This document shows positions 1-45,630 of a stretch of 45,630 nucleotides of DNA, in pieces (the first letter of the stretch is position 1; each line of letters starts with the position of its first letter). The notes under the pieces were generated by a model. It was not told the DNA's origin. It did no database searches and saw nothing but the letters and a program-made list of their open reading frames with translations. The position numbers were made by a program, and so were the translations under genes. This DNA comes from Methanothermobacter sp. GTDB taxonomy: Archaea > Methanobacteriota > Methanobacteria > Methanobacteriales > Methanothermobacteraceae. The stretch spans positions 1-45,630 of the forward strand of contig NZ_JASFYE010000007.1 in the NCBI RefSeq assembly GCF_030055425.1, in the 5' to 3' direction.

Positions 1-364
1 GTTAAAATCAGACCAAAATGGGATTGAAATGAACCAAAAGAATGGATACTAATGACAGGAGACAAGTTAAAATCAGACCAAAATGGGATTGAAATCCAAG
101 TTCCTTTTTCTTTTATTCCCTGCCTGGTTCTGGTTAAAATCAGACCAAAATGGGATTGAAATAAAGCTTCTAGTTGTTTTATAAATTCGTCTATTGTGAG
201 TTAAAATCAGACCAAAATGGGATTGAAATGTAAAAACGCACACTACCAGCATTCGACGAAGCACAAAGTTAAAATCAGACCCAAAATGGGATTGAAATTG
301 GTTTAAGGATATGTATGGTGATGTTGATAAAATTGTTAAAATCAGACCAAAATGGGATTGAAAT
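1..364 (+). CRISPR. CRISPR array, trailer-side end (6 repeats, 5 spacers)
   Basis: Six near-identical repeats are visible at 1-30, 66-95, 133-162, 200-229, 268-298 and 335-364, separated by unique spacers of 35, 37, 37, 38 and 36 bases. The repeat begins GTTAAAATCAGACC and ends GGGATTGAAAT. The ATTGAAA(N) end is the usual 3' end of type I/III repeats and supplies the crRNA 5' handle, so transcription is inferred to run left to right with the leader outside the window. The repeat at 268-298 carries one extra C (31 bases), which fits the older trailer end where repeats decay. The array is cut by the left edge. No cas genes are in the window. Confidence 0.97.
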
Positions 365-622
365 TTAAAGTATGGATAAGAAGGTGGTTAGATTGGTGAG
401 TGATGAGCTAAGGAAATACAAGGATGTATATTTTTAATTCTATTGTTTTTGTTACTCGTTCTCTTTTTTTGGAGTATGATATTGGGAGGATGATAGCAGA
501 CTCATCCCTTTGTCTTTTCCTTAAACAGTCGAAGAGGTTGTAATGCTTATTTATCCTGAATTTAAAAAAAGATCTCTTTTAAATTAAAAATGTGTATAAA
601 TTCATTTAAAAAAATTTAGAGG
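365..622. other. Gene-free CRISPR trailer and cdc48 downstream region
   Basis: This segment holds no convincing gene. A 21-codon reading frame (ATG 372 to TAA 435-437) directly follows the last repeat and could be a gene remnant or chance. The stretch 437-475 is T-rich, with runs at 446-450 and 468-474, and could end the CRISPR transcript. On the minus strand a T-run just after the cdc48 stop (revcomp of 608-616) is a plausible U-rich terminator for that gene. The rest is AT-rich and shows no repeat unit or spacer-like boundary. Confidence 0.5.
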
Positions 623-3012
<2,390 letters not shown>

Positions 3013-4317
3013 CTACCTTATCCTGGCTCCCATACCCTCAAGGATTCCCCTGACCCTCTCATAGTCCTCCCGCTGGAATACACGAATCCTGAGGGTTAAA
3101 CTCACATGACCATCGGGTATCTGCGGGCCACTGTAAACATCAACAACCTCTGAGTTAGCAACACCATCAAGAAGCCCTGTGAGGTACTCAATAACCTGGG
3201 GGTCCACTGTATCCGGAAAAACAGCTGATATATCATACACACGTGTGGGAAGGTTTTCAGCCTTCCACCTCTGGAGTTCATCATCAGATAGAACCATTAT
3301 GTTGGAGATCTTGAAGCTGAGCACCCTCTTACCTTCCCTGAGGGTCGCATAATCCGGTGTGACCGACTCAAGCACCCCAACATGTACCTTACCCGAATAG
3401 ATGTGCCTCAGACCAACTTCTCCTCCAACAGAATCCTTCAGAATTTTAAGTTCCTCATTGAGGGCCTCTATTGCCTTATCAGACCTCCCCAGGGACGCCT
3501 CAACATCATCGATGTTCTTGGCTGCAAGACCCATCCTTGATACGAATTCATCCATCCTGCCATCACTGAGCATCTCATTGAGTTCAGAGGCAGTCCTAAG
3601 GAAACTGTCACGCATATCCTGTCCATGGGGGTTATGGGTCTGGATGGAGTACGCCAGGTATGGGTTCTGGGCCACTATCCTTGCAATGGTGTCTATCATG
3701 AGGTTGTATATGGGGCTTGCAAATTTCCTCGACTCCCTTATATCGACCCCCTCTGCCTCGAGGGTGGATGCTATGCTTATGTAGGCAAAGTGTGTCAGCA
3801 CCTGCACAACACTCATCATACGGTCATGGGTTGCAGGGTCAGTTACTATAACACGGGCCTTACGTTTCTCAAGGAAATCAATGACGGTATCAACCCATGG
3901 GTTTTCCTGTGTGGGTGTCAGGACAACAACCTGCCCCTCAAGGGAGGAGACTCTGGGCCCAAACATGGGGTGGGCTGGAAGATGGTGGGCGCCATCCCCT
4001 ATGGACTCCTCCATGACCCTGGCCGGCTCCTCCTTTACAGATGTGACGTCCATCAGGAGGCCCCCCTTCCTGACATGGGGGGCGACCTCCCTTATAACAT
4101 CTGCAGTTGCATCTATGGGCACAGAAACAACCACGACATCTGCACGGGACGCTGCCTGGACGTTGTCACTGCAGTATTCCACACCAATCCTTGACGCGGC
4201 TTCCATTCCAGCATCAGGGTCCCTTCCGGTGATTATGACCCTTATTCCCTCCTTTTTCAGGAATCTGGCTATCCAGTATCCAAGCCCACGCGTACCCCCT
4301 ATGATGCTCACAATCAT
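3013..4317 (-). CDS. tyrA: Prephenate dehydrogenase (TyrA) with C-terminal extension
   Basis: Oxidative decarboxylation of prephenate to 4-hydroxyphenylpyruvate in tyrosine synthesis. The 434-residue protein opens directly with a Rossmann NAD(P) motif (IIGGTRGLG, about residues 5-13), carries the family signatures DVTSVKE and HLPAHPMFGP, and a helical dimerisation domain to about 280. The last 130 or so residues form an extra domain that resembles an ACT-type regulatory module, by pattern only. ATG 4317 has a GGTGG site and follows the stop of the upstream membrane protein gene closely, so a 12-codon-longer start overlapping that gene is rejected. It is probably cotranscribed with the DUF5518 gene. 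The aromatic pathway link to the trp operon further right is functional, not physical. Confidence 0.9.
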   Translation of the reverse strand: MIVSIIGGTRGLGYWIARFLKKEGIRVIITGRDPDAGMEAASRIGVEYCSDNVQAASRADVVVVSVPIDATADVIREVAPHVRKGGLLMDVTSVKEEPARVMEESIGDGAHHLPAHPMFGPRVSSLEGQVVVLTPTQENPWVDTVIDFLEKRKARVIVTDPATHDRMMSVVQVLTHFAYISIASTLEAEGVDIRESRKFASPIYNLMIDTIARIVAQNPYLAYSIQTHNPHGQDMRDSFLRTASELNEMLSDGRMDEFVSRMGLAAKNIDDVEASLGRSDKAIEALNEELKILKDSVGGEVGLRHIYSGKVHVGVLESVTPDYATLREGKRVLSFKISNIMVLSDDELQRWKAENLPTRVYDISAVFPDTVDPQVIEYLTGLLDGVANSEVVDVYSGPQIPDGHVSLTLRIRVFQREDYERVRGILEGMGARIR

Positions 4318-4327
4318 TTCCACCAGC

Positions 4328-4678
4328 CTACTCCCTGAAGGCCTTAACGGCAATGTAGCCCCCTATACCACCCAGCAGGAGGCTCAGGCCCCCGATGATT
4401 ACAAGACCCGTGGTGAAGGTGAATATATCAGGCGCGGCAAGACCTGCAATTCTACCTGGCATCCTGGGACCGAATATCATCCCTGATGAGAAACTTATAA
4501 CCGCAAGAATGAGTGAAGCGGCAGCCCCTCCACCTGCACTTCTCCTTTCAGCCCTTGTGAGGTAGGCTGCCAGGAACCCTGTGAAGGTGTAAACAAAGAG
4601 GCCGTCAATGAAGAATAGCATGATGAAGCCCACGATGATGCTCAGAAAAATTGCAGTGCCTGATTCATAGTCACCCAT
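4328..4678 (-). CDS. Small DUF5518-type membrane protein
   Basis: A 116-residue protein with about four hydrophobic segments (roughly 10-40, 50-68, 85-105) and glycine-rich stretches such as GGAAASLILAV and GGLSLLLGGIGGY. This pattern is typical of the DUF5518 family, which is abundant in Methanobacteriales and has no known function. It lies immediately upstream of prephenate dehydrogenase (10 bases between stop and start) and is the first gene of that two-gene transcript. There is no signal peptidase site I can defend. Family assignment is from memory of the pattern; function unknown. Confidence 0.75.
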   Translation of the reverse strand: MGDYESGTAIFLSIIVGFIMLFFIDGLFVYTFTGFLAAYLTRAERRSAGGGAAASLILAVISFSSGMIFGPRMPGRIAGLAAPDIFTFTTGLVIIGGLSLLLGGIGGYIAVKAFRE

Positions 4679-4792
4679 CAGATTACACTCCTATCCTACT
4701 AGCTGACTCTTAATTTATAAAAGCATTCATATATATTATCATTGATCATTCAGCATATAGAATCATTTTTCCAATGATTTCAGGGTGAAGAG
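4679..4792. promoter_or_regulatory. Divergent promoters of DUF5518-tyrA and pelA
   Basis: The 114-base divergent gap contains TTTATAAA (about 4714-4721), readable as a TATA box for the minus-strand DUF5518-tyrA transcript, and ATATATATT (about 4730-4738) as a TATA box for pelA on the plus strand, which has a GGGTGA binding site ahead of ATG 4793. Confidence 0.5.
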
Positions 4793-5854
4793 ATGAGGAT
4801 AGTACATGAGGATGAGAAAAACGGCGTCATAGAAGTTGTACCAGAAACCCTTGACGATCTCTGGCACCTCTCCCATATAATTGAGGAGGGGGACCTGCTT
4901 TCGGCAAGGACAACAAGGAGGATACAGGATACCAGTGGAGAGAAGATAAGAAGCGACAGGGGAGTTAAGAAAACCTTCTATCTGGGTATAAGGGTGGAAG
5001 GTGTCAGTTTCCACATCTACACAGGAAAACTCAGAGCAACAGGGGTTATAGAGCGGGGCCCTGAGGACCTGGTCCCCCTTGGGTCGCACCACACCCTTGA
5101 GGTTAAACTCAACACCCCCCTCAGGATCAAAAAGGATTCCTGGAGCAGATGGACACTTAAGAGGCTTCAGGAGGCGGTGGAGGCATCAAAGCATATCAGG
5201 GCAGTCATAGTTGTGATTGAGGATGATGTGGCAGACATTGGAGTCATAAGACAGTATGGTGTGGAGTACCAGGGCCCCATCACAGGTCACATCCCGGGTA
5301 AGAGGATGCAGCAGAGGGACCGGGGTAAACTGCGCCTTGAATTCTATGAGAGTATAGTGGACGCCCTAAAAAAATACGGTGAACTTGAGACAATCATAAT
5401 TGCAGGTCCTGGCTTCTACAAGTCGGACTTCCATGAATACCTGCTTGAGAAGCACCCTGAGATCGGAAGGAAGGCCGTGGTTGAGAACACCGGGACCGGC
5501 GGAAGGTCAGGAATATACGAGGTTCTTAAGAAGGGCACCGTGGAGAGGGTTTCATCAGAGAACAGGGTGGCAGCAGAGGTAAGGAATGTGAATGAGGTCC
5601 TTGAGAGGCTTGGGAGGGACCCTGAAACGGTGGTCTATGGCAGGGAGGAGGTGCTGGATGCCATCAATATGGGGGCTGTTGAGAGGCTGCTGGTCCTTGA
5701 CAGGGTTGTAAGCAGGGAGGATATTGAGGGATACCTTGATATCGTTGAGAGCATGGGGGGTTCCGTGGTTCTCATAAGCAGTGAACACGAGGGCGGTAAA
5801 CAGCTGGAATCCCTCGGTGGACTTGCAGGTATCCTGAGGTTCAGGATTTCATGA
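4793..5854 (+). CDS. pelA: Pelota (aPelota), ribosome rescue factor
   Basis: Recognises stalled ribosomes in the A site with aEF1A and triggers ABCE1-dependent subunit splitting. The 353-residue protein has the three-domain eRF1/pelota layout: an N-terminal Sm-like domain (about 1-125, starting MRIVHEDEKNGVIEVVPE), a central domain (about 130-255) that lacks the GGQ hydrolysis loop as expected for pelota rather than aRF1, and a C-terminal L30e-like domain (about 260-353, with YGREEVLDAINMGAVERLL). Length is normal. It heads a plus-strand run: the radical SAM gene starts 12 bases after its stop, and the MraY-like gene follows. Confidence 0.96.
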   Translation: MRIVHEDEKNGVIEVVPETLDDLWHLSHIIEEGDLLSARTTRRIQDTSGEKIRSDRGVKKTFYLGIRVEGVSFHIYTGKLRATGVIERGPEDLVPLGSHHTLEVKLNTPLRIKKDSWSRWTLKRLQEAVEASKHIRAVIVVIEDDVADIGVIRQYGVEYQGPITGHIPGKRMQQRDRGKLRLEFYESIVDALKKYGELETIIIAGPGFYKSDFHEYLLEKHPEIGRKAVVENTGTGGRSGIYEVLKKGTVERVSSENRVAAEVRNVNEVLERLGRDPETVVYGREEVLDAINMGAVERLLVLDRVVSREDIEGYLDIVESMGGSVVLISSEHEGGKQLESLGGLAGILRFRIS

Positions 5855-5866
5855 TGGGGGTATCAG

Positions 5867-7021
5867 GTGTTCAGGATTCTCCAGGATAAATGCACCGGCT
5901 GCGGGAGATGCAGGATGCTCCAGTGCAGCGGAAAATGTTCAGGGTGTGGGGCCTGCCAGCGGGTATGCCCTGAGGGCGCAGTTGTTCCAGGGAGTAGGGA
6001 TGATACAGAGTACAGGGTGACAGTAAACAGTGAAGATGTCATGGCCACCGGCACCGTGGGGGACGCCCTTGAGGTTGCAGGTATCAGGGTAAGTGACATT
6101 CCCTGTGAGGGCGAATTATTCTCACCATGCGGTACAGGCGGATGCTGGGCCTGCGCTGTATCAGCAAATGGCAGGACGGTGCAGTCCTGTGTAACACCCC
6201 TTGAGGAGGGGATGGTCATAGAGACCATACCTGAACCACCACTCAGGTATGTGAGCAACTTCGGCCCCCACACTGCTGGGGGAGTGGGGACACCCTTCAG
6301 TGAAAAGGGGGATGGCCCCGTTGAGGTGGTGTGCTTCGCCCATGGATGCAACCTGAGGTGTCCCCAGTGCCAGAACAGCCAGGTGGCGTTCACCAGGGGT
6401 GACACTTTGCTTGACCCTGAAGAAACCGCAATGATACTCCTTGGGGTTGAATCGATTTACAGGACAGGCACCGTGACGTTCTCTGGCGGTGAATGCACAC
6501 TTAACAGGTCATGGCTCTCCGGTTCAGTGAGGAGGATAAGGGAACTTGATGGGGGGATCAACATTCACGTGGACACAAATGGCACCGTGCTCACCCAGGG
6601 ATACATTGATGAACTTGTTGAGGCCGGCATGAACCGGATAGGAATTGACCTCAAGGGTAGGAGGCTGGAGACATTCATGGGGATAGCAGGGCTCAGCGAC
6701 ACTGAGAAAGCCAGTGTGTACCTTGAAAACGCCTGGAATGCCTTCAGGTACATATCTGAGGAGCATGATGGAATATTCATGGGCCTGGGGGTCCCATACA
6801 ACAGGGCACTCATATCCACCGGGGAGATTGCTGAAATGGCGTCTGAGATAGCCTCTGTCAGTCCAGACGTCCAGGTAACCCTCCTTGACTACAGGCCCGA
6901 GTTCAGGCTTAAAAACATAAAGAGGCCCTCGGTTTCTGAAATGATTGTGGTTCGTGACCTGATGCTTGACGGGGGCCTCAGAAGGGTAATTGTTCAGACA
7001 TCGGAGGGGTTCATAGGATGA
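5867..7021 (+). CDS. Radical SAM protein with N-terminal ferredoxin-like and 2Fe-2S-like regions
   Basis: A 384-residue protein of unknown substrate. Residues 9-34 contain eight cysteines in ferredoxin-like spacing (CTGCGRC, then CSGCGACQRVCP). Residues about 45-120 look like a plant-type 2Fe-2S or molybdopterin-style ubiquitin fold, with Cys 80, 88, 93, 96 and 108. The radical SAM core begins near 155 with CNLRCPQC (Cys 161, 165, 168) and a GGE motif at 207-209, similar to pyruvate-formate-lyase-activase-like enzymes. Start is GTG 5867 with a GGGGG site 6 bases upstream. It lies between pelA and the MraY-like gene, apparently cotranscribed. It could be a glycyl-radical activase-like or peptide-modifying enzyme; neither partner is nearby, so function is left open. 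Confidence 0.85.
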   Translation: MFRILQDKCTGCGRCRMLQCSGKCSGCGACQRVCPEGAVVPGSRDDTEYRVTVNSEDVMATGTVGDALEVAGIRVSDIPCEGELFSPCGTGGCWACAVSANGRTVQSCVTPLEEGMVIETIPEPPLRYVSNFGPHTAGGVGTPFSEKGDGPVEVVCFAHGCNLRCPQCQNSQVAFTRGDTLLDPEETAMILLGVESIYRTGTVTFSGGECTLNRSWLSGSVRRIRELDGGINIHVDTNGTVLTQGYIDELVEAGMNRIGIDLKGRRLETFMGIAGLSDTEKASVYLENAWNAFRYISEEHDGIFMGLGVPYNRALISTGEIAEMASEIASVSPDVQVTLLDYRPEFRLKNIKRPSVSEMIVVRDLMLDGGLRRVIVQTSEGFIG

Positions 7022-7042
7022 TCACAGACGGGGTGGGAGAAC

Positions 7043-7933
7043 ATGCTTATGTTGATTTATGACTGGGACCTGCTTTTAGCGGCTGTCGCTGTGCTTGTAC
7101 TGACACCTGCTGCTGCGGCCATCATATCCCTCTTTAAAAATTCAAATCTCTACACTGATGTGAGGGGTGGCACACCCCGCGGTGCCGGTATTGTTCCATG
7201 GGCAGCACTCTCCATATTCACACCCCCACCATTTAACGTGCCTATTGCTGTAATGGGGGTTCTGGCCTTTATTGATGACCTTGCTGGAAGAAGAGGGATA
7301 ATGAACCTTCCCATTGAGTGGGGGCAGCTTTCAAGGGGATTGGGTATACTGGGAGTCTTCCTCATCACCTACCCCTTCATGGGGGCATGGGGGCTCCTTG
7401 TGGCACTCATGGTACAGCCATTGAATATTGCCGACATGCAGCCGGGTGTGGCCTGCACCGTGACTGTCATCATGTCCCTCCTGGCACTCCCTGCAGCGGT
7501 CGTAACAGGTTCAGGCATCCACCTTGCCCTTCTCATCATGGTGGTGGCACTGGCGTACTCACCACTTGATTACATGGGGAGGGTAATGATGGGGGAGGTT
7601 GGAAACCACAGCTTCGCAGTTGCCCTCGGCCTCTTATTCTACAGTTCAGGGGGGCCGTGGCTTCTCCTGGTGCTCTTTCTCCTCACACCCCTTGTAACGG
7701 CCATTTTAAGGAGGGGCAATCTCTCAGAATTCCTTGAGAAGAGACTTAAAATTGAGAACCCCACCCTCGGGGATCTTTATATGGATGTCATGACAGGCGG
7801 AGGTCTCGGGGATCTTTTAAGGAGGATCATACTCGGTAGGAGGGCTTTCAGAATCAGGAACCCCTTCCTGATTTCGCTGGGGTTCAGAAGGCTACTTTTC
7901 AACCCCCATGCGTCCCGGCTCCCGGAGTCCTGA
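7043..7933 (+). CDS. Divergent MraY/WecA-like membrane glycosyl-1-phosphate transferase
   Basis: A 296-residue polytopic protein with about eight to nine hydrophobic segments. Family landmarks are in the right order: RGGTPRGAG (41-49, like the K-TP-MGG loop of MraY), FIDDLAG (77-83, paired aspartates), NIADMQPG (128-135, like the N--D--DG motif) and MGEVGNHS (183-190, like MGD-GS). The last two are altered, with Glu in place of the usual catalytic-region Asp, so activity is uncertain. By analogy it would transfer a sugar phosphate to a polyprenyl phosphate at the membrane. In a pseudomurein organism it is a candidate for the lipid-linked cell wall precursor step. A MurG-like gene lies 1.8 kb downstream. 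ATG 7043 has a GGGTGGGAG site. Confidence 0.75.
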   Translation: MLMLIYDWDLLLAAVAVLVLTPAAAAIISLFKNSNLYTDVRGGTPRGAGIVPWAALSIFTPPPFNVPIAVMGVLAFIDDLAGRRGIMNLPIEWGQLSRGLGILGVFLITYPFMGAWGLLVALMVQPLNIADMQPGVACTVTVIMSLLALPAAVVTGSGIHLALLIMVVALAYSPLDYMGRVMMGEVGNHSFAVALGLLFYSSGGPWLLLVLFLLTPLVTAILRRGNLSEFLEKRLKIENPTLGDLYMDVMTGGGLGDLLRRIILGRRAFRIRNPFLISLGFRRLLFNPHASRLPES

Positions 7934-7937
7934 TCCC

Positions 7938-9614
7938 TCAGGTCATCTTCCTTGACTTTATGATTGAAATTATGAGTGCAAGGGCTATGAGGAAACTCAC
8001 AGCAAAACCGAAAAGCCCCAGGAAGGGGAACTTCTGGAGTATCAGGGCCTCCTTTGGGATTGCGACCAGTGATGAGCCTATTATGAGGGCTGATACCAGC
8101 ATGGCCACAGATATCCTGTTGGTTGATCTTTCAATTCTCCTTGATATCTCATCGAGGTTCCTGTGCTCAAGTTCCATCTTGAGTTTACCCTCCTCCAGCC
8201 GCTGGAGCGCCCTTATAACACCGCGTGGGAGATCGTTCACTATGTGTTCAAGTTCTATGAGAGTTGAGGGGACCTCGTCCAGGTTCCGCAGGGGATTCAG
8301 GCGTTTTCTGATGAGGCTGTAGGTCATCTCCCATGCAACCTCAAGTCCATTGAATCTGGGATCCAGGCGCTCACCAAGATCCTCTGCCATGCTCATGACC
8401 CTTGCAAGGAGCACGAAGTCACGGGGGATCCTTATCCTGTGCTTCATTATCATCTCAGGCATTGTGAATTCTGTGAGGATCTCCCCAACCTTCTTAACGT
8501 CGGCACCATAGTAGCGATCAAGGAGGTCTATTATATCGTACTTGACCTCTTCAAGGTCTGTATCCTCTGTGAGGATATTCATGTACCTCAGCTGGCTCAC
8601 TATACCGTTCACATCGTAGTTCATGAGCAGAATGAAGAGTTCAGCCAGTTTGTCCCGGAATGAACGGTCAAGGTGGCCCATCATCCCGAAGTCCAGGAAG
8701 CACAGTACATTACCCCTCTGGACGAGTATATTGCCTGGGTGTGGGTCGGCGTGGAAGAAGCCGTGTATGAATATCTGCCTGAAGTAGCAACGGGCACCCC
8801 GCTCTGCTATTGTTCGTGCATTGAATTTTATGTCTGATTCAAGGATCTCTGTGAGTTTAACCCCCTCAACGTACTCCATGGTCAGCACCCTGCTGGTGGA
8901 GTATTCCCGGTAGACGTAGGGGGCGTAAACGGTTTCGTCATCAAGGAACATGGCCCTGAATCTCTCAGCGTTGTTGGCCTCCTGGTGGTAGTCCAGTTCC
9001 TTCCTGATGGCCCTTTCAAACTCCGCCACTATACCCGGGAGATTGTAGTACTCGAGACCCGGGATACGGTCATTTGCAAGCTTTGCAAGGTACTTCATGA
9101 GTATAATATCACTTTTCACGGTGGTGGCTATACCCGGGCGCTGCACCTTAACGGCAACAGCCTCCCCGCTTTTCAAACGTGCCCTGTGGACCTGACCTAT
9201 GGATGCCGATGCAAGGGGTTCCTCATGGAATTCTGAAAAGATATCCTCCAGTGGCTTACCAAGTTCAGATTCGATAACCCTCCTGACATCCCTGAAGGGG
9301 AACGGCGGCGCCTCGTCCTGAAGCTTGGCCAGTTCATCTGCTATTTCCCTGCCCACAAGGTCCGCCCTGGTGCTCAGCACCTGGCCCAGTTTGATGAAGG
9401 TTGTCCCCAGTTCTTCAAGGACGAGCCTGAGGCGTACTGGGGCCGGTTCATGGATCTCCTCAGGGCTCCTTATGTAGAGTTTGAGGCTTTCAAAGAGTCT
9501 GTTTTTGAGGCCTATGGCCTCAAGTATGTTCCCGAAGTGGTACTTGCCCATTACCCTTACGATCTCCCTGAGGCGCCCCATGTCGGGCCTCTTATTATAT
9601 GGGGGTATGTTCAT
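7938..9614 (-). CDS. ABC1/UbiB (AarF) family atypical kinase
   Basis: A 558-residue atypical protein-kinase-like ATPase of the UbiB/COQ8/AarF family; in bacteria and mitochondria these support isoprenoid quinone synthesis or lipid metabolism. Seen here are the KxGQ motif (FIKLGQVLSTRADL), the alanine-rich nucleotide loop and lysine (ASIGQVH, then AVKVQRPG), the catalytic loop HADPHPGN and the metal site LDFGMMG. Two C-terminal membrane helices (about 500-558) anchor it. Methanobacteriales lack ubiquinone, so the role is probably in another isoprenoid or membrane-lipid process (inference). ATG 9614 is chosen because an upstream GTG sits within the weak GTGGT binding site. It converges with the MraY-like gene, with 4 bases between their ends. 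Confidence 0.92.
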   Translation of the reverse strand: MNIPPYNKRPDMGRLREIVRVMGKYHFGNILEAIGLKNRLFESLKLYIRSPEEIHEPAPVRLRLVLEELGTTFIKLGQVLSTRADLVGREIADELAKLQDEAPPFPFRDVRRVIESELGKPLEDIFSEFHEEPLASASIGQVHRARLKSGEAVAVKVQRPGIATTVKSDIILMKYLAKLANDRIPGLEYYNLPGIVAEFERAIRKELDYHQEANNAERFRAMFLDDETVYAPYVYREYSTSRVLTMEYVEGVKLTEILESDIKFNARTIAERGARCYFRQIFIHGFFHADPHPGNILVQRGNVLCFLDFGMMGHLDRSFRDKLAELFILLMNYDVNGIVSQLRYMNILTEDTDLEEVKYDIIDLLDRYYGADVKKVGEILTEFTMPEMIMKHRIRIPRDFVLLARVMSMAEDLGERLDPRFNGLEVAWEMTYSLIRKRLNPLRNLDEVPSTLIELEHIVNDLPRGVIRALQRLEEGKLKMELEHRNLDEISRRIERSTNRISVAMLVSALIIGSSLVAIPKEALILQKFPFLGLFGFAVSFLIALALIISIIKSRKMT

Positions 9615-9713
9615 ATTAACCACTTATTTAATGTATAATATTTAAACCTATTTTGCAGATATAGAATCTCCCGTTACATTTCATGGGTTTTTCACTGAAA
9701 TCATGGTGATCAT
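9615..9713. promoter_or_regulatory. Divergent promoters of ubiB-like and MurG-like genes
   Basis: A TATA-like element on the minus strand (revcomp of 9636-9648, within AGGTTTAAATATTA) serves the UbiB-like gene. The plus-strand glycosyltransferase has a strong GGTGATCAT site directly before ATG 9714; its TATA box is less clear, possibly in the same AT-rich block. Confidence 0.4.
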
Positions 9714-10763
9714 ATGAAGGCACTTTTCACTGTAACAGGTCGGGGAATGGGTGGAGACGCAATAACAGCACTAAACATAGCCAGTGCACTTGAGAAGAGA
9801 GGATTTGAATGCGAATTTGCACTTGATCACAGCGCCCCCGGGATACTCCTCAAAAAGAGGGGTATCGACTGGCACAGGGTCAGGATACCCCAGGCAGGGG
9901 GCCACGCAGCAAGCAGGCTGAAACTACTGAAGGCTGCTTTCAGGACCCTGAGGGCGGTTTACGAGACAGGAAGGCTGATAAGGAAGATCAAACCGGATGT
10001 GGTTGTTGGCGTGATAGGCGGGGGCGCGGTGGTGGGCTGCCTTGCCGCAAGAATTACCGGAGTGCCTGCTGTGGGTGTTCTTATAACCCCAACCGATGCA
10101 CGGGTCTGCACCCGCCTCAACAGGAACGTGGCGCTTCCAGAGTCCAGCCTATTTGGAAAGGACGCTGAGGGAGTTGAGAGCGTATATTCACCCATCAGCC
10201 CTGATATAACACTGGGGGATCCTGAAAGGGCCATTCAAAGGATGCCCCCTGAATTTGACCCTGAGAAACCAACCATTGTTTTCTCCTCGGGTTCATCCCT
10301 CTTCAGGATGATGGCCGAGGCCGCGGTTAAAATGGCAGAATCAGATCTCAGTGCAAACATCACAGTTGTGGGGCACCCCCTCAGGGAGGAATACGGGCGG
10401 ATGGTGGACCGTGAGGGGATAATCAACCTGGGCTACATAGACTGGGTCAGTGACCTCTACAGCCTCGCTGACCTTGTGGTGCTCTCTGATGATGGGGTGA
10501 TGGTCCATGAGGCCATTGCAATGAGGGTGCCGGTGGTGGCACTGAGGGGTGTCAAGTATGGAAGGTACCATAACATGGGTGCTGTCTTCAGGGGGGCCGT
10601 GCTGGAGACAGACCTTGATGGTATAGATGGGGCTATTTTGAGGGCACTTGAGGCTTCAGATGATATGAGGAGGGCGGCGGAGGCCTACAGTGGTGATGTA
10701 ATGGGGTCGGCAGATAGGATAGCTGAAATTATAGAGGAGGAGGCAGTTAAATCAGTGTCTTGA
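9714..10763 (+). CDS. MurG-like GT-B glycosyltransferase (GT28-type)
   Basis: A 349-residue soluble protein with GT-B architecture. The N-terminal Rossmann half carries the glycine-rich acceptor loop (GRGMGGDAITALNIASAL, about 9-26) and DVVVGVIGGGAVVGCLAA. The C-terminal half carries PTIVFSSGSS and the nucleotide-sugar region YSLADLVVLSDDGVMVHEAIAMRVPVVAL. This is the layout of MurG and related UDP-sugar transferases. By analogy it may add a second amino sugar to a lipid-linked precursor. With the MraY-like gene nearby a role in pseudomurein or surface-polymer synthesis is plausible but not proven; many archaeal GT28 proteins act on other acceptors. There is no membrane helix. Its last codons lie in a short direct repeat shared with the neighbouring gene end. 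Confidence 0.8.
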   Translation: MKALFTVTGRGMGGDAITALNIASALEKRGFECEFALDHSAPGILLKKRGIDWHRVRIPQAGGHAASRLKLLKAAFRTLRAVYETGRLIRKIKPDVVVGVIGGGAVVGCLAARITGVPAVGVLITPTDARVCTRLNRNVALPESSLFGKDAEGVESVYSPISPDITLGDPERAIQRMPPEFDPEKPTIVFSSGSSLFRMMAEAAVKMAESDLSANITVVGHPLREEYGRMVDREGIINLGYIDWVSDLYSLADLVVLSDDGVMVHEAIAMRVPVVALRGVKYGRYHNMGAVFRGAVLETDLDGIDGAILRALEASDDMRRAAEAYSGDVMGSADRIAEIIEEEAVKSVS

Positions 10764-10829
10764 GTTTGGAGTGCGCCCCCCCTTGTATTGGTATCTTATC
10801 TGAGGAGGCTGTTAAGTCAGTACCTTGAG
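10737..10829 (+). repeat. 28-base imperfect direct repeat at two convergent gene ends
   Basis: Copy 1 (10737-10764) covers the last codons and stop of the glycosyltransferase gene. Copy 2 (10802-10829) covers the stop and last codons of the opposing oxidoreductase gene. They start GAGGAGGC, share GTTAA, TCAGT and CTTGAG, and agree at 24 of 28 positions, offset by 65 bases. The 37 bases between them include a C-rich run. A small duplication that supplied the end of one of the genes would explain it. Confidence 0.7.
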
Positions 10830-12100
10830 AGGAACCTCATGAGCTTGTATACACCATCCGTTGAGGGGTGTGTCTCCACGAAGTCCTCAAATTCATACAT
10901 TGAAACACCCATTCGCATTAGCAGTGAAAGGTAGGGCATTATCAACCGGGCACCCGGTGCAACTGCGTAAACTGCAGTTGCAGTGCCATCATCCTGGATT
11001 CTAACCTTATTTAACCCTGTTTTCCCCTCAGGGACACTCCAGAAGGAACCTGGACCTGCAAGACCTGGTATAACAGCCTCCCTACCCTCAGGATCCCCGG
11101 TTTCGATGAAGCCAACATCGTACCCCAGTGATATTGCGTAGGGAAGATGCCGGTAGTCAATTCGCCTCTCAACACCCGCTGCATTGAGCCCTGCCACCAC
11201 GCCTTCCATCCTTGCAACGGGTGTTGTTCCGTGGCCACCTGTAACGTCGCCTGCCGCGTAGACGTGTTTTCTTGAGGTCTCCATACGCTCATTAACCTTA
11301 ACTGCACCGTTTTCTCTGAGCTCAACGAACCCATCAAGGAACTCTGAGTTTGGCCTCTGACCCGTTGCAAGGAGGGTGAGGCCTTCAATGCGGCCGGCTG
11401 ATGTTTCGGCACCATCCTCATCTATTGAGGTGGTGGATGTATTCTCAAGGATTCTGACGTCTTTCAGAAGTTTCCTCATAACGTAATCCCTGATGAGGGG
11501 GTCAAGTTTGCCAAGGAACTCGCTTCTTGATACCACGGTCACATCTGATCCAAGGGAGGAGAATATGCCTGCAAATTCCGCTGCAATTACACCCCCACCT
11601 ATTATCACGAGTTTCTCAGGGATCCTGTCAAGATCCAGCACGTCCCTGTAGGTTATGGCTTTTTCAGCGCCCTCAATTGGGGGGATGCTGGGCCTGGCCC
11701 CTGTTGCTATTATGAGCCTTTCATAGGGGAGTTCATCATCCCCTGCGATTACCTTACCCTCTGAGACCTCTGCGTCGGCGTATACTATCTCAACACCAGC
11801 ATCACGTGTCTCCCTTTCTGTAACATGCCTTATCCTGTCGAGTGTTTTTCTCACACCCTCTGATATTTTCCTGTAGTCTGTGGAGTATTCAAGGTCGATG
11901 ACACCAAGTTTCCTCAACTGGCGGGCTTCATCCAGGAATCTTGCAACGTCGTTCAGACCACACACAACCATACATCCCTCATTCAGGCATGTTCCCCCGA
12001 TGAATTTCCTTTCAAGGATTGTAACGTCGTTTTCAAGGGCTGCAAGTTCCATGGCCGCGGCCCTTCCTGCGGGACCTCCCCCTATCACAACACACTTCAT
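10817..12100 (-). CDS. Flavin-dependent pyridine nucleotide-disulfide oxidoreductase (dihydrolipoamide dehydrogenase-like)
   Basis: A 427-residue FAD enzyme. It has an N-terminal dinucleotide motif (VVIGGGPAGRAAA, 4-16), a redox-active disulfide C38/C43 in GGTCLNEGC, a second NAD(P) motif (VIIGGGVIAAEFAG) and the FAD signature YAAGDVTGG. The C-terminal dimer domain ends with HPSTDG where true lipoamide dehydrogenases have HPT-SE; the partner Glu of the catalytic His is missing, so it may act on a different disulfide, CoA-type thiol or acceptor. ATG 12100 has a CAGGTG site. A GTG 13 codons upstream abuts a TATA box (ATATAAATATT at about 12140-12150) and cannot be transcribed, so it is rejected. 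No lipoate or 2-oxoacid dehydrogenase genes are adjacent. Confidence 0.88.
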   Translation of the reverse strand: MKCVVIGGGPAGRAAAMELAALENDVTILERKFIGGTCLNEGCMVVCGLNDVARFLDEARQLRKLGVIDLEYSTDYRKISEGVRKTLDRIRHVTERETRDAGVEIVYADAEVSEGKVIAGDDELPYERLIIATGARPSIPPIEGAEKAITYRDVLDLDRIPEKLVIIGGGVIAAEFAGIFSSLGSDVTVVSRSEFLGKLDPLIRDYVMRKLLKDVRILENTSTTSIDEDGAETSAGRIEGLTLLATGQRPNSEFLDGFVELRENGAVKVNERMETSRKHVYAAGDVTGGHGTTPVARMEGVVAGLNAAGVERRIDYRHLPYAISLGYDVGFIETGDPEGREAVIPGLAGPGSFWSVPEGKTGLNKVRIQDDGTATAVYAVAPGARLIMPYLSLLMRMGVSMYEFEDFVETHPSTDGVYKLMRFLSRY

Positions 12101-12226
12101 AGGACGCACCTGTATTAATTCTGAATGGTTATTTCCCACAAATATTTATATGTCACAAATCTTTATCTAATTACTGACAGTGTAATTTTTTGACTTTAAT
12201 CCTATTAATTTGGAGAGGGTTATTGA
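12101..12226. promoter_or_regulatory. Divergent promoter region, oxidoreductase and hypC
   Basis: On the minus strand ATATAAATATT (revcomp of about 12140-12150) is a clear TATA box for the oxidoreductase gene and implies a start of transcription near 12117-12120. For hypC on the plus strand the gap holds T-rich sequence and a GGAGAGGG binding site at about 12212-12219; its TATA box is not clear. Confidence 0.5.
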
Positions 12227-12475
12227 ATGTGTATTGCAGCACCTGCTCAGATTATTGAAATTGACAGTGAGGATAATGTTGCCACCGTCGACTTTGGTGG
12301 TGTGAGGCAACAGGTGAAACTTGATCTTGTGGATGACGTTGCGGAGGGCAAGTATGTGCTTGTTCACTCAGGCTACGCCATTGAGGTCATGTCTGACGAG
12401 GCGGCCAGGGAGTCCCTGGAGGCCTGGGATGAACTTCTAAAGGCCCTTGAAGAGGAGGATAACCTGGAAATTTGA
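12227..12475 (+). CDS. hypC: HypC/HupF hydrogenase maturation chaperone
   Basis: An 82-residue protein starting MCIAAPAQIIEID, the hallmark MC---P-(KQ) start in which Cys2 binds the Fe(CN)2CO unit on its way from HypD to the large subunit of [NiFe] hydrogenases. The OB-like beta-barrel region (about 3-55, with VATVDFGGVRQQVKLDLV and KYVLVHSGYAIE) and acidic helical C-terminus match the family in length and pattern. It would serve the several [NiFe] hydrogenases of a hydrogenotrophic methanogen (family knowledge). It stands alone here, with no hypA, B, D, E or F or hydrogenase gene in the window. Confidence 0.95.
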   Translation: MCIAAPAQIIEIDSEDNVATVDFGGVRQQVKLDLVDDVAEGKYVLVHSGYAIEVMSDEAARESLEAWDELLKALEEEDNLEI

Positions 12476-12543
12476 ATTTCCAGGATTCCATTTAATTTTA
12501 AAGGTTCTGGTTTATTTTTGCTGCAATGGTGTACTGAAGTCCT

Positions 12544-13047
12544 TCAGTATATCGACACCCTTTTAACACCATCTATTTTCAGGAATTCCCTGAGTAGACT
12601 GCCGGGGATAGGTTTTTCTGTTATTATGGTAAGTTTCGGATTTTCATCCAGTTCAGGGTCCCCTGCATGTGCCTGCCTTATTGTTATGCCGCTACTGGAT
12701 ATCAGCTCTGCAGCGGCGGCAAGTATCCCTGGGTTACGGGCCTCTGCCTCTATCTCCACAACACCAAAGTCAAGTTCGGCTGCAGCGTCCCTCAGGAGTG
12801 CCCCTGCGGGTCTGAGGTTATGGAATATCCCCCTGAGTTTTTCGTCCTCCAGGATGGTTTCTGCTGTTGCCCTTACTGTTCTCCTGTCAACACCTATGGC
12901 CCTTGCAAGGGCAACGTCATTTATTTCAACGTCATCACAGTAGACCTTTCCATCAGGGTCTATTCTGAGTCCCAGCTCTATGATTTTCCTTGCAACATCC
13001 ATTCTCGACGGATATCTTTCGAACCTGTGCTTTATCTGATTCCACAT
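12544..13047 (-). CDS. trpY: TrpY, tryptophan-sensing transcription repressor
   Basis: A 167-residue regulator divergent from trpE. The N-terminal half is a helix-turn-helix (about 15-60, with ALARAIGVDRRTVRATAETIL). The C-terminal half looks like a small ligand-binding ACT-like domain (ending KPIPGSLLREFLKIDGVKRVSIY). In Methanothermobacter, TrpY is known to bind TGTACA-type TRP boxes between trpY and trpE, to repress its own gene, and to repress trpEGCFBAD when tryptophan is present. Position, length and the TGTACA at 13064-13069 fit. ATG 13047 is preceded by GGTG; the GTG two codons upstream lies within that site and is rejected. Confidence 0.93.
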   Translation of the reverse strand: MWNQIKHRFERYPSRMDVARKIIELGLRIDPDGKVYCDDVEINDVALARAIGVDRRTVRATAETILEDEKLRGIFHNLRPAGALLRDAAAELDFGVVEIEAEARNPGILAAAAELISSSGITIRQAHAGDPELDENPKLTIITEKPIPGSLLREFLKIDGVKRVSIY

Positions 13048-13144
13048 AAACACACCACATCAATGTACATTATTATACAGGCAAGATTTAAATAGTACTT
13101 TCATGTATAAGTACTTTGTGGATTAATTAAGGTGATAGGAATGC
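13048..13144. promoter_or_regulatory. trpY/trpE divergent control region with TRP boxes
   Basis: A perfect TGTACA TRP box lies at 13064-13069. Near matches are TATACA at 13074-13079 and TGTATA at 13104-13109. The plus strand has a TATA-like TTTAAATA (about 13087-13094) about 50 bases before trpE, with the SD-like AAGGTGAT at 13129-13136. The minus strand has GTATAATAAT (revcomp of 13069-13078) as a TATA box for trpY, overlapping the boxes, so bound TrpY would block TBP or polymerase there. Confidence 0.8.
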
Positions 13145-14557
13145 ATGGGAGTGAATGTTTTTGGCATTATAAACCTGGAAAAACCCATAAAAGAAAAACT
13201 GGAATTCAGAGAACCCTTTGAAGTATTCAAAAGTATCTATTCTGAATATGAGTCTTCATTCCTTCTGGAGTCCATGGAAAGTGACACTGGACTTGCAAGG
13301 TACTCCTTCATTGGATTTGAACCTGAGATGATAATAAGGGCCCGTGAAGGGGTCATTGAGGTTGATGATGGCGATTCCAGGGAGGAGTTTGATTCAAAAA
13401 ACCCATTCGAGGACCTCAGGGGATTTCTGAAGATGGAAAAAAAGTCCGGAGGATTCTGTGGGGGTCTCGTGGGTTACATATCCTATCAGGCCGCAAGATT
13501 CTTTGACACCATCAGGCTCAGTGAAGGTGATTTCCCTGATTTTGAATTTGGACTCTTCCTTGATGGTATCATGTTCAACCACCTGACAGGGAAATGCAGT
13601 TACATCAGCCGTCACGGCAACAGGCTACCTGATATATCCCCTCTTCTTGGGGATGATGTCCCCACGGGGAGCCTTGGATACAGGAGGGAAAGAACACTCC
13701 TCTCAAAGAGGAGGTACATGGACATGGTCCTTGAGGCCAAGGAGAGGATAAGGGAGGGTGAAATATTTCAGGCAGTGCTCTCCAATGCCACAGATTACAG
13801 GCTGAGGGGAGACAGGCTGGCATTCTATGAATCCCTCAGGAGGATCAACCCCTCCCCATACATGTACCACCTTAAACTGGGTGAAAGGGAGATAACCGGC
13901 TCAAGCCCCGAGATGCTTGTCAGGGTTGAGGATAGAAGGGCTGAAACCTTCCCTATTGCAGGAACGCGTCCCAGAGGAAGGACAGAAGAGGAGGACAGGG
14001 TGATAGCCTCTGATCTTTTATCTGATGAGAAGGAACTTGCAGAGCACCTCATGCTGGTTGACCTGGCCCGGAACGATATAGGGCGGGTCTCGGAGTTTGG
14101 CTCGGTGGAGGTGCCTGAATACATGACCATAAAGAGGTTCTCCCATGTGCAGCACATACTCTCCCATGTAACCGGTAAATTGAGGGATGGAATTGACGCG
14201 ATTGATGCACTGGGGGCTGTTTTTCCTGCAGGCACCGTGAGCGGAGCACCAAAGATAAGGGCAATGGAGATAATAGAGTCCCTTGAGGGTGTTCCAAGAA
14301 ATGCCTATGCAGGTGCACTCGGCTACCTCTCACTCAATGGAAACGCGGACTTCGCAATAACCATAAGGTCAATGGTATGCCAGGGGAAAACAGGGAGAAT
14401 CCAGGCAGGAGCAGGGATAGTGCATGACTCCATCCCGGAGATGGAATATCTGGAATGCCAGAATAAGGCCAGGGCCCTTATAAAATCAATGGAAATGGCA
14501 GCTGACACTGAGCATCTTATGGGTGCTCAGCTGCCCTACAATGGAAGTGGCAGGTGA
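13145..14557 (+). CDS. trpE: Anthranilate synthase component I
   Basis: Converts chorismate to anthranilate with ammonia from TrpG. The 470-residue protein has the tryptophan feedback site LLES (about 40-43) in the N-terminal domain and the full chorismate-binding core: GEIFQAVLSN, PIAGTRPRG, HLMLVDLARNDIGRV, FPAGTVSGAPKIRAMEIIE and the metal-binding end IQAGAGIVHDSIPEMEYLE. It is the first gene of trpEGCFBAD and overlaps trpG by 4 bases. The chosen ATG 13145 lies 8 bases after GGTGAT; a neighbouring ATG at 13141 is in another frame and leads only to a 26-codon frame. Transcription is expected to be repressed by TrpY. Confidence 0.97.
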   Translation: MGVNVFGIINLEKPIKEKLEFREPFEVFKSIYSEYESSFLLESMESDTGLARYSFIGFEPEMIIRAREGVIEVDDGDSREEFDSKNPFEDLRGFLKMEKKSGGFCGGLVGYISYQAARFFDTIRLSEGDFPDFEFGLFLDGIMFNHLTGKCSYISRHGNRLPDISPLLGDDVPTGSLGYRRERTLLSKRRYMDMVLEAKERIREGEIFQAVLSNATDYRLRGDRLAFYESLRRINPSPYMYHLKLGEREITGSSPEMLVRVEDRRAETFPIAGTRPRGRTEEEDRVIASDLLSDEKELAEHLMLVDLARNDIGRVSEFGSVEVPEYMTIKRFSHVQHILSHVTGKLRDGIDAIDALGAVFPAGTVSGAPKIRAMEIIESLEGVPRNAYAGALGYLSLNGNADFAITIRSMVCQGKTGRIQAGAGIVHDSIPEMEYLECQNKARALIKSMEMAADTEHLMGAQLPYNGSGR

Positions 14558-15144
14558 AGAAGTTGATCCTGATAATCGATAACTATGACTCATTCACCCA
14601 CAACCTCTACCAGATGGCAGGGGAGATCCTGATGGAAATGGATTCTGCAGATATCCTGGTTGTGAGAAACGATGAGGTGGACATTGATGATGTTAGGGAC
14701 CTTGACCCTGAGAAGATAATAATCTCCCCGGGTCCAGGCAACCCCATTAAGAGGGAAGATTTTGGCATATGCGGTGATGTGATAGGTGAATTCACTGATA
14801 GACCCATACTGGGTGTCTGCCTCGGGCACCAGGGGATATTCCATTACTTTGGCGGTGCTGTTGGTTACGCGGAACCTGTTCATGGGAAGATCAGCCAGGT
14901 CTTCCATGACGGGTCAGAACTCTTCAGGGGAGTTCCAAATCCCTTCCTGGCCACAAGGTACCATTCACTGAGATGTGAGTGTAATGGGGTGCCTGAGGAC
15001 ATCCTGGTATCTGCATCTGCACCTGACGGCACCATAATGGCCATAAGACACCGGAAGTATCCAGTCTACGGGTTACAGTTCCACCCGGAATCCGCAGGAA
15101 CCCCCCACGGGAGGGACATACTTGAGAACTTCCTCAGGATGTGA
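14554..15144 (+). CDS. trpG: Anthranilate synthase component II (glutamine amidotransferase)
   Basis: A 196-residue class I glutamine amidotransferase that supplies ammonia to TrpE. Seen are the oxyanion region [10 protein letters not shown], the nucleophile elbow GVCLGHQG and the catalytic His-Glu in QFHPES; start [20 protein letters not shown] is typical. It uses a GTG start overlapping the trpE stop (GTGA), consistent with translational coupling and equal subunit supply. There is no fusion to trpD, unlike some enteric bacteria. Length is normal. Confidence 0.97.
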
Positions 15145-15148
15145 TCAC

Positions 15149-15973
15149 ATGTCCATACTTCAGGAGATAATAAGGTCAAGAAAACTTGAGATCAAAAATT
15201 TATCCAGAAAAAAGCCCCTTGAGGAGCTCAGGGATGAATTAACATCCCTGGACGAACCATTGAGTTTCACCGATGCCCTCACAGGAAACAGGGTATCACT
15301 CATATGTGAATATAAAAGGGCATCCCCCTCCTCAGGGAGGACATATGGGAGAGGCCTCCATGAGATGATGGAGGTGTACAGGGAGGGTGCAGACGCTGTT
15401 TCTGTTATAACAGAGAACAGGTACTTTCAGGGCTCCATCGAGTTCCTCAGGGAGGCTTCAGAATATGGCATACCCCTTCTCATGAAGGACTTCGTGGTGG
15501 ACGAGTACCAGATATACCAGGCAAGGGCATCAGGGGCATCATCGGTTCTCCTAATAACCGGGGTTTGCCCTGACCTTGAATCAGGGATCGAAACCTGCAG
15601 GGAACTCTCAATGGAGCCCCTGGTGGAGTGTCACAGCGCAATCGACATATACAGGGCCATAGAGGCCGGGGCAGAGATCATAGGAGTTAACAACAGAAAC
15701 CTGGAAACACTCGAGGTTGACCTTGAGCGGACAAGGGCCCTGGCCCCCCTGGTACCTGATGACCTGCTCATGGTATCAGAAAGCGGGGTCAGGGGACCTG
15801 AGGATGCTGAGATCCTTGCAGGCTGCGGGGCGGATGCACTGCTCATAGGAACCTCCCTCATGCTGGCCAGTGATCCACGGGAACTCCTTGATGAGATAAT
15901 GGCAGCTGTTAAATCCTGCAGACCTGGCAGAAAGAGGTACTCAGGGGATGAATTCTTTGAACAGTTCGCATGA
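15149..15973 (+). CDS. trpC: Indole-3-glycerol-phosphate synthase
   Basis: Fourth step of tryptophan synthesis, ring closure of CdRP to indoleglycerol phosphate. A 274-residue (beta/alpha)8 barrel with [11 protein letters not shown] (catalytic Lys), [26 protein letters not shown] and SESGV in the usual order. ATG 15149 follows GGATGTGATC, an excellent binding site that spans the trpG stop; a longer in-frame start inside trpG is rejected. It is a separate gene from trpF here, not fused. Confidence 0.96.
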
Positions 15974-15992
15974 GCAATCTCTGGGGACAGGG

Positions 15993-16682
15993 ATGAGTCA
16001 TATGAAGATCAAGATCTGTGGGCTCACCAGGGAGGAGGACGTTGTCCTTGCAGATTCACTTGGGGCCGATTTACTGGGATTCATACATATCCGCAGGTCG
16101 CCAAGGCACCTTGAACTGGGGGATGTGGCGGAACTCTCCTCCATCATACCGGATGAAAAGGCGGTTCTTGTCCTTGAGACATCAGAAACCAGTAGGATAA
16201 GGGAGGCCATAGATGAAACAGGTATAGAAAGGATACAGCTTCACTCTGTAAGTCCTGAAACAGCTGGAAGAATCCATGAGTCCCTCCATGATGATGGATA
16301 CAGTCTGGAGCTGACCCTCGCCATCCCCCCACTTTCTTCCTACATCTGCGGACATGAATTTCAGGGAGTATCCGGCCTGATCCTTGACTCGGCTGCAGGC
16401 GGAAAAACAGGGGGCACAGGGAAGATAATACCCCCCTCAGATGGCCTTGAGTTACTGGCCCTTGTAAGGGGAATGGATCCCTCCCTGAGGGTTACACTTG
16501 CAGGGGGCCTTACACTGGAATTTGTCAGGAAAAACATGGAATATGTATCGAAATTCGACTGCCTGGACTTCAACTCAGGAATTGAGGCTGAGCCGGGTGT
16601 AAAGGACCATGAGATGATGGCTGAACTCATGGACTACATTGAGGGACTCCCCTCCAGAAAAGGGGCAATTGAAAAATTATAG
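15993..16682 (+). CDS. trpF: Phosphoribosylanthranilate isomerase
   Basis: Amadori rearrangement of PRA to CdRP. The 229-residue barrel opens with [27 protein letters not shown], which holds the catalytic Cys, and ends with [12 protein letters not shown] and [22 protein letters not shown], where the second catalytic residue and phosphate loop lie. Two starts are possible: ATG 15993 with GGGGA five bases upstream (chosen) and ATG 16002 with GGATGA. A longer start overlapping trpC has no support. Homologues usually begin at the KIKICG strand, so the true N-terminus is within three residues either way. Confidence 0.94.
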
Positions 16683-16692
16683 GTGTTTTATC

Positions 16693-17871
16693 ATGATAAT
16701 GGATGGTAAATTCGGTAAATATGGGGGAATATTCGTGCCAGAACTCCTCATACCTGCACTTGAGGAGCTTGAGGCGGCATTCCTCCACTACAGTAAGGAT
16801 AGGAGGTTCAATGAGGACCTGGACCACTACCTGAGGGAGTACGCAGGAAGACCAACAGGTCTGTACCACGCCAGGAACCTCTCAGAGAAACTTGGATGCA
16901 ATGTCTACCTCAAGAGGGAGGATATGCTGCATACTGGGGCCCATAAAATAAACAATACAATAGGCCAGGCACTCCTCGCGAGGTATATGGGTAAGAGGAG
17001 GCTGATAGCAGAGACAGGTGCAGGGCAGCATGGAATAGCAACTGCAGCAGCAGGCGCCCTCTTCGGGATGGAAGTTGATGTCTACATGGGAACCGAGGAT
17101 GTTGAGAGACAGAAACTCAACGTCTTCAGGATGGAGATCTCAGGTGCAAGGGTCATACCTGTTGATTCAGGTTCAAGGACACTTAAGGACGCCATAAACC
17201 AGGCCATGAGGGACTGGATAAGCAGCGTGGAGGACACCCACTATCTGATAGGATCCACCATGGGCCCCCACCCCTACCCCACCATGGTGAAGCACTTCCA
17301 GAGCGTCATAGGCAGGGAGGCCAGGGAACAGATACTTGAAATTGAGGGTGAACTCCCTGATACCATAATAGCCTGTGTTGGCGGAGGTAGCAACGCCATA
17401 GGTATATTCTCGGCCTTCCTGGAAGATGACGTTGAACTGATAGGTGCAGAGGGAGGGGGTGAAGGTATAGAGTCAGGAAACCATGGTGCAACCCTATCTG
17501 CCGGTTCAGAGGGTGTACTGCACGGTTCACTTTCATATGTACTCCAGGATGACGATGGGCAGATAAATGAGGCCCATTCGGTTTCGGCGGGCCTCGATTA
17601 TCCAGGGGTTGGCCCAGAGCATGCATACCTCATGGAGACTGGAAGGGCAAGGTATGAGCCCATAACCGACGCCGAGGCCCTCAGGGGCTTCAAACTCCTC
17701 TCAAGATGTGAGGGTATAATGCCGGCGCTTGAAAGCGCCCATGCCATAGCATGCCTTGAAAAATACGCCTCAAAACCTGAAAACAGGGGAAAGAATGTTA
17801 TAGTTAACCTTTCAGGAAGGGGAGACAAGGACATGTTCCTTGCAGCGGGCCTTCTGGGGGTGGATGTATGA
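16693..17871 (+). CDS. trpB: Tryptophan synthase beta subunit
   Basis: PLP enzyme that joins indole and serine. The 392-residue protein begins near [22 protein letters not shown], contains the PLP lysine in [14 protein letters not shown], the Glu in [13 protein letters not shown], the phosphate-binding GGGSNAIG and the C-terminal LSGRGDKD. It is the standard TrpB1 type that pairs with TrpA. ATG 16693 has AGGTG seven bases upstream; the longer frame into trpF is rejected. Its stop overlaps a second ATG that reads into trpA. Confidence 0.97.
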
Positions 17872-17936
17872 ATTACGCTAGAGTAACTCAGAACGATATA
17901 CATAGTACTGGAGTGGGGAGTTATATGAATTACGCT
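17868..17936 (+). repeat. Duplicated start segment ahead of trpA
   Basis: ATGAATTACGCT occurs at 17868-17879 and exactly again at 17925-17936, in the same frame, 57 bases apart. Both copies have purine-rich binding sites just upstream: GGGGGTGGATGT before the first and GGAGTGGGGAGTTAT before the second. The frame between is open, so the first ATG would give TrpA with 19 extra residues. Confidence 0.85.
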
Positions 17937-18722
17937 GAAATGTTCAGCAGGGTTGAGGGATGTGCCTTTGTCCCCTTCGTGGTTGCAGGGGACCCTGACA
18001 TGGAGACATCGGTTGAAATCATAAGGACACTTGTGGATGCCGGTGCAGATGCCCTTGAAATAGGTTTCCCATTCTCTGACCCCATAGCAGATGGTACAAG
18101 TGTGCAGGAGGCTGATCTGAGGGCTTTAAATTCCGGGATGACCACCGATGACTGCTTCAGGCTGATAGAGAGGATAAGGGAATTCACCTCAGTACCTGTG
18201 GGTCTTCTTGTATACTACAACCTGATATACCGGATGGGTGTTGATGAATTCTACAGGAGGGCCGCCGGGGCCGGTGTTACAGGTATCCTCGCGGCGGACC
18301 TTCCCCCTGAGGAGGCCGGCGATGCCCTCAGGGCGGCTGAAAAGTATGGTATTGATCAGATATTCATAGTTGCACCCACAACAGACAACCAACGCCTCAA
18401 AATGATCTCAGAGGTTTCATCAGGGTTCCACTACCTTGTATCGGTCATGGGGGTCACCGGTGCAAGGTCCAGGGTTGAGGAGAGCACACTTGAACTCATA
18501 GAGAGGGTTAAGGGGGCAGGAAGCCTTCCTGTGATGGTTGGCTTTGGCGTTTCACAGCCAGAACATGTGAGGATGCTTGCTGAAGCAGGTGCCGATGGGG
18601 TTATAGTTGGAAGCGCAATCATAGACATGATATCCAGGAATCTTGATGACAGGGAGAGGATGCTCCTGGAGATATACGAAATGGTCAGAAAAATGAAGAA
18701 CGCTGCAGGGGGGTCCAGATGA
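17925..18722 (+). CDS. trpA: Tryptophan synthase alpha subunit
   Basis: Cleaves indoleglycerol phosphate and channels indole to TrpB. The 265-residue barrel shows [15 protein letters not shown], the catalytic Glu in [14 protein letters not shown] (which also holds the second catalytic Asp), AADLPPEE and [10 protein letters not shown]. The family N-terminus matches [18 protein letters not shown], so ATG 17925 is chosen; an in-frame ATG at 17868 overlapping the trpB stop has its own binding site and may also be used. The stop overlaps trpD by ATGA. Confidence 0.95.
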
Positions 18723-19771
18723 GGTTTGAGAGGATAATGAATGATATAATGGACTTCAGGAACCTCAGTGAGGATGAGGCCCACGATTTAATGGAGATGA
18801 TAATGGATGGTGAACTGGGGGATGTGAAGATCGCCTCATTACTCACAGCCCTTGCAATGAAGGGGGAGACCGTGGAGGAGATCACAGGCTTTGCAAGGGC
18901 AATGAGGGAGAGGGCCGTGAAGGTTAAAACCCCTGAATCCATGAGGGTCGTTGATGCATGTGGAACAGGGGGTGACAGGTTCAAATCCTACAATGTGAGC
19001 ACCGCAGCGGCAATAATAGCCGCCGCAGCCGGTGTTAAGGTGGCAAAACACGGTAACAGGGCTGTTACAGGTTCATGTGGCGGTGCAGACATACTGGAGG
19101 CCGCGGGGGTCAACATAGAACTGGGACCTGAGGCTGCACGAAGGTCCCTTGAAACCCTGGGAATAGCCTTCATGTTTGCACCACTCTTCCACAGGGCAAC
19201 CGCCAGGGCGGCACCAGTAAGGAGGGAACTTGGCTTTAAGACGGTATTCAACATACTGGGGCCCCTAACATCCCCTGCATCAGCAGAGGTACAGCTCCTG
19301 GGGGTCTTTGACCCCTACCTTGTGGGTCCAGTTGCAGAGGTCCTCAGAAACCTTGGTGTGAAAAGGGCGATGGTTGTCCATGGCTTTGATGGTAACATGA
19401 ACCCTGCGATGGATGAGATATCCACGGTGGGCCCAACCCTTGTGGGTTTCCTTGAGGATGATGAGATAGGGATCGAGAGGCTCATGCCATCGGATTTCGG
19501 TGTTGATGTTGGGCAGCTACGGCACCTGAAGGCGGCATCAACTGTTGATGGAAACCTCAGAATGTTTCTGGATGTCCTCGCTGGAGTGCATGATACGCCT
19601 GAGAGGAAATCGCGCCTGGATATCGCCCTTGCGAATGCAGGGGCACTGATATACCTTGCGGAAATGGAGGATACACTTGAAGGTGGAACAGAAGCTGCAA
19701 GAGAAACAGTTGAATCTGGAGCTGCACTCCGTTTACTGGAAGATTTCGCATCCTTAACTCAGAACCTGTAA
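18719..19771 (+). CDS. trpD: Anthranilate phosphoribosyltransferase
   Basis: Second pathway step, moving the phosphoribosyl group of PRPP onto anthranilate. The 350-residue protein has the helical N domain, PRPP-binding [35 protein letters not shown] and the [10 protein letters not shown] loop. It is the last gene of trpEGCFBAD; placing trpD last although it acts second is characteristic of this genus. It starts within the trpA stop. Seven bases after its end a convergent tRNA gene begins, so transcript ends must be tightly defined here. Confidence 0.96.
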
Positions 19772-19777
19772 AAGTAA

Positions 19778-19851
19778 TGGGCCCGCTGGGATTCGAACCC
19801 AGGGCCTCACGGTTATCAGCCGTGCGCTCTAACCACCTGAGCCACGGGCCC
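19778..19851 (-). tRNA. tRNA-Ile (GAT)
   Basis: On the minus strand a complete cloverleaf of 74 bases including the discriminator A: acceptor GGGCCCG pairs with CGGGCCC, the D arm is GCTC...GAGC, the anticodon stem CACGG/CCGTG carries loop CTGATAA (anticodon GAT, revcomp of 19815-19817), and the T arm is CTGGG TTCGAAT CCCAG. CCA is not encoded. There is no intron. The GC-rich stems suit a thermophile. Confidence 0.97.
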
Positions 19852-19942
19852 ATGAAGTATTTAAGAATCAGGGGGTGATTCCAACTTTTGGAATTCCTCA
19901 TATATATGCTTTTCTGTCTGGGGAATTCAGGGTTTTCCAGCA
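19852..19942 (-). promoter_or_regulatory. tRNA-Ile upstream region with TATA box and hairpin
   Basis: A minus-strand TATA-like CATATATATGAG (revcomp of about 19898-19909) lies about 50 bases before the tRNA. Between them ATTCCAA (19878-19884) and TTGGAAT (19888-19894) form a 7-bp stem with a 3-base loop. It may be part of the precursor leader or a terminator for adkA transcripts. Confidence 0.4.
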
Positions 19943-20515
19943 TCAACCCCGTAAAATCTCGAGTTCCTCTGCTGCTTTGATGATCTCAGTGATTTCAGAG
20001 GCGGCCCCTTCAGGAGTCCTGTTTTCAACCACACTGACGATGGATCCCATGAGGGCTGCGCATACGAACATTGCTGTTCGAAGTAGCTCCATGTGCTCCA
20101 TAAGACTTGAGGGAGTATCATGCATTCTCCTTTTGGAGTCAGCAATCCTCCTTCTAAGTATATCCAGGGGGTCTGATTCAAGGATTATGATGAGATCAGG
20201 GGTTATGAACTCCACCGGAAGTGAAACAAGGTAACCGAGGGGTGACCTATCAAGTCCGTGGAGATCCACGAGCACCCCCTTCATTTCAGATACTCTGTGG
20301 GCGGCTTCACGCCAGATGCTGTGCTGCAGATCCATCGGGAGGCTGAAAAGTTCCTCCAGTGTACCTGCAAGGCCTCTCTCCCCTGCAACTTCAAGCATCA
20401 GTTCTCCATAATTGATGAAGGTATGATTCAGTTTTTCAGAGAGAATCCTGCATAGGGTGGTTTTTCCCACACCTGGCACGCCCACAATGGCAATGGTTTC
20501 AGGAAAACCCGGCAT
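19943..20515 (-). CDS. adkA: Archaeal-type adenylate kinase
   Basis: Interconverts AMP + ATP and 2 ADP. A 190-residue P-loop kinase with Walker A VGVPGVGKTT (about 11-20) and the archaeal AdkA pattern: INYGELMLEVA (AMP-binding region), DLHGLDRSPLGYLVSLP, PDLIIILESDP, the short arginine-rich lid RRRIADSKRR and EHMELLRTAM. The archaeal enzymes lack the long bacterial lid, as here. It sits 10 bases after the MIP18-like gene, probably cotranscribed. An alternative is another small nucleoside monophosphate kinase (cytidylate-type or Fap7-like), but the motif set favours AdkA. Confidence 0.85.
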   Translation of the reverse strand: MPGFPETIAIVGVPGVGKTTLCRILSEKLNHTFINYGELMLEVAGERGLAGTLEELFSLPMDLQHSIWREAAHRVSEMKGVLVDLHGLDRSPLGYLVSLPVEFITPDLIIILESDPLDILRRRIADSKRRMHDTPSSLMEHMELLRTAMFVCAALMGSIVSVVENRTPEGAASEITEIIKAAEELEILRG

Positions 20516-20525
20516 GAGACTGATA

Positions 20526-20819
20526 TCATTTATTTACCATTTCACTTATGGCATCTGCCATCATATGGCCTTCCACTGTGATCTCGGCCCGGTCGATGCC
20601 CTCAACCTCCTCTGCAACAGTTCTTGCATCCATGGCCATCCTGGCGGCGCTCATGCACCCAGGGTTTGTGGGCCGGATCGTTATCTTTGCAATGGTTTCA
20701 CCCTTCTCCTCGATTTCGATGTTTTCAACAAGACCCATCTCCACTATGCTTATACCCATGTGTGGGTCTGCAACCTTTTTGAGAGCTTCCTTAACCTTTT
20801 CCAAGAGTTCTTCTGACAT
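20526..20819 (-). CDS. MIP18/DUF59 family Fe-S assembly protein
   Basis: A 97-residue protein of the MIP18/PaaD/SufT (DUF59) family, which takes part in Fe-S cluster assembly or delivery. The pattern VKEALKKVADPHMGISIVEMGLVENIEIE and TIRPTNPGCMSAARMA, with the conserved Cys, is characteristic. ATG 20819 has GAGGT seven bases upstream; a GTG eleven codons earlier has no site and is rejected. It lies upstream of adkA with a 10-base gap. A substrate among the many Fe-S proteins of methanogens cannot be named from sequence. Confidence 0.88.
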   Translation of the reverse strand: MSEELLEKVKEALKKVADPHMGISIVEMGLVENIEIEEKGETIAKITIRPTNPGCMSAARMAMDARTVAEEVEGIDRAEITVEGHMMADAISEMVNK

Positions 20820-20950
20820 TATTATTACCTCAGCTGGTATTTTGATAATCACTGTGGTGATTCTCTATTTTTAAGTTAACCCTATTTAAACATGTCCATT
20901 ATCAGCCGCCCTGAAAAAGAATTTTAAGCCATCAGATAATGAAATAAGGG

Positions 20951-21868
20951 TTATTTTAAACTTTTTCTGCGCCTTAACCTGACAGCAACACCACGCTCTG
21001 CCTTCACCATCTCCTCGCCACATAAAACAGCCCTTCCAACACCCACGACATCTCCTTCACGAACTATTACAACCTCATCGTTGGGTATTATTTCCCTGTC
21101 GGCGTCCACCACACCAGGTGCAAATAGTGTGTTGCTCTCCAGCCTGAAATCTATCTCAACCCATTTCACGCCGAGGCTGTAAATGGATGCCGCGCCCTCA
21201 AGGGATGGTGAGATGAGCCCACGGTCCATCATCAGGGTGCCTATCTCTGAACCATCCTGGGTGAGGATCCGCCTGTTGTATCTCCCCCTCACCCTGCAGT
21301 CATCGGGTATGATAACGTCTGCACCCTCCCCGAACTGGTATACTGCCACCGAGCGCAGCATATGGAGCATCCTTTCCCGCGCCCCTATCTTTTCATAGCC
21401 TTCAAGTTCCCTTCCAAGCCTGTGAATGGCCTCTGGGGAGGCGGGCCTTGAGGTGGTGGCTGTGGGGGTGAAGGCGTCAAGGTACTCCTCGCAGACCTCA
21501 AGGTACCCCCCATCAACATGGGCTATAACATCAAGGTCAGCCACGTAGTCTCTTAGAAGTTCTCCTGAAAGTTTTTTCTCCTCATGGGACCATTCCCCCG
21601 TGGTTGAAACATCATATGATGATATTGGATGTGTATTCTCCATCTCCCGGGGGCATATGCCGAAGGGTGATGTGAGTATGAGTTCCTGGAATCCCCTGGT
21701 GACCCTCATGAATTTTCTGTGGGACCTTGAGGTGGAGTAGGGTTTCTTCATGCTGCATGGGAGCACCACCACAACCTCCCCGAGGGGCTTCATCAGTTTC
21801 ATTCTCTCGCGCCACCTCACAGCCTCGGGGCGGTGGAGTGATTCTTCAATTGAACATATAACCTTCAT
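20951..21868 (-). CDS. ArcS-like archaeosine synthase, short form with PUA domain
   Basis: The 305-residue protein contains the motif PCSMKKPYSTSRSH (37-50), the signature of ArcS catalytic domains that convert preQ0 to archaeosine at tRNA position 15, and a C-terminal PUA RNA-binding domain (about 225-300, VVDADREIIPNDEVVIVREGDVVGVGRAVL). Full ArcS of other Euryarchaeota is nearly twice as long, with a TGT-like N domain that is absent here. The partner may be encoded elsewhere. Context is neutral: it sits between DUF59 and a flavoprotein gene. Catalytic competence of the short form is inference. Confidence 0.75.
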   Translation of the reverse strand: MKVICSIEESLHRPEAVRWRERMKLMKPLGEVVVVLPCSMKKPYSTSRSHRKFMRVTRGFQELILTSPFGICPREMENTHPISSYDVSTTGEWSHEEKKLSGELLRDYVADLDVIAHVDGGYLEVCEEYLDAFTPTATTSRPASPEAIHRLGRELEGYEKIGARERMLHMLRSVAVYQFGEGADVIIPDDCRVRGRYNRRILTQDGSEIGTLMMDRGLISPSLEGAASIYSLGVKWVEIDFRLESNTLFAPGVVDADREIIPNDEVVIVREGDVVGVGRAVLCGEEMVKAERGVAVRLRRRKSLK

Positions 21869-21907
21869 CCTATCAGTTCTGATTTTATCATGACTCCTTA
21901 CTGTGGG

Positions 21908-23353
21908 TTAAAGGCCATTCAGCCATCTGAGACCTGTGAGTTCTGCCACATCCTTTTTAAGGGCCACAAGGTCCTCGTGATTCAGTTTTTTAATATCATC
22001 CTTTCCGGTTATCCTTGCAAAATCAGCGATTTCGGCTGTTGATACCTTTATATAGTTTTCAAGCCGTTCAGCAGCCTTTCTGGCGTCAAGGTGCTTCACA
22101 AGGGTGGGGTCATGGGTGGTTATACCCGTTGGACACATCCCTGTGTGGCATAGCCTGTGCTGCTGGCAGTTCATGGCAATAAGGGCCGCGGTACCTATGT
22201 AAACTGCATCTGCACCCAGGGCAAGGCATTTGGCCATATCAGCCCCTGTCCTGAGGCCTCCCCCTGCAATCAGGGATACTCTACCCTCAAGGCCCTCGTT
22301 GACAGTAACCTTGGCGGCCCGGGGTATGGCTGCAATGAGTGGTATGCCTGTGCTGTCCCTTATATGGGGGTTAACAGCCCCGGTACCCCCTCCAAATCCA
22401 TCGAGAGCTATGAAGTCAACACCGGCATCAAGGAGGGCTTTCACATCGTCCTCAACGTTTCCACATCCGATCTTGGCACCAACAGGAGAACCTCCAGAGA
22501 GTTCCCTTAGGTATGATACCTTCTCTCTGAGCTCCTCAGGGTTTCTGATGTCAGGGTGATGTGCGGGAGAATATGAGCCCTCACCTTCTTTAAGCCCACG
22601 GACCCTTGCCACATCACCTGTGATCTTGTCAGCTGGCAGATAACTCCCTTTACCGGGGTATGCACCCTGACCGAATCTTATCTCTATGGCGGCGGCCCTC
22701 TGAAGTATATCCTCTGTGACCCCGAATCTCCCTGTTGAATACTGGACTATGAGGTAATCTCCAGCCTTCTCCATTTCATATTCAAGGACACCCCCCTCAC
22801 CTGAATTGAAGCCGATCCCCAGTCTGGCTGCAGCGGATGCAATGGCCATCCTTGTGTTTTTTGAGACTGCACCATAGCTCATACCGCTTATCATTAGAGG
22901 TGAGCTCAGTTCTAGGGGTTTGTCCGCCATCTTACCTATGGTCACCTCTGTTTTCACAGGGTCCTCTGCGTTCAGGGGTATGGAGGACACCTGTGCCGGT
23001 ACAAAGTGTATGTCATCAAGTCCCACTGGCAGCCTCTTTTGAGATCCCATTGACTCCATGGGCGCTTCACCTGTTCCTGCAGCCTCCTTGATATGGATTA
23101 TGTTCATGTAGTCCCTGTGATTCTCGGAGCGACCTTCTCTCCTCATACGGATGCCATTCAGTGATTCTGTGTTACAGAAATAGAGTTCCCTGAGACCATA
23201 TTTCTGATAAACAGGGCATGATGCGCAGAGACATCCCCTTTCATTAACCTCGTATCTGCTGCTGCCTCTGGCACAGAAGAGCATCTCATCGTCCCCGTGA
23301 CCGGGATAACTCGGGCAATCCGGGCATAAACATTCCCTGTCCTGTTCCTTCAT
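21908..23353 (-). CDS. Glutamate synthase-like FMN protein with N-terminal Cys-rich domain
   Basis: A 481-residue protein. Residues about 5-55 hold two related Cys motifs (CLCPDCPSY and CLCASCPVY, each with a later single Cys), resembling the DUF2769 zinc or Fe-S type domain. From about 115 on it is the FMN-binding barrel of the glutamate synthase large subunit: SPLMISGMSYGAVS, GEGG, QYSTGRFGV, KIGCGNVEDDVKALLDAGVDFIALDGFGGGTGA, GGGLRTGADMAKCLALGADAVYIGTAAL and the 3Fe-4S cysteine motif CQQHRLCHTGMCPTGI. No amidotransferase domain or small subunit is adjacent. The archaeal split enzyme keeps these parts on separate genes, so this may be GltB-like or an unrelated FMN oxidoreductase. ATG 23353 has a GGGGG site. 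Confidence 0.88.
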   Translation of the reverse strand: MKEQDRECLCPDCPSYPGHGDDEMLFCARGSSRYEVNERGCLCASCPVYQKYGLRELYFCNTESLNGIRMRREGRSENHRDYMNIIHIKEAAGTGEAPMESMGSQKRLPVGLDDIHFVPAQVSSIPLNAEDPVKTEVTIGKMADKPLELSSPLMISGMSYGAVSKNTRMAIASAAARLGIGFNSGEGGVLEYEMEKAGDYLIVQYSTGRFGVTEDILQRAAAIEIRFGQGAYPGKGSYLPADKITGDVARVRGLKEGEGSYSPAHHPDIRNPEELREKVSYLRELSGGSPVGAKIGCGNVEDDVKALLDAGVDFIALDGFGGGTGAVNPHIRDSTGIPLIAAIPRAAKVTVNEGLEGRVSLIAGGGLRTGADMAKCLALGADAVYIGTAALIAMNCQQHRLCHTGMCPTGITTHDPTLVKHLDARKAAERLENYIKVSTAEIADFARITGKDDIKKLNHEDLVALKKDVAELTGLRWLNGL

Positions 23354-23469
23354 AACAACCCCCGCTGCAGTTGGCTCTTAGTAAGTTATAACGTCTTCAT
23401 GTAATTAATGGTGATGGTCTGGCAAACACGTGTGGATTGGGATGTGTGGCCTGCTGTTATAATGTCATA
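23354..23469. other. Short gap between HD gene and flavoprotein gene
   Basis: 116 bases with no gene. It holds the GGGGGTT binding site of the downstream flavoprotein gene and no clear TATA box, so read-through from tfe and the HD gene is likely. Confidence 0.4.
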
Positions 23470-23955
23470 CTATTTTGACATCTCCATGATTTCTTCATGA
23501 AGTTGTCTGAGGCGATCTATTGATGGATGATTCTTTCCAAGGCGATCAGACCATTTTTTAATGACAAAATCAATATCAACCTCATCTGAACCATTTATGA
23601 GGTTATCTGCGTGGGCAACAATCTTCTCTTCAAGGGTCTCTGGCATGTAGTTTCCAGGTGGAAGTCCCAGGGCATCAGCCTCATCCTCAGGTATTCCCGC
23701 ACCCACGTGCCTCTCAACTATCCTGATGACCTCCACAGGGTAACCGAGTTTCCTTAGGATGCGGGCCCCCTCAACTGCATGATCAACTCCACTGGTCCTG
23801 CAGCGACCTATATCATGAAGCAGGGCACCCTCTTCAACAAGTTCTCTGTTAACAGGGAGGTTTCCTGCCAGTTCAAGGGCCTTTTTTCTGACGGCCAGTG
23901 AGTGGTCAACAACCCATTCGGGACATCCAGCACTTCTAAGTAGGTGGATGCTCAA
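23470..23955 (-). CDS. HD-domain phosphohydrolase (TIGR00295-like)
   Basis: A 161-residue metal-dependent HD protein: His18 (WVVDHSLAV), the HD pair at 47-48 (ALLHDIGR), a further His in VERHVGAG and Asp in AHADNLI. This is the compact archaeal HDIG family sometimes labelled TIGR00295. Substrate unknown; nucleotide or cyclic phosphate hydrolysis is typical of the fold. The start is TTG 23955 with GGGTGTTG upstream. It follows tfe closely (33 bases) and is probably cotranscribed with it. Confidence 0.82.
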   Translation of the reverse strand: MSIHLLRSAGCPEWVVDHSLAVRKKALELAGNLPVNRELVEEGALLHDIGRCRTSGVDHAVEGARILRKLGYPVEVIRIVERHVGAGIPEDEADALGLPPGNYMPETLEEKIVAHADNLINGSDEVDIDFVIKKWSDRLGKNHPSIDRLRQLHEEIMEMSK

Positions 23956-23988
23956 GACAACACCCTTTTAATCAAAAATTCGTGATTT

Positions 23989-24525
23989 CTAGGAATTCAG
24001 AGTATGGGTGTGGGCGGTATCAAAACCGTTGTTTTCGTAGAGGCTCAGCTCATCCTTCAGCTGCTGTATTATTTCAGAGTTGTCCATGAATTCCATCTCA
24101 GAGCCACATTCAGGGCATGTGAAGTTCTCTTCAGCAGCCTCATCGAAGGTGAAGCGGTAATGGCCGTTTACACATACAAAGAACATGTTGTTCTCCTCAA
24201 AGTCCAGGGCTTCCCTGAGTTTTTTAACTATTTCACTGTGCTTCCTCTTTATCATCTCTGTAACCTTTTCTGGTTCAAATTTCCATGTGTAGGTGTACCA
24301 CTGTGTTTCAGGGTCCTTGCTTCTCTTGTAGCTTGCCACCCCCGCATCATAGAGCTTGTAGAGTATCCTCCGGACTATGTTGAGTTTAAGCTGGGTTTTC
24401 TCTGAAATCTCTTCATCTGTCACCTTACCCTTCATGAGGCACTCCAGAACTGGCACTGCCTCCTCCTCTTCCTCCTCAGTGATAATCTCATGGATCAACT
24501 CTTGTAGCATCTGATCATCAATCAA
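23989..24525 (-). CDS. tfe: Transcription factor E, alpha subunit
   Basis: Stabilises the open promoter complex with TBP, TFB and RNA polymerase. The 178-residue protein has an extended winged helix (about 1-90, [39 protein letters not shown]) and a C-terminal zinc ribbon. The ribbon pairs are C-x3-H (CVNGH) and CPECG; an altered first pair is common in archaeal TFE. A six-residue Glu run lies near the N-terminus. The start is TTG 24525, seven bases after a strong GGAGG; ATG 24558, 11 codons upstream, has no binding site. A downstream ATG at 24510 would drop conserved residues. An AT-rich TATA-like stretch lies near 24612-24634. Confidence 0.93.
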
Positions 24526-24647
24526 TTGAAATCCTCCAGCTTTGAGAAATAACTGCATACAGGGTATGCTGAATCAATCAAATTTTTTGAGTGCACTCCA
24601 ATTTATGTGCCTAATCTTATTTAAAATTTTATAAAATCATGAGCCCC

Positions 24648-25490
24648 TCACTTCAGAGGGGGTCTTACAATAACCGCAGGTACATGTTCCAGTGAGGACA
24701 GCATTTCAACTGTAACTGTTTCGGGTTGACTTCCAAGTTCACTGGCCATATCATACACGGTTTTTCTGCTGCTGTGCCTTTCATGGTACTCCTCGGCGGC
24801 GGATGCCACCTCAAGGAGTACCTCAGTGGCAGTGGGCCTTGATGATGCAAGGGGGGTTGGCCATCTTTCCCTGGAAAACCTCCCTGCAATGTAACCCAGG
24901 AACCCGGTATCTGAGATTATACCCGGTGCAGCTGTGGGAAGTGATGTGAAATACCTCCCAAGGATTCGGTAGGTTGCGTCGGTGTCAATAACAACCACGG
25001 TGACATCGACACCGAATTTACTCAGAATACCCTCTGCAATGGATTTTGCAGCACCCACCGGGTTTTCAGGAAGAAGTGAAACATATGTGCCGGGGACGTT
25101 GCTCAAATCAATTCCCGCCTCTGAGGCCGGTTTAAGGGCATGTTTCAGGCCGTAATATCGGAGGACAACCTCCTTATGGTTTCTTGCCTCAGGTGGGAGG
25201 TTTCTGAGGTTTCTCAGGGTTCTTTCCTTTATTCCAAAAATGGGCCCGAGGACGTGGCCCCAGATGTACTTTGACCAGAGGTCTGCAAGAATGATGGCGG
25301 TCCTGGAGGCTTCAAATTCTGATTCATCAACCAGGTTTCCCTGGGCAACCGAGATGGGGGTTTCAGAGACCACAAGGAAATCCCCATCTATGACCAGTTC
25401 ACCTGCCATCTCCACGATTTTCCATAAACCCTCACCAGGCTTTATGTAGTCTGTCCTCACAGGCACCGTGCTGTATCCATCTCTGGGCAT
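24648..25490 (-). CDS. CofE-like (F420:gamma-glutamyl ligase family) protein
   Basis: A 280-residue protein of the F420 ligase family. Supporting patterns are VRTDYIKPGEGLWKIVEMA, DGDFLVVSETPISVAQGNLVD, a central VTVVVIDTDATYR and SDTGFLGYIAGRFSRERWP, where CofE proteins have their nucleotide and F420-0 site. It differs enough from canonical CofE, including a long middle region, that it may use another substrate. It ends the minus-strand comA cluster, 56 bases after the Fe-S protein gene, with GAGGA before ATG 25490. Whether it makes F420, a related glutamylated cofactor or something else cannot be told from sequence. Methanogens also carry a separate true CofE (family knowledge). Confidence 0.8.
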   Translation of the reverse strand: MPRDGYSTVPVRTDYIKPGEGLWKIVEMAGELVIDGDFLVVSETPISVAQGNLVDESEFEASRTAIILADLWSKYIWGHVLGPIFGIKERTLRNLRNLPPEARNHKEVVLRYYGLKHALKPASEAGIDLSNVPGTYVSLLPENPVGAAKSIAEGILSKFGVDVTVVVIDTDATYRILGRYFTSLPTAAPGIISDTGFLGYIAGRFSRERWPTPLASSRPTATEVLLEVASAAEEYHERHSSRKTVYDMASELGSQPETVTVEMLSSLEHVPAVIVRPPLK

Positions 25491-25546
25491 GTTCTGTCCT
25501 CAAAGGCATGCTCCTGTCAATTAACCATTCAGAAATTGATGCAGGT

Positions 25547-26224
25547 TCATCTGACCCTCACAGGAGGGGCCCAGACCTTGAGGTCTATGCCCTCTATGAT
25601 GGCCCTCCTGCCTTCAAGCTGCACCACGACCCCTGAGTGGACCTTCTGCATCATGCAGTGGGCCGGGAGGAATCTCACGGTGTCACCGATGTTGGGGAGT
25701 TCCCCATCGATCATACCCTCGAAGCCCCCCACCAGGCAGACCCCGACGTCCCTGAACTCAAAGTCCTCGCTGCCAAGGCGGTGACATGGCCCAACGATGT
25801 GGACAGTTATGAGTCCGTTGTTCTCATCCAGTATCTCTGCAAAGTGGGTTATGGGGCACCCCAGGGGTCTGTAACGGATTATATCCCCCTTTTTAAGCTC
25901 AGCCCTTGAAAATGGAAAGAGCACCTCCCTGCATGAACCCTCATCAGGGAGGGGCTTCAGTATGAAATCTGCCTCGTAACCGTCAAGGACACCCACAACC
26001 TTCTTCTCCTCTGGTAGAAGGTTCTCCTCCTTGAGGATCTCCTGGAGCTTCTTAAGGTTGTCTGTAAAAAGCTCCTGGTACATGAAGTGGCATCTGTCGA
26101 TCTCTGTCCGCCCCTTGAGGAGTGCGGAGGCATATTCATCGCACCTTGCATAGCCGCAGATACCGCAGTTGTATCCGGGAAGAAGTTCTGTAACCCTTTC
26201 TCTGAGTGATCTGTCTCTTGGCAT
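25547..26224 (-). CDS. Fe-S protein with C-x2-C-x4-C cluster motif, unknown function
   Basis: A 225-residue protein not recognised beyond its N-terminus. Residues about 17-45 read [18 protein letters not shown] then CHF: Cys 20, 23, 28 and 45, the C-x2-C-x4-C-x16-C layout of the 4Fe-4S domain found in RnfB, corrinoid protein subunits and related redox proteins. The rest is beta-rich, with two further cysteine areas ([22 protein letters not shown] and FLPAHCMM), and no membrane helix. ATG 26224 with a GAGGG site is chosen; an ATG ten codons earlier overlaps the GTPase gene and has no site. It lies downstream of the GTPase gene in the comA cluster. It may receive or deliver a metal cluster with those ATPases (inference). 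Confidence 0.8.
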
Positions 26225-26240
26225 CTGAAAGACCCTCTTT

Positions 26241-26984
26241 TCATTCTCCCTCATAGGTCTGGAAGCCGTCTATCCTTCTTAGTATTCCCCTGTGGTGCTT
26301 CTTATTGACCCTTGTCTCACCCACACAGAGGGTGCAGACTGCAAGGGGTGCTGAGTGACGGAGCTCCTCATTTTCAAGGGATACCTCTCTGCTCTCTATC
26401 ATTTCCTCTGCAAGTTCCATGCAGCCCTGTCCGCTGAGGCCATTAGCCTCTATTATCTTTGCCGATGGGTTAACCTCAAGTATACGCTCCCTGAATATTT
26501 CCCTCTCTGCCTGGGATATCATATCCCCCTTGGTCACCACAGCAATGTCTGCGGTTGAAAGGAAGGGCCCGACCTTTAGGGGGGTGTTGGGACCGCTTGT
26601 AGCGTCTATAACGCAGACACCCAGGCAGTTCTTTGTGTAGGGCGCGCACCTGTGACATAACCCTGCTGTTTCAATGATGAGGAAGTCTGATTCATTCTTA
26701 TCGGCCCATTTTATCATGTCATCTATGTTGTAGATGGCGTAGTGGTCCGGGCACATATCCATTGAGAGACCCACAAGGGTGGGCACACCTATCTTCTCAA
26801 ATTTTTTATCATCATCGGTGTATAGGCAGTCTATTTTAACCACCGATGAATTGAATCCCCTCGCCTTGAGGCTCTTCAGTGTGTGCATGAGGACTGCTGT
26901 TTTTCCGGATCCTGGTGTTCCAGCAACTATTACCATTCTCATATCTTTCCCTTCTGTAACTGGTGCAGCTTTCAGCTTAACCAT
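26241..26984 (-). CDS. G3E/SIMIBI-type P-loop GTPase with Cys motifs (HypB/CobW/UreG-like)
   Basis: A 247-residue nucleotidase. Walker A is AGTPGSGKT (21-29), the switch/Walker B region FLIIETAG (101-108) and the guanine-specificity motif TKGD (151-154), the set seen in HypB, UreG, CooC and CobW metallochaperones. After ETAG comes a Cys cluster (Cys 110, 113, 120, 124 in [13 protein letters not shown] and GVC), and a CTLC pair lies at 217-220; such cysteines suggest metal or cluster binding. It overlaps the ABC ATPase gene by 8 bases (ATGGTTAA) and precedes the Fe-S protein. Likely a maturation GTPase; the client is unknown. Confidence 0.85.
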
Positions 26985-27756
26985 TTATTATCTCTGTGAG
27001 GTCTATGCTCTCAACCAGCTCTCCCCTCCTTACCTTCTCACGGAGGCTGAGCATGAGTTCATCTATCTTGTTGAGTTCGCGGGATATCTTCTTCTCCTGG
27101 GCTGTTGTTGTAACTATCTTCTGCATACCACCATGCTTCATAACTATCCTCTTGTCGGTCATGAGTGCAAGCACAGGGTCGTGGGTTACAACCAGAACTA
27201 TTTTACCATGTCCCGCCAGCACCTTGAGTGCATCATGTTTCCTTATACCGGCGTTTTCAATTTCATCTATGAGCACTATGGGAGAGTCACTTATTATGGC
27301 CACATCTGCAACCATGAGGGCCCTTGACTGCCCCCCGCTCAGTATTGTGAGGTCGTGCTCCTTTTTGATGGGTTCACCGGTGAGGGTGTTTGCAAGTTCT
27401 ATCACGCGATCCACACACTTTTCACTGGCACCCCTGCACTTTGCGTGAAGGCTGAGAAACTCTCCCACAGTCATGTCCGCCAGAAAGTTCATGTTCTGGG
27501 AGAGCTGGGCCACCATCTTCTTTCGGGGGTTTGTACGGTCCTCGTAACTTGGCTCTTCGTCGTTCACAAGGATTTTTCTCTTGGAGAATGTGTCCTTCTG
27601 GGCCAGCTGTTCAATGTCACCTATAAGTGAACTTTTACCGCTTCCTGTTGGGCCAACCACACCAAAAATTTCACCTTTTCTTATTTCAACCTTCTCAACC
27701 GGTTCCTTCTCTCCGTATTTGTCATAACCGCCGATTACTGTGATTTTCTCTATCAT
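26977..27756 (-). CDS. Soluble ABC-type ATPase, comA-linked
   Basis: A 259-residue single ABC domain: Walker A GPTGSGKS (35-42), Q-loop [10 protein letters not shown], signature LSGGQ (139-143), Walker [10 protein letters not shown] (159-167) and switch VVTHD (189-193). No transporter membrane subunit or solute-binding protein is encoded nearby, and the GTPase gene overlaps its end. Its start codon overlaps the comA stop (TAATG). This suggests a cytosolic role, as for ABC ATPases in enzyme activation or cluster assembly, not transport (inference). It is not the two-domain component A2 of methyl-coenzyme M reductase activation, which is about twice as long. Confidence 0.88.
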
Positions 27757-28532
27757 TAAAGATTCACCTTTCCGAGAGTATCTCCCCTCAAGCCTCTTCT
27801 TATGGTTTCAAGGGCTGTTATCTCTTCGGGGGGTATGTTTCCAAGGTTAACGTCTGGTCCTATTTTCAGTATGAAGTACACCTGCTGGTTTTTCTGTGGG
27901 GCCTCCCATATTATCCTATCCTGTGGGAGTTCATTGAGGAGGTGGTTGAATTCTTCCTCCTTTACGTTTCCATTCTCATCGTATATACCTATATTATGGC
28001 CGCTCTCCCGGGCCTCCATGAGCACCATGCAGGCTCCAGCTTTGAGGTCGGCCCTGACAAGTTCAACCCGATCCTCCGGGCTGAGGAGCCTGTCCCTTAC
28101 AGGGTCCTTTTTACCAACCTCTGATATGATCTGGAACCCCTCGTTGACCGCTTTCTCTATAAGTTCACATTTTTCATCGGTTTCAATCTCAACGGTTCCA
28201 TTTGATATTTCCAGTGTTTCAAAACCGAGGCTTCTTGCCTCCTCAAAGTATTCCTGAATTTTATCGTTGAGGTAGGCGATCTCAAATAGGGTGCCCCCGG
28301 GATAGGCCTCCACATCGAACGAACGGTACATCTCTATTTTTTCCATGACAGCGTCACGTCTGTGGAGGGGGAGGGTTCCCCATCCAAACTTTATGAAATC
28401 AACGTAATCTGATGAAATCTCCATGAGGTCACGGGCTGTTTTAATGCCCATTCCCTTATCGAGAACCATGGTTATTCCATTTTTTCTGGGTTTCCCACGC
28501 CTTGGAGGTGTGAGAAAGTCAAAGGCGTTCAT
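27756..28532 (-). CDS. comA: Phosphosulfolactate synthase (ComA)
   Basis: First committed step of coenzyme M synthesis in this pathway: sulfite adds to phosphoenolpyruvate to give phosphosulfolactate. The 258-residue barrel enzyme shows the family pattern: [12 protein letters not shown] near the N-terminus, [45 protein letters not shown] and [18 protein letters not shown]. Mg-dependent; cytosolic. ATG 28532 has AGGTGAT three bases upstream. It is the first gene of a minus-strand run of five; the next gene overlaps its stop. The other com genes are not in the window. Confidence 0.95.
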
Positions 28533-28717
28533 TTTATCACCTTCTGGATTGAGTCAGAATAAACACCAACGGCATATTAATTTAAATTCATATGTTTACT
28601 ACCTTTATAAATAATTTTTCTCATATAGGTTCATGGGATAGATAACATGAGATCATAAGTTGCGTCCCATCACTATTTTGGGATCTTATTATATATTAAT
28701 AGGTGGTGGTACATGTG
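28533..28717. promoter_or_regulatory. Divergent region between comA and PK-C-like gene
   Basis: AT-rich 185 bases. TTTAAATTAATATG (revcomp of about 28575-28590) and TTTATAAA (28603-28610) are possible TATA boxes for comA. TATATATT-like sequence at 28690-28696 lies close to the plus-strand gene, whose GGTGGTGGT binding site is at 28702-28710. TCCCA (28667-28671) and TGGGA (28679-28684 area) form a short inverted repeat. Assignments are tentative. Confidence 0.4.
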
Positions 28718-29275
28718 ATGGAGAGTATATGCTACTTTGAAAGACCGGGTAAGGAGAACACTGAAAGGGTCCTTGAACTTGTTAAGGAAAGGGCAGATAA
28801 ACTGGGGATCAGGGACTTTGTGGTGGCCTCGGTATCCGGTGAAACAGCACTCAGGTTATCTGAGATGGTTGAGGGAAACATTGTTTCTGTAACACACCAC
28901 GCCGGTTTCAGGGAAAAGGGCAAACTTGAACTTGAACCCGAGATGAGGGAGAAACTGATTGAAAGGGGCGTCAGTGTATATGCAGGTTCACATGCACTCA
29001 GCGGTGTTGGAAGGGGGATATCAAATAAGTTCGGTGGAGTCACACCTGTTGAGGTAATGGCTGAAACCCTCAGGATGGTTTCACAGGGCTTCAAGGTGTG
29101 TGTTGAGATATCGATAATGGCAGCCGACGCCGGCCTCATCCCTGTTGACAGGGAGGTCATAGCCATAGGCGGAACGGCATGGGGCGCTGACACGGCCATG
29201 GTACTCACACCGGCACATATGAACAGCGTATTTGACCTGAGAATCCATGAGATCATTGCAGTGCCAAGGCCATAA
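28718..29275 (+). CDS. Pyruvate kinase C-terminal domain-like protein
   Basis: A 185-residue stand-alone alpha/beta protein resembling the C-terminal domain of pyruvate kinase: [48 protein letters not shown] and [24 protein letters not shown]. In pyruvate kinase this domain binds regulators; the free-standing archaeal versions have no established role. ATG 28718 has GGTGGT seven bases upstream; in-frame GTGs at 28703, 28706 and 28715 lie in or next to that site. Single gene ahead of the ftsZ locus, with a 231-base gap after it. Confidence 0.82.
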
Positions 29276-29506
29276 CCCGGTACCTTCAAGGTATGGGTGG
29301 GTTGCCGGAATTCATGATTTTCATGGTCCGGTGACCATACCATAATTCCATTTTGCCCCAACATTGTACCGGTATTTTCAGAGGTCACAGAAACTGATTT
29401 TTAATTTTGATCGGGACCCATGGGGTCATTGGTGCCGCTTTAACCGTTGCTTTTAAATATGTCTTATCACAATAACATATTTCATAGATAAATGTGGGGG
29501 TAGTAA
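29276..29506. promoter_or_regulatory. Hairpin-rich gap and ftsZ promoter
   Basis: Gene-free 231 bases. Three inverted repeats: ATGGTC-CGGT-GACCAT at 29323-29338 (6-bp stem), nested inside GGTATGG (29290-29296) with CCATACC (29335-29341), and GACCC-ATG-GGGTC at about 29415-29427. A TATA-like TTTTAAATAT at about 29451-29460 fits an ftsZ promoter, with GGGGG six bases before its TTG start. The hairpins lie upstream of that promoter and could be a terminator, operator or small RNA. Confidence 0.5.
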
Positions 29507-30652
29507 TTGAAATTCATTAACGATGCCATAAAGGAATCTGAGAAAAGGGAAAAGCCATCTTCCATCTCAATGAACTCAGAAATCGACCAGGAACTTCGGG
29601 AAATAATCGAAAATAGCAGGGCAAAGATATACGTTGTTGGGACCGGCGGGGCGGGTAACAACACCGTAACAAGGCTCAGTGAAATAGGAGTTGAGGGTGC
29701 TGAGACAATAGCCATTAACACAGATGCCCAGGACCTCTTCTACACGGTTGCTAACCGGAAACTTCTCATAGGAAGGAATGTATGCGGGGGTCTTGGTGCA
29801 GGTGGTGTCCCTGAAGTTGGAGAGGAATGTGCCGAGGAAAGTGAGGATGATATCCGCAGGGAGCTTGAAGGGGCTGACATGGTCTTTGTGACCTGCGGTC
29901 TTGGGGGAGGCACAGGAACCGGATCGGCACCTGTGATATCCAAGCTGGCCAAAAAGGCCGGTGCACTCACAATAGCAGTTGCAACCATGCCCTTCAGTGC
30001 AGAGGGCCTTAAAAGAAGGGAGAATGCTGAGAAGGGTCTAGAGAAACTTCAGAGTGCTGCTGATACCGTGATAGTGATCCCCAATGACAAGCTTCTCGAG
30101 GTTGCACCCAACCTTCCCCTCAACAAGGCATTCATGGTTGCAGATGAAATCCTTGGAAGGGCTGTCAAGGGTATAACGGAACTCATAACCAGGCCAGGTC
30201 TTGTGAGCCTTGACTTTGCTGATGTGAGGAGCATAATGAAGGGCTCAGGAATGGCAATGATTGGAATGGGTGAAGCCGAAGCAGGTGACAGGGCCCTTGA
30301 ATCAGTTTACGAGGCTCTTAACAGCCCGCTGCTTGATCTGGACATATCCAATGCAAAGGGTGCACTTATAAATATCTCTGGAAGCTCCGACCTGACACTT
30401 CAGGAGGCCGAAAGGATAGTTGAGGTTGTTGCCGAGGAACTGGATCCCGATGCAAACATAATATGGGGTGCGCAGATTCAGGATGAACTGCAGAACGTTA
30501 TAAGAACAACGATTGTTGTTGCTGGTGTGAGGTCACCGTACATATACGGCTCACATGGTTCTGCAGAAAAGGAGTTCTTCGAGGAAAAACAGCGGGAGAA
30601 GGACTCTGTGGATGAGTCTGTCCTGGAAGAATTTATAGATGGAGTATTCTGA
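29507..30652 (+). CDS. ftsZ: Cell division GTPase FtsZ
   Basis: Tubulin-like GTPase forming the division ring. The 381-residue protein has an N-terminal tail of about 38 residues, then [17 protein letters not shown] (41-57), the signature [10 protein letters not shown] (133-142), ATMPFSAEG and [15 protein letters not shown]; the C-terminal half is complete. It is an FtsZ1-type archaeal protein. The start is TTG 29507 with a GGGGG site 6 bases upstream. It precedes secE and the ribosomal protein operon with a promoter in between, so it is likely a separate transcript. Confidence 0.96.
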
Positions 30653-30685
30653 TATTCTTCCATACACCCCCACATCAATGAAAAC

Positions 30686-30701
30686 ATTTATAAATCTTGA
30701 A
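30686..30701 (+). promoter_or_regulatory. secE-spt5-L11 promoter (TATA element)
   Basis: ATTTATAAATCTTGAA, containing TTTATAAA, lies about 90 bases before secE. An identical 16-base sequence occurs before the L1 gene at 31972-31987, arguing that both are real promoter elements. Confidence 0.6.
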
Positions 30702-30774
30702 GGATAGATTACTCCATCACTCATCCCGATCATCATCCTTGTTTTTAATCATTATAAATTAGCGGGGATAAATC

Positions 30775-30954
30775 ATGAAATACAGGGATTCTGTTCTCAA
30801 TTTTATCAAGCAGTCAAAGAGGGTATTGAAGGTATCAAAGAAACCCACAAGGGAAGAATACCTCAACGTATCAAAGGTGACAGGCATCGGTATAATATTG
30901 ATAGGTGTAATAGGGTTCATAATAAGTATAATTGCCCAGTTACTGGGCGGCTGA
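30775..30954 (+). CDS. secE: Protein translocase subunit SecE (Sec61 gamma)
   Basis: A 59-residue single-span membrane protein, below usual ORF-length cut-offs. It has a basic amphipathic N-terminal half (FIKQSKRVLKVSKKPTREEY) followed by one hydrophobic helix (about 37-57, GIGIILIGVIGFIISIIAQLL), the classic SecE/Sec61-gamma layout. It clamps SecY in the translocon. Position between ftsZ and spt5/L11 is the conserved archaeal arrangement, which supports the call. GGGGA lies eight bases before ATG 30775. It is cotranscribed with spt5 (53-base gap). Confidence 0.93.
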   Translation: MKYRDSVLNFIKQSKRVLKVSKKPTREEYLNVSKVTGIGIILIGVIGFIISIIAQLLGG

Positions 30955-31007
30955 TTAACTCTTACTGAAAAGTCACAGTGAATTATATATATGAGGTTGT
31001 GTTCTTA

Positions 31008-31487
31008 ATGGAAGATAGTAAAAATTCCATCTATGCCCTCAAGACCTCTGTGGGTCAGGAGAAGAATGTGGCAAGGATGCTGGCCAGGAAGGTAAGGGAT
31101 AGTGGTATTGAGATAAACGCGATTCTTGTTCCAGAGTCCCTCAGGGGCTACATCCTTGTTGAGTCCTCGTCAAAAATCGACATGAGAAACCCTGCCATAA
31201 GGGTTCCCCACCTCAGGGGTGTTGTTGAGGGAAAAACCGAGGGCGAAGCAAAGATAGAGTTCGAGGAGGTTAAGAGGTTCCTCAAACCTGAGCCCATAAT
31301 ATCATCCATTAAGAAGGGCAGCATCGTTGAGCTGATCTCAGGGCCATTCAAGGGTGAAAGGGCAAAGGTTATCCGTATAGACGAATCCAGAGAGGAAGTT
31401 GTACTTGAACTCATAGAGGCTGCAGTGCCAATTCCTGTAACAGTTAAAGGTGATCAGATTAGAATAATACAAAAGGAGGCTGATTAA
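31008..31487 (+). CDS. spt5: Transcription elongation factor Spt5 (NusG-like)
   Basis: Archaeal Spt5 pairs with Spt4 on the RNA polymerase clamp to raise processivity. The 159-residue protein has the NGN domain (about 1-85, [29 protein letters not shown]-type motif) and a KOW domain (about 95-150, [23 protein letters not shown]). ATG 31008 has GAGGT ten bases upstream; a GTG ten codons earlier has no site and is rejected. Its stop overlaps the L11 start (TAATG), consistent with translational coupling. Confidence 0.95.
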
Positions 31488-31969
31488 TGGCTAAAGAAAC
31501 CGTTGAAATTCTTATTGATGGTGGAAAAGCCACTCCAGGACCGCCACTGGGTCCTGCGATTGGTCCGCTTGGAATTAACATGATGCAGGTTGTTGAGGAG
31601 ATAAACCGCAAGACCGCGGATTTCGAGGGAATGAAGGTCCCGGTTAAGATCATAGTTGATACCGACACAAGGGACTTTGAGGTTGAGGTTGGTACGCCAC
31701 CAACAACCGCCCTGATCATGGATGAACTCAAGATCGAGAAGGGTTCACAGGACCCTGGTATGGACAAGATAGCAGACATATCCATGGAGCAGGTGCTGAA
31801 GATAGCAAGGATGAAGTTCGACGCCCTCCTCTCAAACGACTACAAACAGGCAGTCAAGGAGATCATGGGTACTTGCGTGAGCATGGGTGTAACAGTGAAC
31901 GGCAAGGACCCCCGGGAGGTTCAGAGGGAAGTTGATCAGGGAGTCTATGACGACCTCCTCACATCATAA
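31487..31969 (+). CDS. rpl11: Ribosomal protein L11 (uL11)
   Basis: Large-subunit protein of the GTPase-associated centre. The 160-residue protein begins [40 protein letters not shown], with the proline-rich N domain and a C-terminal rRNA-binding helical domain (about 70-140, [17 protein letters not shown]). GGAGG lies before its ATG and overlaps the end of spt5. First ribosomal protein of the L11-L1-L10-L12 group. Confidence 0.97.
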
Positions 31970-31971
31970 AA

Positions 31972-31987
31972 ATTTATAAATCTTGAA
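31972..31987 (+). promoter_or_regulatory. Possible internal promoter before L1
   Basis: ATTTATAAATCTTGAA is identical to the element upstream of secE and would start transcription near 32000, about 45 bases before the L1 start. It suggests L1-L10-L12 can be transcribed apart from L11. Confidence 0.55.
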
Positions 31988-32047
31988 AATCACATAACTA
32001 ACCCCATCATATGAACTTATTTTTCGAAGTTCATGGAGGATTCAGAA

Positions 32048-32686
32048 ATGCAACAGGAGATTATGGAAGCGGTGAAGAAGGCCAAGGAACTTTCAAGGCC
32101 GAGAAACTTCACACAGTCCATGGATGTTATTCTTAACATCAAGGACCTTGACGTCAACAAACCAGAGAACAGGTTTGACGAGGAAGTTTCTCTACCCAAC
32201 GGTCGCGGTAAGGATGTTAAAATCGCCGTGATAGCCGATGGGGAACTGGCTCTCCAGGCTAAGAACGCTGGAGCCGACCTTGTGATAACCAAGGATGAAC
32301 TTGAAGAACTTGGCAAAAACCGAAAGGAAGCAAAGAAACTTGCCAACAGCTATGAATTCTTCGTGGCCCAGGCAGATATGATGCCCCTGGTGGGGCGGTT
32401 CCTTGGACCGGTTCTTGGACCCAGAAAGAAGATGCCAAAACCGGTGCCAGCAACAGTAAACCCGGAGCCCATACTCAAGAGACTCAGGGACACTGTCAAG
32501 GTGAGAATCAAGGACCAGCCTGTGGTTCACACCGTGGTTGGCACAGAGGATATGGATGATGAGAAACTTGCCGAGAACATAGAGGCGGTTCTGCAGACAA
32601 TTGACCGCAAACTTGAGAAGGGCAGAAACCAGCTTAAGTCCATGTATGTTAAAACAACCATGGGCCCGGTAGTGAGGGTGATTTAA
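32048..32686 (+). CDS. rpl1: Ribosomal protein L1 (uL1)
   Basis: L1-stalk protein; in methanogens L1 can also repress translation of its own mRNA (known from Methanococcus; not shown here). The 212-residue protein has family motifs [45 protein letters not shown] and the C-terminal domain ending [11 protein letters not shown] 32048 is chosen because GGAGGATT at 32036-32043 lies just upstream; the in-frame ATG 32033 overlaps that binding site. Confidence 0.96.
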
Positions 32687-33697
32687 ATGGCTCACGTGGC
32701 TGAATGGAAGAAGAAGGAGGTTCAGGAGCTCCAGGACCTCATCAAAAGTCATGAAGTGGTTGGTATAGCTAACCTTGCAGATATACCTGCAAGACAGCTA
32801 CAGAAGATGCGCCAGACACTCCGTGACAGTGCACTCATCAGAATGTCAAAGAAGACACTGATCAGCCTTGCCCTGGAAAAAGCTGGCAGAGAACTCGAAA
32901 ACGTTGATTCCCTCTCTGATTATATGGAGGGCCAGCCTGCACTCATATTCACCGATATGAACCCATTCAAACTCTTCAAGATTCTTGAGGACAGCAAAAC
33001 CCCTGCCCCTGCCAAGCCAGGCGCCATAGCCCCGGCAGATATAGTTGTCCCCAAGGGGGATACCGGCTTTGCCCCGGGCCCAATCCTGGGGGAGCTTCAG
33101 CAGATAGGAATCCCCGCCAAGATCGAGAAGGGAAAGATCGTGGTCTCAAATGACCACGTTGTTGTGAAGGCCGGGGAGGAGATACCCCCCAAGGTGGCAG
33201 GAATATTAACAAGGCTGGATATACAGCCACTTGAGGTTGGAATAGACCTCAGGGCAGCATACGAAAATCAGACAGTCTACACAGCAGACATCCTGACAAT
33301 AGATGATGAAAAAACTTTATCTGACATTCAGAAAGCATTTTCACAGGCATTTAACCTGTCAGTTAACGCAGTTATATACACACGCGAAACAATGCCTGCG
33401 ATTATCCAGAAGGCTGCTTCGAAGTCATTCAACCTTGCATACAATGCATCAATCCTCACCTCAGAGACCACTGATCTGCTGCTTGCAAAGGCCTATGCCC
33501 AGATGCTTGCACTGGCCGCTGCAGCTGCAGAGGTTAATGGTGAAGCAGTTGATGATGAACTGAGGGATAAATTGTCTTCAAGGGCAGCAGCACCCGCCCC
33601 TGAAGAGAAAGAGGAAGAGGTTGAAGAAGAAGCTGAAGAGGAAGAAGAAGAGGAAGAAGAGGATGCAGCCGCTGGTCTCGGCGCACTCTTCGGATAA
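32687..33697 (+). CDS. rpl10: Ribosomal protein L10 (uL10, P0)
   Basis: Stalk base protein that binds 23S rRNA and several L12 dimers. The 336-residue archaeal P0 type has the rRNA-binding N domain (about 1-110), the inserted P0 domain (about 110-185, [28 protein letters not shown]), long helices that bind L12, and an acidic Glu-rich tail ending in [10 protein letters not shown], the same ending as L12. It starts directly after the L1 stop (TTTAA ATG). Confidence 0.96.
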
Positions 33698-33747
33698 ACA
33701 CTTTACTGGCATAGTTAACCTAAAAAATAAAAATTTGAGGTGATCAT

Positions 33748-34056
33748 ATGGAATACATATACGCAGCAATGTTACTGCACACAACCGGTAAGGAGATCAA
33801 CGAAGAAAACGTTAAAAGTGTCCTTGAAGCAGCAGGCGCTGAAGTGGATGATGCAAGGGTCAAGGCTCTAATAGCAGCCCTTGAAGATGTGGACATTGAA
33901 GAGGCAATGGAAACAACAGCTGTAGCAGCAGCACCTGCAGCAGCTGCAGCACCTGCAGCAGCAGCCGAAGAGGCTGAAGAAGAAGAGGAAGAAGAAGAGG
34001 AAGAAGAGGAAGCTGAAGAGGAAGCAGCAGCCGGTCTTGGCGCACTCTTCGGTTAA
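33748..34056 (+). CDS. rpl12: Ribosomal protein L12 (P1 stalk protein)
   Basis: A 102-residue acidic stalk protein: N-terminal dimer/L10-binding domain ([30 protein letters not shown]), an alanine-rich hinge, a Glu-rich stretch (about 70-92) and the translation-factor-binding end GLGALFG shared with L10. AGGTGAT lies three bases before ATG 33748. The low-complexity hinge and tail make antisense reading frames look long; they are not genes. Confidence 0.96.
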
Positions 34057-34074
34057 ACTCTTTTCTATTTTTCT
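34057..34074 (+). terminator. U-rich terminator after L12
   Basis: CTCTTTTCTATTTTTCTCT follows the L12 stop at about 34058-34076. Archaeal termination relies on T-tracts, and the next gene has its own TATA box. Confidence 0.5.
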
Positions 34075-34118
34075 CTGCCATAACAAATGGCAAAAAATTT
34101 ATTTTTCCTGATTGATTC

Positions 34119-34128
34119 TATTTATAAA
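34119..34128 (+). promoter_or_regulatory. alaS promoter TATA box
   Basis: ATTTATAAAA at about 34119-34128 lies 22-31 bases before ATG 34150, the expected distance from TATA box to transcription start. It implies a leaderless or nearly leaderless alaS mRNA, and rules out the longer frame from ATG 34087. Confidence 0.6.
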
Positions 34129-34149
34129 AAACTGTTTTCAATGATTACC

Positions 34150-36837
34150 ATGTCTCGTCAGCTTGAAGAACTGGGTTACAGAAAATATGAATGCGAGTCC
34201 TGTGGGAACACCTTCTGGTCAATAAGGGAACGCAGCACATGTGGGGATGCCCCCTGTGATGAATACGATTTTATAGGAAATCCCGCGACCTCGAGGAGCT
34301 ATGACCTGTACGAGATACAGGATGAATTCATAGAATTCTTCGCTGAAAGGGGCCATGAGCCCATCAGAAGATATCCGGTACTTGCAAAGCGCTGGCGGGA
34401 CGATGTCTTCCTTGTTGGAGCATCCATATACAACTTTCAGCCATGGGTGACATCAGGCCTTGTGAAGCCCCCTGCAAACCCCCTCGTGGTTGCACAGCCG
34501 TCAATAAGACTCAACGACGTTGATAACGTTGGAAGAACAGGTAGGCACCTCACATGCTTCACCATGGGGGGGCACCATGCATTCAACTCTGAGGATAACC
34601 CAGTTTACTGGGAAGAGGAGACAGTAAAGTACTGCCACGAATTTCTGACTCACATAGGCATAGATCCATCTGAGATAACCTTCATAGAATCCTGGTGGCA
34701 GGGCGGCGGAAATGAGGGGCCCTGTTATGAGGTCTGTGTCCGTGGCGTAGAACTGGCGACCCTCGTTTTTATACAGTACCGCACCCTCCCGGATGGTGGC
34801 AGGGAGGAGATCCCCCTCAAAATAGTTGACACCGGATATGGGCTTGAGAGATTTGCCTGGATATCCCAGGGGACACCAACAGCCTACGACGCATGCTTTG
34901 GCCCGGTAATTGAGAAGCTGATTGAACTGACAGGCGTGGAGGTCAAAGAGGAGATACTGGCAGAAAACGCCCGTGTGGCCGGTATGATGGATATAGAAAC
35001 CTATGCTGATCTCAGGGAACTTCGAAAAAGGGTTGCTGATAAACTTGGAATCTCAGCCACTGAACTTGAAAGTGCCGCGGCCCCCATGGAGTCCATTTAT
35101 GCCATAGCCGATCATACGCGCTGTCTCGCCTTCATGCTTGCAGATGGTGTCATACCCTCAAATGTCAAGGAGGGCTACCTTGCGAGGCTCATAATCCGGA
35201 GGACGCTTAGGCTCATGAAGGAACTCGGCATGAGGCAGTCCCTGAAGGATATAATGAACATTCAGGTGGAGTTCCTTGAGGGCCATTACCCTGAGATAAG
35301 GGAGCACCATGAACACATACTCAGCATCATAGACCTTGAGGAACACAGGTATGCAAAGACCGTGACAAGGGGCCGGAGGATTGTGGAGAAGACCATAAAA
35401 TACCTCAGGAAGGATAATAAGAGCGATATGCCCCTTGAAATCCTTATAAAACTATATGACTCCCATGGAATCCCCCCTGAAACCATAAAGGAGATAGCAG
35501 AGGAATCAGGGTTCAGTGTTAAAATCCCTGACAACTTTTACACCCTAGTTGCGGAGATGAATGAGGCTGAAACTGAAACCCCGGAGGAGGACCTTCATCT
35601 TGATTACCCCCAGACAGACCTCCTCTTCTATGAACGACCCGATGACCTGGAGTTCGAAGCCAGTGTGCTGGGGGTATATGAGGACGGCGTCATACTTGAT
35701 AGAACACTCTTTTACCCTGAAGGAGGAGGCCAGCCATCTGACACAGGATACATTGAGTCAGAAGGCTGCAGGATCCAGATAAAGCATGCAGAGAAGATAG
35801 GTAACGTTGTACTCCACAGGACAGATGACGAAATCTGCCTCAAAACAGGGGAAACTGCAAGGGGCCGCATTGATCCAGATAGAAGACTTCAGCTTACAAG
35901 GAACCACACGGCAACCCACCTGATAGTTGCAGCTGCAAGGAGGGTCCTTGGAGACCACATATGGCAGGCAGGGGCCCAGAAGGGTGTTAAGAGTTCAAGG
36001 ATAGACCTCTCACATTACAGGAGGATAACTCAGGAGGAACTTGATGAGATAGAGAGGCTGGCCAACGAATACGTCATGAGAAACATCCCCCTTGATGTCA
36101 GGTGGATGGACAGGGACATTGCAGAGAAAAGGTACGGATTCATACTCTACCAGGGGGGTGTTGTTCCTGGCTCCATGATAAGGGTCGTTGAGATTCCAGA
36201 GGTGGATGTACAGGCATGTGCCGGTACCCATGTTAAGAGAACCGGGGACATAGGCCTCATAATGATCAACCGGACCGAACGCATACAGGATGGTGTTGAG
36301 AGGATAGAATTCTCTGCAGGGGCATCGGCAATTGAACTCATGCAGAAAAACAGGGATATACTGAGGGAAAGTGCAGATGTATTCAAGGTAACACCATCAC
36401 AGCTTCCACGCACCTCTGAAAGATTCTTCACAGAGTGGAAGGCCCTTAGAAATGAGGTTTCACGCCTCAAGGAGGAAATGGCTTCACTCAAAATCCTGGA
36501 GGTAAGGGATAGGGTGGAGGACCTCAACGGCCTGAGGGTCATCATAGACACGGTTGAGGCTGACATGGATGAGATGAAGAACATGGCCCTTGAACTCACA
36601 GAATCAGTCGACGCAGTTGTCCTTGCAAATTTGGAGGGCCAGATAGTTGGCGCGGCCTCTGATGATGCGGTCGAGAGAGGTTTAAGGATAAATGAGGTTA
36701 TAGCATCAGCTTCAAGGGTCCTTGGAGGTGGAGGTGGCGGAAAGCCCCACCTTGCACAGGGAGCCGGTAAAGGAAAGGATAAAATCCATGAGGCCCTTGA
36801 GGAGGCAAGATCCTCACTTGAATCCTTCGGGGGATGA
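34150..36837 (+). CDS. alaS: Alanyl-tRNA synthetase, archaeal type
   Basis: Charges tRNA-Ala. The 895-residue protein begins SRQLEELGYRKYECESCGNTFWS, with the archaeal N-terminal Cys motif, followed by the class II catalytic domain (about 50-330, with FTMGGHHAFN and ESWWQGGGNEGPCYE), the tRNA-recognition region, an editing domain with the zinc site HTATH (about 595-600) and CAGTH (about 695), and a C-terminal DHHA1-type domain ending GGGGGGKPHLAQGAGK. No binding site precedes ATG 34150 or ATG 34141; the TATA box spacing favours 34150 as a leaderless start. The 63-base longer frame from 34087 is rejected. Confidence 0.96.
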   Translation: MSRQLEELGYRKYECESCGNTFWSIRERSTCGDAPCDEYDFIGNPATSRSYDLYEIQDEFIEFFAERGHEPIRRYPVLAKRWRDDVFLVGASIYNFQPWVTSGLVKPPANPLVVAQPSIRLNDVDNVGRTGRHLTCFTMGGHHAFNSEDNPVYWEEETVKYCHEFLTHIGIDPSEITFIESWWQGGGNEGPCYEVCVRGVELATLVFIQYRTLPDGGREEIPLKIVDTGYGLERFAWISQGTPTAYDACFGPVIEKLIELTGVEVKEEILAENARVAGMMDIETYADLRELRKRVADKLGISATELESAAAPMESIYAIADHTRCLAFMLADGVIPSNVKEGYLARLIIRRTLRLMKELGMRQSLKDIMNIQVEFLEGHYPEIREHHEHILSIIDLEEHRYAKTVTRGRRIVEKTIKYLRKDNKSDMPLEILIKLYDSHGIPPETIKEIAEESGFSVKIPDNFYTLVAEMNEAETETPEEDLHLDYPQTDLLFYERPDDLEFEASVLGVYEDGVILDRTLFYPEGGGQPSDTGYIESEGCRIQIKHAEKIGNVVLHRTDDEICLKTGETARGRIDPDRRLQLTRNHTATHLIVAAARRVLGDHIWQAGAQKGVKSSRIDLSHYRRITQEELDEIERLANEYVMRNIPLDVRWMDRDIAEKRYGFILYQGGVVPGSMIRVVEIPEVDVQACAGTHVKRTGDIGLIMINRTERIQDGVERIEFSAGASAIELMQKNRDILRESADVFKVTPSQLPRTSERFFTEWKALRNEVSRLKEEMASLKILEVRDRVEDLNGLRVIIDTVEADMDEMKNMALELTESVDAVVLANLEGQIVGAASDDAVERGLRINEVIASASRVLGGGGGGKPHLAQGAGKGKDKIHEALEEARSSLESFGG

Positions 36838-36879
36838 ATTTGAGATCTGTAAAATAACGGTTCTTGTCGTTGTCTGGTG

Positions 36880-38124
36880 ATGAATTTGAGGAGGACCATC
36901 TCAGAAATAAATGAGAGGATAATGGATGGTGAAGCAACCGTTTTAACAGCCGGGGAACTCAAGGAGCTGGTTCTCAACGATGAGGCCCCATCTGCAGAGG
37001 AGATCGACGTGGTAACAGCGGCCACCTGCGGGGTAATGTCCGGGACAGCAGCGGTCATGCATTTCAGGGTATCTGAACCGGGTTCATTCAGGAAGGCTGT
37101 TTCAGTTGAACTGAATGGTATACCAGCATATCCCGGCCCGTGTCCAAATGAAAACCTGGGTTCAGTGGACATCTTCATTTATGGGACAGCCAGAAGCGTC
37201 AGGGACCCGGAATATGGTGGTGGATTTCTTCTCAGGGACCTTCTCATTGGATCTGAGGTTGATGTGACTGTAAAGTCAGAGGATGGAACTTTCATTGAAT
37301 CCACAGTTACCCTGAAGGATATTGAAACAGCGAGGATAATAGGGACAAGGATGGCATTCAGAAACTACACAGCCTTCGTAAATCCATCCGATAAACCTGT
37401 AAGATCCATATTCAATGCATTTGAAATGCCGCCCCACTGCGGGGGCCTCTCATTCTCAGGGTGCGGTGACATCAATCCCATTGAAAATGATCCTGCGATG
37501 GAGGCCATCAGGAGGGGAACCAGGGTACTCTTAAATGGTGCCAGGGGCCTTGTGCTGGGTGAGGGTACAAGGAGCAGTCCTGAAAGACCAAATCTCATGC
37601 TGAGCGGGGACCTGCATGATATGAAACCTGATTACATTGGGGGCTTCAGGACAGCCGCGGGACCCGAGATATTCAACACCATCGCAGTTCCGCTGCCTGT
37701 GACATCTGAGAGGGCCTTTGAGAGACTGCTGGTTCTTAATTCAGATATAGGGCTACCTGTTGCCGATGTTAGGGATCGTTCAAGGATAATCCATGAGCTG
37801 ACATATGCGGATACATGGGCTGGTGACGAGAGACCCACCTATAACCCTGAAAGGTGTGCTGACTGCCTCCCATGCCTGGCAGCAGAGAGGTGCCCAACCC
37901 ATGCAATAGACCATGGAGTGGACCTTCATAAATGTTTTGGCTGCGGTGTATGTGCCTTCTCATGTCCCTATGGGGCGTATGAGATGGATACAGGTGAGGT
38001 CAGGATTGGTGATAGGTCAGTACCCATCGTATGCAGACAGTCAGACAGGGTGAGGGCATCCAGACTTGCCCTTGAACTCAAGGAACTCGTAGAAAAGGGT
38101 AATTTCCTCATAGGGGGGTGTTAG
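36880..38124 (+). CDS. DUF39-ferredoxin protein (methanogenesis marker 16-like)
   Basis: A 414-residue protein. Residues about 1-330 form a DUF39 domain (LTAGELKELV, VVTAATCGVMSGTAAVMHF, GGLSFSGCGDINPIENDP). DUF39 proteins with ferredoxin partners act in archaeal homocysteine synthesis by sulfur transfer to aspartate semialdehyde (family knowledge). The C-terminus (about 335-385) is a two-cluster ferredoxin: CADCLPCLAAERCP and CFGCGVCAFSCP. A fused DUF39-ferredoxin with these eight Cys matches the methanogen-only marker family I recall as Mmp16. The start is uncertain: ATG 36880 lacks a clear site, and TTG 36886 follows GGTGAT. It ends at the thiI start, suggesting coupling and shared sulfur chemistry. 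Confidence 0.8.
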   Translation: MNLRRTISEINERIMDGEATVLTAGELKELVLNDEAPSAEEIDVVTAATCGVMSGTAAVMHFRVSEPGSFRKAVSVELNGIPAYPGPCPNENLGSVDIFIYGTARSVRDPEYGGGFLLRDLLIGSEVDVTVKSEDGTFIESTVTLKDIETARIIGTRMAFRNYTAFVNPSDKPVRSIFNAFEMPPHCGGLSFSGCGDINPIENDPAMEAIRRGTRVLLNGARGLVLGEGTRSSPERPNLMLSGDLHDMKPDYIGGFRTAAGPEIFNTIAVPLPVTSERAFERLLVLNSDIGLPVADVRDRSRIIHELTYADTWAGDERPTYNPERCADCLPCLAAERCPTHAIDHGVDLHKCFGCGVCAFSCPYGAYEMDTGEVRIGDRSVPIVCRQSDRVRASRLALELKELVEKGNFLIGGC

Positions 38125-38125
38125 T

Positions 38126-39313
38126 ATTCTTGAATATGATGTTATACTTGTGAGATACGGTGAGGTTGCAATTAAGGGGCCGGCTGTTAGAAGGAGATTT
38201 GAAAAAAAACTCCTCCACAACATAAGGTCTGCTTTCAGCTGCAGAGCAGAGATCAGGCATGGAAGAATATTCGTATTCCCTGATAACATGGATGAGGCCC
38301 TTGATAAACTTTCAAGGATCTTTGGGGTGGTATCCTTTTCACCCGCGGTGACTGTGGAAACCGATTTTGATGTTATAGAGGGGGCGCTCAGGGAATATGT
38401 GGGTGAACTGAAACTGGAGGGTCTCATCACAGAGAGAACACCCTTCGCCATAAGATGCAGAAGGGTTGGGCAGCATGACTTCACAAGTCAGGAGATGGCA
38501 GCCTTTGCAGGTTCAGTTGTGGTCAGGGAGATCGGAGCCCCGGTGGACCTTGGAAACCCTGACCTTGAGATCCACCTTGAAATAAGGGAGAACAGGACAT
38601 ACATCTACCACAGGGTCATCCAGGGTCCTGGCGGCCTGCCTGCCGGTACCCAGGGAAAGGTTGTTGCCCTTTTATCCGGGGGAATAGACTCACCTGTTGC
38701 CACCTATCTCCTCATGAAGAGGGGATGCCAGGTCGTGGCTGTCCACACCGATAACTCACCATTCACAGCTCCCGAGTCCCTTGATAAGGTTGAGAAAATC
38801 GCTTCAAAACTTGCGGAGTATTCTGCTGGAGTTGAATTCAAACTCAGAATTTTCAGGTATGGAAGTTACCTTGAAAAATGCAGGAGAGAAGCCCCTGAGA
38901 ACATGACCTGTGTCCTATGTAAGGCGGGGATGTATCGCCTCGCCGAGATGGTTGCAGAGGAGGAGGGGGCACTTGCGATAGTGGATGGGAGCAGCCTCGG
39001 GCAGGTGGCATCCCAGACCCTTCCAAACATCCTAGCCACAAGGATGGCAGTGAGGATGCCTGTCCTCAGCCCCCTCATAGGCATGGACAAGGTGGAGATA
39101 GAGGCCCTTGCAAAGAGGATAGGCACCTATGACATCTCGGTGATACCCGATGGTGGATGCAGTGCTGTACCCCGCCATCCCTCAACAGCAGCAGATCCAG
39201 CCTCCATCAGGGAACTCTCAGAAAAAATCCAGGTTGAAGATGAAATTGAGAGGATATTCAGATCAGCTTCGAAACAGAAAGCCCTGAATGATCGTTGCAG
39301 ATTCTGTGGATAA
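38126..39313 (+). CDS. thiI: tRNA 4-thiouridine sulfurtransferase-type protein ThiI
   Basis: Adenylates tRNA U8 for sulfur insertion. It has a THUMP RNA-binding domain (about 60-170), the PP-loop ATP site LLSGGIDSP (about 182-190 from this start) and a C-terminal part with Cys pairs CVLC and CRFC; there is no rhodanese domain, as usual in archaea. The first standard start is GTG 38150, but it would cut off the first beta strand (DVILVRYGE) of the family and has no binding site. No ATG, GTG or TTG exists in frame upstream. ATT 38126, 5-6 bases after GGGGGGTG, is the best-placed codon, so an AUU start is proposed; 38150 is the conservative choice. Confidence 0.88.
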   Translation: MLEYDVILVRYGEVAIKGPAVRRRFEKKLLHNIRSAFSCRAEIRHGRIFVFPDNMDEALDKLSRIFGVVSFSPAVTVETDFDVIEGALREYVGELKLEGLITERTPFAIRCRRVGQHDFTSQEMAAFAGSVVVREIGAPVDLGNPDLEIHLEIRENRTYIYHRVIQGPGGLPAGTQGKVVALLSGGIDSPVATYLLMKRGCQVVAVHTDNSPFTAPESLDKVEKIASKLAEYSAGVEFKLRIFRYGSYLEKCRREAPENMTCVLCKAGMYRLAEMVAEEEGALAIVDGSSLGQVASQTLPNILATRMAVRMPVLSPLIGMDKVEIEALAKRIGTYDISVIPDGGCSAVPRHPSTAADPASIRELSEKIQVEDEIERIFRSASKQKALNDRCRFCG

Positions 39314-39338
39314 CTTTTTAAATAATCAGATCACATCT

Positions 39339-39347
39339 TTTATATAA
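39339..39347 (+). promoter_or_regulatory. fbp promoter TATA box
   Basis: TTTATATAA lies about 40-48 bases before ATG 39387, leaving room for a start near 39367 and the strong GGAGGTG site at 39377-39383. Confidence 0.55.
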
Positions 39348-39386
39348 AGAATCCAGTTAATTAACTCACTATCTTCTGGAGGTGTA

Positions 39387-40487
39387 ATGATGAAAACAAC
39401 CATTAGTGTAATTAAAGCAGACGTTGGAAGCGTAGCCGGTCACGCAGTCGCACATGAAGCATTAAAGAAGAAGTGCGACGAGATACTGGCAGAAGCCAGG
39501 GATACAGGAATCCTTGAGGATTATTATATTACCAACTGTGGGGATGACATTGACCTCATAATGACCCACAGGAACGGTGAAGAAAATGAGGAGGTTCACC
39601 AGACAGCATGGAACGCCTTCAGGGAAGCCACAGAGGTTGCCAGGGGCTTAAAACTTTACGGTGCAGGACAGGACCTTCTCTCAGACACCTTCTCAGGAAA
39701 CATCAAGGGTATGGGCCCTGGCTGCGCTGAGATGGAGTTTAAGGAGAGGCCAAGCGATCCTGTTATAATTTTCTGCTGCGACAAGACAGAACCTGGAGCA
39801 TTTAACCTGCCCCTTTTCAGAATGTTTGCAGACCCATTCAACACCGCGGGTCTTGTTATTGACCCATCACTTCACAACGGATACGAATTCGAGGTTTTTG
39901 ACGTTGTTGAACACAAGAAGGTTACAATGGCATGCCCTGATGAGATGTACGACCTCCTTGCACTTCTCGGTTCAATCAGCCGCTATGTGATAAAGAAGAT
40001 ACACAGAAGGGACGACGGTGAAATAGCAGCCTCTGTGAGCACAGAACGACTTAACCTCATGGCAGGTAAGTACATAGGAAAGGATGACCCTGTTGCAATT
40101 GTGAGGGCACAGTCAGGATTCCCTGCAGCAGGGGAAGTCGTTGAGCCCTTTGCATTCCCTCATCTTGTGGGTGGCTGGATGAGGGGATCACACAACGGGC
40201 CACTGATGCCTGTTGCCCAGAGGGATGCAACACCCGTCAGGTTCGACGGACCTCCAAGGGTCATAGGGCTGGGATTCCAGATCGCAGACTGCAAACTCGT
40301 GGGTCCAATCGACATGTTTGATGACCCAGCATTTGACCGCTCAAGGCAGCTTGCATCTGAAATTGCAGAGTACATGAGAAGACACGGGCCATTCGAACCC
40401 CACAGACTCCCATCAGATGAAATGGAGTACACATCCCTTCCGGGTGTGCTTGAAAAACTCGGAGACAGATTTGAGGACATGGAGTAA
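39387..40487 (+). CDS. fbp: Bifunctional fructose-1,6-bisphosphate aldolase/phosphatase
   Basis: Archaeal class V FBP enzyme for gluconeogenesis: joins the triose phosphates and removes the 1-phosphate. The 366-residue protein starts MKTTISVIKADVGSVAGH, whose Asp and His bind Mg, and contains NCGDDIDLIMTH, NIKGMGPGCAEMEF, AFPHLVGGWMRGSHNGPLMPV and LGFQIADC, all family landmarks. ATG 39387 and ATG 39390 are adjacent; either fits the GGAGGTG site. Single-gene transcript with a T-tract after it. Confidence 0.97.
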   Translation: MMKTTISVIKADVGSVAGHAVAHEALKKKCDEILAEARDTGILEDYYITNCGDDIDLIMTHRNGEENEEVHQTAWNAFREATEVARGLKLYGAGQDLLSDTFSGNIKGMGPGCAEMEFKERPSDPVIIFCCDKTEPGAFNLPLFRMFADPFNTAGLVIDPSLHNGYEFEVFDVVEHKKVTMACPDEMYDLLALLGSISRYVIKKIHRRDDGEIAASVSTERLNLMAGKYIGKDDPVAIVRAQSGFPAAGEVVEPFAFPHLVGGWMRGSHNGPLMPVAQRDATPVRFDGPPRVIGLGFQIADCKLVGPIDMFDDPAFDRSRQLASEIAEYMRRHGPFEPHRLPSDEMEYTSLPGVLEKLGDRFEDME

Positions 40488-40503
40488 ACAGACTCCGCTC
40501 AAA

Positions 40504-40515
40504 TTTTATTTTTTT
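40504..40515 (+). terminator. T-tract terminator after fbp
   Basis: TTTTATTTTTTT follows the fbp stop by about 16 bases. It fits an archaeal U-rich terminator. Confidence 0.5.
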
Positions 40516-40607
40516 GGAAACATTAAATTCCTAGGTTCTGCCAGCAGATCGTTTTCCGGATACCTTTAATGATTGTTCTGATATAGGGTTGATTGATCTT
40601 GGCATTT

Positions 40608-41270
40608 TTAATGATTGGTTTCTTTTCTGTCACCATCCTTTGGTTTCTTCTTGTTGAGTCTCCTGAGTATCTCATGGGGAATGTCAATCACCATATCCAC
40701 AGAGTCAATCACAGCACCGTCAGCTGTTGCCACCACACCCCCACTTTCCTTAAGGTTTCTGTCAACGCATGATGAGAGAATAGCACGTCCCTCAAGTTTC
40801 TTGGAATCCATTAGTTCCTCAACGATCTGCCTCAGCCTGCCACTATGGCTGACGTTCCTGTCAAAATAGAAAAAAACCTCTTTAACACCTGAATCGGATA
40901 GAAAATCCATTATGGCATTCAGGGCCCTCAGGGTTACTTCACCCATCCTGTAACTCCCTGATACACCCCTCACATCCCGCAGAAACCCATCCTGGGCAAT
41001 GAAGAACCCTTCACCCCCAAGAACGCTTTCTGTACCTATGAGTACATTGTAGCCATCAATGTGGACAGTGGAACCCCTGAGGAAATCTGGACTTACCAGC
41101 AGGGAGAGTCTCCTCTTTCTGGTTTCATCTGAGAAGACATACCTTGCAAGGTAATTTCTTTCCCTCTTCCCGAGAAGATAGTGGTTTGCAACGAAATTAA
41201 GCGCAACACGTTTACGGTAACCCCTGTTGAGGAGGTATCTCAGGTCCTCAACGGCCATTTTAAGGGTCAT
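40608..41270 (-). CDS. DUF434/NYN-like nuclease-fold protein
   Basis: A 220-residue protein. The N-terminal DUF434 region (about 1-60, VEDLRYLLNRGYRKRVALNFVANHYLL) is followed by a PIN/NYN-like fold: STVHIDGYNVLIG (about 67-79), EVFFYFDRNVSHSG, and a run of acidic residues (SVDMVID) near the C-terminus, arranged as in metal-dependent RNases of the NYN class. Catalysis is not shown. ATG 41270 overlaps the stop of the DUF47 gene (GATGA-type overlap), so the two are probably translated together. It may be linked to RNA or nucleotide metabolism; no firmer call is possible. Confidence 0.78.
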   Translation of the reverse strand: MTLKMAVEDLRYLLNRGYRKRVALNFVANHYLLGKRERNYLARYVFSDETRKRRLSLLVSPDFLRGSTVHIDGYNVLIGTESVLGGEGFFIAQDGFLRDVRGVSGSYRMGEVTLRALNAIMDFLSDSGVKEVFFYFDRNVSHSGRLRQIVEELMDSKKLEGRAILSSCVDRNLKESGGVVATADGAVIDSVDMVIDIPHEILRRLNKKKPKDGDRKETNH

Positions 41271-41923
41271 CAGCCTCTTCTCTTGGCTATTATTATGAGG
41301 GCACGGTCAGAAGCATCCTCGGCCCTGTCAGAAATGTTCCCGATCTTCCTGGTGATTTCCTTCATGTCCATGAATTTTATGACACCCATCTCCTTCTCCC
41401 TGTAGGCAGAGTAGAGGTCTGTTATGATCTTCCTCTCAATTGTATCCACCTTATCCTCAAGGCCCTCAATTTCATGGACCTTCCTCATGGCCTCCCCGAG
41501 GTCCCTTTCAAGGAGTTCCACACACTCCTTAAGGGCGTGAACCGTCTTTCCTGTGACATCCATCATCCTCTGGAAGTCCTCTCTGAACCCTGAGGGGAAG
41601 GAAACCCTTCCAAGGGATACGGTGAATGCGGTTGATTCAATGACGTCAGCGACCTTGTCTATGCTCTCAACTAGCATTATACGGTCCTCCCTGTCGAAGG
41701 GGAGGAAGGCCCCCTCATAGAATTCAAGTTCCATTTTCCTTCTTATCTCATCGGCCTCATGCTCACTAACCGCTATCTCCCTTGCGAGTCTGGATACGCT
41801 TCTACAGTCGCCACTGTAAAAGGCCTCCATCAGCTCCTCCAGCTTCAGGTAGCATTCCATAACCTTATCAAGGTGCCTGCGCCCATACTTCTCAACTTTT
41901 CCCTCTTTAATGAAAAACTTCAT
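41270..41923 (-). CDS. DUF47/PhoU-like protein (TIGR00153 family)
   Basis: A 217-residue all-helical protein with acidic metal-binding-type repeats: REIAVSEHEADEIRRKMELEFYEGAFLPFDREDRIMLVESIDKVADVIES and HEIEGLEDKVDTIERKII. This is the DUF47/PhoU-like family often paired with PiT phosphate transporters; no transporter gene is present here. ATG 41923 has GGAGAT close upstream; a longer start inside the DUF357 gene is rejected. It sits between DUF357 and DUF434 genes in one minus-strand run. Confidence 0.85.
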   Translation of the reverse strand: MKFFIKEGKVEKYGRRHLDKVMECYLKLEELMEAFYSGDCRSVSRLAREIAVSEHEADEIRRKMELEFYEGAFLPFDREDRIMLVESIDKVADVIESTAFTVSLGRVSFPSGFREDFQRMMDVTGKTVHALKECVELLERDLGEAMRKVHEIEGLEDKVDTIERKIITDLYSAYREKEMGVIKFMDMKEITRKIGNISDRAEDASDRALIIIAKRRG

Positions 41924-41933
41924 TTTATCTCCA

Positions 41934-42167
41934 TCATATAATTCCGTGAAGCATTCTGAGCCCATCCAGAAGGCCGTGGGCGTAGGTAATGCACCCGAAG
42001 GATGTGATGTAATCTCCCTTCTTTAGGTAGTAAATGGAGTCGTCCCTGTAGTTCAGTGCCCTCTCAATGATGGCCCTCTCCTCCCCTTTGAATTCTATGG
42101 ATTCCATTTCCATTAAATTTTTCTCAAGAAGATCAAGGTCCTTTTCTATGCGTTCCCTGCATTCCAT
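41934..42167 (-). CDS. DUF357 helical protein
   Basis: A 77-residue protein of two to three helices with the DUF357 pattern ERALNYRDDSIYYLKKGDYITSFGCITYAHGLLDGLRM. Function unknown; found mainly in archaea. GAGGTG lies five bases before ATG 42167. It is followed after 10 bases by the DUF47 gene, suggesting an operon. Confidence 0.88.
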   Translation of the reverse strand: MECRERIEKDLDLLEKNLMEMESIEFKGEERAIIERALNYRDDSIYYLKKGDYITSFGCITYAHGLLDGLRMLHGII

Positions 42168-42210
42168 TTAAACACCTCATCAATCTCTTAATCAGGGAAT
42201 TCCTGAGTCA

Positions 42211-42780
42211 TTATGTTTTCATCTGCCTCCGGACGTACATCATCCTCTGGATCACCGTGAAGTAACCTGCAAAGACCAGAATTATCATGGCAGCGTCCAT
42301 ATACCATAAGCCAAGGAAGTATCCGGCAAGGGACCCTCCAATGAGTATTATGAGCCGCTCAGCCCTTTCAGCAACACCTACAGCGCATTCGAGGTCCTCT
42401 GACTCGGCCCTTGCCCTAACATAACTGACCATGAGGCTGGAGTGGAGGGCCAGCATACCTGTGAGAATCCCTGTGAACCCCCCTGCCGTTATACCGGTGA
42501 TGATTATGCCATCTGAGAGCCTGTCAAGGGTCGAATCCAGGAAACCACCAAATCTGGTGGGATTGAATCTTTTCCTTGCAACAGCCCCATCAAGGACATC
42601 TATGAATCCGCTTAATGCAAGAAGCAGGGCACCGTTAATAATATTCCCGCTGGCATAGGATGCAGCCGAGGCACATGCAACAAGGAAACCAGTGAACGTT
42701 ATATAATCTGCCGGTATTGCGATCTTCTCTGCGATAGGGTCTATGAACCTTCTGAGTGCCGGTCTGAACTGATTCAACAT
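42211..42780 (-). CDS. Archaetidylinositol phosphate synthase (CDP-alcohol phosphatidyltransferase)
   Basis: Transfers inositol phosphate to CDP-archaeol to make archaeal ether phosphoinositide lipids. The 189-residue membrane protein carries the complete family motif D--DG--AR--------G---D---D: Asp61, Asp64, Gly65, Ala68-Arg69, then Gly78, Asp82 and Asp86 (DVLDGAVARK and FLDSTLD). About five to six membrane spans. The Methanothermobacter family member has been characterised as an AIP synthase, to my recollection. A TATA box (revcomp of 42804-42813) lies 24-33 bases before ATG 42780, without a binding site, implying a leaderless mRNA. Confidence 0.88.
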   Translation of the reverse strand: MLNQFRPALRRFIDPIAEKIAIPADYITFTGFLVACASAASYASGNIINGALLLALSGFIDVLDGAVARKRFNPTRFGGFLDSTLDRLSDGIIITGITAGGFTGILTGMLALHSSLMVSYVRARAESEDLECAVGVAERAERLIILIGGSLAGYFLGLWYMDAAMIILVFAGYFTVIQRMMYVRRQMKT

Positions 42781-42835
42781 GAACTCATTTATATTGATTA
42801 CAGATATATAAATTGGTCATGGATCTGGTGGTTCA
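42781..42835. promoter_or_regulatory. Overlapping divergent promoters of AIP synthase and sua5
   Basis: In only 55 bases: minus-strand AATTTATATAT (revcomp of 42803-42813) for the lipid synthase gene and plus-strand TTTATATT (about 42788-42795) for sua5, whose GGTGG site is at 42827-42831. The two TATA boxes are about 15 bases apart, so the two genes may compete for polymerase. Confidence 0.55.
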
Positions 42836-43459
42836 ATGATAATCCGGAAAATCAGGAGAGGAAACCCATCACAAAAGGTGATTGATGAGGCAATATCTGT
42901 TATGGAGGGGGGTGGAGTAGTGATATACCCCACAGATACCATCTATGGCCTCGGTGTCAATGCACTTGACAGGGAGTCAGTGAGGAAGCTCTTCCGGATA
43001 AAGGGAAGGGCCCCTGATAAACCGGTATCCATATGTGTCTCAAAGGTGTCTGAGATACCAAGGTTCTCAAAACCATCAGAGCATGCAATGGAGATAATCA
43101 GGGGGATATTACCTGGTCCCTACACGGTTTTACTTGAGAAGAAGGATCTGGTGCCGGATATTCTCACAGGGGGATCATCAAAGGTGGGTGTAAGGGTCCC
43201 TGATGATGAGGTATGCAGGAGGATATCAGCAAAATTTCCGGTGACGGCCACAAGTGCCAATATATCAGGTAAGCAACCATCAGGGAAAACCAATGATATA
43301 ATTGAGGATCTGAAGGTTGACCTCATGCTTGATGCAGGCGAATGTGATAGCACTGAACCATCCACTGTTGTGGATCTTACGGCTGAACCACCTGCTGTTC
43401 TCAGGATAGGTAGGGGGGACCCTGAGGTTATCTACAGGATTTTCAGGTGTATAAGATGA
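42836..43459 (+). CDS. sua5: Threonylcarbamoyl-AMP synthase (Sua5/YrdC)
   Basis: Makes threonylcarbamoyl-adenylate for the t6A37 modification of ANN-decoding tRNAs. The 207-residue YrdC-fold protein shows GGVVIYPTDTIYGLGVNA (about 26-43), FRIKGRAPDKPVSIC, LPGPYTVLLEKK, VGVRVPDDE, VTATSANISGKQPSG and STVVDL. There is no C-terminal Sua5 domain, so it is the short YrdC form. Its stop overlaps the radB start (ATGA). Confidence 0.95.
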   Translation: MIIRKIRRGNPSQKVIDEAISVMEGGGVVIYPTDTIYGLGVNALDRESVRKLFRIKGRAPDKPVSICVSKVSEIPRFSKPSEHAMEIIRGILPGPYTVLLEKKDLVPDILTGGSSKVGVRVPDDEVCRRISAKFPVTATSANISGKQPSGKTNDIIEDLKVDLMLDAGECDSTEPSTVVDLTAEPPAVLRIGRGDPEVIYRIFRCIR

Positions 43460-44160
43460 GGACCCTTATGGAGCTCGGTGAAAACGGAAGGCTCCCCACA
43501 GGTTCATCCATTGACTCCATACTTGGAGGGGGTGTTGAGAGGGGAACCATCACACAGTTCTATGGACCCCCAGCTTCTGGCAAAACCAACATTGCAATTA
43601 AACTTGCAGTTGAAACTTCAAAGAGAGACAGAAAGACAGTTTTTATTGATACTGAGGGCGGAATTTCTGTTGAAAGAATAAGACAGGTTTCAGGATCTTC
43701 ATTTGAAAGGGTTGCCGATAATATAATAGTTTTTGAACCATCTAGCTTCACAGAACAGGGTGAAGCCATTCAAAGAACACTGAATGTCCTCAAAAACCAT
43801 GGCGATTCAGTTGACCTGATTGTGCTTGATTCTGCGGTGGCCCTATACCGTCTAAAGGAGGGTAACGGATCGAATTTCAATGTTGATCTTGGAAGACAGC
43901 TTTTCCTTCTTCTGCAGATGGCAAGAAGATTTGACCTTGCGGTGGTTGTAACCAACCAGATATATTCCCTGAGGGGAGATGATGGGGTGGAGAGGGTGAG
44001 TCCCGTTGGCGGGACCCTCCTGAGGTACTGGTCCAAAACAATTGTTGAACTTGAAATGGGTGATAGGCCAGGTGAAAGAGTTGCTGTACTCAGAAGGCAC
44101 AGAAACAGGCCCGAAGGTTTGAGGACCAGTTTCAGGATAGTTCCTGAGGGTATTGTCTGA
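43456..44160 (+). CDS. radB: RadB, RadA paralogue
   Basis: A 234-residue RecA-fold ATPase that assists archaeal homologous recombination. Walker A is GPPASGKT (37-44), Walker B LIVLDSAVAL, and VVVTNQIYSLRGDDGVERVSPVGG is the L2-like loop; the N-terminal helix-hairpin-helix domain of RadA is absent, which defines RadB. ATG 43456 has AGGTG six bases upstream, and a GTG at 43447 lies in that site. It is translationally coupled to sua5 by overlap. Confidence 0.96.
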   Translation: MRTLMELGENGRLPTGSSIDSILGGGVERGTITQFYGPPASGKTNIAIKLAVETSKRDRKTVFIDTEGGISVERIRQVSGSSFERVADNIIVFEPSSFTEQGEAIQRTLNVLKNHGDSVDLIVLDSAVALYRLKEGNGSNFNVDLGRQLFLLLQMARRFDLAVVVTNQIYSLRGDDGVERVSPVGGTLLRYWSKTIVELEMGDRPGERVAVLRRHRNRPEGLRTSFRIVPEGIV

Positions 44161-44416
44161 TCTTCAGGAATTCCACTCCGGGCGGCCATCGTTATCATCT
44201 GGCTGATCCCCTGGAGGCTGGCTGCATTCTTGAAGTAGGATATGGGCCCTAAGTTTTATTACAGAGGCTCTTTTTCTGAACAAAGTTTATTAAGTGGTTT
44301 GTTTAATATGATATAGAACACGGTAATAGTGTGGCCTATGGTTGAGGTTCAGCCTCGGGTAGATAAGAGAAGCCTTCTTCTCTTTCATTAGGATACTCTG
44401 GTGCTGATGTGATAAA
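44161..44416 (+). other. Gene-free segment with candidate structured leader RNA
   Basis: 256 bases without a supportable gene. The first part (44161-44270) is GC-rich and unexplained. A TATA-like TTTAATAT (about 44302-44309) would start an RNA near 44330. That RNA has two hairpins: CTA--UUGAGG-UUCAG-CCUCGG-UAG (44336-44362, with an internal loop) and AAGAGAAG-CCUU-CUUCUCUU (44365-44384, 8 bp). It then reaches GTGAT and ATG 44417. It could be a riboswitch-like leader of the aminotransferase gene or an independent small RNA; I recognise no known class. Confidence 0.5.
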
Positions 44417-45574
44417 ATGATTTCTCCTAAAAAATATGCTAAAGCCGCAAAAGTGCCGCCAAACGGCTTTAAAACTTCAAATGAGTTTTTTAACTACGTC
44501 TTCAAGGACAAAGAAATGATATGGATGGGTCAGAACACCAACCATCTTCATGATCACTCTGAAATAGCGGAAGCCATGATTGATTGCATAAATGAGGGTA
44601 GTTACTGCAAGTATCCTCCCCCTGAGGGGTTCCCGGAACTCAAGGAACTTGTACTGAAGGATCTGGGACTGGGGGATGGCTTTGAAGCCCTCATAACCGC
44701 CGGGGGTACAGAGTCCCTGTATCTCTGCATGAATGATATTCTCAACCCTGAGGACAATGCCATAACATGTGATCCCGGCTACCTGATAATTGACAACTTT
44801 GCAAGCAGATTCGCATGCACTGTCAAATCGGTCCCAATATACAGCAGCGAATGTGGGTATAAACTGACACCTGACCTTGTGCTTGAGAATATGGACAGCA
44901 ACACCCGCCTGATTTCACTTATTGACCCCCTGAATCCACTGGGCTCATCATATACACTGGAGGAGATAAAGGCGTTTGCAGACATTGCAGTGGACCATGA
45001 TGTTTACCTTCTGCACGATATAACCTACAGGGACTTTGCACAGGAACACCACCTTGCAGCTGATTACGCACCCGACCATACAGTTACAGTGTACAGCTTT
45101 TCCAAGATATGCGGGATGGCAGGTCTAAGGATAGGTGCAATTGTTGCAACTGCAGACATTGTTGAGTCAGTGAAGAGCATCGTCATAAATGACCTGGGTA
45201 CAAATGTTGTATCCCAGGCAGGTGCAATTGCAGCTCTCAAATCAAAGGACAGGTGGGTCCACAGGATACGGGATGTGACCTTCAGGAACCAGAGGATCAT
45301 CAGGGACGCTGTTGAAGAGGTTGAAGGGGCATTTCTCCCGGTTTACCCATCAAATGGTAACATGATGGCCATAGATATACATGAAACCGGTGTGAACCCC
45401 GTTGACCTTACAGACTACCTACTTAAGAGGAAGATCTTTGTAAGGCAGGGTGCATACACCAGCAAGATATTCGGGGACAGGTACATACGTCTCAGCTTCT
45501 CCATACCAACTGAGCAGGTAGAGATATTCGCTGAGAACTTTGTGGATGTGATGGAGTTCCTTAGACCATCATAA
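44417..45574 (+). CDS. PLP-dependent class I/II aminotransferase (aspartate aminotransferase-like)
   Basis: A 385-residue fold-type I aminotransferase. Seen are the PLP-phosphate region AGGTES (95-100), DPLNPLG (170-176), the PLP-ring Asp201 and Tyr204 (HDITYRDF), the Schiff-base Lys230 ([14 protein letters not shown]) and the substrate Arg in RYIRLSFS near the C-terminus. The N-terminus is longer than in AspC and holds a [14 protein letters not shown] motif. Substrate unknown; candidates are aromatic amino acids, cysteate or methanogen cofactor precursors. It uses GTGAT three to four bases before ATG. The preceding leader may control it. Confidence 0.88.
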
Positions 45575-45630
45575 TTTCACAATTTTTATCCTTTAGGAAC
45601 TTTTGAAGCTTTGATTTTGGCAGATAATTC
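45575..45630. other. Downstream end of window
   Basis: 56 bases after the aminotransferase gene: T-rich (AATTTTTATC at about 45582-45591) and compatible with a terminator; no gene visible before the edge. Confidence 0.4.

Follow-up and report, generated by a model that had tools for sequence, protein, structure and literature searches.

A radical SAM protein family of anaerobic archaea and bacteria that combines ferredoxin-like and [2Fe-2S] modules in one chain

Introduction

The in vivo electron supply of radical SAM enzymes is mostly not understood. In TYW1 of eukaryotes, which acts on a tRNA substrate, a flavodoxin is fused to radical SAM. The activating enzyme of PFL (PFL-AE; 3cb8/3c8f) is a protein of 245 amino acids without Fer4 or Fer2 modules, and activases of this type carry the signature DGPG-x-[RK] before the Cys motif. 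In sulfatase maturases, auxiliary clusters carry off the electron of the substrate radical. Electron relay through a [2Fe-2S] domain is found in HydA1, NuoG, formate dehydrogenase alpha, and FrdB. For PapB, one report argues for electron transfer through an auxiliary cluster (PMC10470005). Additionally, the GMGT synthase Gms is described as a radical SAM enzyme of strictly anaerobic archaea including Methanothermobacter (PMC11186832).

In this study, a gene of Methanothermobacter sp. was analyzed whose product begins with a ferredoxin-like segment containing eight Cys, continues with a [2Fe-2S] domain, and ends in a radical SAM barrel, as ordered by Pfam. The window is the whole stretch of DNA that was analyzed, comprising 45,630 nucleotides (contig NZ_JASFYE010000007.1, positions 1 to 45,630).

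Results

The gene and its locus

The features of the locus are as follows.

4793..5854, + strand: flanking gene, pelota/eRF1-like (Pfam eRF1 domains on its L032 relative; synteny)
5867..7021, + strand: three-module radical SAM protein gene, 384 amino acids, GTG start (open reading frame and relatives)
5891..5968, + strand: ferredoxin-like segment, residues 9-34 (Pfam Fer4, 8.9e-6; Cys conservation)
6002..6226, + strand: [2Fe-2S] domain, residues 46-120, complex I 75 kDa/HydA/FrdB type (Fer2_4, PDB profile, fold)
6128..6190, + strand: predicted 2Fe-2S ligands C88x4C93x2C96x11C108 (identical spacing in 82/82)
6245..6295, + strand: linker from the 2Fe-2S domain to the barrel, residues 127-143, with invariant R127, H135, and GGVGTP 138-143 (each 94/94)
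6320..7018, + strand: radical SAM barrel, residues 152-384, PFL activating enzyme fold, without SPASM/Twitch Cys (Pfam, model, Cys survey)
6347..6370, + strand: radical SAM CX3CX2C, residues 161-168 (94/94 rows)
7043..7933, + strand: flanking gene, membrane protein (synteny)

The open reading frame was confirmed at 5867-7021 (+), where the initial annotation had placed it. Among the 60 relatives searched, three congeneric genomes had copies with 92-96% identity and ten further relatives had copies with 49-68% identity, and because of this conservation the gene is considered real. The GTG at 5867 is the earliest possible start, since the upstream gene terminates in that frame (stop codon at 5852-5854), and a G-rich run is located ahead of it (5856-5860). 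The promoter scan of the locus was of the sigma-70 type, which is uninformative for an archaeon. A close paralogue was not found in the same genome, where the nearest match was a radical SAM open reading frame of 325 amino acids (37.3 bits versus 372.9 for the protein itself). The AlphaFold2 model of the whole protein had a pLDDT of 94.9 and a pTM of 0.92.

Distribution of the family

A pattern scan of GTDB contigs identified at least 115 loci of the family in anaerobic archaea and bacteria, and the best 80 of 115 relatives were kept for analysis. The archaeal holders included Methanobacteriales, ANME-1/2, Methanoperedens, Archaeoglobales, Methanomethylicia, Culexarchaeia, Bathyarchaeota, Asgard, and Nitrososphaeria bins, and the bacterial holders included Desulfobacterota, Chloroflexota (Dehalococcoidia), Aminicenantes, and Firmicutes bins; most records are metagenome bins, so that single taxon assignments may be contaminants. 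Within the genomes of the 60 relatives, a true relative was present in 14, namely all eight of the genus, all four of one family (f3), and two others (G048 and G049), while the remaining matches were generic radical SAM proteins only. The gene was found in 16 of 151 genomes of the phylum at E<=1e-20, and in 28 of 294 genomes sampled from the phylum to which one Archaeoglobus holder belongs at E<=1e-60. Three genomes, as identified by contig name, contained two family copies each (L072/L073, L091/L097, and L110/L111), and members may therefore have diverged in substrate.

An alignment of 94 rows was composed of 14 rows from the relatives and the best 80 of 115, with at least two organisms entered twice. 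For a second alignment of 82 rows, 12 of the 94 were left out as near copies or truncated (L003, L006, L011, L033, L034, L039, L049, L070, L073, L075, L088, and L090), and the window protein replaced L001. A tree of these 82 rows was constructed by a quick method with the ferredoxin columns removed; the 12 Methanobacteriales rows, including the window protein, formed one starred clade with a support of 99.

The best NCBIfam match of the window protein was NrdG2, and no match among those listed reached its curated cut-off. The family appears to be unnamed, with no NCBIfam name found for this combination of three known building blocks. A description of the fusion was also not found in the literature searched, the coverage of which mostly excluded subscription journals and preprints.

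The ferredoxin-like segment

The eight Cys in ferredoxin spacing that had been reported between residues 9 and 34 were located at positions 9, 12, 15, 20, 24, 27, 30, and 34 (C9x2C12x2C15x4C20 and C24x2C27x2C30x3C34), and each was kept in 76-79 of the 94 aligned rows. The Fer4 match scored 25.7 bits against a cut-off of 21.1. The second motif is the canonical CX2CX2CX3C, and the first has a final spacing of x4 in the window protein and of x3 to x5 in relatives; the gap between the two motifs ranged from three to 14 residues in the 82-row alignment. This segment probably binds two [4Fe-4S] clusters.

All eight Cys were found in 67 of the 82 rows, seven in four rows, and none in 11. One of the latter (L110) is cut by a contig end, and the other ten truly lack the segment. 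These ten two-module members, with a 2Fe-2S domain and radical SAM (L013, L014, L084, L087, L092, L099, L100, L102, L103, and L107), fell into two clades of the tree, one formed by L013/L014 and the other by eight desulfobacterial and deltaproteobacterial rows. At least three changes in the ferredoxin segment are needed on the tree: one for each of these clades and one for L110, the last being the contig end.

The [2Fe-2S] domain

The middle segment matched Fer2_4 with 28.7 bits against a cut-off of 22.8, and all 82 members matched at E<=0.001. The spacing CX4CX2CX11C was invariant across the 82 rows, with the domain present in every row, and in the larger alignment C88, C93, and C96 were kept in 93 of 94 rows and C108 in all 94. 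The initial annotation had described five Cys in a plant-type pattern between residues 80 and 108. Four of them, C88, C93, C96, and C108, stand as the predicted ligands, but C80 is Cys in only three of 94 rows and is hence not considered a ligand. Nor is the spacing that of chloroplast-type ferredoxins: a last Cys spacing of 11 residues is of the fumarate reductase FrdB type.

Among PDB profile matches, the N-terminal part of the protein was closest in its 2Fe-2S region to a NuoG-like chain (3.1e-12), HydA1 (1.1e-11), formate dehydrogenase alpha (2.4e-10), and FrdB (4.5e-8), and its ferredoxin part gave still better matches, to polyferredoxins. The fold search with the whole model returned only radical SAM chains among the matches listed, and the N-terminal 130 residues were therefore modelled alone (pLDDT 90.5). 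This model resembled the N-terminal domains of the complex I 75-kDa subunit, formate dehydrogenase, and hydrogenase, with the first of these as the best match (Z 10.2, 75 residues, 2.2 A, residues 47-130). The relation of the middle segment to 2Fe-2S folds, on which the initial annotation depended, is thus upheld by Fer2_4, the PDB profiles, and the predicted fold; it is a 2Fe-2S domain as judged by sequence and fold, and is predicted to bind a [2Fe-2S] cluster. While the domain shares its fold and sequence profile with complex I 75 kDa/NuoG, HydA, formate dehydrogenase alpha, and FrdB, in the window protein it is joined to a radical SAM barrel.

Two clades lack the ferredoxin segment, whereas the 2Fe-2S spacing never varies; the 2Fe-2S domain therefore looks integral, and the ferredoxin segment looks like an optional first relay.

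The linker and the radical SAM barrel

The Radical_SAM match of the window protein scored 61.4 bits against a cut-off of 29.5 (1.6e-16). The radical SAM Cys core noted previously was recovered as CX3CX2C at residues 161-168 in every one of the 94 rows, and R127, H135, GGVGTP138-143, E153, D261, K263, E320, Q336, and Y342 were likewise invariant. The SAM-site residues of the PFL-AE alignment (the DTN, DxK, and GGE motifs) were retained, with D236 in 92 of 94 rows and T237, N238, D261, K263, G207, G208, and E209 in 94 each. Residues 124-376 aligned with the PFL activase 3cb8 at Z 24.3 (229 residues, 2.4 A, 22% identity), followed by NifB (Z 21-23) and then viperin (Z 18-19); Foldseek was also used to order the fold matches of the whole model.

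After C168, no Cys of the window protein was conserved across the 94 rows except for the variable C210, which is Cys in 50 rows and Ser in 44. The Cys-rich C-terminal extension that marks SPASM/Twitch proteins was absent from the 94-row Cys survey. This distinguishes the family from Gms, in which such an extension is reported. The GMGT lipid synthase, which came into consideration because it, too, is a radical SAM enzyme found in strict anaerobes, was ruled out by this architecture.

Given CX3CX2C, the Pfam match, and a partial TIM barrel in the model, the protein is a member of the radical SAM superfamily, and it would be expected to cleave SAM.

The fusion within its own genome

The gene at 5867-7021 was the only one of 26 radical SAM matches in its genome that overlapped Fer2_4, and the NrdG2 of the same genome is a bare barrel of 231 amino acids. 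Within this genome, therefore, the fusion is not a common trait of activases, which sustains the earlier suggestion that it is unusual. The only other Fer2_4 match in the genome (L180; G000:C2:170585-170794(+)) is in an open reading frame of 902 amino acids, roughly 0.8 kb away from a presumably MoaA-like radical SAM gene.

Genomic neighborhood

The gene begins 12 bases after the pelota/eRF1-like gene and ends 21 bases before the gene at 7043..7933, the product of which we take to be an MraY-like membrane protein. This arrangement of pelota, radical SAM gene, and MraY-like gene is that of the Methanobacteriales, and the place beside pelota was conserved only within this order; the pelota/eRF1-like gene was not taken as a functional partner. 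Of 60 pelota loci found, 30 were read, and the radical SAM gene adjoined pelota in 14. In the other 16, the MraY-like gene followed in 15 with too little room between, the widest gap being about 0.7 kb (L176), and the last locus (L169) ended at a contig end. The simplest account of the history in Methanobacteriales would be descent at one site with losses. One genus included both states, with the gene present in L159 (G048) and absent in L158 (G034), a natural knock-out pair for co-lost genes.

No recurring neighbor was found among the best 80 of 115 loci, where the largest neighbor cluster occurred at six. The commonest Pfam family was found in only three of 77 same-strand neighbors; these 77 were scanned out of 81, the four of L033/L034 being omitted because of their close kinship with those of L032. 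The neighbor types included phosphoglycerate mutase-like, ABC transporter, O-methyltransferase, TatD, urocanase, peptidase, and other proteins. An operon partner was hence rejected as a guide to function, as ten recurring neighbors scanned singly also revealed nothing widely shared. The lack of a recurring neighbor suggests that the substrate is probably not encoded in an operon with the enzyme and probably acts in trans.

Additional observations were made in the surroundings of family genes. In two archaeal bins, the family gene is accompanied, in tail-to-tail orientation, by a second, different radical SAM gene of 346 amino acids (L047:7242-8282(-) and L058:2258-3298(-)). Among the open reading frames listed for the first 16 kb of the window, one of 82 amino acids at 12227-12475(+) presumably encodes the hydrogenase maturation protein HypC, and a run of open reading frames at 13145-16682(+) is presumed to represent trpE, trpG, trpC, and trpF of tryptophan biosynthesis.

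Discussion

Taken together, sequence, model, and analogy favor, with modest confidence, a radical SAM enzyme that stands alone and carries an electron relay within its own chain; a function as glycyl-radical activase is improbable. Electrons would come from a reduced donor of low potential, with a cellular ferredoxin as the likeliest candidate, and would enter at the N-terminal ferredoxin-like segment. From there they would cross the [2Fe-2S] domain, which is of the NuoG/FrdB type, and then the linker with its invariant R127 and GGVGTP before reaching the [4Fe-4S] cluster bound by CX3CX2C. SAM would then be cleaved in the PFL-activase-like barrel to the 5'-deoxyadenosyl radical, which would take a hydrogen from a substrate whose gene or synthesis lies elsewhere; our guess is a protein or other macromolecule met in trans. 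The cluster types and SAM cleavage are predicted, and the inward direction of the electrons is suggested by analogy. The proteins that the middle domain resembles most use this domain as a relay, which supports an in-chain role. In contrast, [2Fe-2S] clusters are often at a higher potential than the SAM cluster needs, so that inward flow would be uphill in places, and ten members manage without the ferredoxin segment; both points count against the relay. The idea of an in-chain electron donor is shared with TYW1, whose carrier is a flavin and of different origin.

The main rival reverses the direction: the N-terminal clusters would serve as an electron exit during a two-electron oxidation of the substrate, passing the electron of the substrate radical to ferredoxin or another acceptor. 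The same anatomy is compatible with either direction, and return through auxiliary clusters has been proposed for PapB (PMC10470005). However, the known exit clusters are of the C-terminal SPASM/Twitch kind, and here no Cys after C168 is conserved apart from the variable C210, which makes an exit unlikely. Somewhat less probable is a role in activating a glycyl radical enzyme, be it NrdD or a partner not yet recognised, with the electron donor built into the activase. PFL activase is the closest solved fold, NrdG2 (TIGR02495) is the best NCBIfam match and is matched by all 82 members at E<=1e-5, and NrdD is encoded in the same genome, as is NRDD in 34 of 50 holder genomes. Yet the window protein scored below the cut-offs of NrdG2 (62.8/131.15 bits), PFLA (43.7/231.75), and YjjW (43.0/250.2), whereas a separate gene, the true NrdG2 of the genome, scored 169.2. 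NrdD is present in 60 of 60 relatives (59 above cut-off) versus 14 of 60 for the family gene; in the own genome it is the only glycyl radical enzyme found, no Gly_radical domain was detected, and, in agreement with the initial annotation that no such enzyme is nearby, NrdD is on another contig. Gly_radical was searched in the 16 holder genomes without NRDD and in two NRDD holders: of the 16, nine have Gly_radical and seven have neither. Two of these seven are single chromosome records (G192 and G195, with L087 and L092), both with ferredoxin-less members, and the other five may be incomplete. Besides the shared barrel and motifs, the family differs from PFL-AE in having no established partner enzyme and no DGPG-R signature (0/94), with an invariant Glu at the Arg position (94/94). 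This last is a weak point, as the PFL-AE control was positive in the scan but the own-genome NrdG2 was negative, and the signature is thus not diagnostic of all activases. NrdD activase was consequently rejected as the main reading, given the separate NrdG2, the mismatch in distribution, and the seven of 50 holders without any glycyl radical enzyme. An activase role is unlikely in the genus Methanothermobacter, and the case against it is weaker for other members. The term "activase-like" used previously holds for the fold; as to function, the evidence speaks against it.

Two further alternatives concern what the extra clusters do. As structural or docking elements for redox partners, the N-terminal modules would not feed the SAM cluster, and the loss of the ferredoxin segment in two clades would fit; the invariant 2Fe-2S ligand spacing and linker point instead to a working cluster, and docking seems improbable. 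In a NifB-like metallocofactor maturase, the extra clusters would be cargo or substrate. NifB chains are the next-best fold matches, just behind PFL-AE, but the shared barrel accounts for this likeness, the N-terminal modules match electron carriers, and no cofactor-biosynthesis neighbor recurs, so a maturase is judged very improbable. AmmeMemoRadiSam was dismissed as a weak match only (20.3 bits versus 220).

The stand-alone enzyme with its own relay, if correct, would make the question of electron supply addressable in one polypeptide, and the reaction of a widespread family without an NCBIfam name among the matches listed is a tractable target. Methanothermobacter is a thermophilic genus with cultured species, and it holds a single-chain member of 384 amino acids. 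More tentatively, and more doubtfully than the relay itself, the family may represent a radical SAM subclass of a new kind. Its enzymes would contain, as an integral element, a [4Fe-4S]/[2Fe-2S] relay of the respiratory type, comparable to that of complex I or [FeFe] hydrogenase, and this relay would drive a novel modification of some conserved molecule in anaerobic archaea and bacteria. If so, radical chemistry would be linked directly to the low-potential electron pool of the cell.
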